From assembly GCA_032622095.1 (NCBI GenBank), contig CP136064.1, forward strand, positions 259,573,863 to 259,637,862: a stretch of DNA of 64,000 bases, read 5' to 3'. The translations under genes were made by a program, and so were the position numbers. Source of the DNA: Siphonodentalium dalli. Lineage: Eukaryota; Mollusca; Scaphopoda; Gadilida; Siphonodentaliidae. A model generated the notes under the pieces. The model was not told the DNA's origin, did not search any database, and was given only the letters and a program-made list of their open reading frames with translations. Below, piece after piece: positions 1 through 64,000 of the stretch; positions within the stretch are counted from its first letter, which is position 1, and each line of letters starts with the position of its first letter.

Positions 1-68
1 ATAGCGTCACTAAATTCACCCTCTGGGGACCTCATTCTGCAAATGAGAGGCACACTAAACTCAAGCTT
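1..68. mobile_element. Family A (hAT-like MITE), right end only
   Basis: The window opens inside a copy. TCACCCTCTGGGGACCTCAT then CTGCAAATGAGAGGCACACT and AACTCAAGCTTG is the family's right terminal repeat. Confidence 0.85.
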
Positions 69-155
69 GGTATTTAGTTCAGAAAGGGTTAAAAATTATC
101 CTGATTCCCACCCAGCATTTATTTAGGACTGAACATTTATCTGGAAAACATGATT

Positions 156-2184
156 CAGGGATCAGCTTAGAGAATTCAAATTGGGAGAATTAAGTCACTT
201 CTCTTTAGACCGGTACACAGGAACCAGCCTAGAGAATTAAAATTGGGAGAACTAAGTCACTTCTCTTTAGACCGGTACACAGGGACCAGTCTTGAGAATT
301 CAAATTGGGAGAGTTAAGTCACTTCTCCTTAGACCGGTACACAGGAACCAGCCTAGAGAATTCAAATTGCGAGAATTAAGTCACTTCTCCCTAGACCGGT
401 ACACAGGGACCAGCCTAGAGAATTAAAATTGGGGGAATTCAGTCACTTCTCACTAGACCGGTTCATAGGGACCAGCCTAGAGAATTAAAATTGGGAGAAT
501 TAAGTCACTTCTCTTTAGACCGGTACACAAGGACCAGCCTAGAGAATTCAAATTGGGAGAATTAAGTCACTTCTCCCTAGACCGGTACACAGGGACCAGC
601 CTAGAGAATTCAAATTGGGAGAATTCAGTCACTTCTCACTAGACCGGTACACAGGGACCAGCCTAGAGAATTAAAATTGGGGGAATTCAGTCACTTCTAA
701 CTAAACCGGTTCATAGGGACCAGCCTTAGACCAGCCTTAGACCGCTACACAGGGACCAGCCTAGAGAATTCAAATTGGGAGAGTTAAGTCACTTCTCTTT
801 AGACCGGTACACAGGGACCAGCCTAGATAATTCAAATTGGGATAGTTAAGTCACTTCTCCCTAGATAGGTACACAGGGACCAGCCTAGAGAATTCAAATT
901 GGGAGAGTTAAGTCACTTCTCCCTAGACCGGTACACAAGGACCAGCCTAGAGAATTCAAATTGGGAGAATTAAGTCACTTCTCCCTAGACCGGTACACAG
1001 GGACCAGCCTAGAGAATTCAAATTGGGAGAATTCAGTCACTTCTCACTAGACTGGTACACAGGGACCAGCCTAGAGAATTAAAATTGGGGGAATTCAGTC
1101 ACTTCTCCCTAGACCGGTACACAGGGACCAGCCTAGAGAATTCAAATTGGGAGAGGTAAGTCACTTCTCTTTAGACCGTACACAGGGACCAGCCTAGAGA
1201 ATTCAAATTGGGAGAGTTAAGTCACTTCTCTTTAGACCGGTATACAGGGACCAGCCTACAGAATTCAAATTGGGAAAATTATGTCACTTCTCTTTAGACC
1301 GGTACACACAGGAACCAGCCTAGAGAATTCAAATTCGGAGAGTTAAGTCACTTCTCTTTAGACCGGTACACAGGGACCAGCCTAGAGAATTCAAATAGGG
1401 AGAATTAAGTCACTTCTCCCTAGACCGGTACACAGGGACCAACCTAGATAATTCAAATTGGGAGAGTTAAGTCACTTCTCTTTAGACCGGTACACAGGGA
1501 CCAGCCTAGAGAATTAAAATTGGGAGAATTAAGTCACTTCTCCCTAGACCGGTACACAGGGACCAGCCTAGAGAATTAAAATTGGGAGAATTAAGTCACT
1601 TCTCCCTAGACCGGTACACAGAGACCAGCCTAGAGAATTCAAATTGGGAGAATTAAGTCACTTCTCCCTAGACCGGTACACAGGGACCAGCGTAGAGAAT
1701 TCAAATTGGGAGAATTAAGTCACTTCTCCCTAGACCGGTACACAGAGACCAGGCTAGAGAATTCAAATTGGGAGAATTAAGTCACTTCTCCCTAGACCGG
1801 TACACAGGGACCAGCCTAGAGAATTCAAATTGGGAGAATTTAGTCACTTCTCACTAGACCGGTACACAGGGACCCGCCTAGAGAATTCAAATTGGGAGAA
1901 TTAAGTCACTTCTCCCTAGACCGGTACACAGGGACCAGGCTAGAGAATTCAAATTGGGAGAATTAAGTCACTTCTCCCTAGACCGGTACACAGGGACCAG
2001 GCTAGAGAATTCAAATTGGGAGAATTAAGTCACTTCTCCCTAGACCGGTACACAGGGACCAGCCTAGAGAATTAAAATTGGGAGAATTCAGTCACTTCTC
2101 ACTAGACCGGTTCATAGGGACCAGCCTAGAGAATTAAAATTGGGAGAATTAAGTCACTTCTCCTTAGACCGGTACACAGGGACC
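156..2184. repeat. 62-bp satellite array, about 33 copies
   Basis: The unit contains GGGACCAGCCTAGAGAATTC, then AAATTGGGAGAATTAAGTCA and CTTCTCCCTAGACCGGTACA. Copies differ by a few substitutions, with one compound unit near 725-745. The unit resembles the end of dispersed element B (CTAGGCTGGTCCCT and GGGAGAAGTGACTTCTC in reverse), suggesting the satellite grew from it. There is no coding content. Confidence 0.97.
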
Positions 2185-2306
2185 ATTATAATGAGTAAGT
2201 ACACCATTATAATGAGTAAGTACACCATTATAATGAGTAAGTACACCATTATAATCAGTAAGTACACCATTATAATCAGTAAGTACACCATTATAATCAG
2301 TAAATA
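2182..2306. repeat. 21-bp tandem repeat, 6 copies
   Basis: The unit ACCATTATAATGAGTAAGTA(C) occurs six times directly after the 62-bp satellite, with a G-to-C change in the last three copies. It continues into unique AT-rich DNA. Confidence 0.95.
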
Positions 2307-2503
2307 TGTTTCAATGAATTCAATTCATTGCTGATGATATGATATGATCATATAATAATGAACTGAAGGAATCTTAATGCTATATTCATTCAGCCAGGTA
2401 GCCATAAAAAAATGACACATAATGCTGCACAATGTTGGGGTTAAATACGATGGGACACAAGCGAATCAAATCACTACCACGATCATAATGATAGAGTCCC
2501 TCG

Positions 2504-2944
2504 CAAGCCTGCAAATAGCGTGCCTGTCATTTGCAGAATGAGGTCCCCAGAGGGTGAATTTAGTGATGCTATCCCACACAGTGGGCTAGCATCACCAAAT
2601 TCACCCTCTGGAGACCTCATTCTGCTTAGGCCTCATCTTCTGGGAAGTATCTACAGTATCAAATTAACATTGTTTTTAGTTTTCCCTTCTGGGAAGTTTC
2701 TATATCCCCTAATTTGCAGCAGATAAAATGCATAATTGAGGTGCCCAATGGGTGAACATCACCAACTTCAACTGGGGAACTTCAATCTGATCCTATGTCT
2801 ACCATAGCAGTTGAGGGCCTATGCAGAATGAGGTTCCCAGAAGGTGAATTTAGTGATGCTAGCCCGCTGTGCGGGATAGCGTCACTAAATTCACCCTCTG
2901 GGGACCTCATTCTGCAAATGACAGACACGCTATGTGCAGGCTTG
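2504..2944. mobile_element. Family A (hAT-like MITE), full copy with 8-bp target duplication
   Basis: Ends are CAAGCCTGCAAATAGCGTGC and its inverted partner GCTATGTGCAGGCTTG. The direct flanks GTCCCTCG (2496-2503) and GTCCCTCG (2945-2952) are identical. Inside are two hairpins with arms GAGGTCCCCAGAGGGTGAAT and its complement. Confidence 0.92.
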
Positions 2945-3301
2945 GTCCCTCGGCTGTGATTGTGCCTCTATGATGGAGAATCAGCACTGCTATTTGCATC
3001 GATTAATTCAGCAGAGACCTGACATGAGCTAGTCCAGAATTAAATACATATCCAACACATAAAAGGCAAATAGAACTTGTTTCTGGCTAAATTAGAGAGG
3101 GAGTGGAATCTAAATGATTGTAGCCCGGTGTTCTGTCTTCTTATCTGGACTGGTCATATAGAGATATTAACGCTTTGAACCCTGGGATATATATGTAAAA
3201 TACCTCAATTTCCTGGGTTATAAGACAAAATTGGGATATTTCAAATGATATCTAAACCACATTAAAATAGTATCAAACAAATGTAATTAAATTTAGATAT
3301 A

Positions 3302-3499
3302 CAGTAATGCCCTAAATAATCGACTCCTTAACCACAGCATAATTATGGGTAACTTTTCAGGATTTAGTCGGAAATATGGCTTGTTGCCATTCATTGGAAA
3401 GCTCTCAGTGAGAGCTTTCCGATGAATGGCAACAAGCCATAAGAAAAATTACCCATAATTCTGCTGTGGTTAAGGAGTCGTTTATTTAGGGCATTACTG
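3302..3499. mobile_element. Family C (mariner-like palindromic MITE)
   Basis: The termini CAGTAATGCCCTAAATAATC and the inverse GGGCATTACTG are flanked by TA. The arms GGCTTGTTGCCATTCAT fold back around a short loop. Confidence 0.9.
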
Positions 3500-3644
3500 T
3501 ATAGAGATATTAACGCTTTGAACCCTGGGATATATATGTAAAATACCTCAATTTCCTGGGTTATAAGACAAAATTGGGATATTTCAAATGATATCTAAAC
3601 CACATTAAAATAGTATCAAACAAATGTAATTAAATTTAGATATA

Positions 3645-3842
3645 CAGTAATGCCCTAAATAATCGACTCCTTAACCACAGCATAATTATGGGTAACTTTT
3701 CAGGATTTAGTCGGAAATATGGCTTGTTGCCATTCATCGGAAAGCTCTCAGTGAGAGCTTTCCGATGAATGGCAACAAGCCATAAGAAAAATTACCCATA
3801 ATTCTGCTGTGGTTAAGGAGTCGTTTATTTAGGGCATTACTG
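3645..3842. mobile_element. Family C MITE, copy in second 343-bp unit
   Basis: Nearly identical to the 3302 copy, 343 bp upstream. It was copied with the host segment and not inserted independently. Confidence 0.9.
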
Positions 3843-4105
3843 TATAGAGATATTAACGCTTTGAACCCTGGGATATATATGTAAAAGACCTCAATTTCCT
3901 GGGTTATAAGACAAAAAATTGGGATATTTCAAATGATATCTAAACCACGTTAAATTAGTATCAAACAAATGTAATTCAATTTAGATATAAATAAAAGACT
4001 GCTAGGCCACAATTCCCCAGAATAAGGTGGCTTTTTTCTACCTGTAGCCTTTTCTGGGAACAATCATTGAATAAAATTTGCTTTCAACTGTCTATGTTAG
4101 TATAT

Positions 4106-4245
4106 CAGTAATGCCCTAAGTAATCGACCCCTTAACCACAGCAGAATTATGGGTAACTTTTCAGGATTTAGTCGGAAATATGGCTTGTTGCCATTCATCG
4201 GAAAGCTCTCGGTGGTTAAGGAGTCGATTAATTAGAGCATTACTG
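4106..4245. mobile_element. Family C MITE with internal deletion
   Basis: The left arm is complete to GGAAAGCTCTC, then jumps to GGTGGTTAAGGAGTCG; most of the right arm is lost. Confidence 0.85.
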
Positions 4246-4366
4246 TATATCAGTAATCAATAAATTCTAAGTCTATGATGTTATTATCCAGATACCAATA
4301 TAATCGGCAAATTCTAAGTTTACAAGGGTCACAACTCTGGTAAAAGTTGACATGGCGAATTCAAAT

Positions 4367-4612
4367 TCAAACTTGACGAGTATTTTCATATGGGTCATCT
4401 ATATACTAAATATGACGAGTATTTTCATATGAGTCATCTATATACTAAACTTGACGAGTATTTTCATATGGGTCATCTATATACTAAACTTGACGAGTAT
4501 TTTCATATGGGTCATCTATATACTAAATTTGACGAGTATTTTCATATGAGTCATCTATATATTAAATTTGTCGAGTATTTTCATATGGGTCATCTATATA
4601 CTAAATTTGAAA
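4367..4612. repeat. 39-bp tandem repeat, about 6 copies
   Basis: The unit GACGAGTATTTTCATATGGG TCATCTATATACTAAA is repeated. 39 is a multiple of three, so a 13-residue repeat frame stays open; it has no other sign of coding. Confidence 0.93.
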
Positions 4613-4784
4613 ACGATGGGATAACTAGAGTTATCATCCAGAAACAAAAATACTTGGCAAATTCTAAGTTGACAAGGATCATAACTCTGGTAAAAATGGG
4701 CAGAGCGCACCCATGGCTGTGATTGTACCTCAATGATGGAGACGCAGCACTGCTATTTGCATCGATTAATTCATGAAAGTGTTA

Positions 4785-5108
4785 GGGGGAGGGGGAGATA
4801 CACTGTCCGGTGCACTTGCACTATCAGTGGTGGAGGGGGAGATACACTGTCCGGTTCACTTGCACTATCAGTGGTGGAGGGAAGGGGGAGATACACTGTC
4901 CGGTTCACTTGCACTATCAGTGGTGGAGGGGGAGGGGAGATACACTGTCCGGTGTACTTGCACTATCAGTGGTGTAGGGAAGGGGGAGATACACTGTGTG
5001 GTGCACTTGCTCTATCAGTGGTGGAGGGGGAAGGGGGAGATACATTGTGCGGTGCACTTGCACTATCAGTGGTGGAGGGGGGTGGAATACACTGTCCAGT
5101 GCACTTGT
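4785..5108. repeat. Irregular 50-65 bp minisatellite
   Basis: Seven or so units of GATACACTGTCCGGTGCACT TGCACTATCAGTGGTGGAGG with variable G-rich spacers. Open on both strands by chance of composition. The 60 bp before it (4712-4772) resemble 2954-3010. Confidence 0.9.
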
Positions 5109-5139
5109 TGGTTATCTGTTTATAGCATGATGGTACAAT

Positions 5140-5784
5140 GATTGCATGTACCAGACACTTCAAGACCCACAAATTCCGCAAACTGTCTGCCAATAAGACT
5201 CATGTGCAATTAAGCGTTTATTAATGTCTGATCAACATCTTCTACCTGATGAATTTGGAAGATTTATGTCCATATTTGTTCATATCATGGAGGGACATTT
5301 CCAGGCTGGTTTTCATACCGGTAACCTGTATGGTCGCCCGAACTCCAGGTGCCCAAAAAAAAAAAACACATTTATTTAAAAAAATAATATTTTTTATTCA
5401 GTTTACAATTCATATCATAATGAGATACAAATACATTTATATATATATATTGACCTAAGACGTTTAAGTTTACAAAAGTGGAATCTCATAATACCAAATG
5501 AATAATTAACATAGAGATTAGTACTACTAGTAATTACTAACTTAATAGACATTGTTTCTGCACTATATTATTTATGTGTTTCTCTTTTGAAGTTTAGAAA
5601 ATAGCCTATTATATGAATTAAGAGTTAGATAAGAGTTAGAGTTAGTCTCATTTCAAGCAAGATAAGCATAATCGATTGAACCAAAAGATATCTGACAATA
5701 ACTTATAAGCATTTACAATCCCATGTACATATATTAATATTTCCAAAGTTACTCTTGAGAAACTTGATCAAATTGACCTCTCAG
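5140..5784. other. Intergenic or intronic AT-rich DNA, nothing recognised
   Basis: Contains poly-A at 5346-5355 and a TA-rich run near 5440. There is no exon-like frame with family similarity. Confidence 0.5.
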
Positions 5785-6186
5785 TTAACCCTTTACCCAA
5801 CAGAAGGGCCCTGTGCCAATGCATTCTCTTATATATGCGAGTCGACCATAGGTCGCCTCGCATATATAAGAGAATGCATTGGCTTAACACATTAAAAATT
5901 ATAAAATTGTTAAAGAATGTAAGAAAAAATGGTAAAAAGTGTTAAAAACAGATTTTGTTTAGGCCAATGCATTCTCTTATATATGCGAGGCGACCTATGG
6001 TCGACTCGCATATATAAGAGAATGCATTATTGGCACAGGGCTAACTGTAACTATCACAATGTGGTCAAGGAGCCGGTTCCAATGATATCCATATTTGTAT
6101 GGTTCTATTGAGACAGACCGAAGATATTTTAGGCTGTTGAAGCTTTATTTGGCCGGTTTTGGCCGGTTTGTTGGGTAAAGGGTTAA
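5785..6186. mobile_element. Family D (TTAA, piggyBac-like MITE), complete
   Basis: TTAA + CCCTTTACCCAACAGAAGGG at the left and GTTGGGTAAAGGG + TTAA at the right. Inside are two copies of the hairpin core (5814-5883, 5960-6027) and a one-sided unique part with GGCCGGTTTTGGCCGGTTTG. Confidence 0.92.
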
Positions 6187-6800
6187 ATTCAAAATACTGA
6201 CTCAGAGAGCCATGGATTCACTCTCAATGCATTAGATTTCCCTTACCCCCCCCCCCCCCCCCCCCCCTCACCATCAGGAGGGGGACACCCTGAACCTTCT
6301 CCCACTCAGGCATTTGGCCTTCTGGATATGCCTTCGGCATATCATTGCCTGAAAACAGGTGTCCCCAAAAAATCCCTGGATCCTTCACTGCCATGGTTGA
6401 TCAATTACATTGAAATTTAGACATTCATCATTATTCGATCCTTCCGAAGGTGAGTGAAATGGTGGTGTTTGAATTTTAGTCTTCCAAAAATTGGGGGACT
6501 ATAGAAATGATCAGTGTCTGTCCATCCAAGCCTTGAAATAGTGACAATTAGTGTGTCTGTCATTTGCAGAATGAGGATTATTGAGGGCCCCAGCCTGGAT
6601 CTAGTTGTAGAGTTTACAATGCATTTTTATTAACCCGTTTTAAAAATGGGATATATTATATTATTGGTCTGTTGTCCGTCTGTTCATATTACATTTCCGG
6701 ATGATAACTTTAGTTAAAGTTATCTGTATGCATATCCCCCTGGGTATGCCACTATGTGTCGATGACCATGATATTTTATAAGGAAAGGTTATAGTGATCT
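6187..6800. other. Mixed repeat debris: poly-C tract, family A end, dispersed H fragment
   Basis: Poly-C at 6246-6267. The left end of a family A element (CAAGCCTTGAAATAGTG) lies near 6530-6580. The dispersed-repeat phrase ATATTATTGGTCTGTTGTCC then CCGGATGATAACTTTAGTTA lies at 6650-6725. No gene seen. Confidence 0.7.
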
Positions 6801-6803
6801 CAC

Positions 6804-6909
6804 CGAGAGCTTTCCAATGAATGGCAACAAGCCATATTTCCGACTAAATACTGAAAAGTTACCAATAATTCTTCTGTGCTTAAGGAGTCGATTATTTAGA
6901 GCATTACTG
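6804..6909. mobile_element. Family C MITE, right arm only
   Basis: GAGAGCTTTCCAATGAATGG through GAGTCGATTATTTAGAGCAT TACTG. The left arm is absent. Confidence 0.85.
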
Positions 6910-7036
6910 TAATTTGTCTCCTATCATCAGTTCCTGTAATTCTCATTTGTACTAAAAATATAATGAGCAGAGTTTGAAAGATGTATTCAGGGGTTCATAC
7001 CTCCAGTTACAACAACAACAACACGTAGAATCTAAT

Positions 7037-7450
7037 TTAACCCTTCCATAACAGGAGCTTTCTAAAATTTTGCAAAAACCCTGTGCCAATGCATTCTCTT
7101 GTATATGCGAGTCTCCCATAGGGAGCCTCACATATATACGAGAATACATTGGCTTAACAATGTTTACCTTGACCTTGTAAGGCAGTATATTCTATTATAT
7201 ATGCGAGGTTCCCTAGGGGAGACTCACATATATAAGAGAATGCACTGGCACAGGATCTTTAACCCCTCCATGACTGGAGATTTCTGAAATTTTGAGAAAA
7301 CCATGTGCCAATGCATTCTCTTATATAATATGCGAGTCTCCCATAGGCCTAACATTATTTACCTTAACCTTTTAAGCCAGTGCATTCTCTTATATATGTG
7401 TGGATCGCTATGGGAGACTCGTATATAAGAGAATGCACAGGATCTTTAAA
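7037..7450. mobile_element. Family F (TTAA-type MITE) cluster, rearranged
   Basis: It begins TTAACCCTTCCATAACAGGAGC. A second partial start lies near 7258 (TTTAACCCCTCCATGACTGG). Several degraded hairpin cores (GCATTCTCTTATATATGCGA-type) follow in alternating orientation, as if copies inserted in or recombined with each other. Confidence 0.8.
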
Positions 7451-7960
7451 AGCCCACTTAATTTTTGAATCACTAGATCACATTATATACAGCATATTTC
7501 ATATTATATACCATTTGAAAGAGTAAGCTCCAAAACAGTTTATTATCAATTTATCCTGTTGTATAAACTGTGAACATGTTGTTTTTGTGAAGGTACCGAC
7601 ATGTGTTCTGTGCTTAATTTTGATCTTATCTCTACTGCCAGTTAATTATTCTCAATGGAAATGAAATAACTCTATCTCTTAGTCATGGTTTTATGATGCA
7701 TTCTTGGATAAATAACAGGGGAAGTCATAAGATGAATCTGAGAATCTCTATCACTTGGTTGACACTCCTAGGCCACAGCTGCTCCATATTATGGTGGAAT
7801 ATATAAATGTTTGGTTCCTCTTCCAAGTGGTATATTATGAGATGGAATATGTTGTGTATATATATTATATGTGGTATGGGAATTTGAAAATTAAGTGGGC
7901 CTTTAATGCTGCACCAGCGCAGCTACCATCATGAAAGAGTTAAACACAACTACCAGTAGT
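7451..7960. other. AT-rich DNA, nothing recognised
   Basis: No repeat of the families listed and no exon-like frame. Possible single-copy intron or spacer. Confidence 0.4.
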
Positions 7961-7967
7961 TTATTAT

Positions 7968-8001
<34 letters not shown>

Positions 8002-8460
8002 TGCCCCCGCAACAAAGTTGTGGCAGCATATTCTGGAATCAGTCCGTCGTCCGTCTGTGGACACAAATTTGTCCAGAGTTTTCTCAGAGTAATCATTTTC
8101 CGTGAAACTTGGCACAGACATCAACCTCCATGGGAACCTGCTATTTTGAGGTCTGTTCGACTTATCCCCCCTTTTCGACTTAGAAAATTTTCAATACAGG
8201 TGTATATCTTTGTCAGAGCTTTTGTTCCTGCATTTTTGGTCAATTTAAAAAAAAACTTTGCACAGATATTTAGTACCATGGGAACCTGTGCACCTGCACT
8301 TGGCGCAGACATCAACCACCATGGGAACCTGTGCACCTGCACTTGGCGCAGACATTAACCACCATGGGAACCTGTGCACCTCCGATTTTAATGTTGGTCA
8401 GACTTATTTTTGCAGAGTTATTGGCCTTCTTAACTTAGAATATTTTCATTTTTCTCAGTA
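7961..8460. repeat. Dispersed repeat with poly-C head and CCGTC-rich body (type H)
   Basis: TTATTATACC is followed by a C run to 7998, then GCAACAAAGTTGTGGCAGCA, GTCCGTCGTCCGTCTGTGGA and GACACAAATTTGTCCAGAG. A copy at 29103-29400 has the same order. It includes a 43-bp tandem repeat at 8277-8385 (GGAACCTGTGCACCTGCACT TGGCGCAGACAT). Confidence 0.8.
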
Positions 8461-9624
8461 ATATTATTTTACTAAATTTTACTAGTCACATTGGGACACA
8501 TACCTCTAGTTTTTTTTAATCTTTGCTTGAAGTATGCTAGTATCTATAAGTGCTCTCAGTAAATACTCATTGACGAGTAGTTCCTTTGGGCTTCAGGAAA
8601 TGTTCAGATAACAAGTCATTTGTCAAAGATACGAGTCCTTCTGAACTTTTATTATCTTCTCGTCATTCTGTTGTCTGCTCATTTTAACTGAACAATTTCC
8701 TCCAATAAATAGATAATAAGTTCACAAGGTCAAAAAATATAGTCCTTCTGCACTTATTATTGTCTTGTCATACTGTTGTCTGCTCATTTTAACTGGACAT
8801 GGTCCAGACAGAAAAACAACGCGGTCATGTCAGCCTCAACATGGTCCAGTCAGAAAACCACCGATCAGTAAATTATCGTTGCTATTAATGCCAGACAAGG
8901 GGTTCATGCAAATGTTGAATTTTTTTGCGGTCAAGCCAGGTCAAGCTGAAGGTTTCTCGTGGTCAAAATCCCATGAGCACATGGTCACTGGTTTTCACGT
9001 CAGTGCTATTATCAGAATCTTACAAATTAACCTCTTCATTGCTATGACGTCCATAACTATTACGGACATAAAAGTGCATGCTGTTTGCTATATGGTCCGT
9101 AGTACTTCAGCACTCTAGCATTAGGTAGGTCATTATACATAACTGGAACTCAGATTGGAGCATCGGAGTAACTGTATTGTGAAGTTTCAAACAGATTGAT
9201 GTTCCACGATTGTGAACGATACTAGCCTTTCAACTGAGTCAGTTTTATGGTTTTTGTGACATTCCGTTATATTTTCCCACTGGAAAATGGCAATAACGTC
9301 AACAGCCCAGCACACAACATCATATAGCAGCGAAGAGGTTATTTAGTCTCCTGTCATTCTCATTTGTGCAAGATACTAAAAATATGAGCTGTGATTTAAC
9401 TCAGTTCTGGGACTGATCGCGTGAGCTATGATGTGGTCCAGTCAGAAAACCATCTGTCAGTATTTCAGTAATTATGCAGGGTTTCTGCTAGATGTTGGGG
9501 GTTTGGACATCTATAAATGCTGGAGGAAAGCCTCCAGTTCATGATACCAACTGTGAATATATGGTAGTGTCAACTATAATGGGATCCTAAAGGTTACAAT
9601 GGTATGAATAGTTTCCATAGGCAC
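8461..9624. other. Spacer with a fragment of element J; otherwise unrecognised
   Basis: AAATACTCATTGACGAGTAG and GGAAATGTTCAGATAACAAG (8560-8620) match element J at 63239 and 28505. The phrase CATGGTCCAGTCAGAAAACC recurs at 8840 and 9430, hinting at an old duplication. There is no convincing coding frame. Confidence 0.5.
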
Positions 9625-10245
9625 CAGTGCAAACATTTTAGGGTAGCCATTAGACCACGTTTTCTTGGTCCGCAACAGCTTGGGATATCGGTTGGGATGA
9701 TGCTGTTTTGGACCGAGTCCCCTCCCGTTGCTCTTCTATAAAAGACTTTCATTCAAAAGATGTTCTACATGTACACATGGATCCTGCGCATTCACATGAT
9801 CCCCTGCATATAATTAATCATCTCGCATGTCCTCGATGAATCTGTCTTCAAAATGATTTGTCACATGCCATGATAGAAAAAGGTAAAGTGATCGTTTAAT
9901 ATATTGTTTACATGCATTTTTCTGATAGCGCGACAATAAAAATGTTCTGGAAAACAAGGCTTTGTTTACTTATAAATCTTGTTGCTTTGACTTTCCATGG
10001 ACCTCTGATATCATCATGCTTGGGAATGGCTGTCCTGTATGTTCGTATGCGCAAACCTTTCATTTTATCTAATCTGAAGACATTCAAGCAAGATAACTCC
10101 CACCCACGATTCTGGACGTAAAGTCCTTTATAGAAGAGTAATGGGATGGGACTCGGTCCAAAACAGCATTAGCCCAACCGATATCTCTAGCTGTTGTGGA
10201 CCAAGAAGACTTGGTCTAGGTGTCCATATGCTCAGTGCAAACATT
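9625..10245. mobile_element. Element O: inverted-repeat element with about 100-bp arms
   Basis: The left arm AGACCACGTTTTCTTGGTCC ... CTGTTTTGGACCGAGTCCC and the right arm GGGACTCGGTCCAAAACAG ... GGACCAAGAAGACTTGGTCT are inverted copies enclosing about 360 bp. The 17-bp direct repeat CAGTGCAAACATTTTAG lies outside both arms (9627 and 10231). No transposase frame recognised. Confidence 0.75.
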
Positions 10246-10794
10246 TTAGAGAATATACTATTTTTATGATAATGCCCATTATTGCAGGGATGTTACCAGA
10301 GGATCTCTGTTTGGGGGGGGGTGCATGGTGTCCCCCTCAAAAGTTCCTAATACACCTCCTCCCACTTGCACCTTGAACCAGAACAAAATCCCAGGTTTGC
10401 TAAATTCTATTTGCACCAGTAACTATTTATTTTCAGGAATGTACATGAAACATTCAAATTTTCAAGACCTTCCAATTTCATGTCCATTTTGTAGATCTTG
10501 ATCTCCTCCTAATTAAAGAACAGAAATCCATTTCCAAATTCTTTAAGTATTTTTCGAGTTATATACCTAAAAAAATTGCAGGCCACAATTTCTCAGAATG
10601 AGCCAATTTCTAACATTTTTTGGTCAAGTATTTTTAATAACTAGAGGGAAATAAAGGGCCTTTTCACTGTTTTAGTAATTTTATCACTAAATTAATTGTG
10701 CACAATTTTTTTTTTTTTTATGCATCTAGTTTATAGTCTGCTACTCAACATATGATAATGATGAATTGATATTGTAGTACATGCAGGTAGAGAA
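10246..10794. other. AT-rich DNA, nothing recognised
   Basis: Contains a G run near 10313 and a T run near 10709. No gene or listed repeat family seen. Confidence 0.4.
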
Positions 10795-11447
10795 CAAGCC
10801 TGAGTTTAGTGTGCCTATCATTTGCAGAATGAGGTCCCCAGAGGGTGAATTTAGTGATGCTACATCGCACACCGGGCTAGCATCACCAAATTCACCCTCT
10901 TGGGACCTCATTCTGCATGGCCTCATCTGCTATGGGAGACATAGACTCAGATTGAAGTTCCAGTTGGTGAATATTGTGATGTGCACCCATTGGGAACCTC
11001 AATTATGCAATGTGTTGTCTGCCAATTTGGGGATATAGAGAAACTAAACTAAAAAAGACATAGAATCTATGTGAACAAGTTTCTATAGATATTTGATAAT
11101 AAAGAAATTTCCAGAGAAGATGAGGCCTAAGCAGAATTAGGTCCCCAGAGGGTGAATTTGGTGATGCTAGCCCGCTTTGCAGATAGCGTCACTAAATTCA
11201 CCCTCTGGCAACCCCATTCTGCAAATTACAGGCACATTAACCCTTTCAGTGCCAAGTCCGATTTTTGTATCAATCCATATTTCCTTGATCATTTTTTTAA
11301 TTTATTGATTATAATAATGTGATACATTAGAGCTCTTTCCATCAATGTATCACATTATTATAATAAATAAATTAGAAAAATATGATCAAGGAAATATGGG
11401 TTGATACAAAAATCGGACTTGGCACTGAAATGGTTAACTCGGGCTCG
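10795..11447. mobile_element. Family A MITE interrupted by a family E insertion
   Basis: Starts CAAGCCTGAGTTTAGTGTGC. The right terminal repeat is split at TTAA: GCAAATTACAGGCACA before, CTCGGGCTCG after the nested element. Confidence 0.88.
11237..11437. mobile_element. Family E (TTAA-type MITE) without the shared core hairpin
   Basis: TTAACCCTTTCAGTGCCAAG at the left and CTTGGCACTGAAATGGTTAA at the right. The interior is a long hairpin of CCTTGATCATTTTTTTAATT and GATTATAATAATGTGATACA arms. It lacks the CCAATGCATTCTC module that other E copies carry. Confidence 0.9.
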
Positions 11448-12245
11448 GTTACATTGAATACACACATGTGAGGATCTTATTGTATCATGTAATTCCTCAA
11501 TGTTCCCAAGCGATGTTCTCCAGACTCCCCAAGCAATGACAATTACCCTCCCGTCAATTACAATCCCGTCATTCATGGGTTCCCTAGACACAGAATGCTG
11601 CAATTGTTAAGGCCACTACTCATCAATGATTACTAATGTTTATCATAGGTGCCCACCCCTGAGTTTCATCCTTTGTGAGAGAATTTTTTTTTGTAATTTC
11701 TTCAAATCATTAATTGATGGACATCTCTACTTTAATTATTATAGGGTTTGTACGCGGGTCTTGAATCCTTGAAAAGTTATGAAATCCAAATATTTTGTTT
11801 CCATACGCTTGCAAAGTCTGGAAAATGGCACCTATTTCTATCTTGGTATGGAAAAGTCCTTGACAATAAGCTGCTCAGTGATTCAAGGTCTTGAAAAGTT
11901 ATGGAATATGTACAAACATCCGTTCCGCACCGACATCGTCCTTCATTTTCATTATGATCTCTGTACCCATAGTTAAGTGCATGCATTTTATGGTGTGCCG
12001 GACACCTGTAGTAAATTCTCCTGGTAACTGTATATTCCATGACAAGTTGATCACAGTTAATGTTTGATTTAAAAGGTGGATCGATCAAAGTTCCCGACAA
12101 TAGATTGAAAACAAAATAGTAAAAGTTATGGAATTTATTCAGTGAATAGTCTTGGAAAATTTGTGTCGGAGAGTCCACAATAGATTTGGAAAAGTTATGG
12201 AATTTTTCTCTCAGCTGGGTGTATGAACCCTGTCAACAGTTTATT
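11448..12245. other. Unrecognised spacer
   Basis: Repeated short phrases such as GAAAAGTTATGGAATTT and CTTGAAAAGTTATG (11768, 11888, 12120, 12190) suggest an old degenerate tandem. No exon-like frame with similarity to known families. Confidence 0.4.
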
Positions 12246-12249
12246 ACAT

Positions 12250-12915
12250 TGACCAGCATTGAGGTTTCATGTGTCGGGGACCAGTCTAGAGGTTTCATGT
12301 GTCAGGGACCAGTCTAGAGGTTTCATGTGTCGGGGACCAGCCTAGAGGTTTCATGTGTCAGGGACCAGTCTAGAGGTTTCATGTGTTGGGGACCAGTCTA
12401 GACGTTTCATGTGTCGGGGACCAGCTTAGAGGTTTCATGTGTCGGGAACCAGCCTTTAGGTTTCATGTGAGGGGGACCAGCCTAGAGGTTTCATGTGTCG
12501 GGGACCAGTCTAAAGGTTTCATGTGTCGGGGACCAGCCTAGAGATTTCATGTGAGAAGGACCAGCCTAGAGGTTTCATGTGTCTGGGACCAGCCTAGAGG
12601 TTTCAATATGTCGGGAACCAGCCTAGAGGTTTCATGTGAGGGGGACCAGCCTAGAGGTTTCATGTGAGGGGGACCAGCCTAGAGGTTTCATGTGTCGGGG
12701 ACCAGCCTAGAGGTTTCATGTTTCGGGGACCAGCCTATAGGTTTCATGTGTCGGGAACCAACCTATAGGATTCATGTGAGGGGGACCAGCCTAGAGGTTT
12801 CATGTGTCGGGAACCAGCTTAGATGTTTCATGTGTCGGGAACCAGCCTATAGGTTTCATGTGAGGGGACCAGCCTAGAGGTTTCATGTGTCGGGAACCAG
12901 CCTAGAGGTTTCATA
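12250..12915. repeat. 28-bp satellite, about 24 copies
   Basis: The unit is AGAGGTTTCATGTGTCGGGG ACCAGCCT, with variants (GTGAGGGGGACC). The phrase GGGACCAGCCTAGAG is shared with the 62-bp satellite at 156-2184, and the array runs straight into element B (GGGAGAAGTCACTTCTCCCT). Confidence 0.95.
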
Positions 12916-13007
12916 TTGGGAGAAGTCACTTCTCCCTGTATTGTTATCAGGGAGAAGTAAACAATGGCTGAAGTTCAATTTATACTCCAATATCACCTTT
13001 CTATGAT

Positions 13008-13340
13008 CAAGCCTTGAAATAGGGTACGTGTCTGTCATTTGCAGAATGAGGTCCCCAGAGGGTGAATTTAGTGATGCTACCCCGCATAGCGGGCTAGCAT
13101 CACCAAATTCACCCTCTGGGGACCTATTCTGCTTACACCTCAGCAGAATGAGGTTCCCAGAGGGTGAATTTGGTGATGCTAGCCCGATATGCGGGGTAGC
13201 ATAACTAAATTCACCCTCTGGGAACCTCATTCCCAGAGGGTGAATTTGGTGATGCTAGCCAGCTATGCGGGGTAGCATAACTAAATTCACCCTCTGGGAA
13301 CCTCATTCTGCAAATGACAGGCACCCTATTTCAAGGCTTG
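13008..13340. mobile_element. Family A MITE with 8-bp target duplication inside element B
   Basis: CAAGCCTTGAAATAGGGTAC to CTATTTCAAGGCTTG. Flanks TCTATGAT (13000-13007 and 13341-13348) are identical. It contains three GAGGTCCCCAGAGGG-type hairpins. Confidence 0.93.
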
Positions 13341-13459
13341 TCTATGATCCACTAAGTATTTTTCAACACGAGAGCCTTTTTATAAAATCATTATAGTGCG
13401 TAGGAACACCATTAAATTCAGTGAATATACTTTAATTATGCTGTTTGGGCATACTGGTA

Positions 13460-13552
13460 CAGTAATACCCTAAATAATCAACTCCTTAACCACAGCAGAA
13501 TTATGGGTAATTTTTCAGGATTTAGTCGGAAATATGGCTTGTTGCCGTTCAT
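13460..13552. mobile_element. Family C MITE, left arm only, inside element B
   Basis: CAGTAATACCCTAAATAATC through GGCTTGTTGCCGTTCATGAG, then straight into B sequence (GAGAATTCACTTCTC). Confidence 0.82.
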
Positions 13553-13925
13553 GAGAGAGAATTCACTTCTCTATAGGACAAAAATAAGGAGAAGTAGCAA
13601 ATTTTAGGGAGAACATGTCTCCCCAAGTTGCCCTCTAGGCTGGTCCCTTCTCCCAAGTCACGCTCTAGGCTGGTACCTGCCTCCCAAGTCACCCTATAGG
13701 CTGGTCCTCTCCCAAGTCACTCTCTAGGATGGTTCATGCTGTGTTAATGAGACGACTAATGTTCATCTCTGGAGATGTAGAGTGATCTCCCCTAACTGGA
13801 ATCATATTTTTCAATTCTTAAGAAATGAATGTAGTTTTATTGAGGGCCGTTAGTGGTGATGCACTGTGATATATCCCTCATATATATCCTCCGTCCATCT
13901 GTCCGAGCAGATATCTCAAACACCA

Positions 13926-15284
13926 GGGGTCGTATTCACTGAGTGGGTTTATTTTATAAACCAGGTAGTTTATTTGGTAGCGGCTGAACGCTATCGATGA
14001 TGTGATTGACCCAATCTATCAGATTAGCCATTTGTATTTGTCAATGTATTATGACTAAATCTCGAGCACTAACCGGCCACAATCCGCATGCATAGCGGTA
14101 TACATTATGCGTATAATTTTAAAGAGACTCAGACTGGCCGGTGTGTATATATATATATGCAGAATGAGTTTTGGTGACATAATTGAGATTTTCGAAATAG
14201 CACAACGTCAGGAAGAGGAAAAACCACGACAACATCTCAGTTAATTATAAGGGATAGGTCCAACCCACTAGAAAAATCAGTGACGTGGCTAGAGGGTCTC
14301 CTGTGTGGGGGTGCATGCCCACCTTGATAACCTCAACTGCACCACCCCTTCAAACAGACCAAACACGTTTGCATAATTGCACCCTGTGGTCACTAGCCGT
14401 GGGTATAAATATAATCTACTGGGCGAACCACGGCTCTGTCCAATATGAGAATTTTTTTTAAACGGCAATAGGGAGGGATGATCAAGATACACCGGGCAGT
14501 CCACGGTTCGGTGTGAGAACATTTTGAATATCGCAAAATCCTAGCATCTAGACTGGCCTCAAGCTTATTTTCCAAGCGTTGTAAATTTCCAACCTGACAT
14601 CCCCTACTACGGTTGAAAAATTTCGAATAATTAGCAGTTTTTGACTGGCCACGGAGGAGGTACAAGGACACACGCTTGCCAAGTTTTGGAAATTTTCGAC
14701 CTGACACCCAAATTGGGTCGGTAAATTTCCAACTGATGGCCTTCTCAGTCAATCATTTTGACCAAAATTATGAGAATATGCAAATGTTGGTAAAAAAAAC
14801 AACGAATTCCCTAGTAAAAAAAAACCCTGTCGCCATGTCACCACATGATGAGTGGAGGTTTGTTGCACGCTATAGAATTTAAGCACAATCCAAATACTAG
14901 ACATGATCTATTTCCTGCCATTTCCGAAGAAATTGCTTTCCGGCACTGGTGGATGGTTTCGGTCTCTTTGTTTTCAAGGATTTTGATGTTTCAATGCACT
15001 ATATGCTCAAAAAGTGTTGCGTTCATCTGTTGTGTACCCCATCATTTCCATCGGTTACTCATGATTGAACTGAACCAAACATGTACCGTTACTCTGATAT
15101 GCGCAGCATGTTTTATGTACGTAACCGGTGGTCAATCCATGATTGTCCCCCAATCACCTTGATTGAATAATCCTATACCGTGCGGCGATGTCTTCCCATC
15201 GATGTCCACCGAGAGGTTCGCATTGAAAGTCGCCTCGTATAAATACCTGGACTATATGTAAACCCAGATGGTGAATACGACCTC
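13926..15284. mobile_element. Element P: about 1.36-kb element with 38-bp terminal inverted repeats
   Basis: The left end is GGGGTCGTATTCACTGAGTG and GGTTTATTTTATAAACCAG. The right end, read in reverse, is GAGGTCGTATTCACCATCTG and GGTTTACATATAGTCCAG. The interior has partial internal repeats (AATTTCCAACCTGACA / AATTTTCGACCTGACA) but no recognised transposase. Likely a non-autonomous DNA transposon. Confidence 0.55.
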
Positions 15285-16353
15285 AGTTGTCTGTAATTTG
15301 GTATAGGTGTTCACCAGTACTAGGCCATTCAACGGAGTGCTCAATCATTTTGTTTGGGTTTTCTGTTATAGAGTTGTTCTGGTTTGTCTCAAAATGTTGG
15401 TTTTTTGCCCGTCCGAACCAGATATTTGAAATTTTGCCATTAACCTGTGGATCGTTGCCCACAGAAGGGCTCTTTATCATGCACACATGGTTGTACATGG
15501 GACAGCCATTTACGTCCCCACCCAATGGGGCGGCGTGATCAAACCAGTGTCATCGCTGATCATGACACCGGGCTTTGAAAGGGTTAATGTCTGCACCCAT
15601 GCACCGTCTCATCAAATATTTCAGGCTGACATGATCTCTGCGTGAAAGCCAAGAGTACACGTAGCTTAGAAATTATATTGATTGGGAGTTTAAATCAGCT
15701 GCATCATGTCTTTTCAATTTTTAATTAGGCCAAAATAAAATGGATATGTGTTTCCGGTAACCTGTCTGCCACAAACTCATAGACTGTGCCTAATACTAAT
15801 TTTCTTCATTTTGGCCTTTTTCATTGCTAAAGATTTTAATTTTCTCTGCTTATGTGATCATCATCCTTAATTGTACTGTCCTTTTAACAGCTCTTCGATT
15901 CGTTCAGATTAGCCAAAGGCCGTGCAAGAACAAGAAATAAATTTAATTACTATCGAAACATGACTTGAAATATAATGAGGCATCGAAGTGATGTATAAGG
16001 CATCAAAACTTGAGAAAACATCATGTTTGTTGTCACCAAAAGTATTCAATTTATTGTGAGAGTATCATTACACAGGAAAATCCAGGTATAACTTTAGCAT
16101 AGAATCAGTTGTTCAGATGTATGAGAAGTTAAATAATTGTACCACTATACACTGGGGTGAAGGAGAAGATCACTAGATCTTTTCGACCATCCCGGGTGCG
16201 AAACTTTGAATCCCAGGTGCTTTGCACCCATCTACTCTCTTGCCGCTATATACACTTCACAACACCTTCCTTACAAATGAAATGTTTAGCGCAAAAACAA
16301 GGTTGCAGGTGACTGATTTAATTAAAACATTAAAACATTGGGGAATTTATATA
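15285..16353. other. Unrecognised spacer
   Basis: The lone TTAA-type end GCTTTGAAAGGGTTAA at 15571-15586 suggests a lost MITE. Short open frames here show no similarity I can name. Confidence 0.4.
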
Positions 16354-16561
16354 AAGTAATGCCCTAATTAATCGACTCCTTAACTTCAGCAGAATTATGG
16401 GTAACTTTTCAGGATTTAGTCGGAAATATGGCTTGTTGCCATTCATCGGAAAACTCTCCAGTTTTCCGATGAATGGCAACAAGCCATATTTCCGACTAAA
16501 TCCTGAAAAGTTACCCATAATTCTGCTGTGGTTAAGGAGTCGATTATTTAGGGCATTACTG
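16354..16561. mobile_element. Family C MITE, near-perfect palindrome
   Basis: AAGTAATGCCCTAATTAATC (first base changed) to GGGCATTACTG. Arms match over about 100 bp around the loop CTCTCCAGTTTTCC. Confidence 0.92.
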
Positions 16562-16639
16562 TATATATACATCCCCAGGGAGTAAGTAGTGTGACGATGT
16601 CAAATCACGTCAACATGTGTCCAGCGGTATTAGTTAGTG

Positions 16640-17476
16640 TTAAAGGGGGACTGTACACTAAATATAGCCATATATGGAACCATCTCCTTTTATTCTCAAA
16701 GAATATATGCAACAAATGAATATATTTTACCCATGGATTACTAGTAGTGCAAAATACAATCATGTGCTCTATGGACGATACAAACAACATGGTAATTATC
16801 ATGAAAATGAATTTATGACTCCAGCCATTTATTCATTCTCATTGAAATTACCATGTTATTTGCATCGTTCATAGAGGGTATCCACCCCCCCCCCCCCCCC
16901 CCCCCCCCCTTTTCGGTATGCGGGATTCAGGGTGTTTTGAAGCCGTACGCGGGATTCATACCCCCGAATTAACTGGTATTCGGGTTCAAGCAAAACATCT
17001 TGGACGCAGGTTTTGATGGCGCAAAATAATATTTTGTGCTAGTTATCTGTATGAATGAGTGGGTAGAATAGCTTCTTGGGCATATTCGACCACCATGCCA
17101 TCATAAAGTATCATTAATCGTATCATAACGGCCTCATAACGCGACCGGTGTCTCTTCAGTCATTAACCGGAAAGCGTCCAGAAACTATATTTGATTTGTG
17201 TTCCATTTCCAAACTTTTAATTAACCGGTATATTAAAACAGTCAATTTGTATGTCATTTATCGCATATTATTTCTTAACATGTATTCAGGATTCACCCCC
17301 CAAAATTAACTGGTATTCAGGATTCAGGGGGGAGGGGGTGATACCCTCATAGAGCACATGAGTGTATTTTGTACTAATCCATGGCTCAAATTCATTCTTT
17401 TGTTGCATATATTCTGTTGAGTATAAAAGGAGATGGTCCCTTAAATGGCCGGATTTAGTGTACGGTACCCCTTTAA
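16640..17476. mobile_element. Element N: about 840-bp TIR element bounded by TTAA
   Basis: TTAAAGGGGGACTGTACACT at the left, AGTGTACGGTACCCCTTTAA at the right. The arms match for about 130 bp (GAGCACATGAGTGTATTTTG inverse of CAAAATACAATCATGTGCTC). The interior has a poly-C run (16885-16909) and paired GGGATTCATACCCCC / GGATTCACCCCCC phrases. Confidence 0.75.
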
Positions 17477-18106
17477 TGAGTTAAGAAAGGCGGTATGAGG
17501 GAGCACTGTGAGAATGTAATGATTGATCATGGCAGCATCACCTTAAATTCAGCACTTAATAGCTTTATTATGAAGCTATTTATATTCACTCTTACTAATC
17601 TAATCAATTTCCACAATGTAACTCTCTTCTTCTTTGTTCTCTACATGTTTTAACTTAAGCTTATAAAATCAATTTATGAACTTTGAATACATGCTAGCAT
17701 GACACTGTCTGTAGCCCAACACACAAGTCTTTTGTGTCCGAGGTATGGGTACATTCAAGAATATAGTGACCCTGTTTGGCTGTCAGCAGTTAGGCCCATT
17801 TCAAACAACGGATTTTTGTTGACTGGAATCTAATACTAGACCCACAATTGAATTAAATGCGTCAAAGATGCAACGTATGAAACATATGAAACAATTAGAT
17901 CCATGCCAGGCGCACCACAGACGAATCTCCATCCAATTCAGATGAATCTTCGTAAGTGATGCGTCTGAAATTCATCTTTGTTTCATACGACGGATTTTTG
18001 ACGACTCAAATCTAATACATGTTACCGGGAATGCCGAAAGCATAACAGCAAATAATGGGACGTATTATATTATTGGTCCATCTGTCTGTCCATCCGGGTG
18101 CACATT
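17477..18106. other. Spacer with a type-H fragment
   Basis: Mostly unrecognised. Near 17800-18000 the phrases GACGGATTTTTGACGACTC and AACGGATTTTTGTTGACTG form an imperfect direct repeat. ATTATATTATTGGTCCATCT at 18064 is the dispersed type-H start. Confidence 0.5.
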
Positions 18107-18558
18107 TGTGACCCGCCATATCAAATCCAGTCGTAAGGGATTTTTTTACCCTGTGCCAATGCATTCTCTTATATATGCGAGTCGACCATAGGTCGCCTCG
18201 CATATATAACAGAATGCATTGGCCTAACAATTTTTTATCATTTTTTAAAAATAAATGTTTCTTACAATTTTTAGGACATAAAATAAAAAACATCCATTAC
18301 CCTGCAGGGAGCCCCACACATATATAGAAGAGTGTTGTCTGCTCATGTTTGTCTGGGGCTCTGTATGGGTGAAATTATAAAATTGTTAAAGAATACAAGA
18401 AAAAATTATTAAAATTGTAAAAAATTGTTACCGGTAGGCCAATGCATTCTCTTATATATGCGAGGCGACCTATGGTCGACTCGCATATATAAGAGAATGC
18501 ATTGGCACAGGGTAAAAAAAATCCCGACTTACGACTGGATTTGATATGGCGGGTCACA
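18107..18558. mobile_element. Family G MITE (TGTGACCCGCC termini) carrying the shared core
   Basis: TGTGACCCGCCATATCAAAT at the left, ATTTGATATGGCGGGTCACA at the right. Two hairpin cores (18154-18222, 18438-18507) lie inside. The target duplication is unclear. Confidence 0.9.
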
Positions 18559-19460
18559 TTTGAGCCTTAGGAGGTCAGGGGAGGAGCCTAAGACAAAAAA
18601 AACAAGTTTGACATGATCGACCACCTGATGTCAAACTGCCACATAATGCCCGTTATTTCGTACAATTTACTAATTAAATGGTTGTCTTCAGTGGTCAAAC
18701 CTCTCAAAAACAACAAAAGAAAGACCACGTAAAGACCAAATGTATGGGTGTCCGTCCGTTTGATTTACTGGTTTTCGGGTGATAACTTTAGTATATGTCT
18801 GAATTGATTAGAATGAAATTTGGTACATGTATGTCGGTTTACTAGCACAAAATACAGGTCAAATTTTAATTTGGGTTTCACTTGCCAATTTTCACCAAAG
18901 TTATGGCCCTTTGTAGAAATTACCACAGGCAAAATTTTGTCACACCCAGGTTCCGCGCTGGACCGAAATTTACTTTTGCCAAATAATTCCCAAATGAAAA
19001 TAGTTTTTGCCAAATTATTTTAGCATTTGCCAAATGAGGTTTGAACGAGTTTTTATATCGATAGAAAAACAGTTAGTTGATAATTAATTATACTCGCATC
19101 TCTGTTGTGGTTTATCATACAAAAGTAAGCCAATCACCGAACGATACAATGATATAGAAGGGTTGCTTCATCAGAAAGGCACATCACAGGAGGATTAGTA
19201 ACCCCTACAACCATCAGTACTGATGCTACGAGATTAACTACATCTTAATAGAGGTGTTAACTTTCCCTAAACCTTATAAAACACCACTAATGTAATTATG
19301 TTGTAAGCGTTCCTGAAATGAATGGTAATGATTGACCAATATTTTCAAATTGCTTGATGAATTAAAAAGTGACTTGCCAAAACTTTTGCCAAATGAAAAT
19401 ATTTTTTGCCAAATTTGAATTATTTTTGCCATTGGCAAATTTGGCAAGTGAGAATCCATT
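18559..19460. repeat. Type-H fragment followed by element K
   Basis: GGTGATAACTTTAGTATATG to GTTTACTAGCACAAAATACA (18779-18860) is type H. From about 18950 element K begins (TCCGCGCTGGACCGAAATTT) and ends GGCAAATTTGGCAAGTGAG at 19451. K is rich in TTTGCCAAATGAAAATATTT phrases in both orientations. Confidence 0.8.
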
Positions 19461-19859
19461 TAGTTTAGAAGGGGTTTATTTTGGTCCTATATATGTATGC
19501 CAGTATGTTTATTGTGTTTATTACATGCCACCTGTCCCAGAATCCGTGAATAAAAAAAAAAAAAGTCTTACAAAGTTTATTCAGGGACATGCAGGGTTGA
19601 ATTTGTCATGTGTGATGATTCTTTTATTTTATAATTCCGATTTCATCATTGAGGCTTGAGGCGAATGTCATTTACGTCATGTGACGTCAACCGGATGAGT
19701 ATTCCACACCTGGGTCATACGGATTTGTAAATATGGCAACGCAGGAAGACTGTAATTCTAGGAACAAACATAATAAATAAATAAACATTGGAATGTTCTA
19801 TTATTAATCTGGATGGATGCTCAGCAAATATAATTAGGCGACAAGGAGACAGTGGGAGT
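19461..19859. other. AT-rich spacer, nothing recognised
   Basis: A-run at 19550-19563. No family match. Confidence 0.4.
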
Positions 19860-20266
19860 CAAGCCTGTCATTTGCAGAATGAGGTCCGCAGAGGGTGAAT
19901 TTAGTGATGCTACGGCACACCAAATTCACCCTCTTGGGACCTCATTCTACATGGATTCATCTGCTATGGGAGACATAGACTCAGATTGAAGTTCCCAAAT
20001 GAATATTGTGATGTACACCCATTGGGAACCTCAATTATGCAATGTGTCGTCTGCCAATTTGGGGATATAGAGAAACTAAACTATAAAAGAAATAGGATCT
20101 ATGTGAAGAAGTTTCTATAGAATTTTGATAATATTGAAACTTTCCAGAGAAGATGAGGCCTAAACAGAGGGTGAATTTAGCGATGCTAGCCCGCTATGCG
20201 TGATAGCGTCACTAAATTCACCCTATGGGGACCTCATTCGGCAAATGCAAACTAAACTCAGGCTTG
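19860..20266. mobile_element. Family A MITE
   Basis: CAAGCCTGTCATTTGCAGAA to CTAAACTCAGGCTTG. The central part AGACTCAGATTGAAGTTCCC is shared with the long subfamily. No clear target duplication. Confidence 0.88.
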
Positions 20267-20450
20267 GAGTGTATGGCGATGTTGTTGATCTTATTATCTT
20301 GACATTTCCTTAGGGAACTACTCATCAATGAGAATGTAGTACAGAGAGGCATTTTGCATTAGGCTCCTCATTAGGCTTGTCTCTTTACTGTAGTAATTCA
20401 TATCCACTGAGTATACATACATCATGCTCATTGTTCCTATTCTCCTTGAC

Positions 20451-20696
20451 CCAGCCTTGAAATAGTGTGTCTGTCATTTGCAGAATGAGGTCCCCAGAGG
20501 GTGAATTTAGTGATGCTACCCCGCATAGCGGGCTAGCATCACCAAATTTACCCTCTGGGAACCTCATTCTGCTGAGGTGTAAGCAGAATGAGGTCCCCAG
20601 AGGGTGAATTTGGTGATGCTATGCGGGGTAGCATCACTAAATTCACCCTCTGTGGACCTCATTCTGCAAATGACAGACACACTATTTCAAGGCTTG
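20451..20696. mobile_element. Family A MITE (short subfamily) with 8-bp target duplication
   Basis: Two head-to-tail hairpins between CCAGCCTTGAAATAGTGTGT and CTATTTCAAGGCTTG. Flanks TCCTTGAC (20443-20450 and 20697-20704). Confidence 0.93.
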
Positions 20697-20766
20697 TCCT
20701 TGACCCAGTTCCAGGAAAGTACACCTATAATTTACTCACTGAGGACTGCAGACATTTAGATAAATA

Positions 20767-21064
20767 CAAGCCTGATTATAGTGTGTCTGTCATTTGCAGA
20801 ATGAGGTCCCCAGAGGGTGAATTTAGTGACGCTATCCCGCATAGCAGGCTAGCATCACTAAATTCATCCCTCTGGGTACCTCATTCTGCTTAGGCCTCAT
20901 CTTCTCTGGAAAGTTTCTTTATTATCAAATTTCTTTAGAATCTTCTTCACATAGATTATTTTTGTTTTTTAAGTTTAGTTTCTATATTTCCCGGGATAGC
21001 ATCACTAAATTCACCCTCTGGGGACCTCATTCTGCAAATGACAGGCACACTAAACTCATGCTTG
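20767..21064. mobile_element. Family A MITE, long subfamily, internally deleted
   Basis: CAAGCCTGATTATAGTGTGT to ACTAAACTCATGCTTG. Flanks GATAAATA / GATAAAAA are near-matching. Confidence 0.85.
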
Positions 21065-21185
21065 GATAAAAAGGTTGGCGCATATGTACCAAATGAGCTC
21101 CTGAGACCAATCAAATGTTCGGAAAAACCGTTCTGTCTCCCAAAAAATAACATATAATACATAGTAACAGAACCTTATCAGTATC

Positions 21186-21387
21186 AAACCTGAGAATAAG
21201 GTGCCGCTCCATTTGCAGAATGAGGTCCCCAGAGGGTTAATTTAGGATGCTACCATGGACAGTGGGCTAACATCACTAAATTAATCCTCTGGTTAATGGT
21301 GCTAGCCTGCTGTGTGGGGTAACGTCACTAAATTCACCCTCTGGGGACCTCATTCTGCAAATGTCTGGCACCATATTTTCAGGCCTG
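21186..21387. mobile_element. Family A MITE, diverged
   Basis: TCCATTTGCAGAATGAGGTC to CTCATTCTGCAAATGTCTGG, with hairpin arms CCAGAGGGTTAATTTAGGAT and inverse. Confidence 0.8.
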
Positions 21388-21416
21388 CATGGTCAGCCTG
21401 GTCATCAAATGAATTA

Positions 21417-21666
21417 TTAACCGTTTCAAGATGGGAGCAGCTGGTGCAGCATTAAAGCTCTTGTGCCAGTGCAATATCTTATATATCCGAGTCTCCCATA
21501 GGGAGCCTCGCATATATAGAAGATGCGCTGGCTTACAAGGTCAAGGTAAAATATTGTTAGGCCAATGTATTCTCTTATATATATGCGAGGCTCCCTATAC
21601 ATAAGAAAATGCATTACACAGGGTTTTCGCAAAATTTCAGGAAGCTCCAGTCATGGAATGGATTAA
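21417..21666. mobile_element. Family F MITE with degraded core
   Basis: TTAACCGTTTCAAGATGGGA at the left, TCCAGTCATGGAATGGATTAA at the right within one TTAA pair. Core hairpins are truncated (GAGTCTCCCATAGGGAGCC loop type). Confidence 0.85.
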
Positions 21667-21773
21667 ATTAAATTCTGCATGTTGTTTTTGTAATTGTTTA
21701 TTCATGCTCCTATAATTTAATCTAGGATAGCCATTGCTACCCCTATACAACAACCATGCAGTCACAATAGCTA

Positions 21774-21986
21774 CAGTAATGCTCTAATTAATCGACCTCT
21801 TAACCAAAGCAGAATTATGGGTAACTTTTCAGGATTTAGTCAGAAATATGGCTTGTTGCCATTCATCGGAAAGCTCTCCCCGAGAGCTTTCCGATGAATG
21901 GCAACAAGCCATATTTCCGACTAAATCCTGAAAAGTTACCCATAATTCTGCTTTGGTTAAGAGGTCGATTAATTAGAGCATTACTG
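21774..21986. mobile_element. Family C MITE
   Basis: CAGTAATGCTCTAATTAATC to GAGCATTACTG flanked by TA, with full-length arms around CTCTCCCCGAGAG. Confidence 0.92.
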
Positions 21987-22134
21987 TATGTCTGTCAGAA
22001 TAACATGTTTGTATTTTGCCTTTTTGAAATTATAGTGCCATAATTTATGCAAAATTTGGGCTATTTAACTGTTCTCCTAGCACCACAAAGGCACAATATT
22101 TTTCAGTGGATCGTAGCAAATTATAGCTGAGTGG

Positions 22135-22341
22135 TTAACCCTTTCATGACTGGAGATTCCTGAAATTTTGCGAAACCCTGTGCCAATGCATTCTCTTATA
22201 TATGTGAGTCTCCCATAGGGAGCCTCGCATATATAAGAGAATACATTTGCCTAACAATATTTACCTTAACCTTGTAAGTATGTGCACTGGCACAGGATCT
22301 TTAACGCTGCGCCAGAGCAGCTCCTGTCATGAAAGGGTTAA
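22135..22341. mobile_element. Family F MITE
   Basis: TTAACCCTTTCATGACTGGA at the left and TCCTGTCATGAAAGGGTTAA at the right. One hairpin core is intact (22184-22250). Confidence 0.88.
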
Positions 22342-22379
22342 CTGAATACGGCAATGCATGGAGATGGGAGCCTAAACAG

Positions 22380-22467
22380 AGCTCTCCGATGAATGGCAAC
22401 ACGCCATATTTCCGACTATAATTACCCATAATTCTGCTGCGGTTAAGGAGTCGATTATTTAGGGCAT
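22380..22467. mobile_element. Family C MITE, right arm only
   Basis: GAGCTCTCCGATGAATGGCA to GAGTCGATTATTTAGGGCAT, with a small deletion in the arm. Confidence 0.82.
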
Positions 22468-22649
22468 TACCATAGTTAAGATATAAATCACTCTAATACT
22501 GCATAAGACAGTTAAGTGCTGCTGTGATGGCCTCCAGTAATCATCTGCAAAAGTTTGTTTTGACAAACCATTTCCAAGTTTGGTGGGATTTTGAATAGTG
22601 TTATAACTCTACATGTATCAAGACCAAGCCAGGGCTGAGAAAATAAATT

Positions 22650-23090
22650 GTCCACAGTCAGGAAACGCCTAGCGGTTTCAAATTGGGAGTCATGCACTTC
22701 TCTCTGTTTTGTTAATTATTATGGAGTCGACTGTTATCAGGAGACGTAACAATTTAAGTTATATTTACACCCCATCATCACCCTTTTATAAAACACAAGA
22801 GCCCATTTATAAAACCAGTACATGTATAGTGAGTGAGAACACCTTTATAATCAGTACATATACTTAAAATATACTATTCCTGTTGAGACATATGTACAGT
22901 AATGCTCTAATTAATAAACTCCTTAACCACAGCAGAATTGTGGGTAACTTTTCAGGATTTAGTCAAATCCTGAAAAGTTACCCATAATTCTGCTGTGGTT
23001 AAGGAGTCGATTAATTAGAGCATTACTGTATGCTGGTATATGAGATAGAAGTCACTTCTCCCTGGGACAAAAATATGTAGAATCGGTACA
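22650..23090. mobile_element. Element B with a nested family C MITE
   Basis: CTAGCGGTTTCAAATTGGGA, then CACCCCATCATCACCCTTTT and ATGCTGGTATATGAG and GAAGTCACTTCTCCCTGGGA. The C copy lies at 22897-23028 at a TA. B ends about 55 bp before the first RasGRP exon. Confidence 0.8.
22897..23028. mobile_element. Family C MITE, short, nested in B
   Basis: CAGTAATGCTCTAATTAATA to GAGCATTACTG. Flanks GACATATG-TA and TA-TGCTGGTATATG rejoin to the B sequence ATATGCATACTGGTATATG. Confidence 0.9.
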
Positions 23091-23145
23091 ATGATATAGA
23101 TGCATACATAAATTATAGATCTAACTTTTTAAAATCTAATTTCAG

Positions 23146-23278
23146 GTTTGTCTGGAGAATTAGAGACGGATAATGAGTTTCCTCGAATTTTCTTCCTCAT
23201 GCATGAATGGTTCACATCTTCCGGAAATCTCGCAAACCAACTCATCGATTTGTATCCTTTCGTTATGGAATTTCCAAG
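23146..23278 (+). CDS. RASGRP: RasGRP exon 1 of window: REM (RasGEF-N) domain, first part
   Basis: The acceptor is TAATTTCAG before 23146. The exon begins with 2 nt of a split codon, then reads 43 codons from [10 protein letters not shown] through [18 protein letters not shown] to VMEFP, and ends with AG of a split codon. FFLMHEWF corresponds to the family's REM helix that reads roughly LxxMHRW in vertebrate RasGRPs. The donor AAG|GTTGTT is weak. It was chosen because it alone gives a phase match to the 36-nt exon at 23818 and restores the family spacing to the FWISKFP motif. The upstream exon, which should end in phase 1 after a C-I-x-x-F-D-like helix, was not found in 1-23145. Confidence 0.88.
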
Positions 23279-26200
23279 GTTGTTTGAAAGTCGCATGAAG
23301 TCTTCAATAAAATAAAATAGCTAGGTTTTCATTACTGCCTTCACGATTTTTAAAAATATTTTTTTATTTAGCCTGAATATTGCAGCCCATTATTTACCAT
23401 AAGTCACTATTAAATCATGTTATCTGTATCTGCACAGTGGTTTGGTCAGAATAACAATATGTGGCTGTAGAGTCGCACCCTGTTCAATGCTGACAAGTTT
23501 TGACCCTTGAGCAAGGTCACTCCGCTTACTGTGATGGCGTTCTCATACCTACGAAATATGTATCCAGTGTGTTGGTCAAACGTAAGTTCATGTTGAAGGT
23601 TTAGTATGTATGTGTGCATGTCTTGCCGCTCCAGTGAAGCATTTGTACAAATGGCAGCACACATTAGGCTGAGCATTGCTCAACGACTGGGGTAATAATG
23701 TAACTGCTAATTCATTCAAGCGCTTAGAGACTCATGTGATTAAAGATGCATAATCTGAATTAATGCTCCCAAATTACTATTTCTTTGGCTTCGGGGGTCA
23801 AAAATATTTGATTTGAGTCTAGGAACCCAACCATCAAAGCTCAGAGTGATCAGGTATCGATTTTTTAAATTTGTTATTTCTCGAGATGTGTTGTTAGTTA
23901 TTGGTGGCCTGGTAAAAAGTCGTCAAACAGATGGTCTCGGACCAAATTGGGGATGACTGCCTGTCATTTGCAGAATGATGTCCCCAGAGGGTGAATTTAG
24001 TGACGCTATCTCGCTTGGCGTGCTAGCATCACCAAATTCACCCGCTAGGGACCTCATTCTGCATAGCCTCATCTGCTAGACTGATGTTCCCAAATGGAGA
24101 ATATTGTGTATGTTCACCCATTGGGAACCTCAATTATGCAATGTGTCATCTGCCATCCGAAATTTTATAATAAAGAAACTTTGCAGAGAAGATGAGGCCT
24201 AAGCAGAATGAGGTCCCAGTGTGTGAATTTAGTGATGCTAGCCCGCTATGCAGGATAGCATCACTAAATTCACCCTCTGGGGACCTCATTCTGCAAATGA
24301 CAGGCACATAATCTCAGGCTCACTAGGGAGGCTTATGAATGCCCACTATGCACCTTACCGACTGAGCTATCAGGGGGGGGGCTCATTGCCCTTGTTGTAT
24401 ACTTTTATCTGAACGTTTTGCTTAACTATCTAAGATACAAACACAGCCAGGAGGATATAGAGTGTGATACAGAGGCATGTCGACACAAAACCACAGATTT
24501 TAGTTGTAAAAAACAAATTTACAAATGTAGACTTTGTTATGCTATAGGGTAAGTTGTGTGATTGTATGACAGTTTGTATTTATATGTGTATTTCACCCTT
24601 TCATGCTGGGAGGCTCAGCTGATGCAGCATTAACCCTTTACCCAACAGAAGGGCCCTGTGCCAATGCATTCTCTTATATATGCGAGTCGACCATAGGCCA
24701 ATGCATTCTCTTATATATGCGAGGCGACCTATGGTCATATATAAGAGAATGCATTGGCACAGGGCATAACTGTAACTATCACAATGTGGTCAAGGAGCCG
24801 GTTCCAATGATATCCATATTTGTATGGTTCTATTGAGACAGACCGAAGATATTTTAGGCTGTTGAAGCTTTATTTGGCCGGTTTTGGCCGTTTTGTTGGG
24901 TAAAGGGTTAAAGATCCTGGGTCAGTGTATTCTCTAATAGACGTAAGTCTCCCATAGGGAGCCTCACACATATAAGAGAATACACTGGCTTACAAGGTCA
25001 GGGTAAATATTGTTCTCTTATATATGCGAGGCTCCCTATACATAAGATAATGCATTATACAGGGATTTCACAAAATTTCAGGAAACTCCAGTCATGGAAG
25101 GGTTAACCCCTTCTATACTAAATTAATTCAACCACTTAAATATAAAAGTACAGTAATGCTCTAAATAATCGACTTCTTAACCTTATTTAGAGCATTACTG
25201 TATACATCGGAATGGTCTATTGTTCATCTGGAGGGAATTTCAGGAAAAATAAGCAGACAGTAGGTTAAAGACCCTTTGAGTGCCAGGTCGATTTTTGTAT
25301 CGACCCATATACCCTTGCCAATGCATTCTCTTATATATGCGAGTCGACCATATGTCGCCTCGCATATATAAGAGAATGCATTGGCCTAACAATTTTTTTT
25401 ATTTTTTTATTTTTTTTTTATTTTTATTTTTTTACAATTTTAATAATTTATTCTTATATTCTTTAACAGACTTATTTTGTAGGTTTAGGGCCGATGAGAT
25501 CGGCCCCTGGCACTCAAAGGGTTAAAGAAAGTGTTAAGATACATGGGAGATTTACAGATAAATGGGAGAATTAATTGAATACAGAAATTATTAAATGTAT
25601 TAAATATAATGTTTCACCAACATTTATCTACTATTTGCCACTTTAACATTTATATTTGACCTCCAAATCTGAATTATTTCTTTTTCTGAAATAACTACCC
25701 CCCTTGCTCTCTGGGTCTTCTGGCATCCCTGCTTGCCAACTAAATTTTTCAAGCATTTGTTGGTCACATACCACCATACTTCAGAATTCTATATAATGAC
25801 CTCAAGCCTTGAAATAGGGTGTCTGTCATTTGCAGAATGAGAATTTAGTGATGCTACCCCACATAGCGGGCTAGCATCACCAAATTCACCCTCTGGGAAC
25901 CTCATTTTGCTGAGTTGTAAGCAGAATGAGGTCCCCAGAGGGTGAATTTGGGGATGCTAGCCTGCTATGCGGGGTAGCATCACTAAATTCACCCTCTGGG
26001 GACCTCATTCTGCAAATCACAGGCACACTATTTCAAGGCTTGAATGACCTTGACCATTACAACCAACATGCAAAATATCTCGGTTAACCGTCTGCATCGT
26101 GTGACAATTTGTGTAATTAAACCTAGTAACTGAGTTGAACAGATTTTCATTTTGGGTTCTTGCCAACTTTTCACTGTCTCGTGGAGAGTTGTTTTTGTGA

Positions 26201-29200
26201 CTTTCTAATTGCATGGTGTGCAAGCCTCGAAATATTGTGTCTGAAATTTGCAGAATAAGGTTCCTAGAGGGTGAATTTGGTGACCCAATCCCGCACGGCA
26301 GGCTAGCGTAACCAAATTTACCCTTTGGGAACCTCATTCTGCTTAGGCTATGGGAGACCTAGGATCAGATTGAATTTATAACCCCATCCCAAAAGATGCC
26401 GGGTATACGGGATTACATGCGTCCATCCGTCCGTCCGTCCATCTGCTCATATAGCTCAACCATCGGTTATCGGATATCGATGAAATTTGGTATGCAGGTT
26501 TGGCATCAGGAGGGCTTTCAAAAGAGGGTCATTGACGTTGTTCACATTTTCCGTTCGTTAGAATTGTCTAGTAATTTGTTAGTTCATCACATCTTTTTTC
26601 ACAATTTGGTTTCCGACCTGCCCATATTTCGGTTTTCACCATGGCGATATCCCAGCACCTGTCACCATGGGGATATCCCAGCACCCGTCACCATGGGGGT
26701 ATCCCAGCACCCGTCACCATGGGGGTATCCCAGCACCCGTCACCATGGGGGTATCCCAGCACCCGTCACCATGGAGGTATCCCAGCACCCGTCACCATGG
26801 GGGTATCCCAGCACCCGTCACCATGGGGGTATCCCAGCACCCGTCACCATGGGGGTATCCCAGCACCCGTCACCATGGGGGTATCCCAGCACCCGTGGTG
26901 CAACCTCTTGTTTATGATGTTTAATACTTTTTAAACTTAATGGATTCTCCCATTTAGTAAAAGTACATATAGATGATCTACAAAGAGTCCCCAGTTTATA
27001 ACATAATTTACATCTACTAATTTACATCTACTAATTTACATCTACTAAGTTACATCTACTAATTTACTGAATGCTTTTTGCAAATTCCGCCACAAATGAC
27101 AAACATATTTAACCCTTTCAGTGCCAGGGGCCGATCTCATCGGCCCTAATTTACGGTCTGTAAAATCGGCCCTAAATCATTTTTAAAATAAATTATTAAA
27201 ATTGTAAGAAAATTGTAAAAAATAATAACAAATGATGAAAATTTGTTAGGCCAATGCATTCTCTTATATATGCGAGGCGACCTATGGTCAACTCGCATAT
27301 ATAAGAGAATGCATTGGCACAGGGTATATGTGTTGATACAAAAATCGGACCTGGCACTGAAAGGGTTAAATCAACAAATGGGACATGAAACTAACATCGG
27401 CTTCTATAAGGTATGCGATGATATTTCACGTAACTATTCATTGTTTGCCCACTTAAAGAAATAGTCCCAGATAAATAAAGACGATTTGTTATATTTAATG
27501 GCGAATATTTAATGATAACTTTTCAAACTCTTCAGTCATTATAGTTTAGTGGAAAAATATTGGAAGCCATAGTTAGACGACAAACGTCAAAGGTCACCTA
27601 GCTCTATTTCCTGTTATTAAACGATCGTTTAATATCATAATTTATAGAATGGGTTTATTGAATGGAATAAGGATAGGATCATGTAATAATATAAAGTTAT
27701 TATACAATGCTGTGTACAGTATGTGTTTTTCTTGTACGAGTCCAGGTTGTGGTGAAAAGTCATATTGGACGAGACACACCAGTGTCGAGTCCAATATGAC
27801 TTTTCACCACAACCTGGACGAGTACAAGAAAAACTCATACTGTACACAATATTGTATAATGACATTTTTATTATCCATCTGTATGTTTATCCAAATTTTG
27901 GGAATAAAACTTTTGTGGTTATTTTTGGTATTTGTCGGCACTTAATTCTCTATAAAAGCCTGTATATTGATCATCAGAAAGCATGATTTGGAAAAGTAAA
28001 CACGGAAGTGAGAAAAAAAAACTCAATGCGGAAATGAACTGTCTGCTAAAATCCATCAGTGTTGCGCTCGCATCACAATTTCACCGATTCATTTCGCAAT
28101 AGCGTTAATTCGTGACGTCACGTAGTCCCAATAAAAAGTGATATTGTACAGTCGGGAGTCCAATATGACTTTCGGGAGTCCAATATGATTTTTTCCAGGA
28201 CTATCACGTGTGGCTTTTGCCCAATCGGAAATGGTGTTAGTTAAGGGATGGATAATAAATTGGAATATTACTCATCTATTAATCTTTTGGAGGGATGTTC
28301 AGGAAACATGAGCGGGCGACATTCAGACAAAAAGATACAGTAATGCCATAAGTAATCGACTCTTTAACTACAGCAGAATTATGGGTATCTAAATTTTCAG
28401 GATTTAGTCGGAAATATGGCTTGTTGCCATATTTCCGACTAAATCCTGAAAAGTTACCCATAATTCTGCTGTAGTTAGAGTCGATTACTTAGGGCATTAA
28501 TGTAGTACAAGCACAGAACGATTCCTATTCATTGGTGGGAAGTATTCAGATAATAAGTTCACAGAACGATTCCTATTCATTGGTGGGAAGTGTTCAGATA
28601 ATAAGTTCACAGAACGATTCCTATTCATTGGTGGGAAGTGTTCAGATAATAAGTTCACAGAACGATTCCTATTCATTGGTGGGAAGTGTTCAGATAATAA
28701 GTTCAACATAAAGAGTGGTCGTTTGTTGAACTTATTATCTTAACATTTCTAAAGGCAATGAGTTTTTCGTAAATAATGGGTTAATGAGTTATTAATTAAA
28801 AGTTATAAAAACATGATATGATACTCGATATTTAAACATTTTTAGTAGTGAGTGCTTAAAAATTATTTGTTGTCACTTAATTTGCCAATAAGGGCATTTT
28901 TTTCAATAACCTTAACCTTAACTGTGATCAATTGGTGTTGTCACTCTTCTGTAGATCATAGCTGTGTGAACAGCAGCAGTTCGACATGTTAGCAGTCTGT
29001 TAATTTCAATTGACCGACCAATGAAAATGATGAAAATAAGTTTCTCTTCAAGCGAATAATGTGGTTGTTGTATATAGTGACAAGCTGGCGCTCGCCATTC
29101 CATTATTATACCCCTGCAACGAGCTGTGGGGGGGGGGGGGGGGGTATACTGGAATCGGCTTGTCCGTTCATCCATCTGTCCAGCAGTATGTTCGTCCATG

Positions 29201-32200
29201 GACACAATTTTGTCCGAGCTTTTATTCCTACAATTTTTTGTCAATATTTTTAAAACTTTGCACAGATATTTAGTACCATGAGAACCAATGCACCTGCGAT
29301 TATGAGGTCTATCCAACTTTTTTTTGTGGAGTTAACCAGAGTTAACCGCCTTTTTCAACATAGATAATTTTCAATATTGGGGTATACATTAGTCCCACCT
29401 GGCACAGGCCCATCACTTATTTAGAAAGTCACTGATCCGATACAGAATCAACATGCACCCCATTCAGCATCTTTCATCATACAGTTTATCTATTATATAT
29501 TTTGGAACTTCTGTCTCTGTGTATGTACAGTAATGTCCTAAATAATCGACTCCTTAACCACAGCAGAATTATGGGTAATTTTTCAGGATTTAGTCGGAAA
29601 TAAGCCATATTTCCGACTAAATCCTGAAAAGTTACCCATAATTCTGCTGTGGTTAAGGAGTCGATTATTTAGGACATTACTGAACGGATGTATGTTCAAA
29701 AGACATAATTGCAGAGAACTTATCTGATTTTATCACATAATTAGCCCCTAAACTTTGCTTCATATTTTTTAGTAAGACACACATGTATTATCGGCACATG
29801 CAGTGATGTAAGAGCTTAGTGCAATGATATCAATACCGGAACTTTATTATTATGTTAACCCTTTACCCAACAGACCGGCCAAAACCGGCCAAATAAAGCT
29901 TCAACAGCCTAAAATATCTTCGGTCTGTCTCAATAGAACCATACAAATATGGATATCATTGGAAGCGGCTCCTTGACCACATTGTGATGGTTACAGTTAT
30001 GCCCTGTGTCAATGCATTCTCTTATATATGCGAGTCGACCATAGGTCGCCTCGCATATATAAGAGAATGCATTGGCCTAAAAAAAAACTTTTTTTACCAT
30101 TTTTTCTTACATTCTTTAACAATTTTATAATTTTTGATGTGTTAAGCCAATGCATTCTCTTATATATGCGAGGCGACCTATGGTCGACTCGCATATATAA
30201 GAGAATGCATTGGCACAGGGCCCTTCTGTTGGGTAAAGGGTTAATTAGAATATAATTATGATATTCGATTTATGTTGGGTTGTTTAGTGTTGACTATGAG
30301 ATAAACATGGGTGATAAGGGTGGTTGAACAATTTTGTCAACATGAAAAGACACATTTAACATGGAACTATATTTTTTCTTGAAGGTGTCTTTATTTCCTC
30401 TTTGGTTGTGATAAGGAAATCAATAATATTATAATTGTTTTTAGCCTTTCAAGATAGTTATTTCCTTCCTAAAATGTGATTATGTGATAAAATGCATTTA
30501 AAATTTGTCGCAATTCTATACAAAATTTATTAATCTCATCTACTACATTCGAATCGAGCCAAAGCTCGGCTAGAATCGAATTTAGTGCACTCGGTTAACC
30601 CTTTACCCAACAAACCGGCCAAAACCGGCCAAATAAAGCTTCAACAGCCTAAAATATCTTCGGTCTGTCTCAATAGAACCATACAAATATGGATATCATT
30701 CGAACCGGCTCCTTGACCACATTGTGATAGTTACAGTTATGCCCTGTGCCAATGCATTCTCTTATATATGCGAGTCGACCATAGGTCGCCTCGCATATAT
30801 AAGAGAATGCATTGGCCTAAAAAATATATTTTTTTAACACTTTTTACCATTTTTTCTTACATTCTTTAACAATTTTATAATTTTTAATGTGTTAAGCCAA
30901 TGCATTCTCTTATATATGCGAGGCGACCTATGGTCGACTCGCATATATAAGAGAATGCATTGGCACAGGGCCATTCTGTTGGGTAAAGGGTTAATAACTG
31001 CGTATAGAATTGTTACTCATTAGAGATTCTCCATTTATGGTATATATAAACTGGAAACCAGTCATTTTTTTTACCAATACTGGGATTAAATTAAAACAAA
31101 TAACTCTTGCTTAGATTAAGGTTATGAGTTAATTATAACTGAAAAGTTTTAAAGTCAAATTTACTGCAACGTTGTCTTCAAATTTTTCGGTTACAACTGC
31201 ATATCCTTAATCGAAACAAGAGTAATATCTTAACTATTTTCATTACCATTTCGTTCATAAAGCCATTGTGAAAAAAATCCAAATTGTGCTTATTTTGGAT
31301 TTTTTTCACACTGATAATATGAATGTTCTAATGTCATGTGTGACTTTTACATTGTGAAAATTTGCCCCGACTGACTGATAGTAATATTTTAGTAATATTT
31401 AGTTAATTTTTTGTAAAATTTAGTGAAATTTTTGTAACAGTTTGTAGTCAAATTTCTCATTTACTGTATGTGTGCTTTTATTTTAGGTTCTGGATAAGTA
31501 AATTCCCACTGCATTTCGACTGTGACAAAAATTTGTTTACATGCATCAAAGAATTCGTACAAGTCCTGAAAGCAGACGGCAACAAGAAAATGAGAGATGT
31601 TATAGACAGAGAGCTAACAAAAGTGTAAGTGTAAATGACTACTGTATCTACAGACACATGCAGGCAGCGTCATGAGTGGCATGTCACAGGAACCAGCCTA
31701 GACTTGGGCGTCATCTTCTCCAAGTCTGAGTTTAGTGTGCCTGTCATTTGCAGAATGAGGTCCCCCGAGGGTGAATTTAGTGATGCTATCCCTCATAGCG
31801 GTCTATCATCACCAAATTCACCCTCTGTGCACCTCATTCTGTTTAGGCCTCATCTGCTCTGGAAAGTTTCTTTATTATAAAATTTCTATAGAAACTTCTT
31901 CACATAAATTCTATTTCTTTGTAGTTAGTTTCTCTATATCCACAAATTGGCAGACGACACATTGCATAATTTATGGTTCCCAATGGATGTATATCACAAT
32001 ATTCACCATTTGGGTTTATGTCTCCCATAGCAGATGATGCCATGCAGAATGAGGTCCCCAGAGGGTGCATTTAGTGATGCTAGCCCTCTATTTGGGATAG
32101 CATCACTAAATTCCCCCATCTGGGGACCTCATTCTGCAAATGACAGGCACACTAAACTCAGGCTTGATTTTTCTCCCTAAATTGTGCCATTTCTCCTTAA

Positions 32201-35200
32201 TTTAGTCCTCGGGATAATTAGTGACTTCTCTCTCATATACCATATGCACATGTCCCAACAGCATGTTTAAAGTTAATTTCCTGATTATAATAGTGTATTT
32301 ACTCATTTAATGATTTTATAATGGGCTCTTGTGTTGCATAATACTTATTGGATCATAGAAGTTGGGGTGTAAAATGAATGTCACACTTTATTACTTTTCC
32401 CTGATAACAGTCCATTCCCCACTATTAACCCTTTCAGCTGATGCAGCATTAAAGACCCTGTGCCAGTGCATTCTCTTATATATGTGAGTCGACCATTGGT
32501 CGCCTCGCATATATAAGAAAATGCATTGGCCTAACAACGTTTATTATTTTTTATAAATTTTTCTTTCATTCTTTAACAATTTTTATAATTTTTTATAATT
32601 TTTTCTTACATTCTTTAACAATTTTTACAATTTTTTATAATTTTTTCTTAACATTCTTTAACAAATTTTTATAACTTTATTCATTTTTTCTTACATTGTT
32701 TAACAATTGTAGATAATGATATAAAATTTGTCAGGCCAATGCATTCTCTTATATATGCGAGGCGACCCATGGTCGACTCGCATATATAAGAGAATGCATT
32801 GGCACAGAGTTTTCGCAAAAATTCAGGAAGCTCCAATCATGAAAGGGTTAAGCAAATAGTGAGAAGGCACTTCCCTATTTGCTTATTTGAAACATCTAGA
32901 CTGGATCCCTGGCGCGTCTTCCTCAATTTCTGCATCTGACACTGAATTAGAATGAACAATACAGAGACATGAGTGAATTCTTTGCCTTATTCTTGCTCAT
33001 TTCGCCCTATTCCCCCCAACAATGTATGCTATTTGCTTGGCTTACAACTGACTATTGTGAATCTACAATTCAATTATCCACTGTTAGGGTATTATAAAAA
33101 CAATTAATACCTTTATTGATCAAATTAGGAATGTTTACACATTAGTCTGATTGTTACCAGCTGTGAAAGCATCGCCAGGTGTCATCAAGTGTTAATCTAA
33201 TTGTTGTGCTTTTGAAAGGATCCTCAGTTCGCGACCCACAATACACAACCAGGTCAACGGGTTCTGACACTCACACAGGAGTGGAAGGCGGGCATTGCTC
33301 CATCAAGAGTTGAGCCCAGACCGACCTTAAGTCAACTGGCTGGCATTGCACCCTCTTCCTAGTGTTGAGCCCATAGTACAAGCATGGAAGACAACAGACT
33401 AAGGCAACTGCAGTCTGCGCAAGCACAAAATAGGACATTAAGTCTTCATCGCCAGTCCAGGTTCGGAATGGGGGTGGGGCTTTGGTTCTTGCTGCGGTGG
33501 CATCCACCCCATTCACAGTAGGCAAACACCTACTGTGCATGGGCATATAGTAATCTACTTACAAACTCACAAACCCTACAATTGCTCTTCAGCCGAATTA
33601 TAGCATCCAAAAGTGGGTTGTAGGAGAGGGCTAACAGCGTGGGTTGTAGGAGAGGGCTAACAGCGTGGGTTGTAGGAGAGGGCTAACAGCCCTTTCAAAT
33701 CTTCCCGGGTATCATCCCAATCTCCAAACTTGCCCTCTATGGAAGTTTGGTAAAAAACTTTGAAAACTAATTTTTTGTGTGGCATAAGCAAATCTGAAAT
33801 GGGATGAGAGCATTGTAATAAGTGCATGCCTTGAAATAGTGTGTCTGTCATTTGCAGAATGAGGTCCCCAGAGGATGAATTTAGTGATGCTACCCCGCAT
33901 AGCGGGCTAGCATCACCAAATTTACCCCTGGGGACCTCATTCTGCTTACACCTCATCAGAATGAGGTCCCCAGGGGTGAATTTGGTGATGCTAGCCCGCT
34001 ATGCGGGGTAGCATCACTAAATTCATCCTCTGGGGACCTCATTCTGCAAATGACAGACACACTATTTCAAGGCTTGAATAAGTTTATTTTGTTTTTGTTA
34101 CTGTTCATGTTTTTAACCCTTCCATGACCGGAGCTTCCTAAAGGGCACCTCGCATATTTAAGAGAATACATTGGCCTAACAATATTTACCTTGACCTTAT
34201 AAGCAAGAGCATTCTCTTATATATGCAAGACTCCCTATGTGAGACTTACATATATAAGAGAATACACTGGCCTAACAATATTTACCTTGACCATGTAGGG
34301 AGCCTCGCATATATAAGAGAATGTACTGGCACAGGTTCTTAAATGCTGCACCAGCTTCGCTCCCATCATGAACATTCTGCTGACATAAAATGCAGCCATT
34401 TTCTCACAATTATGTTTGGGGATTACAAGCTATTAGGATCATGAATCATGAAAACGAAAGTACAAAATGACCCGTCTTACAATTTTACCTGCAAACGAAA
34501 TGTACGTTCGCAATGCATACCACTAATCCGTTACAAAGAATTGTTCATTAATGAGGCCTAACAATACAGCTGCAAACTGTTATTTTACGTATTGTATACT
34601 ATAACAAAACCCTTTATACGTGTGGCTTCACCAGAATGTGAAAATCAATTAATACGAGTCTTCAATCAGAGGGAACATCAAAAGTGAATGTTGATGAGTG
34701 GGTATTTACTGTACTGGAAATAAGGAAATCCCTCTGATTTGGGAAATCCCCGTAATTTCATGAATTCAAAAAATTAAAAAAACATCGTTTTTTGGGGGAT
34801 TTGAATGCAGGGTTTTGCTGAATCCGGGAGATATATAGACAGAACAAAACGCGCATCTTAATCGAGAATCTTTTATCGAATGAGTTGCGGATGGCGCAAG
34901 GATATATTTCGCGAGAGCGTAGCTCGAGCGAAATATAACTTTCCGCCGTCCGCAACGAGTCCGATAAAAGATTCCAGATTATGATGCAAGTTGTGTTCTG
35001 TATTTATTCTACACCGTTCAGTCAAATAAGTTAAATCCATGAATGTCACCTCCATTGTTACTATAGCTACCTTTATTGTGATTTAAATCTGACAAATAAC
35101 CAGTAATTATGCGGGGATCACCGGAAGCGGATGATCGACATAATGTACGTCATCTTTCTTGGCGACAACGTCAACAAGAATAGTTCCGGCTTGTATTCCT

Positions 35201-38200
35201 TTAGAGGTATACACAATTATGTATTCAATGGCTGGGATTCCGTTGAATACATGTGCACCACGTCAATGGGTGTGGAATAATGGGGGTTATCCGTATTTGC
35301 GGAATTGCCGTGGCAATCCGGGAGTCTCACGGACAATCCGTGAAACTTGACAGCTCTGGTCATGATACAAAGACTTCTTATTACAACCATTGTTTCATAA
35401 TTTTAATATACAGTTTACATCACTCATAGTTTTGTAACTACTAATCAACTACTAATCCGTTTTCTAACACACGCTTCACCCCAGAGAAAGGCCACTTTGT
35501 CTTATGTTTGTGACATGGAGAAGTTACTTGGCCCTGAAAATCTGCTCTATATTGGTCCCTGCATCGTATAACTATTATGACTTTCACTTGTCGAGCCAGG
35601 AACCAGCGTGGAGTGCGACTTGGGAATCATCTTCTCCCTAAAATTTGCCACTTCTCCCTATTTTATTGTCCCAAGTACAGTAATGCCCTAAATAATCACT
35701 ACTTAACCCCAGCAGAATTATTGGTAACTTTTCAGGATTTAGTTGGAAATATGGCTTGTTGCGATTCATCGGAAAGTTCTCACAGAGCTTTCCGATGAAT
35801 GGTAACAAGCCATATTTCCAACTAAATCCTGAAAAGTTACCCACAATTCTGCTGGGGTTAAGGAGACGATTATTTAGGGCATTACTGTAGAAGTGACTTC
35901 TCTTGCATATACCAGTATGCATATATCCCAAGAGCATATTTAAAGTATATTTATTGATTATAATGGGGCTCTTACACACTACAATGGTTTTATAATCAGG
36001 CTCTCGTGTTGCATAATATAAAGTTATTATACAATGTTGTGTACAGTATGTGTTTTTCTTGTACGAGTCCAGGTTGTGGTGAAAAATCATATTGGACGAG
36101 ACACGCCAGTGTCGAGTCCAATATGACTTTTCACCACAACCTGGACGAGTACAATAAAAACTCATACTGTACACAACATTGTATAATGACATTTTTATTA
36201 TCCATCTATGTTTATCCAAATTTTGGGAATAAAACTTTTGTGGTTATTTTTGGTATTTGTCGGCACTTAATTCTCTATAAAAGCCTGTATATTGATCATC
36301 AGAAAGCATGATTTGGAAAAGTAAACACGGAAGTGAGAAAAAAACTCAATGCGGAAGTGAAACGTCTGCTAAAATGCATCAGTGTTGCGCACGCATCACA
36401 ATTTCACCGATTCGTTTCGCAATAGAGTTAATTCGTGACGGAGTCCCAATAAAAAAGTGATATTGTACAGTCGGGAGTCCAATATGACTTTCGGGAGTCC
36501 AATATGACTTTTTCCAGGACTATCATGTGGCGGCTTTTTCCCAATCGGAAATGGTGTTAGTTAAGGGGTGGATAATAATACTTATTGGATCATAGAAGGG
36601 TGATGTTGGGGTGTAAATTGAACTTCAGCCATTGTTATTTATTCCGGATAACATTCCACTTCTCCCTGATAACATTCCACTTCTCCCTGATAACATTCCA
36701 CTTCTCCCTGATAACATTCCACTTCTCCCTAATAACCAAACAGGGAGAAGTGACTTCTCACAATTTTAAACCTCTAGGCTGGTCCCTGGGCATTGCGCTG
36801 AAAGTGTCAATGGTTTAGCCAATCAGAACGTCAGAAAACATAGCTAAAATGACAATAAACCCTCTATAAAACCAAACCAACCTAAGTCATACCATAGAAA
36901 TCAACGAAAGTACATGCATGGGCAAATACATGGTTTGCAACACGTCCAATGGTTTAACAAATATTATTACACATGGTTTGCAACACGTCCAATGGTTTAA
37001 CAAATATTATTACACATGGTTTGCAACACGTCCAATGGTTTAACAAATATTATTACACATGGTTTGCAATACGTACGTCCAATGGTTGAACAAATGTTCA
37101 ACAATATAGGAACAGAACTTGAATGGGGGGTCTAAAGATGAAAATTTGAAGATTGTTGTCGGCTTTTTATGTGTACCCATACCATAGTATGATACAGTAA
37201 TGCCCTAATTAATCGACTCCTTAACCACAGAATTATGGGTAACTTTTCAGGATTTAGTCGGAAATATGGCTTGTTGCCATTCATCGGAAAGCTCTGCTGT
37301 GGTTAAGGAGTCAATTATTTAGAGGATTACTGTAGTGTCGACATCCACCCATACCATTGTATGGTACATATAGTGTCGATGTCCGGATTAACTTATATAC
37401 ATATAGTTTCGACGTCCGGATTAACTTAAATACATATAGTGTCGATGTCCGGATTGACTTATATACATATAGTGTCGACGTCCAGATTGACTTATATACA
37501 TATAGTGTCGACGTCCAGATTGATTTATATACATATAGTGTCGACGTCCGGACTGACCTATATACATATAGTGTCCAGATTGACTTATATACATATAGTG
37601 TCGACATCCGGATTGACTTATATACATATAGTGTCGACATCCGGATTGACTTATATACATATAGTGTCGACGTCCTGATTGACTTATATACATATAGTGT
37701 CGACGTCCGGATTGACACTTGTCGTTCATCCGTCCATCCGTCTTTGTCTCATTACATGTCTTTTAACCCTTTACCCAACAGAAGGGCCCTGTGCCAATGC
37801 ATTCTCTTATATATGCGAGTCGACCATAGGTCGCCTCGCATATATAAGAGAATGCATTGGCTTAACACATTAAAAATTGTAAAATTGTTAAAGAATGTAA
37901 GAAAAAATGGTAAAAAGTGTTAAAAAAAGAATTTTTTTAGGCCAATGCATTCTCTTATATATGCGAGGCGACCTATGGTCGACTCGCATATATAAGAGAA
38001 TGCATTGGCACAGGGCATAACTGTAACTATCACAATGTGGTCAAGGAGCCGGTTCCAATGATATCCATATTTGTATGGTTCTATTGAGACAGACCGAAGA
38101 TATTTTAGGCTGTTGAAGCTTTATTTGGCCGGTTTTGGCCGGTTTGTTGGGTAAAGGGTTAACCTTCCATTATGAAATAACTATATTATTTTGATATCTC

Positions 38201-41200
38201 ACATGGTAATTTGGAACAATATAAATAGAACTGCTTACACTCAGGGTCAGCGCTGGACCGAAATTTATTTTTGCCAAATGAAAATATTATTTGCCAAATT
38301 CTTTAAGAATTTGCCAAATATTATCCCTGATAGTATCATTTCCTGCAACCGTGAATGAGTTTTATGTTTCGACATTCGCGGTTTGATATCAATAGAAAAG
38401 CAGTTAGTTAGTTAGCAATTATACTCACATCTCTATTGTGGTTTATCATACAACAATAAACCAATCACCGGACAATAAAATGGTAGAAGGGTTGCTTCAT
38501 CGGAAGGGAACATCACAGGAGGATTAGTTATGTAAACGCCACCATCACATTAAATACGGGTAATCGTCCACCCATCGCTACTAATGCTATCATATTAACT
38601 GCATCTTAATGGAGGTATTAACTTTTCCGGAACCATATAAAACACAACTAATATAATTCCATTGTAATATTGATTGACCGATATTTTTCAACTTTATTGA
38701 GGAATTGAAAGTGACTATTTTTTGCCAAATGTAAATTATTTTTGTCATTGGCAAATTTGGCAAGTGGCAGCTCGAACCCTGCTTACACTATGATAGTGGT
38801 GACAGGTTCTATAGTTTAGATGCTATGTTAACCCTTCTTTTTTGGCTCATAGATTCCAATAGTTTGTGTTATTATGTGCATTGTGTATAATACTTTGGTA
38901 CATAACAGTATACTTTATAATTTAACATCAAAGCTCTAGATTATGATTCCGATCATAGCAATTTACTATCGCCAAGGGATTGTGATCGCCCTCTCGTTAA
39001 ATAGATTGGCTGTTAACTTGAGACCAAGTCTGAGTTTAGTGTGCCTGCCATTTGCAGAATGTGGTCCCCAGAGGATTAATTTAGTGATGCTATCCCACAT
39101 AGCAGGCTAGCATCACTAAATTCACCCTCTGGGGACCTCATTCTGCCTAAGCCTCGTCTTCTCTGGAAATTTCTTTATTATCCAATTTCTATACAATTCT
39201 TCACATAGATTCTATTGCTTTTTATACGCCCTTTTGAAAAAAAGGCCGTATTATAGTATTGGTCTGTCCGTCCGTCCGTCCGGGCGTCCGTCCGGGCGTC
39301 CGTTAACCTGTTGTCCGGATGATAACTTTAGTTAGAGTGAACCAAAATTAGTAAAATTTGGTATGTGGGTTTATTAGCCGAAAAGTAAGTTCAAGTTCGA
39401 ATTTGGGTTCTGCCCGCCAATTTTCACCGGAGTTATCCCCCTTATTTAACGTTTTTTGACTTAGAAAATCCTTGAAATTTGTTGTCCGGATGATAACTTT
39501 AGTATAGTTTATCGGAATGAATCCAAATTTGGTATATTACTTTCTCCCACCAAAACACAGGTCAAGTTCGAACTTGGGTTCTGTCTGACCATTTTTGGCA
39601 GAGTTATGCCCCTTTTTCGACTCAGAAAATTCATTTTTTCTTATGTTTTTTGGTTTCCGGATGATAACTTGATTTTGGAATGTTTATACGCAAAACCCGT
39701 TTTTTTGTGGATTACATATATCGAAATACAGCTCAAGTCCGAATTTCGTTTTAATCCGATAATTTTTGCGAGAGTTATGGCCCTTTTTTTTTACGTAATT
39801 TGACTTAGAAAATCCCTGAAATTTGTTGTCCGGATGATAACTTTAGTTAGAGTGAACCGATTTCAATCAAATTTGGTATGTGGGTTTATTAGGAGAAAAG
39901 ACAGCTCAAGTTCGAATTTGGGTTCCGTCCGCCAATTTTCACCGGAGTTATGCCCCTTATTTGACGTAATTTTACTTAGAAAATCCCTGAAATTTGTTGT
40001 CCGGATGATAACTTTACTAGAGCTTATCGGATTCAATGATAATTTGGTATATTACTTTCTTCCACCAAAACACAGGTCAAGTTCAAATTTGAGTTCCGTC
40101 TGCCAATTTTTACCTGAGTTATGCCACTTTTTTACCAGTTTCCTCCGACCCAAGAGAGGGCGTATATTGCACGCCCAGCGTAGCTCTTGTTTTGTTTAGT
40201 TTCTCTATATCCCTAAATTGGCAGATGACACATAGCATAATCAAGGTTCCCAATGGGTGTACATCACAATATTCACCATTTGGGAACTTCAATCTGAGTC
40301 TATGTCTCCCATAGCAGATAGGCCATGCAGAATGAGGTCCCCAGAGGGTGAATTTGGTGATGCTAGCCCACTATGCAGGATAGCGTCACTAAATTCACCC
40401 TCTGGGGACCTCAGTCTGCAAATAACAGGCACACTAAACTCAGGCTTGATTAAGACGGATAAAGTATCGAAATAATAAACTCCCATGCAATATGCCATCC
40501 GACCACGCTTTCTGCTTCATGTGACATTTTAGTCGACATATTTAGATAACACCAAAAGAATACAGTGATTAGTCCAAGAAATAAATTTAATCGTAGTATG
40601 ATACAAATGAGAACAGAAACAAGCCTTGAAATAGTGTCTGTCATTTGCAGAATGAGGTTCCCAGAGGGTGAATTTAGTGATGCTACCCCGCATAGCGGGC
40701 TAGCATCACCAAATTCACACTCTGGGAACCTCATTCTGCTGAGGTGTAAGCAGAATGAGGTCCCCAGAGGGTGAATTTGGTGATGCTAGCCCACTATGCG
40801 GGGTAGCATCACTAAATTCACCCTCTGGGGACCTCATTCTGCAAATGACAGACACACTATTTCAAGGCTTGCACCTCTCTGTAAGCTGAACTGCTAAATG
40901 GTATTGGACAAAATGTCATCGCTAAAACGGTAGGAAAGGTTACCTAGATTAGTTTCATCGCTAAAAATGGCAGTGAAGGTTACCGATGTCAGTTGTCTTT
41001 GAATGTATCCATCGTGAGAATGCTTTCTATTTTTGGATTTACATTTTCTGTACTGAGTGGATTCAGTTATACAAGTATACATTGGAATGGTCTGTTTTTC
41101 ATTTGGAGGGATATTAAGGATATATGATAATACAACTGCAGAACACCCGTTTTGAACAAATATCCGGGACATATTATGTTATTGGTCCATCCTTCCGTCT

Positions 41201-44200
41201 GTCTATCTGTTTGCTTTTTTTCCTTTCCGCATGATAACGTTGGAAAGTCTGAACTGAAGGGAATGAAATTTGGTATGTGAGTTTACTAGCACAAAATACA
41301 GGTCAAGTTCAAACTCGGGTTCCGCCGCCACCAGGGTTACGGCTCTTTTGTTGGAATTTACACTCAATTTTTTTTTCCGAATGATAACTTTAGTAAGTCT
41401 CAACTGAATGGAAATAAATTTGATATGTGTGTTTACTTTTTTTTTTTTTTTTTTTAAATGTTTATTGAAGAAACAATCACATTGAGGAATGTCAAATACA
41501 GAATGTTCAGTAGCATTGATAATTGTATACAGATATGGCATTCCTCGCGTTCACACATATCTCTTTCTTACTGCACGCACTCGCCTGGCTCACAGCATTC
41601 GCACACCAGTGGTATAAAGTTATACAATACATAAACATATGCATATGCTTAGTATATATATAGTAAATGTATTATAAATATGTCGGATGTTTCGGATGGA
41701 CTCAACTCTCAACATAGAGGCTATTGTGGAGATGGTGGTAGATAGTATATGTTTTAACTGACTGCGTGATAATCGATAGGAGTCTCAAAAATTAAAGTAA
41801 CTTTGTCGAATTTTTATTAAGTCGCCTGTTTGTTTAAAGCTTTTTCTATAAGGAACCAGTTTTTCAAGAATTCTGAAAGTTTCGATTGACATCGTGCTGT
41901 ATATTTTTCGCAATCGTATCTATATGCCAACTCTTTGAGGAAGACATTAACAGACAAAGTGATTGGTTTAAATTTAGACCGATATATATATTGTTTAATT
42001 AGGAGCCAGAGTAAGTTTGTAGTATAGTTTTTACTAATGGGTGGTGTGCCAAGAATCATCGTCATATTTGTGGGATAAAGATTTATATCATTATTTTTAC
42101 CCCAATTACAGATATCTCTAATAAATGTCTGCACATGACAACAATCCCAAAAAATGTGGTTGATATCTTCCTTTTCACTTTTACACTTATCACATTTGCC
42201 ATCTTGTCTTATATTAGAAATGTGTAGAAAGTTATTAGTTGATAATATTCTAGAATTTATTCGGAATTGTAGCCATTGTAGCTTGGTGTCAGGCATCGTG
42301 AGAAAGGGTAGTTTATCATATGTAAATAATGTACTTCCCATATCAGGAAACTGTGATTGCCATTTTGTGCGCGCTTTAGTCATAATTTGAGAATCGTTCA
42401 AAGTTTTGTAAAAATCTTGTCCTCCCCGCGAATTTTTAAGCAAAGTGATGAAGTTAGTGGGTAGAATGGGGTAAGAAACTCGAGTTATCTGTTGGCCAAG
42501 CTTTTTTGCTGTTAATTTTATTTGCTGCTGTATAGTGTTTACAGTGATGAAGTCTGTGCGTATATTAAATGTCTTATGTATGGCTTCTTGTGAAAGAAAA
42601 GAACCTTTACTTTCTAGCATATCATTTATATACATAATCCCTTTTTCGCGCCAAGAAGTGAAGTTTATTACCTTTCCATATTGTTTTATATTTGAATTAT
42701 TCCACAGCGTACATGTGGATATATTGCAATTGTTCACATTTAGTTGTAAAAATTTGACAAATGATAACAAAACGTCATGCCAGAATGGATTTGTGAATTT
42801 CTTTGCCTGTTTCTCTAAATAGCCATGCTCATATGTAAGGAACATGGGGTCTTCGCATAATGGAATATCTGTGAGGGGCATCCACTTGGCGCTCTTTGTT
42901 ATGAGGCGTCTCACCCAAGTTATTTTCATTGACAGCATAAAATTATTGACATTAACCATTTTCAAGCCACCGTTTTTGTAATCTTGGCATACAACTTTGC
43001 GTTTCACTCGATCACGTTTTGAATTCCATAGATAATTATAAAGCATAGTGTCCAATTTTTTCATAAATGTTTTATCGGGATTTGGAAGTGACACGAAAAG
43101 GTGTGTTAATTTTGGGAGTATAAGTGATTTTATTACAGTTATTCGACCAATAGGTGTCAGTAATCGGTGTTTTCATGTCTCAATCAGTCGTTTCACATCA
43201 GCAAATTTTGTATCGTAGTTGATTTTCATTTTGTCAAGATGTGTATCAAAATGAATCCCTAGAAGATCAAATGAGCTATCAAATCTGATACCAAGATCTG
43301 AGCATATACCATCTCTACGCCCAGTATAAGAACCTATCCACGATGCCTGACACTTGCTAGGGTTAATTTTTAAACCGGAAAGATTTGCGAACAGTGTTAA
43401 TACATTGTATACTTCCCTTAGGCTTTCTTCTGTGCCGTCTAAAATGAGAGTTGTGTCGTCTGCATACTGTGTGATTTTGTATTCAAAATTGCCGAGGTTT
43501 ATACCTTTGATGCGTTTATTAGATTTAATCATGATAGCTAAGATTTCTGCGCATATCAGAAAAATATAAGGCGAAATTGGGTCACCCTGCCGACAGCCAC
43601 GGTTTAGTTGGAAACTCTGAGATATATGTCCATTTATCAGAATAGATGAGTTTATATTTGTGTAGAAAGTATAAATCCATTTTTTTATGTCATCACCAAA
43701 GTTAAAAAGGTCAAGGCATTTATTTATAAATTTCCATGATACTGAGTCAAATGCCTTTTCAAAATCTAGCAGGAGCAGAAGACCAGGTTTATCAGCTAAT
43801 TTTGTCTTATGGATAATATCATAAATTAATCTAGTGTTGTCTCCAATATACCGATTTTTTAAGAAACCAGTTTGATCATCGCTGATTATATCGGGTAGAA
43901 CATTTTTCATTCGTTCAGCTATACAAGAGGAAGCTAGTTTATATGTTATATTTAACAGAGTTATTGGACGCCAGTTCTTTAAAAGATGTCTCTCTTTATC
44001 TTTTTTCGGAAGAAGAGTAATAAGTCCTTGTTTTTGGGTTATGGATAATTCACCAGTATCAAATGCTTCACGAAGGGACTCACAAAGAATTAGACCTAAG
44101 TTTTGCTAGCCCAAAATAGATATCAAGTTCGAATTTGGATTCCGCCCACAAATTTTCTCAAAATACTATTAAAGTATTTATTTTTGCTTAAAAATCACAT

Positions 44201-47200
44201 TTTCAGTCAACAAATCAAGGGCCTTAGTTATTGGTACCCCCATAATATTGTTATTATGTATAAAATGCTGAAACCAGTACACCTTCCCCCTATTGTATGT
44301 TTTCCACAAATTGCAAATTTATATCCAAAATATTATGTGAACCAAATATAACACTCACCATACTTATACAAATATATTCAGTCTGATTGCAATAAAAACT
44401 CCATTCCCTCTGTATTCCAGGAAAATAATAATTCTCTCTCAAAACTGGCCTCAATTACTTCCTATAGGAGACCTACATATGTAGGATCAGATTGAAGTTC
44501 CCCAGTTGAAGTTGGTGATGTTCACCCATTAGGCACCTCGATTATGCATTTTATCTTCTGCAAATTATGGGATATAGAAACTGAAGAGAAGGGAAATAGT
44601 AACTAAACATAATGTTAATTTGAGACTATAGATACTTCCCAGAAGATGAAGCCTAAGCAGAATGAAATCCCCAGAGGGTGAATTTGGTAATGCTAGCTCA
44701 CTGTGCGGGGTAGAATCACTAAATTCAGCTTTTGGGGACCTCGTTCTGCAAATGTCAGACACACTACAAGTTACCTTGCCCAAGGGTCACAACTTTGCTT
44801 GAGATTTGAATAGTGTATGACTCGACAGCCACACACCGTTAATCCGTTGACAGCCACACACTGTTAATCCATTGACAGCCACACACTGTTAATCTGTTGA
44901 CAGCCACACACCGTTAATCCGTCGACAGCCACACACCGTTAATCCGTTGACAGCCACACACCGTTAATCAGTTGACAGCCACACACCGTAATCCGTTGAC
45001 AGCCACACACCATTAATCCGACCAACCCACTGTTGTGAGAAACTCAATACTCCATCATCTCGATGTGTTGACAGTAAAGACAGATCTGACACACTGAGCA
45101 TCCAGATTTATGATTTAATAATACCCTACTTTTTCCCCTTAATATGGAATTCCCTAGAAAGTAAATATACATCCAAGCAATCAAGACATGTCTTCCAAAA
45201 ACGTATGAAAACGGATATAATTAATACCTATTCAGCAAACGTTCGATGCAAAAACCGAAGATGCCCTGATTGTATAAACGATACATAATATTTTGCTAAC
45301 AAATATAAAACAAACAAACAAACAAAAAGAGTATACCTGTTAATTAAAATATTCCCAAGACCAGAGTCACTCTCATTATTCCTACTCTGTTCCACTGACA
45401 CATGTATATTCATAGTATTCATTCATTATGTCGACCAAGTAGGTGTTTTTACATATGAACCACTCTTCGTACCATCGCCCTAACAAAGCCTATTAAAAAA
45501 AACACAGTCTGCACTCTGCACACGATGAACGTAACCCAAAAAACAATCAAATCAATTCTGCCATCTATATCATATAATCCGTCATCACATTCAGGGGTGA
45601 TAGGAAGACAGTCAGCCATGACTATATCACCCCTAACAATATTCATTTATAGTCTATTAATATTATATTTATTTGTAATTGTACTTTCCATGTGTGTATA
45701 TTGTAAATAAAATTATCCTATCCTATCCTATCTTTTTTATTCATATGTAGAACAACAAAAGATTGGAAATGGAATCAGCTGTCTGTGAGAAATCCTTCGA
45801 TGAGTGAGAAACGTAAGGTGTCTCTCGTATTCAACCACCTAGAACCTACAGAACTCGCTGAACAGCTCACCTATCTCGATTATAAAGCCATCAGAAGAAT
45901 AAACGTAAGTAGCGATTTCACTTGATATTAATTATTATTAATTTGATATCATATCTTTCGCCTTGAGCAATCTATTATCGACCATGGCTGACATCGTCCC
46001 AAACTCGGCTGATACCCCTCAATCTCGGCTGATAATTCCTACAGTGTAGGATCGAATTAATAATGTCATGTCTGGATAAAGTATGTCTCACATTTAGGAT
46101 GAATTTAGTGTCGCTATCCTGCACAGTGGCATAATTTCGGGTTTTCAATGCATGAAGTAATGTGTCACCAATGCTAACAGCTATTTTGGATGCCATCTTG
46201 GATACTGAATTTTCCCATGAGCGGATTTTTGTGGATTTTGGATATGTTGTTCCTGGTGTTTTCCACGTCGATTCGACTCGATTGACACCAAAATCAGCTG
46301 GTATCCAATTTATTCCAGGTTCAGCACTCCCACTGCCACACTATATGTGACCCGCCATATCAAATCCAGTCGTAAGTCACGATTTTTTTTACCCTGTGCC
46401 AATGCATTCTCTTATATATGCGAGTCAACCATAGGTCGCCTCGCATATATAAGAGAATGCATTGGCCTAACAATTTTTTATCATTTTTTAAAAATAAATG
46501 TTTCTTACAATTTTTAGGACATAAAATAAAAAACATCCATTACCCTGCAGGGAGCCCCACACATATATAGAAGCATATAGAAGAGTGTCGTCTGCTCATG
46601 TTTGTCTGGGGCTCTGTATGGGTGAAATTATAAAATTGTTAAAGAATACAAGAAAAAATTATTAAAATTGTAAAACAATTGTTATGCCAATGCATTCTCT
46701 TATATATGCGAGGCGACCTATGGTCGACTCGCATATATAAGAGAATGCATTGGCACAGGGTAAATAAATCCCGACTTACGACTGGATTTGATATGGCGGG
46801 TCACATATGGGAGACCTAGAATCAGATTGAAGTTCCCCAGTTGAATTTGGTGATGTTCACTTCTTAGTCACCACGATTATGCATTTTATCTTCTGCAAAT
46901 TATGAGAAATAGAAACTGAACAGAAAGCAAAAATTAAATGAAAACAATGTTAATTTTAGAATATAGATACTTCCCTGAAGATTTGGTCTAAGCTGAATGA
47001 GGTCTCCAGAGGGTGAATTTAGTTATGATAGCCGTCACTAAATTCACCCTATGGGGACCTCATTCTGCAAATGTCATACATACTATATCCAGGCTTGGAG
47101 GTTATTTCTTGGTTAGTTTGATATCATCCGAGATATCAGCTTTATATATATCATCCTTCGACCTATGCTCTCAGGCTGATATGAATTTACCAAGGGCATG

Positions 47201-50200
47201 CAGATATCTCAGCCGATAACATACTAACTACCTAATAACCTCTGAGTACTTATTGAAGGGATATAGATCATGGTTCGCGCTGCCACTTGCCAAATTTGCC
47301 AATGGCAAAAATAATTCACATTTGGCAAAAAATATTTTCATTTGGCAAGTCACTTTTTAATTCCTCAATAAAGTTGAACAATATTTGTCAATCAATACGA
47401 TTCATCTCAGGAAATTCTCACAATATAATTATATTAGTGGTGTTGTATAAGGTCTAGGAAAAGTTAACACCATTTTGAAATGCAGTTAATCTGATAGAAT
47501 TAGTATTGATTGGTAAGGGATTACCCATATTTAGTGTGGCGGTGGTGTTTACATAGCTAATACCTCGAATGTATCCTTCTGATGAAGCAACCATTCTACA
47601 GTTTTATTATTCGGTTATTGGTTTATTTGTTGTGTGATAAACCATAAAATATGACTCAATGTTGCAGAAAATTTGCCAAATGAAAATATTTTTTGCCAAA
47701 TTCTTTTAGAATTGCCAAATGCTATTCCTGATAGCATTTGGCAAATTCTAAAAGAATTTGGCAAAAAAATATTTTCATTTGGCAAAAGTTAATTTTGGTC
47801 CACCGCGGACCCTGATATAGTCATTATCAATTTAAAATGAAAAATAACTGTTATCAGTTTATTTGCAGCATGTATCAATAAAGATTGTACTTTTGTTCTT
47901 ATAAGGTAAAAATAAAAGGCGTTTCTTTCACTGCTGTACGAAAATCAACCTGATATTATTTGTTATCACTTCGGTAAGTCTTGGGTCAGTTAGCACTTTT
48001 TTTTAAAACCGTTTCCCCATAAAAATGATTGGCTGTTAGCAAGCCTTGAAATAGCGTGTCTGTCATTTGCAGAATGAGGTCCCCAGAGGGTGAATTTAGT
48101 GATGCTACCCTGCATAGCAGGCTAGCATCACCAAATTCACCCTCTGGGAACCTCATTCTGCTGAGGTGTAAGCAGAATGAGGTCCCCAGAGGGTGAATTT
48201 GGTGATGCTAGCCCACTATGCGGGGTAGCATCACTAAATTCACCCTCTGGGGACCTCATTCTGCAAATGACAGACATACTATTTCAAGGCTTGGCTGTTA
48301 GAGACTTGCAGATTCTCCAATAATGAGGAGTGCTTGTCACCTTCTTACACACAATAGTAGGCCCACCAGGCAGTTTGATGTCATTAATTGATTGGCAGTA
48401 TACTAGTTAATTCCATTACCATGCATTCAAGTCTGAGTTTAGAGTGCCTGTCATTTGCATAATGAGGTCCCAGAGGATGAATTTAGTGACACTATCCCGC
48501 ACAGTGGGCTATCATCACCAAATTCACCCTCTGAGGACCTCAATCTGCATGGCCTCATATGCTATGGGAGACATACAATGTATACTCAGATTGAAGTTCC
48601 CATATGGTGAATATTGTGATGTAGACCCATTGGGAACCTCGATTATACAATATGTCGTCTGATAATTTGGGTATATAGAGAAACTAAACCAAAAAAGAAA
48701 TAGAATCTATGTGAAGAACTTTCTACAGAAATTTGATAATAAAGAAACTTTCCAGAAAAGATGAGGCCTAAGCAGAATGAGGTCCCAAGAGGGTGAATTT
48801 AGTTATGCTAGCCCGCTATGTGTGATATGGTCACTAAACTAACCCTCTGGGGACCTCATTATGCAAATGACAGGCGCACTAAACTGAGGCGTGATCTCAA
48901 TCTCATATTAAAAGCCAATCTATTTAAACTGAGGATTGCATGCATTCACATTGTGGTAATAAAAACCTATCTCTATATAAATCTAGTAGCCTGGGACAAG
49001 CTGTCTGGAGTTTCAGTCTGAAATACCAAAGTTCAGGCATGAAAAATGGTGCCGGACATTTGCAGAATGAGGTACCCAGAGGGTGAATTTAGTGATGCTA
49101 CCCCTGACAGCAGGCCAGCATCACTAAATTCAACTTCTGGGGACCACAATCTGTTTAGGCCTCGTCTCTGGTTTTCTGTGGTGGGAAATGTTCAAATAAT
49201 AAGTTTAAGAAACGAGCTACAGTAATTCCCTAAGTAATCGACCCCTTAACCACAGCAGAATTATGGGTAACTTTTCAGGATTTAGTCGGAAATATGGCTT
49301 GTTGCCATTCATCGGAAAGATCTCGACGAGAGCTTTCCGATGAATGGCAACAAGCCATATTTCCGACTAAATCCTGAAAAGTTACCCATAATTCTGCTGT
49401 GGTTAAGGGGTCGATTACTTAGGGCATTACTGTGTGGTCGTTTATTGAACTTATAAATGTGAATATTTTCTGAGAGATAACTACTCGTCAGTGAGTATTT
49501 AGTATAGATATTTTTAAGAAGTTAATAAGCTATTATCATAAATAAAGGCTCCCGAATGGAGCCTGTTTCAGTTAGTATATATAGTATTAAAGTAAAATAT
49601 TTGCTTGTTGCGTTCCATATATGTGGCTTGGGGAAGGGGGCTGTAGAAAATACAGTTTTATTGAAACTAATGTTCCCACAAATGGGCTGAAGTGCAGAGG
49701 CTGCGATCCTTAGGCTGCATGCTGCATACAGGCTCCCAAGGGGGTCCGTTAATGTGCCGCTGAATAAAGGCTCCCGAATTAAGTATATTTCTGTTAGTAT
49801 ATAGTAATATTTAAAGTAATATGCTGATTTTTTTCATTCAATATGTGCATGCGTATATGTGGGGTGTGAGTGTAGAAATACAGTTATTAGTGAAATAAAT
49901 GTTCCCACGCGCATACAAAAGCGAGACCATTCCATTTCTAATATAGAAATGAGAATTTGTTCATGTTCGCGGACACTAGAAAGTAACACAAAACATGGAT
50001 ATACCCATCATTTTGTGATGGGCAATCCCCTATATAGTCAATATATATATAACCCGTCATCTGTGTGTGTGTATCTGTGTGTTTGTGCGTCTATAATTCG
50101 GTTACGCTTTTGGCATGTTTATAACTTTTCAACCATAAGTCAAGCAAGTTATATTCATGAATTTTATGCCATATTCCTTTTTTTCCAGTTTACAGACTAC

Positions 50201-53200
50201 AAAAAGTATGCATTGTGTGGGAACTTGAAAGATAATCCAAAACTGGAGCGATCCATAGCGCTGTTTAATGGATTGTCACAATGGGTTCAATGTATGGTGC
50301 TCAGTAAAACCACGCCGGAACAGAGGTCAGACATCATCGTCAAGTTCATCAATGTATCTAAGGTGAGGCCACTGTCTGCTAATTTTCCCCTGGAAAAAAT
50401 TTCAGAGGAATCATCTGTGTCAAGCCTTGAAATCGTTTGTCTTGTCATTTGCAGAATGTAGCCACCAGAGCGTGAATTTATTGATTCTACCCTGCACAGT
50501 GGGCTACCACCACTAAACTCACCCTCTCATTCTGCTTAGGCCTCATCTTCTGGGAAGTATTTATCTATAGTAGCAAATTAACTTTGTTTTAGTTACTTTT
50601 TCCCTTCAATTCATTTTCTATATCCCCTAATTTGCAGCAGATAAAATGCATAATCGAGGTGACTAATGGGTGAACATCACCAACTTCAACTTAGGAACTT
50701 CAATCTGATCCTAGGTCTCCCATAGCAATTGAGGTTCCCAGAGGGTGAATTTGGTTATGCTAGCCCGCTGTGTGGGGTATCGTAAAAAAATCACCCTCTG
50801 CAAATGATAAACAAACTATTCAAGGCTTGATCAGTGTCCCAGATTGATTCCGGATAATATCTTCAGCAATAAATAATGGATTGTCTTCAAATTTTATATG
50901 TGTATTACCCACAGGTCAAGTTTAAATATGGTTGCAGTTTGTCAATTTCTATCAGAATTATGGCCCTTGTAGACTTATAATTTGCTGATTATTTTGGTTT
51001 ACAGATCACATGAAAATACAGGTCAAGTTCAAATTTCAATTTTGTTCACCCATTTTTAGCTCAACTTGACTAAGTCAAATTTAAGATATTTAGTCATTCA
51101 CTGTATACTGATAAATCCGATCGATGATCATACAGTGACTCCCTGTATACATATATACCCCCTAATGACAATACACCAACAGCAAAGATGCACATACATA
51201 CCATATACACCTATGATCACAATGACACATCATATATACCAACACGCTCGCCAATGACCATCCATCTATACATGTATGCATATACACTTCAACAATCATG
51301 ACCATACAGCCGTTCCATGTACACCAATAGTTTATTATACCCATAAGCATACAACCACTCCTTATTTATCCATACACCCCACCCATTTTCATACAACCAA
51401 CACATGTATACATATACACCCATCCATGACAATAAAGCCACCCAGTGTACACCTGCACATTCCACACATGATCATAAAGTCACTCCATATTGTTGTTGTC
51501 CGTCCATCCATCAAAAATGTTCATTATCACACCCTACATGTCATCCTATCATCACCAAAATTAATATGGATCTTCAAGGTGACCTCTTAATTGTAGCCTC
51601 CAATTTTTACCAAAATTCATTAAAAATCATGGCTGCCTGCAGCTATATTGGATTTCAAATTTGGATCTATTGGCACACTCTGCAGCCCGCATTTATTGCA
51701 GAATTGTTTTGAAAATTTACAGGCATGTTTAGGATCACCTCTAGATGAGAGCTATTGAATTTGAATGAATATCTATTAAAACATGGCCACCAGCAGCCAT
51801 CTTGGATTTTACTTTTTGTCTGACTAAATCCTTCGGCACACCCAACAGACGACATCTCTTATCCGATTGTCACCAGACTTCATATGGATATTCGGAGTGA
51901 CCACTAGATTGGAGCTATCAAACTTTTCTGAAATTTGTTGAAAATCACAAGCGGCCATCTTTGATTTTACTCTTTGCATGACTAAATCCTTCGGCACACT
52001 CTATAGGTCTCATTTCTCATACTGAATCCCAAACTTTGTATATCTCTTCACGTTGACATCTACATTACTTAGACATTTCAAGTTTCCGCTTTCCTAATTG
52101 CTCCATTGACTAACACATGAAATTATCCCCTCTCCAAGTTGAGCCACAGTGTTATTGACACCTTCATTTGGAAGATGTTTGAGGATAATTTGAATATTGA
52201 ATTGATGAGATACAGTTTGAGAATCCCACATATAATATGTTCTCTTGTTGTTTCAGAGACTGAGAAGCTTACAGAATTTTAATACTTTGATGGCCGTCGT
52301 GGGAGGCTTAACTCATAGCGCTCTGGCTCGATTGTATAAAACCAACGCTTGTATCCCGGTGGACTTCCAAAAAGTATGTATCTAGCAATTTACAAGCAGA
52401 TTACTACAAGTGACTACCTCCACCTCCATGAGTTAAGAAATGTGAATGAAACTTTTAAAAAATTGTAGTTATCACCTTGTTACGAAAATATTTTTGGTTC
52501 CCAGTCAGTAATTTGGACCAAAAAAAAATAAGAAATTTACTAAATTTTCGTTTAATTTCAGAAGAGTAATTTGTCTAAAAATTTCTAGTATAATCATCAG
52601 TTGTTCATGCCAAACAATTATTAGCTCAACTTTACTTTGTAAAGTTTGAGCTTTTGCCATGGGTTGGTATCATTATGAAATTTGTCATGGCTGTTGAAAT
52701 TGACATGTAGATGGGAACGAGTCATTCGGCAAAAAAACATGACTGCCAGCAGCCATCTTGGATTTCAATGTTCAATTCATTAGAACGGGCTAAAGGCTGG
52801 AGTGTTCATCTTGATTATCATGAAAATTGTTGTGGATGTTAATATTGACATGTCGTACCTTTGGTCGGATAATTATGAAATTTGTCATGGCTGTTGACGT
52901 TGACGTTTAGATGGGAATGAATCATTTTGGGGTCATTCGGCAAAAAACATGCCTGCCGGCATCTGATCATCACCAAACTTCATATGGATCATCGGGGTGA
53001 CCTCTAGATGGTAGCCATGACAGTTTCCTAATTTTGTTGAAAAACATGGCCACCAGTGGTCATCTTGGATTTGACTCTTTGTGTGACCATACAGGCCACC
53101 TCCCTCATCCAATCACCAAACTTCATATAACATTCAGGCTGACCTCTGGATAGGAGCCATCAATTTTTATGTTTACCCAACCATAGTATGGTAAACATAG

Positions 53201-56200
53201 TGTCATTGTCCGGATTGACCACTCGTCATTCGTCCGTCTGTCTGTCTGTCCGTAGACACTTTACGAGTAATGCGATAACTCAAACATTTTCTATCCGATC
53301 GGAACCAAATTTTGTATATGGGTTTCTCAGCACAAAATACAGATCGAGTTCGAATTTGGATTTGATCTGAGTTTTTGATACAGAGTTATGGCCCTTTTTT
53401 TACTTAGAATTCACGCATTCTGCCATAACTCAAACATTTTTTATCTGATTGGAACCAAATTTGGTATGTGAGTTTCACAGCCCAAAATACAGATCGAGTT
53501 CGAATATGGGTTTGATCTGATTTATTTTAAAGGAGTTATGACCCTTTTTCGAGAAAAAAATGGGGGAAAAGAATGATTTTTTTAGATTTTTTTTTAACTT
53601 TTATACATGTAATAATAATAATAAAAAAATGCCATTGATTCTTTCATTTGTTTTCATTTAGATATTGATGATTATGATACAAGTTGATAAAAAGGTTCCC
53701 AATGTGTCCCTTTAAATATTTAGTAATGAACCCATAAATTAATAGTGTTAAGGTGCCATTCCACCACCGAGCCGTTTTTGCATACAGCACAGATCCCCCA
53801 TTAATGTCAAGTAGCAGTTAAATAACAATTCCTCCTGATATCTGATAAAAAACACATGTGTAGTTCACAATATTGGAGTGTACTGCCACTGGTTAATAGA
53901 ATGTTATTTATTTGGTGATAGACTGTATCCCACAGACCAGTTAATTATGATGGACAATCTGTGAAAGATTTCCTGATAAAACAGTGCTTTTAAAAATTTG
54001 CTGGATGCTGCATTGCACAGCTGAATATATAACTCTACAGATGGTCTGAGGTCATTTTAAATGTTATTGCATTAATAGAGATACCAGCATCAATATAAAC
54101 AATGTCTGTGATTTGTTGACAGCTCTGCTATATAATTGATATTAATGGGTCAGCAGTGAGGTGTCTTTATTTTGATGCGTGTTGTTGGTAGAATTTGAGA
54201 TATTATCATTGTAAACTTAAATTGGACTCTCTTAACCCAAGTATTCCATGTCCAGGTCACCTTTTTCACATTTAACCCAAGGTTGTGGTGTTGCAGCATT
54301 ACAGATCCTGTACCAGTGCATTCTCTTATATAAATGCGAGTGACCCATAAATACCAATAATTTGTTTTATGTACATTTGTCTATAATAGTACATAACAGT
54401 ATACTCTATAATTCAACATCAAAACTCTCATTTATGATTCCGATCATAGTAATTTACTATCGCCAAGGGATGGGTTAACATCTGCCGATCATGATCGGCC
54501 TCTCGTTTCTGTAATTTGTAATAAAACATTGCCACTAGAATCCATCTTGGATTTCAAATTTGAATCTATCGGCACACCCTGCAGCCTGCATTGTTTAGAA
54601 TTTCATTAGAAAACATGGCCACCAGTGGCCATCTTGGATTTTATTTTCTATATGTCTCTTCATGTTGATATCTAGTATGCACAGACATTTCAATTTTCCG
54701 CATTTCCTAATCGCTCCATTAACTGTAACACATTAAATTATCCCTCTCCATGTACAGTGTGATTGACACTTTCATTGAAAGTTTTCATTAATTGTGAGTC
54801 CACATTGTGGTGTCATATGAGAATTATCTCGTAAACTTCATTGCGAAATTCTTCCATATGCTTAAATACATATTAATGATGATATTTATATGTTCGCCTG
54901 TTCACATATCCTTTCTTGGCTTTGATTTCAGGTTTTACAAGAATACACAGAACTGCTTTCCTCAGCAAATAATTTCAGTACTTACAGGAAAGTTTTCCAG
55001 CAGTGTACAGGCTTCAAGATTCCTATATTGTAAGTATTACAGCAGTGTACAGGCTTCAAGATTCCTATATTGTAAGTATTACAGCAGTGTACAGGCTTCA
55101 AGATTCCTATATTGTAAGTATTACAGCAGTGTACAGGCTTCAAGATTCCTATATTGTAAGTATTACAGCAGTGTACAGGCTTCAAGATTCCTATATTGTA
55201 AGTATTACAGCAGTGTACAGGCTTCAAGATTCCTATATTGTAAGTATTACAGCAGTGTACAGGCTTCAAGATTCCTATATTGTAAGTATTACAGCAGTGT
55301 ACAGGCTTCAAGATTCCTATATTGTAAGTGACTTCATATTTACATCATCTGTGATTTTACTGCTGATGCTGAATTACAAGCCAAATATCATTGAGGTATT
55401 CACATGGCACCCGTTACAGGTATTGTGACAAAAGCTTCAAATACAACAATACAGGGTGTCCACTAGGTGTTGGGGGAATGGTACCCCTATGGCTGCAGGG
55501 GGAAATCTCAGTCCGGAAAAACTGAAAATATCTACTAGTATTTAGGTACCGTAAACTTTGTGATAAAACATCAAGTTAAATTCGCGATACAATACGTATA
55601 CTGACAATTTTATTGTGCGCCACCAACAATGGTAGAGGAATTGTTAAAATTTGAAATTTATTTTGACATCTGACCACTACATTCATGTTATACCATGAAA
55701 TATTCCTGATCATTCTTCAGTGGCTAATATCTGGACCTCGTCTACATAATCATAAACGAAAACCAGTCAGAACAGTGTTAGTTGAGAATGTAATCGCGAT
55801 GTATGAAGACAGAATCAACCATGTGGCTTTTAGTGACGTCCACTCTGATAACTTTCAGAATATGGAAATAATAATTGTCAATGTGTGCAGCCCTGAAAAG
55901 CATTCGTTTCCTGCCAAATGGTTCTCTAGTGGTCAGCGTTAATGCATGGGCAAATAAAATTATCTTCGTTTATTACTCCCTGTTGGTTTTATTTAGTAGC
56001 AGATACACGCTTGTGTTGTAGACATTAATCTGTGGATCGGGTAGGAACATATTATGGAGGGGAAATTTGGGTGAGAAGAAGGGACCTTAAAAGTGACCTG
56101 CTGCGCCCATAGCGGAGACCCTGAATATAGTATTGTGCTGTAATTTGACATCGCATGGGATGTGTTTACTCGCCAGTTTCTATCATGTTCAAGTATTTTT

Positions 56201-59200
56201 GCAAAAACATTGTGTTCGCATCAAAATCTCTTCTTATTAAAAAGATTGAATATTAGCCTACATGGTGAATATTACCCTACATGGTTGAATATTACCCTAC
56301 ATGGTTGAATATTACCCTACATGGTTGATTGAATATTACCCTACATGGTTGATTGAATATTACCCTACATGGTTGAATATTACCCTACATGGTTGATTGA
56401 ATATTACCCTACATGGTTGAATATTACCCTACATGGTTGAATATTACCCTACATGGTTGATTGAATATTACCCTACATGGTTGAATATTACCCTACATGG
56501 TGAATATTACCCTACATGGTTGATTGAATATTACCCTACATGGTGAATATTACCCTACATGGTGAATATTACCCTACATGGTTGATTGAATATTACCCTA
56601 CATGGTTGATTGAATATTACCCTACATGGTTGATTGAATATTACCCTACATGGTTGATTGAATATTACCCTACATGGTTGATTGAATATTACCCTACATG
56701 GTTGGCACATGAATAATAAAACATGCAATCCATGAGGCTTAAAAATGACAGCACAGAAAAAGCTCCACTCGCAATGCTTGCATAACATGCAATGATATTA
56801 TACTTAACCCTTCCAAGACTGGAGCTTCCTGAAATTTTGCGAAAACCATGTGCCAATGCATTCTCTTATATATACGAGTTGCCATATTTAAGAGAATGCA
56901 TTGGCCTAACAAATTTTATATTATTTTTTATATTTGTTAAAGAATGTAAGGAAAGTGAAAAAAAAATTAAAAAAAATTGTTAAAGAATGTAATAAATAAT
57001 GATAAAAATGATTCAATTTGTTAAATAATGTAAGAAAAAATAATAAAAATTGATAAAGAATGTGAGAAAAAATGATTAAAAAAATGACAAAAATTGTTAA
57101 AGAATGTAAGAAAAATTGATAAAAAAGTTTGTTAGGCCAATGCATTCTCTTATATATGCCTTGCATATATAAGAGAATGCATTAGCCTGACAATATTTAT
57201 CTTGATCTTGTAAGCCAGTGCATTCTCTTATTTATGCGAGGCTCCCTATGGGAGACTTGGATATATAATAGAATGCACTGGCAACTGGCACAGGATCTTT
57301 AATGCTGCACCAGCACAGCTCCCGTCATGAAAGGGTTAAAAATATTTCATTGTAACTTGAGTTTTTGAAGCCTGAACACATTTAAACAGATGTTTTTTTT
57401 TATCATATTCATTAAAATTTAATTTATTCATTTCAGAGGAATTCATTTGAAAGATCTTGTGATAATGAACATTGCCTCTGAAGATCAAGTTGATGGTAAC
57501 CTAATAAACTTCCGAAAAATGGCGCAACTCTCCGGTGTTTTCGAGGAAATAATGAAACTACAGTTCAATGAAAGTATTCCAGTTCAAGCAAATAAAGACC
57601 TGATTAATACATTACGAGTAAGTAATATGCTCAATACAGCAAAACAGGTTATCAATCAAGACTGAGAATAAGGTGCCTCACATTTACAGAATGAGGTCCC
57701 CAGAGGGTGAATTTAGTGACGCTATCCCATATACCGGGCTAGTATCACTAAATTCACCCACTGGGGACCTCATTCTGCTTAGGCCCCATCTTCTCTGGAA
57801 AGTATTTTTATTATCAAATTAACAAGTGTTTTTGTTATTATAGAAACTTCTTCACAAAGATTCTTTTTCTTATTTAGTTTAGTTTCTCTATATTCCCGGG
57901 TATAACAGGTATTAACAATGAAATATATTCTCTGCACTGTTTTTTATTTCAATGTTATAAAATTCCCGTTCAGAACATCAAAAAGGTCCCAGGTTTTGAA
58001 CTGCTGGTGTATGATCTATAGGGGCGTAACCAGAATATAGATTCATGGCATTTTCTAATCCAATGAAACACTTAGGGTGAGATAATTTCTTTTTTTGTGT
58101 ACATATAAAAAAATGAATAATGTCACTTGGTTCAAGTAACTATGTATTAATAATATTCGAAGAAAACTGTCTCACCTTAGCCCATGTCTTGGAAACATGC
58201 AAAATAACTTGGGTTACCTCTTTTACATCTTTCATTAGACATTCGGTACACTGAAGACGACATCTATGAGTTATCTCTGCCTCTTTTACAGCTTTCATTA
58301 GACATTCGGTACACCGAGAACGACATCTATGAGTTATTTCTGCCTCTTTTACAGCTTTCATTAGACATTCGGTACACCGAGGACGACATCTATGAGTTAT
58401 TTCTGCCTCTTTTACAGCTTTCATTAGACATTCGGTACACTGAAGACGACATCTATGAGTTATCTTTGCCTCTTTTACAGCTTTCATTAGACATTCGGTA
58501 CACTGAAGACGACATCTATGAGTTATCTTTGCCTCTTTTACAGCTTTCATTAGACATTCGGTACACTGAAGACGACATCTATGAGTTATCTCTGCCTCTT
58601 TTACAGCTTTCGTTAGACATTCGGTACACTGAAGACGACATCTATGAGTTATCTCTGCCTCTTTTACAGCTTTCATTAGACATTCGGTACACCGAGGACG
58701 ACATCTATGAGTTATTTCTGCCTCTTTTACAGCTTTCATTAGACATTCGGTACACTGAAGACGACATCTATGAGTTATCTCTGCCTCTTTTACAGCTTTC
58801 ATTAGACATTCGGTACACTGAAGACGACATTTATGACTTATCTCTGCCTCTTTTACAGCTTTCGTTAGACATTCGGTACACCGATGATGACATATATGAG
58901 TTATCTCTGCCTCTTTTACAGCTTTCATTGGACATTCGGTACACCGAAGATGACATCTATGAGTTATCTCTGGGCAGAGAACCAAAAACCACAGCTATGG
59001 TGAGTATAAATTAACCATTAACCTTTTCATGACGGGAGCTGCGCTGGCGCAACATTAAGACCCTGTGCCAATGCATTCTCTTATATATGCGAGTCGACCA
59101 TATATAAGAGAATGCATTGTCCTAATAAATTTTTTTATCAATTTTTCTTTCATTCTTTAACAATTTCTGTCATTTTGTATAATTATTTCTTACATTCTTT

Positions 59201-62200
59201 ATCAATTTTTATAATTTTTTCTTACATTCTTTAACAATTTTTATCATTATTTCTTACATTCTTAAAAAAGTTTTATCATTTTATTCATTTTTTTCTTACG
59301 TTCTTTAACAATTATAAAAAATAATATAAAATTTGTTAGGCCAATGCATTCTCTTATATATGCGAGGCGACCTATGGTAGTGTTGCATATATAAGAGAAT
59401 TCATTGGCACAGGGTTTTCACAAATATTCAGGAACCTCTCGTCATGAAAGGGTTAACCATGAAGATTTTTCTTTAATCATGTTCATGATGGATTTATTAG
59501 GTATAGCAAATTTTTGTCTCTCAACTAAGATCAAGCTTTAAAAAAGGAAATATCATGTCTTTTCAGAAACTGCTTTTCTCTGTCTCAAAAAGTGTCGTCA
59601 CATAAGAAATGAACCAGAATGAACAGTGGTTTTATTGTCAATGTGGTATTTTGACCATGAGAAAAATTCAGCATACTTGAAGAACCCCGTTCCATGCTAT
59701 GTCATGATTGCATGATAGGCTGGACCTTTCAAAATTTCCAAACAGTAGGATTAATAACATAGGAGATATACGGTTATTATATGAGGGTGGACTTACTTTT
59801 TTTTTTAGGTATTTAATATCTACCTTCTAATAGGACAGTAAAAGGAGCCATTTTTAGAACAGGCGACCTGTGGAAATGTTTGGAAGAGAGATAACTCTAA
59901 CTTGTTAGCACCCTCCATCAATGCAAATGTCATTTAAAATCAAAGATTTTGCTCGGCTGCATCAGAATAAATCTATTTATTATGCATTTATTGACAAATA
60001 ATATGTACAATATTCGGTTTTATTCACAAAAATAGATATTTGTAGTCTTGAAGGGTTTTAAATAAAAATTATGTTATTGTAAATCTGGCCCGACAGAGAT
60101 ACACTATCTTTATAGATATTGACCTGAAATGAAGTTGGAATAAATATTGTTAATTATTGAACTTATTGGTGATATTGCAACCTTGAATGCTTTTATGAGG
60201 GAATTTATGAATGACAGACTATTTTATCTCACCATTCGTTACATCACTTCATTTTATTCCAGCCAACCACACCCACAAAACCAGTTGTGTTTGCTGATTG
60301 GCTAGCTGGAATTCGACCACCTGATCCAGACACAATAAACCAGCATGTCCATGATATGGTCGACGTGAGTAAATGGAGTATTCAAGAACCATGGCTTGAA
60401 ATAGTGTGTCTGTCATATGCAGAATGAGGTCCCCATGAGGGTGAATTTAGTGAAGCTACCCTGCAAAGTAGGCAAAATTCAACCTCTGGGGACCTCTGCT
60501 TCGGCCTCATCTGCTGGGAAGTATCTATAGTCTCAAATTAACATTGTTTTTAGTTACTTTTTTATATTTTATATGGGTGAACATCACAAACTTCAACTTG
60601 GGAACTTCAAATCTGATCCTAGGTCTCTCATAGCAGTTGAGGCCTCAGCAGATTAAAGTCCTCAGAGCGTGAATTTGGTGGGCTAGCGTCTCTAATTTCA
60701 CCCTCTGGGGACCTCATTATGCAATTTACAATCAAGGCTTGTCAAGAACATTTTATGTTATCTCTGGCAAAATCGGGGTACTCTTGAATTTTTTACCATT
60801 CTAGTTTTTGAATTATTTTTTACCAAGGTTCGATTTTTTTGTTTAGAAAAAAGGCAACCACCAAAGAAAACCGTCTTATTTCGGGGGATGTGTTGTCGGT
60901 GACCTTTTATTCTATTTTTTATTCAGAAATCGGTAAAGCCGGTAAATTTTTAGTGTCAATTTGTGTTTCAATGCCATAAATATTTTTATATCAGTCCGTT
61001 CTATTACTGCAGGCTGTTTTTAAGAACTATGACCATGATAGAGACGGCTTCATTTATATTAGCCATATGAGTCCATTCTATTACTGCAGGCTGTTTTTAA
61101 GAACTACGACCACGATAGAGACGGCTTCATTTCACACGAGGAGTTTGATCTGATCGCTGGAAACTTCCCATTTATTGACTCTTTCTGTGTCCTTGACACA
61201 AACCAGTAAGTATAATATCTTTATGTTTAATTGGACCACGAGCATTGCTCAGTTTCCACACATAGAATATAGTATGGAGAACTATTGCCATAATAGACAG
61301 GTTCAGCCGCATGTAAATGTAACTTGTAACATATGTGTTACTATGGTATTGCTATGAAGATGCACATGGTGGAAACAGTCACATGATTTCTTAGTGCCAA
61401 ACCTACACCTTTATAGATATCGGTCAATGTCTAAAGATGTAAGTAATGGTTGGGTGGATAAAATAAGATAAGTTTTATTGACAATCAGGTCACCTTCACA
61501 GGTAGAGTAATTTGGATAAACAACAAACAAACAAATAAACAGAACACATGAGAAAGTATTAAGTGATTGATGTTGATTGGTGAAATAAAGTGATACAACT
61601 TGCTTATTGTTCGTGTCCAGCTTAATGTTCAAGTCCAACAGTTATCTATATAGGATACGGCAATACAGCATTAACCCTTTGAGTGCCAGGGGCCGATATT
61701 ATCGGCCCTAAACCTACACAATAAGTCTGTTAAAGAATATAATAAAATATATTAAAATTGTAAAAAAAAAAATTAAAAAAAATTAAAATAAAAAAATTGT
61801 TAAGCCAATGCATTCTCTTATATATGCGAGGCGACCTATGGTCGACTCGCATATATAAGAGAATGCATTGGCACAGGGTATATGGGTTGATACAAAAATC
61901 GGACCTGGCACTCAAAGGGTTAATGGGCCTACATGGTACTATATCATAAGAGTTACATGAAAGATTGATATACCGGCTTCATATGCTGATGGTCACGGCC
62001 ATTTCCCAGCTGTTTTAAATTTTTCACACAGAAGTGAAATAAATGCTCTTTATTTCTACCATATCAGGAATATACTAACACAGAACGATCTTTTCTGTTC
62101 CATGTCGTGCATTTGGCTGTTGTAAAACAATGTGTTCAAGGTTGTATATTTTATAACTTCAATGCATGTTTCCAGTACATATAATGCGTAGTTCAAGGTA

Positions 62201-63138
62201 GTTCAAGTATTTATCGACCTATTTCAATACCGAGAACATTTCAAAAGCGAATATTATTACAGTAATGCCCTAAATAATCGACTCCTTAACCACAGCAGAA
62301 TTATGGGTAATTTTTCAGGATTTGGTCGGAAATATGGCTTGTTGCCATTCATCGGAAAGCTATCTCCGATGAATGGCAACAAGCCATATTTCCGACTAAA
62401 TCCTGAAAAATTTCCCATAATTCTGCTTTGGTTAACCCTTTACCCAACAAACCGGCCAAAACCGGCCAAATAAAGCTTCAACAGCCTAAAATATCTTCGG
62501 TCTGTCTCAATAGAACCATACAAATATGGATATCATTGGAACCGGCTCCTTGACCACATTGTGATAGTTACAGTTAGCCCTGTGCCAATGCATTCTCTTA
62601 TATATGCGAGTCGACCATAGGTCGCCTCGCATATATAAGAGAATGCATTGGCCTAAAAAAAATCTTTTTTTAACACTTTTTACCATTTTTTCTTACATTC
62701 TTTAACAATTTTATAATTTTTAATGTGTTAAGCCAATGCATTCTCTTATATATGCGAGGCGACCTATGGTCGACTCGCATATATAAGAGAATGCATTGGC
62801 ACAGGGCCATTCTGTTGGGTAAAGGGTTAAGGAGTTGATTATTTAGGGCATTACTGTAGGTTAGTTTGGATTGCAAACGGCCATGTGGCTTTAATTATTC
62901 CTCTTTGCTACAAGTTTATACTGCACCTTGGACACAAAATTTGAAAATAAATTATCCAAATTATTATTTTGTTCACAAATATTTATGATTTGTTTTCAGA
63001 GATGGTGTCATAAGTAAAAAGGAGATGAAAGAGTACTTCATCCGAGCCAATTCTCATGCCTTACGAAACAGCTTCAAACATGACTTTCATGAAATCACAT
63101 ACTTCAAACCAACGTTCTGTATTCACTGTACTGGCCTG
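23146..63138 (+). CDS. RASGRP: RasGRP-like Ras/Rap guanine-nucleotide exchange factor gene, partial (12 exons seen)
   Basis: Twelve exons joined by GT-AG introns give about 1466 coding nt (about 488 codons) with all eleven junction phases consistent. Domain order is REM (exons 1-3), CDC25/RasGEF (exons 4-9), a Pro/Thr-containing linker, two EF-hand loops (exons 11-12), and the start of a C1 domain with the H-x12-C-x2-C spacing (exon 12). This order is specific to the RasGRP/CalDAG-GEF family, which exchanges GDP for GTP on Ras or Rap at membranes in response to diacylglycerol and calcium. Diagnostic stretches include [24 protein letters not shown] and [12 protein letters not shown]. The start codon, first exon(s) and promoter were not found, and the gene continues past 63138. 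Three exon borders carry tandem duplications of the splice site. Paralogue assignment (RASGRP1-4) is not attempted because invertebrates usually have one gene. Confidence 0.95.
23818..23853 (+). CDS. RASGRP: RasGRP predicted 36-nt microexon, REM domain
   Basis: The exon lies between the acceptor TTTGAG| and the donor CAG|GTATCG. Joined to its neighbours it reads S(split)[12 protein letters not shown](split), so the chain runs [18 protein letters not shown] then FWISKFP. With it, 20 residues separate the LY of the previous exon from FW of the next, the same number as between LY/IY and YW in vertebrate RASGRP1 and RASGRP2 as I recall them. Without it the gap is 8 residues. The pattern KLRVIRFW also fits the REM helix preceding the conserved W. 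Both phases match exactly (AG|T and AG|G). This is an inference from spacing and phase; transcript evidence would settle it. Confidence 0.68.
23854..24350. mobile_element. Intron with family A MITE (about 23951-24327)
   Basis: GCCTGTCATTTGCAGAATGA to AATGACAGGCACATAATCTC then AGGCTC. Long subfamily with TTGCAGAGAAGATGAGGCCT inside. Confidence 0.82.
24338..24384 (-). other. tRNA-like 5' half (A-box), possible SINE remnant
   Basis: On the minus strand CCCTGATAGCTCAGTCGGTA AGGTGCATAGTGGGC fits a tRNA acceptor and D arm, with the A-box TAGCTCAGTCGG. There is no B-box GGTTCGAATCC downstream; the sequence runs into the end of a family A element. Not an intact tRNA. Confidence 0.4.
24592..25106. 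mobile_element. Family F MITE with nested family D
   Basis: The left end CACCCTTTCATGCTGGGAGG (TTAA decayed to TTCA) and the right end CAGTCATGGAAGGGTTAA. Split at its internal GCATTAA site by the D copy. Confidence 0.88.
24630..24911. mobile_element. Family D MITE nested in F, core partly deleted
   Basis: TTAACCCTTTACCCAACAGA to GTTGGGTAAAGGGTTAA. The two hairpins are fused after deletion of the AT spacer. Confidence 0.92.
25151..25200. mobile_element. Family C, 50-bp miniature of the termini only
   Basis: CAGTAATGCTCTAAATAATC then GACTTCTTAACCTTATTTAG and AGCATTACTG. The whole interior is lost. Confidence 0.88.
25265..25525. mobile_element. Family E MITE with one shared core hairpin
   Basis: TTAAAGACCCTTTGAGTGCC to CCTGGCACTCAAAGGGTTAA. 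The core occupies 25317-25386. Confidence 0.9.
25803..26042. mobile_element. Family A MITE (short subfamily) with 8-bp target duplication
   Basis: CAAGCCTTGAAATAGGGTGT to CACTATTTCAAGGCTTG. Flanks AATGACCT (25795-25802 and 26043-26050). Confidence 0.93.
26223..26380. mobile_element. Family A MITE, right part missing
   Basis: CAAGCCTCGAAATATTGTGT to CTCATTCTGCTTAGGCTATG, then ends in AGATTGAATTTATAACCCCA. Confidence 0.78.
26381..26637. repeat. Type-H dispersed repeat
   Basis: GCCGGGTATACGGGATTACA, GTCCATCCGTCCGTCCGTCC and ATATCGATGAAATTTGGTAT. No coding. Confidence 0.7.
26638..26896. repeat. 26-bp minisatellite, about 10 copies
   Basis: The unit ATGGGGGTATCCCAGCACCC GTCACC contains CCATGG. 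26 is not divisible by three and all forward frames stay open, so the overlapping open frames here are not genes. Confidence 0.96.
26995..27066. repeat. 14-bp tandem repeat, about 5 copies
   Basis: Unit TTTACATCTACTAA, in intron. Confidence 0.9.
27109..27369. mobile_element. Family E MITE with one shared core hairpin
   Basis: TTAACCCTTTCAGTGCCAGG to CCTGGCACTGAAAGGGTTAA. Core at 27250-27317 next to an AT-rich spacer. Confidence 0.92.
27679..28250. repeat. Element L, copy 1
   Basis: A hairpin of GTCCAGGTTGTGGTGAAAAG and its complement around 27775, then TTTATCCAAATTTTGGGAAT to GTGTTAGTTAAGGGATGG. Copy 2 lies at 36016-36569. Confidence 0.88.
28338..28502. mobile_element. Family C MITE, shortened loop
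   Basis: CAGTAATGCCATAAGTAATC to TAGGGCATTAATG, with arms meeting at GGCTTGTTGCC. Confidence 0.9.
28511..28760. repeat. 48-bp tandem repeat (4 copies) within element J
   Basis: The unit ACAGAACGATTCCTATTCAT TGGTGGGAAGTGTTCAGATAATAAG is repeated, then GGTCGTTTGTTGAACTTATT continues as the J palindrome. Confidence 0.9.
28761..29100. other. AT-rich intron, nothing recognised
   Basis: No repeat family or frame identified. Confidence 0.4.
29103..29420. repeat. Type-H dispersed repeat with poly-G/C head
   Basis: TTATTATACCCCTGCAACGA GCTGTGG plus a G run to 29144, then GGACACAATTTTGTCCGAGC and TTGCACAGATATTTAGTACC. Same order as 7961-8460. Confidence 0.82.
29528..29682. mobile_element. Family C MITE, shortened loop
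   Basis: CAGTAATGTCCTAAATAATC to TAGGACATTACTG. The matched C-to-T change in both ends (GTCC / GGAC) shows arm homogenisation. Confidence 0.9.
29855..30244. mobile_element. Family D MITE
   Basis: TTAACCCTTTACCCAACAGA with the unique part on the left, GTTGGGTAAAGGGTTAA at the right. Cores at 30010-30075 and 30146-30212. Confidence 0.93.
30245..30594. other. AT-rich intron between two D copies, nothing recognised
   Basis: No repeat family identified. Confidence 0.4.
30595..30994. mobile_element. Family D MITE
   Basis: Same orientation as 29855, 740 bp away and very similar. TTAA at both ends. Confidence 0.93.
30995..31486. other. Intron end before RasGRP exon
   Basis: AT-rich. TAGTAATATTTTAGTAATAT is a short simple repeat at 31379-31400, and ATTTTTTTCACA / TGTGAAAAAAAT form a small inverted repeat near 31270-31310. 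Confidence 0.5.
31487..31624 (+). CDS. RASGRP: RasGRP exon: end of REM domain
   Basis: The acceptor is GCTTTTATTTTAG before 31487. The exon completes an Arg codon (AG|G), reads 45 codons starting [20 protein letters not shown] and ending VIDRELTK, and leaves GT of a split Val codon. The donor AGT|GTAAGT gives the best consensus; GTGTAA two bases upstream is worse and out of phase. FWISKFP is the RasGRP YWISEFP motif that ends the REM helical bundle. A hAT-like MITE (family A) begins 107 bp after the donor, inside a copy of element B. Confidence 0.93.
31690..32424. mobile_element. Element B interrupted by family A
   Basis: GGAACCAGCCTAGACTTGGG CGTCATCTTCTC before A. TTTCTCCCTAAATTGTGCCA through TAATGGGCTCTTGTGTTGCA and TAATACTTATTGGATCATAG after. 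Confidence 0.82.
31731..32166. mobile_element. Family A MITE, long subfamily, nested in B
   Basis: CAAGTCTGAGTTTAGTGTGC to CTAAACTCAGGCTTG. Flanks ATCTTCTC / ATTTTTCTC are nearly matching. Confidence 0.9.
32425..32851. mobile_element. Family F MITE with long spacer
   Basis: TTAACCCTTTCAGCTGATGC to AATCATGAAAGGGTTAA. Between the two cores the spacer has tandem TTTCTTACATTCTTTAACAA units. It keeps the uninterrupted phrase GCAGCATTAAAGACCCTG. Confidence 0.92.
32852..33612. other. Intron; GC-richer unassigned stretch at 33230-33550
   Basis: 33271-33546 is open on the minus strand (91 codons, no family recognised) with higher GC than its surroundings. CCTACTGTGAAT/ATTCACAGTAGG is a short palindrome at 33511-33535. 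Could be an unrecognised repeat; not called as a gene. Confidence 0.35.
33613..33690. repeat. 26-bp tandem repeat, 3 copies
   Basis: Unit GTGGGTTGTAGGAGAGGGCT AACAGC, identical copies. Confidence 0.95.
33835..34076. mobile_element. Family A MITE (short subfamily) with 8-bp target duplication
   Basis: CATGCCTTGAAATAGTGTGT to ACTATTTCAAGGCTTG. Flanks AATAAGTG (33827-33834) and AATAAGTT (34077-34084). Confidence 0.9.
34113..34372. mobile_element. Family F MITE, degraded
   Basis: TTAACCCTTCCATGACCGGA to CTTCGCTCCCATCATGAA (right TTAA lost). Several core remnants between. Confidence 0.78.
34373..35580. other. Intron; one foldback at 34855-34985, otherwise unrecognised
   Basis: GAATCTTTTATCGAATGAGT TGCGG and its inverse CCGCAACGAGTCCGATAAAA GATTC flank a loop with TTTCGCGAGAGCG / CTCGAGCGAAA. 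The rest shows no known family. Confidence 0.6.
35678..35887. mobile_element. Family C MITE nested in B
   Basis: CAGTAATGCCCTAAATAATC to GGGCATTACTG with TA flanks (CCAAG-TA, TA-GAAGTGAC). Confidence 0.92.
36016..36569. repeat. Element L, copy 2, nested in B
   Basis: Same sequence as 27679-28250. Flanks GTTGCATAAT and ATAATACTTATTGG rejoin to B, implying an ATAAT duplication. Confidence 0.88.
36647..36736. repeat. 21-bp tandem repeat, about 4-5 copies, at the end of B
   Basis: Unit ATAACATTCCACTTCTCCCT G. Confidence 0.93.
36928..37097. repeat. 43-bp tandem repeat, 4 copies
   Basis: Unit ACATGGTTTGCAACACGTCC AATGGTTTAACAAATATTAT TAC. Confidence 0.94.
37195..37332. mobile_element. Family C MITE with internal deletion
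   Basis: CAGTAATGCCCTAATTAATC, complete left arm to GGAAAGCTCTG, then CTGTGGTTAAGGAGTCAATT. Confidence 0.87.
37366..37716. repeat. 33-bp minisatellite, about 10 copies, in a type-H context
   Basis: Unit GTGTCGACGTCCGGATTGAC TTATATACATATA. Preceded by ACCATACCATTGTATGGTAC, as at 53170. Open in several frames because 33 is divisible by three. Confidence 0.95.
37763..38162. mobile_element. Family D MITE
   Basis: TTAACCCTTTACCCAACAGA to GGTTTGTTGGGTAAAGGGTTAA without length loss. Cores at 37793-37862 and 37940-38010. Confidence 0.93.
38246..38782. repeat. Element K, copy 2
   Basis: CAGGGTCAGCGCTGGACCGA to GGCAAGTGGCAGCTCGAACC CTG. The outer CAGGGT / ACCCTG are inverted. Confidence 0.85.
39025..40448. 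mobile_element. Family A MITE with a nested 960-bp type-H element
   Basis: CAAGTCTGAGTTTAGTGTGC to CTAAACTCAGGCTTG. Interrupted between GATTCTATTGCTTTTTAT and TTTAGTTTCTCTATATCCCT. Confidence 0.87.
39230..40193. repeat. Type-H element with about 170-bp internal repeats
   Basis: ACGCCCTTTTGAAAAAAAGG, GTCCGTCCGTCCGTCCGGGC, then TTGTCCGGATGATAACTTTA at about 39309, 39482, 39830 and 40000 (a diverged one near 39655). Ends GAGGGCGTATATTGCACGCC CAGCGTAGCTCTTG. Confidence 0.85.
40620..40871. mobile_element. Family A MITE (short subfamily)
   Basis: CAAGCCTTGAAATAGTGTCT to ACTATTTCAAGGCTTG, two hairpins; target duplication not evident. Confidence 0.9.
41817..43172 (-). pseudogene. LINE ORF2 C-terminal part (thumb region and zinc-knuckle-like end)
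   Basis: This is the same frame as the RT fragment, after the internal TGA. It starts [20 protein letters not shown], the usual post-RT motif, and includes [12 protein letters not shown] and GGLKMVN. Near the end a [18 protein letters not shown] segment matches the Cys/His zf-RVT region of L1- and CR1-type elements. It stops at 41817-41819 after ALNKQAT. About 360 bp of 3' UTR follows before the poly-A. Confidence 0.88.
43173..44107 (-). pseudogene. LINE ORF2 reverse transcriptase, N-terminal fragment
   Basis: Reading from 44100 down, the frame contains [19 protein letters not shown], then [45 protein letters not shown] and [10 protein letters not shown]. These are the ordered RT blocks, with the catalytic YADD box and the DFEKAFDSV box intact. 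The frame is open from the 5' truncation to a TGA at 43173-43175, where related elements have Trp in a W-K-x-R-x-L-T-x-x-GR motif. The same frame continues downstream, so this is a single nonsense change and not a frameshift. The copy is dead through truncation as well. Confidence 0.9.
44475..44770. mobile_element. Family A MITE, left end missing
   Basis: TAGGATCAGATTGAAGTTCC, GAAGATGAAGCCTAAGCAGA and GCAAATGTCAGACACACTAC. Confidence 0.75.
44821..45019. repeat. 25-bp tandem repeat, 8 copies
   Basis: Unit ACAGCCACACACCGTTAATC CGTTG. Confidence 0.95.
45095..45738 (+). mobile_element. 3' end of a second LINE, with (TCCTA)n tail next to a RasGRP acceptor
   Basis: The + frame reads [20 protein letters not shown], continues through [20 protein letters not shown], and ends at a stop at 45286-45288 after a CKNRRCPDC-like Cys cluster. 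FPLIWNSLE followed by FQKRMK resembles the C-terminus of many LINE ORF2 proteins. About 420 bp of AT-rich UTR ends with AATAAAATTATCCTATCCTA, typical of LINEs with short tandem 3' tails. The last repeat lies 15 bp before the acceptor AG at 45749-45750. The clade is not determined. Confidence 0.5.
45751..45904 (+). CDS. RASGRP: RasGRP exon: REM-CDC25 linker and start of CDC25 domain
   Basis: The acceptor is TTCATATGTAG before 45751. One base completes Val, then 51 codons follow, from TTKDWKWNQ to YKAIRRIN, ending in phase 0 at the donor [29 protein letters not shown] matches the RasGRP sequence in which leucine-rich residues start the catalytic CDC25 domain (family: KRKVSLLFDHLEP-ELSEHL). The acceptor region directly abuts a (TCCTA)n-tailed LINE 3' end, so the branch-point region may be transposon-derived. 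Confidence 0.95.
45905..46345. other. Intron start, unrecognised
   Basis: Includes GATGAATTTAGTGTCGCTAT CCTGCACAGTG (46098), a trace of a family A hairpin. No frame with similarity. Confidence 0.45.
46346..46805. mobile_element. Family G MITE, copy 2
   Basis: TGTGACCCGCCATATCAAAT to ATTTGATATGGCGGGTCACA. Same internal order as 18107 with a small tandem duplication of ATATAGAAG at 46564. Confidence 0.92.
46806..47096. mobile_element. Family A MITE, left end missing, abutting G
   Basis: TATGGGAGACCTAGAATCAG to ACTATATCCAGGCTTG. Confidence 0.75.
47276..47813. repeat. Element K, copy 3 (inverse orientation)
   Basis: GCGCTGCCACTTGCCAAATT TGCC to GGTCCACCGCGGACCCTG. A strong foldback GCCAAATTCTTTTAGAATTG at 47693-47770. 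Confidence 0.85.
48040..48293. mobile_element. Family A MITE (short subfamily) with 8-bp target duplication
   Basis: CAAGCCTTGAAATAGCGTGT to ACTATTTCAAGGCTTG. Flanks GCTGTTAG (48032-48039, 48294-48301). Confidence 0.94.
48428..48893. mobile_element. Family A MITE, long subfamily
   Basis: CAAGTCTGAGTTTAGAGTGC to GCACTAAACTGAGGCGTG. Confidence 0.87.
49033..49219. mobile_element. Family A fragment followed by element J
   Basis: GGACATTTGCAGAATGAGGT to ATCTGTTTAGGCCTCGTCTC, then GGTGGGAAATGTTCAAATAA of J, interrupted by the C copy. Confidence 0.72.
49220..49432. mobile_element. Family C MITE nested in J
   Basis: CAGTAATTCCCTAAGTAATC to TAGGGCATTACTG. Full arms around GATCTCGACGAGAGC. Confidence 0.9.
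49433..50188. other. Intron end before RasGRP exon; old tandem
   Basis: AATAAAGGCTCCCGAATGGA and AATAAAGGCTCCCGAATTAA (49542, 49763) lie in two diverged copies of about 220 bp. A GTGTGTGTGT run lies near 50060. Confidence 0.55.
50189..50362 (+). CDS. RASGRP: RasGRP exon: CDC25 catalytic domain
   Basis: The exon has 58 codons and both borders are phase 0. The acceptor is CCTTTTTTTCCAG; the donor is AAG|GTGAGG. It starts [11 protein letters not shown], and [18 protein letters not shown] is the conserved CDC25 block around the family sequence ERSIALxNxxSQWVQ. [16 protein letters not shown] continues the helix used in Ras contact. No repeat duplication is seen at either border. Upstream (about 50050-50095) is a GT-rich low-complexity run, and a family A MITE starts 58 bp after the donor. 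Confidence 0.96.
50421..50829. mobile_element. Family A MITE with near-identical 8-bp flanks
   Basis: CAAGCCTTGAAATCGTTTGT to ACTATTCAAGGCTTG. Flanks ATCTGTGT (50413-50420) and ATCAGTGT (50830-50837). Confidence 0.87.
50838..52256. repeat. Intron: type-H trace, CA/AT-rich stretch, element M
   Basis: 50860-51060 type-H-like (CACAGGTCAAGTTTAAATAT). 51110-51480 is rich in ACACCCATCC and CATACACC phrases. From 51590, degenerate units with CATGGCCACCAGCAGCCATC and AAATCCTTCGGCACACTC. Confidence 0.65.
52257..52373 (+). CDS. RASGRP: RasGRP exon: CDC25 domain, NFNTLMAV motif
   Basis: The exon has 39 codons, phase 0 at both ends. The acceptor is TTGTTGTTTCAG, the donor AAA|GTATGT. It starts [28 protein letters not shown] is a signature of CDC25 RasGEF domains, forming helices next to the helical hairpin. 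The preceding junction VSK|RLRSLQ aligns without gap to VAQ-KLHQLQ of vertebrate RasGRP. The flanking introns are filled with a diverged dispersed repeat recognisable by CATGGCCACCAG and CATCTTGGATTT. Confidence 0.95.
52374..53164. repeat. Intron: element M continued
   Basis: AACATGACTGCCAGCAGCCA TCTTGGATTT, AACTTCATATGGATCATCGG and GTGACCTCTAGATGG recur at 51730, 51880, 52740 and 52960. Confidence 0.65.
53165..53600. repeat. Type-H dispersed repeat
   Basis: TTTACCCAACCATAGTATGG, CGTCCGTCTGTCTGTCTGTC CG, and two diverged GGAACCAAATTTGGTATGTG units. Confidence 0.75.
53601..54931. other. Intron before RasGRP exon; short element M and core traces
   Basis: CCAGTGCATTCTCTTATATA at 54313 is a lone core arm; CATGGCCACCAGTGGCCATC at 54615 is M. 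The rest is unrecognised. Confidence 0.5.
54932..55029 (+). CDS. RASGRP: RasGRP exon: CDC25 helical-hairpin region; its 3' end is tandemly duplicated
   Basis: The acceptor is TTTGATTTCAG before 54932. It reads 32 codons, [15 protein letters not shown] through [14 protein letters not shown], then TT of a split Leu codon completed by the exon at 57437 (TT|A). The family equivalent is E-x-TELLSSSxNYxxYRR....C-x-FKIPILG. The last 32 nt of the exon plus 10 nt of intron are repeated eight times. Only the first donor (GTAAGT at 55030) keeps the protein frame: reading past it gives TTG TAA, so every later donor adds a stop codon. The end was set on that basis. Confidence 0.93.
54998..55329 (+). repeat. 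RASGRP: Eightfold 42-bp tandem array of a 5' splice site with the exon end
   Basis: Eight copies at exactly 42-bp spacing. Each is 32 nt of exon (CAGCAGTGTACAGG...CCTATATT) followed by GTAAGTATTA of the intron. The donors stand at 55030, 55072, 55114, 55156, 55198, 55240, 55282 and 55324, and every one is the strong consensus GTAAGT. The copies appear identical by eye apart from the last intron tail, so the expansion is recent or homogenised. The array is open in a non-RasGRP frame (14-residue repeat), which I treat as incidental. Confidence 0.97.
55334..56257. other. Intron, unrecognised
   Basis: 55685-55942 is open for 85 codons on the + strand (contains [17 protein letters not shown]) with no family I recognise and no splice or repeat context. 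Left uncalled. Confidence 0.4.
56258..56704. repeat. 19-24 bp minisatellite, about 20 copies
   Basis: Unit AATATTACCCTACATGGTTG with an optional ATTG insertion, giving two interspersed unit lengths. Confidence 0.95.
56804..57339. mobile_element. Family F MITE with expanded spacer
   Basis: TTAACCCTTCCAAGACTGGA to CCCGTCATGAAAGGGTTAA. The spacer holds repeated TTGTTAAAGAATGTAAGAAA units. It ends about 97 bp before a RasGRP exon. Confidence 0.9.
57437..57617 (+). CDS. RASGRP: RasGRP exon: end of CDC25 core (GIHLKDL)
   Basis: The acceptor is TTCATTTCAG. The first base completes Leu, then 60 codons run from [10 protein letters not shown] to [11 protein letters not shown], ending in phase 0 at the donor CGA|GTAAGT. 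IPIL-GIHLKDL is the CDC25 motif usually written P-x-LG-x-x-L-x-DL. [12 protein letters not shown] matches the RasGRP stretch P-x-ANKDL-x-LL. The middle ([14 protein letters not shown]) is variable in the family. A truncated family A repeat starts about 40 bp after the donor. Confidence 0.95.
57657..57900. mobile_element. Family A MITE, right end missing
   Basis: CAAGACTGAGAATAAGGTGC to TTTCTCTATATTCCCGGG. Confidence 0.75.
58217..58972 (+). repeat. RASGRP: Twelvefold 63-bp tandem array of a 3' splice site with the exon start
   Basis: The array is 12 x 63 = 756 bp with no indels. Each unit is the intron end CCTCTTTTACAG plus 51 nt of exon. Exon-like starts fall at 58229 + 63n, up to 58922. Copy 1 has ACAT instead of ACAG, so it lacks an AG. 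The other 11 keep it. Copies differ by substitutions, mostly T/C and A/G in the [12 protein letters not shown] segment (for example ENDIYEL in copy 2, TDDDIYEL in copy 11). All are open in the RasGRP frame with no stop. The minus strand of the array also reads open as a Cys-rich repeat, judged a shadow. Confidence 0.97.
58922..58999 (+). CDS. RASGRP: RasGRP exon: CDC25 domain end; shortest form of an exon with an arrayed 3' splice site
   Basis: The minimal exon has 26 codons, phase 0: [17 protein letters not shown] then GREPKTTAM, ending at the donor ATG|GTGAGT. The family sequence is [21 protein letters not shown], so the last copy alone gives a protein of normal length. Upstream, 11 further copies of the first 51 nt (each with 12 nt of intron, CCTCTTTTACAG) stand at 63-bp steps. 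Ten of them have an intact AG, and all read open in this frame. Use of an upstream acceptor would therefore insert 21-residue repeats rather than break the protein. If splicing takes the first good AG after the branch point (58292), the exon would be 708 nt and add 210 residues. A TTAA-type MITE starts 18 bp after the donor. Confidence 0.9.
59018..59456. mobile_element. Family F MITE 18 bp after a RasGRP donor
   Basis: TTAACCTTTTCATGACGGGA to CTCGTCATGAAAGGGTTAA. Cores at 59066-59120 and 59338-59408, with an ATTCTTTAACAATTT-rich spacer. Confidence 0.92.
59457..60262. other. Intron, unrecognised
   Basis: AT-rich with a T run near 59802. No repeat family identified. Confidence 0.4.
60263..60364 (+). 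CDS. RASGRP: RasGRP exon: linker between CDC25 and EF-hands
   Basis: The exon has 34 codons, phase 0. The acceptor is TTCATTTTATTCCAG, the donor GAC|GTGAGT. It reads [20 protein letters not shown] followed by [14 protein letters not shown]. The vertebrate equivalent is LTPSKPPVVVDWASGV..KPDPKTISKHVQRMVD, the linker that packs between the catalytic and EF modules. A family A MITE with a perfect 8-bp target duplication starts 25 bp after the donor. Confidence 0.95.
60390..60741. mobile_element. Family A MITE with 8-bp target duplication, 25 bp after a RasGRP donor
   Basis: CATGGCTTGAAATAGTGTGT to AATCAAGGCTTG. Flanks TCAAGAAC (60382-60389, 60742-60749). Confidence 0.92.
61000..61143 (+). repeat. 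RASGRP: 77-bp tandem duplication of the EF-hand exon 3' splice site
   Basis: The sequence CTATTACTGCAG followed by about 40 nt of the EF-hand exon occurs twice, with exon-like starts at 61013 and 61090. The two copies differ at a few positions (TAT/TAC, CAT/CAC, GATAGAGACGG shared). The upstream copy runs into ATATTAGCCATATGAGTCC before the second acceptor. 77 is not a multiple of three. Confidence 0.93.
61090..61205 (+). CDS. RASGRP: RasGRP exon: EF-hand 1 and first residues of EF-hand 2
   Basis: The acceptor CTATTACTGCAG is the downstream one of a duplicated pair. It reads 38 codons, [20 protein letters not shown] through [13 protein letters not shown], and ends in CA of a split Gln codon before GTAAGT. 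The EF loop [12 protein letters not shown] has D at 1, 3 and 5, G at 6, I at 8 and E at 12, so it looks calcium-competent. The upstream acceptor at 61013 would also give [13 protein letters not shown], but the 77-bp offset shifts frame and reaches a TGA soon after, so 61090 is chosen. Confidence 0.94.
61206..61670. other. Intron, unrecognised
   Basis: AACAAACAAACAAATAAAC at 61522 is simple sequence. No family match. Confidence 0.4.
61671..61923. mobile_element. Family E MITE with one core hairpin
   Basis: TTAACCCTTTGAGTGCCAGG to CCTGGCACTCAAAGGGTTAA. Core at 61804-61871. Confidence 0.92.
62260..62856. mobile_element. Family C MITE split by a family D insertion
   Basis: CAGTAATGCCCTAAATAATC to CTGCTTTG-GTTAA, then after D: GGAGTTGATTATTTAGGGCA TTACTG. 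Confidence 0.94.
62432..62830. mobile_element. Family D MITE nested in C, TTAA duplicated
   Basis: TTAACCCTTTACCCAACAAA to GTTGGGTAAAGGGTTAA. Removing it plus one TTAA restores the C phrase GGTTAAGGAGT. Confidence 0.95.
63000..63138 (+). CDS. RASGRP: RasGRP exon: EF-hand 2 and start of C1 domain
   Basis: The acceptor is GATTTGTTTTCAG. One base completes Gln, then 46 codons run [20 protein letters not shown] to [12 protein letters not shown], phase 0 at CTG|GTATGT. The second EF loop is [12 protein letters not shown], split by the intron, with D1, N3, D5, G6, I8 and E12 intact. The last part, [17 protein letters not shown], has the C1 spacing H-x12-C-x2-C, the diacylglycerol/phorbol-binding zinc finger. 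The remaining C1 zinc ligands must lie beyond the window. Human RasGRP1 has the equivalent ETTYLKPTFCDNC. Confidence 0.94.
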
Positions 63139-63502
63139 GTATGTACAATTAACTTACCGCCCAGTTCATATAGAATGATGCTGGCTTACTGAATGATATC
63201 TACTGGCTGGAAAGTGATCTTAACATTTATGTACTAAATACTCATTGATGAGTAGTTTCTCGTAGGAAACGTTGAAATAATAAGTTAAAAAAACGAGTTG
63301 AACTTATTATCTGAACATTTCCCATTTATCAATATGAATTCTTCTGCACTTGTGTAATCATTTTGTCTGGCTGTCGTCTGCTCCTGTATCCTTAACATCC
63401 CTCCAAATGAACAATAGACCGTTCCAATGTATAGTTTGGGAGAATCCATTTAGTAACGAAAGTGTTAAGAGTTGTATTTCAAATCTAATATTTGTTGCTA
63501 AA
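63139..63502. repeat. Intron with element J palindrome
   Basis: GTACTAAATACTCATTGATG AGTAGTTTC to GAACTTATTATCTGAACATT TCCC (63229-63330), as at 8560 and 49440. CATCCCTCCAAATGAACAAT AGACC follows, also seen near 25205 and 41100. Confidence 0.7.
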
Positions 63503-64000
63503 AACATGGATTCTAAATGGTCGTGAGCTGCTAACTTTTGTTTTTGATTCACCAGCAGACGGTGAACACATTTATATGGACCATGTTGTTTTGTTGCTTT
63601 AACATGGATTCTAATTGGTTGTGAGCTGCTAACTTTTGTTTTTGATTCACCAGCAGACGGTGAACACATTTATATGGACCATGTTGTTTTGTTGCTTAAA
63701 CATGGATTCTAATTGGTCGTGAGCTGCTAACTTTGGTTTTGGATTCACCAGCAGACGGTGAACACATTTATATGGACCATGTTGTTTTGTTGCTTAAACA
63801 TGGATTCTAATTGGTCGTGAGCTGCTAACTTTTGTTTTTGATTCACCAGCAGACGGTGAACACATTTATATGGACCATGTTGTTTTGTTGCTTAAACATG
63901 GATTATAATTGGTTGTGAGCTGCTAACTTTTGTTTTTGATTCACCAGCAGACGGTGAACACATTTATATGGACCATGTTGTTTTGTTGCTTTAACATGGA
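63503..64000. repeat. 98-bp tandem repeat, 5 copies and continuing
   Basis: AACATGGATTCTAATTGGTC starts at 63503, 63601, 63699, 63797, 63895 and 63993, exactly 98 bp apart. Each unit has CACCAGCAGACGGTGAACAC. Confidence 0.97.

Follow-up and report, generated by a model that had tools for sequence, protein, structure and literature searches.

A minisatellite that repeats the 3′ end of an intron together with the 5′ end of the following exon 12 times is found in a RasGRP gene of the scaphopod Siphonodentalium dalli. It is probably a mirage minisatellite, spliced mainly to its last copy. The class assignment is structural and, as far as the published mirage cases, which are those of amphioxus, can serve for comparison, it follows from three features: the 63-bp unit spans an intron/exon boundary, 11 of 12 units carry the acceptor AG, and copy 12 gives the conserved protein. 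The window referred to below is the whole stretch of 64,000 nt that was analyzed. The features of the RasGRP gene in it are as follows.

54932..55029, + strand: preceding RasGRP exon (VLQEYTELL...CTGFKIPIL), from the joined reading frame and Pfam
54990..55329, + strand: donor-edge array of exon 54932-55029, 42 bp x 8.1, with an in-frame TAA per unit, from TRF and reading
57437..57617, + strand: upstream RasGRP exon (GIHLKDL...NKDLINTLR), donor gtaagt, from PDB alignment and the joined frame
58217..58972, + strand: array of 12 units x 63 bp (12 intron + 51 exon bases), from TRF and unit-by-unit reading
58217..58279, + strand: copy 1, acceptor AG changed to AT, from unit-by-unit reading
58280..58909, + strand: copies 2-11, each with an intact phase 0 acceptor, from unit-by-unit reading and splice-site context
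58922..58999, + strand: authentic RasGRP exon, starting within copy 12, from unit reading, PDB alignment and the joined frame
60263..60364, + strand: following exon, containing VVFADW of the CDC25-EF linker, from the joined frame, motif matched by eye
60988..61132, + strand: 77 bp x 1.9 duplication at the acceptor edge of the EF-hand exon, shifts the frame, from TRF and reading
61090..61205, + strand: EF-hand exon with the exon-adjacent acceptor, from the joined frame and Pfam
63000..63138, + strand: exon with the end of the second EF hand (Pfam) and the start of C1-like sequence (by eye only)

Positions 58217-58972 form one TRF array with a period of 63, 12.0 copies, 95% matches, 0% indels and a score of 1344. 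Read unit by unit, all 12 copies are exactly 63 bp in length, each with 12 intron bases that end in an acceptor and 51 exon bases that represent the start of the RasGRP exon. The opening 12 bases, CCTCTTTTACAG, are invariant across copies 2-12, and copy 1 ends in ACAT instead; many but not all units (11/12) thus keep the AG and carry a splice signal. The RasGRP frame is free of stops in 12/12 units, stops are present in both other frames, and an in-frame TAA is situated directly upstream of copy 1. The first base of exon 57437-57617 finishes a codon split over the preceding intron, and its final codon is complete (CGA, followed by gtaagt). Thus every acceptor step from copy 2 to copy 12 is in phase 0, and these acceptors correspond to 10 to 0 extra blocks of 21 residues. 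A previous sequence-only reading of this DNA had described the 12 exact units, the 11 acceptors with the loss in copy 1, the open phase 0 frame and the in-frame protein with 0-10 extra blocks from any of the 11 acceptors, and on these points it was accurate.

Copies 1-12 differ from the unit consensus at 1, 4, 3, 1, 1, 0, 1, 3, 0, 2, 5 and 3 positions, respectively. In mirages the inner units are homogenised and the cluster edges are left out of this process; here private changes are common to copies 11 and 12, but copies 2, 3 and 8, which have a Ser-to-Phe change in common, diverge as much, and copy 1 differs only in its AG. The invariance of the intron bases is not significant, as 1 of 13 distinct changes falls in the 12 intron bases (P(≤1) 0.26). 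The 0% indels were also considered as a special mark of the array and rejected, since other arrays in the window equal it, e.g., one of 28 bp x 23.7 at 87% matches. A search of the genome (2.23 Gb, 9 contigs) with 126 array bases gave 6 matches among the best candidates, all within the array, and because these best candidates alone were scored the search does not prove that the 63-bp array is unique.

One reading frame joins the exons at 54932-55029, 57437-57617, 58922-58999, 60263-60364, 61090-61205 and 63000-63138, and two more RasGEF exons are found near 50225 and 52230. Pfam matches over the cut-off are the RasGEF end and EF-hand; on the short piece supplied there was no Pfam C1 match, and the C1 start was called by eye. 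The domain order, RasGEF, EF hands and C1 (the last by eye), is collinear with human RasGRP members. The copy-12 isoform matches the PDB entries for RASGRP1 (4l9m, E 4.8e-16), RASGRP2 (6axf, 1.1e-13) and RASGRP4 (6axg, 1.3e-13), and the alignments with all three human proteins have no gap at the exon junction. Because of this collinearity and the gap-free junction, the copy-12 isoform is taken as the ancestral product. The Pfam RasGEF and EF-hand matches and the PDB alignments also confirm the earlier identification of the host gene as RasGRP.

The array had been assigned to an exon of the CDC25 domain. This exon is indeed one of RasGRP, but it lies beyond the Pfam RasGEF profile match, and the placement is refined to the C-terminal end of the catalytic domain and not its core. 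Extra units would be insertions between the end of the Pfam match and the CDC25-EF linker. In RasGRP1 this linker is described as autoinhibitory, blocking the Ras site, and VVFADW is present here at the matching position, by eye against the RasGRP1 residues named in the same source (PMC3728621). Two predictions for the longer product carry little information. AlphaFold without an alignment, run on 240 residues of 58280-58999, gave strands only (mean pLDDT 67.1, pTM 0.56), which is too weak, and a Pfam search of the long isoform detected no family, with a query that was without the preceding RasGEF exons and hence uninformative.

The same gene has arrays at two more exon edges, so that three RasGRP edges in the window are affected (63 x 12, 42 x 8 and 77 x 2). 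The 42-bp donor array at 54990-55329 has 99% matches. The 77-bp step duplicates the EF-hand acceptor and about 44 exon bases, and use of the upstream acceptor would shift the frame. The EF-hand intron therefore has two near-identical acceptors, of which only the exon-adjacent one gives an open protein.

To obtain a base rate, 83 exon loci from this genome (L007-L089) were examined with TRF. They were chosen as best family matches and consist of 23 RasGEF (two of them in this gene), 30 myosin head and 30 kinesin loci; the figure of 83 overstates independence, as many myosin loci match the same domain stretch and look like paralogues. On contig C4, a single stretch of the muscle-type myosin head is matched many times at ~158-291 Mb, several of the matches being clustered. 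A myosin exon compared with the PDB gave scallop entries first, closely followed by human cardiac myosin, and a GFP family search of the genome gave 0 matches, an outcome that does not show the family to be absent. A repeat of period ≥10 is present within 100 nt of the match in 10/83 loci. In eight of these 83 loci (L009, L010, L014, L016, L021, L036, L038 and L089) the array spans the exon end and the donor, and L042 and L069 have repeats near or within the match that were not assigned to an exon edge. When the pairs L009/L010, L014/L016 and L036/L038 are collapsed, five distinct edges are left, all with donor arrays. Thus the 77-bp duplication in the RasGRP gene is the sole acceptor comparison.

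Three of the surveyed loci have further peculiarities. In L016 (1539-2440; paralogue L014) a RasGEF exon tail and its donor are repeated at least 6 times, with telomere-like CCCTAA runs between several units. In L009 (1704-1980; paralogue L010) the RasGEF tail WINIAE and its donor are present in four copies separated by CTATA runs, the second of them 63 nt on. L021 (1074-1555), in a minus-strand gene, has a RasGEF exon end (AEVLAHFIKIAR followed by GTATGT) with a donor array of 53 bp x 9.

Repeats of period ≥10 make up 17.2% of the window. Palindromes based on CAATGCATTCTCTTATATATGC also recur in the introns, by eye, at 57140-57290, 59070-59120, 59338-59415, 61800-61875, 62585-62660 and 62730-62810, and palindromic elements based on CAGAATGAGGTCCCC are found, likewise by eye, at 57690-57780 and 60420-60500; both are possibly miniature transposons. 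In the survey, exon edges are not enriched in repeats: coverage by those of period ≥20 drops from 11.9% at 1-1.5 kb to 4-5% in the first 100 nt beyond the match edge, and is 2.1% deep within the match. A special targeting of exon edges was rejected on this profile, and edges are simply less strictly spared by repeats than exon interiors.

Only one of the eight edge arrays (three in this gene and five elsewhere), that of 63 bp, stays in frame and free of stops at each step. In L009 this holds for the first step only, which would add 21 residues; a stop follows at the donor in the 42-bp array, L016 and L089, and the frame is shifted in the 77-bp duplication, L038 and L021. An in-frame open acceptor array is expected now and then by chance, since the best period is divisible by 3 in 18 of the 43 merged arrays of the window and just four codons of the unit are intronic. 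The 63-bp array had previously been considered very unusual. With two further edge arrays in the gene, five more distinct edges among 83 loci and the published amphioxus mirages, that view is not supported.

In amphioxus, mirages are described in Adh3, the globins BflGb6 and BflGb9, troponin C and PGBD5, and perhaps in VCBP3, whose introns contain partial exon copies with splice sites (PMC3087553, PMC3902484, PMC2632668). Like the 63-bp array, they are minisatellite-like and tandemly duplicate an intron/exon boundary along with its splice signal; they occur at either exon edge, and their additional copies are, as here, on the intron side. BflGb6 duplicates the 3′ end of an intron and the 5′ part of the exon, the layout of the array described here; its units, however, are 150-160 bp in 3 or 6 copies, as compared with 12 units that are in frame and open at each step (PMC3087553). 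PGBD5 has units of 60 and 108 bp, each a multiple of 3. One gene model had taken two 108-bp units as an exon that added 57 residues, and was rejected by the authors because transcript support was lacking (PMC3902484). For amphioxus Huntingtin, the passages concerned mention tandem repeats but not an exon-edge array (PMC2206037).

The mirage reading is supported by the further arrays of the same kind in the gene and genome, by the collinearity of the copy-12 product and by the BflGb6 layout. The origin of the array would be a tandem duplication of the 5′ edge of the RasGRP exon with 12 intron bases, and ordinary repeat turnover would account for its subsequent growth. The extra copies would be placed on the intron side, and copy 12, joined to the exon body, would preserve the ancestral gene structure. 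The spliceosome would mainly take the acceptor before 58922 and handle the upstream copies as intron, and any longer proteins made from the upstream acceptors would be a minor fraction. The open frame may then be a by-product of the 63-bp period and the stop-free 12-base intron piece.

Apart from the fact that the survey turned up donor arrays only, two observations weaken the mirage reading. The first is that the 11 live acceptors have equal pyrimidine content (0.82, -20 to -4) and near-identical context. Thus nearby sequence favors none of them, copy 12 included, and splicing mainly to copy 12 is less secure. The possibility should be considered that several of the 11 acceptors, equal as they are and all in frame and open, are spliced appreciably, giving an unregulated ladder of 0-10 blocks with no selected role. 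Human UBC offers a parallel, in that splicing within a tandem array produces a ladder of ubiquitin numbers for which regulation was reportedly not detected (PMC10809524), and alternative transcripts are reported to be common at human exon-intron boundary repeats (PMC2812944). Against such stochastic use, splicing is reportedly unaffected by the mirages in Adh3, troponin C and the globins (PMC3087553, PMC3902484), and the authors read their RT-PCR results and those for Adh3 as a sign that splicing proceeds undisturbed (PMC3087553). In addition, the EF-hand pair would imply a preference for the exon-adjacent acceptor in this very gene. On balance an unselected ladder is possible but rather unlikely; appreciable use of upstream acceptors, however it might come about, would in our judgement be a serious minority prospect. 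The suggestion of the sequence-only reading, marked there as an inference, that the acceptors serve to vary protein length is not supported, because the EF-hand pair needs its exon-adjacent acceptor and amphioxus mirages are reportedly spliced regularly (PMC3087553).

The human systems differ from the 63-bp array in several respects. UBC resembles it in that every unit of a tandem array has its own in-frame splice site, by which splicing can set the repeat number. However, the UBC sites are both donor and acceptor, so that inner units can be removed or kept, and the isoforms were demonstrated by RT-PCR (PMC10809524). The 63-bp unit has an acceptor but no good donor, as its GTs at unit positions 30 and 54 are in poor donor context, and its boundaries are not usable as both donor and acceptor in the manner of UBC. 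Variable internal tandem repeats (VITRs) of human segmental duplications include exon-intron boundary repeats that alter splicing and protein length, but, unlike the array here, these are in recent paralogues, have transcript support and mainly concern new-intron formation (PMC2812944). Tandem alternative splice sites (TASS) are similar in providing several alternative acceptors for one exon; they differ as closely spaced sites catalogued in human tissues, apparently with no minisatellite (PMC8055015). The literature among the matches listed contains exon-edge minisatellites in amphioxus and boundary repeats in human duplications, and no in-frame acceptor array of this kind was found there.

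The second observation that weakens the mirage reading is an excess of silent and third-position changes over all changes, as expected if the copies are translated. Twelve distinct changes relative to the unit consensus fall in the exonic part, 9/12 at the third codon position (p 0.004) and 8/12 silent (p 0.0015-0.012, depending on the assumed transition bias). When changes seen in copy 12 are dropped, 6/9 are at the third position (p 0.042) and 5/9 are silent (p 0.034-0.11); when those seen in copies 11 or 12 are dropped, the values are 3/6 (p 0.32) and 3/6 (p 0.14-0.28), respectively. In the L016 donor array the extra copies come after a donor stop and are untranslatable; of the changes there, 7/10 are at the third position and 8/10 are silent (six extra copies compared without gaps; a shortened copy was excluded). 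Thus such an excess arises without translation of the copies. The silent excess was rejected as evidence for translation, being lost without the changes of copies 11 and 12 and matched by L016, in a test that is low in power and compatible with weak selection on the copies. The simplest cause would be that silent changes arise in the authentic exon, which is under selection, and that copies of it enter the array on separate occasions.

These results also bear on a selected role, in which acceptor choice would fix the distance to the autoinhibitory CDC25-EF linker that follows, and thereby tune Ras exchange. The insertion point is suggestive, situated between the CDC25 domain and the linker reported to block the Ras site in RasGRP1 (PMC3728621), with VVFADW present here by eye, and the overall silent excess is in the same direction. 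But that excess is gone from changes outside copies 11 and 12 and is present in an untranslatable array, copies 2, 3 and 8 have the Ser-to-Phe change in common, and chance yields open in-frame arrays now and then. A tuning device of this kind is very unlikely, and a selected role of any description is in our judgement highly improbable. That the array or its copy number is an assembly artefact is also very unlikely, for although tandem arrays are hard to assemble and an amphioxus draft mirage was misassembled (PMC3087553), internal variants distinguish the units and like arrays are found at unrelated exons, paralogue pairs included.

As a mirage minisatellite, the 63-bp array would belong to a kind already published from amphioxus, and it stands out by a frame that stays open through ten additional units. 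This makes the mirage question testable, i.e., whether duplicated splice sites are used and can lengthen proteins. As all 11 acceptors are in frame, alternative transcripts need have no early stops and would appear as a ladder, and the same gene supplies two built-in controls, an array with stops and an array that shifts the frame. A working acceptor ladder, in itself improbable, would provide RasGRP with 0-10 blocks before the autoinhibitory linker and, as arrays of this type readily change in length, with heritable differences in length range between individuals, by which neutral repeats could lead to graded variation in Ras signalling. More generally, the edge arrays in 8/83 loci (five distinct edges) suggest that in this genome exon borders are continually probed by tandem duplication.
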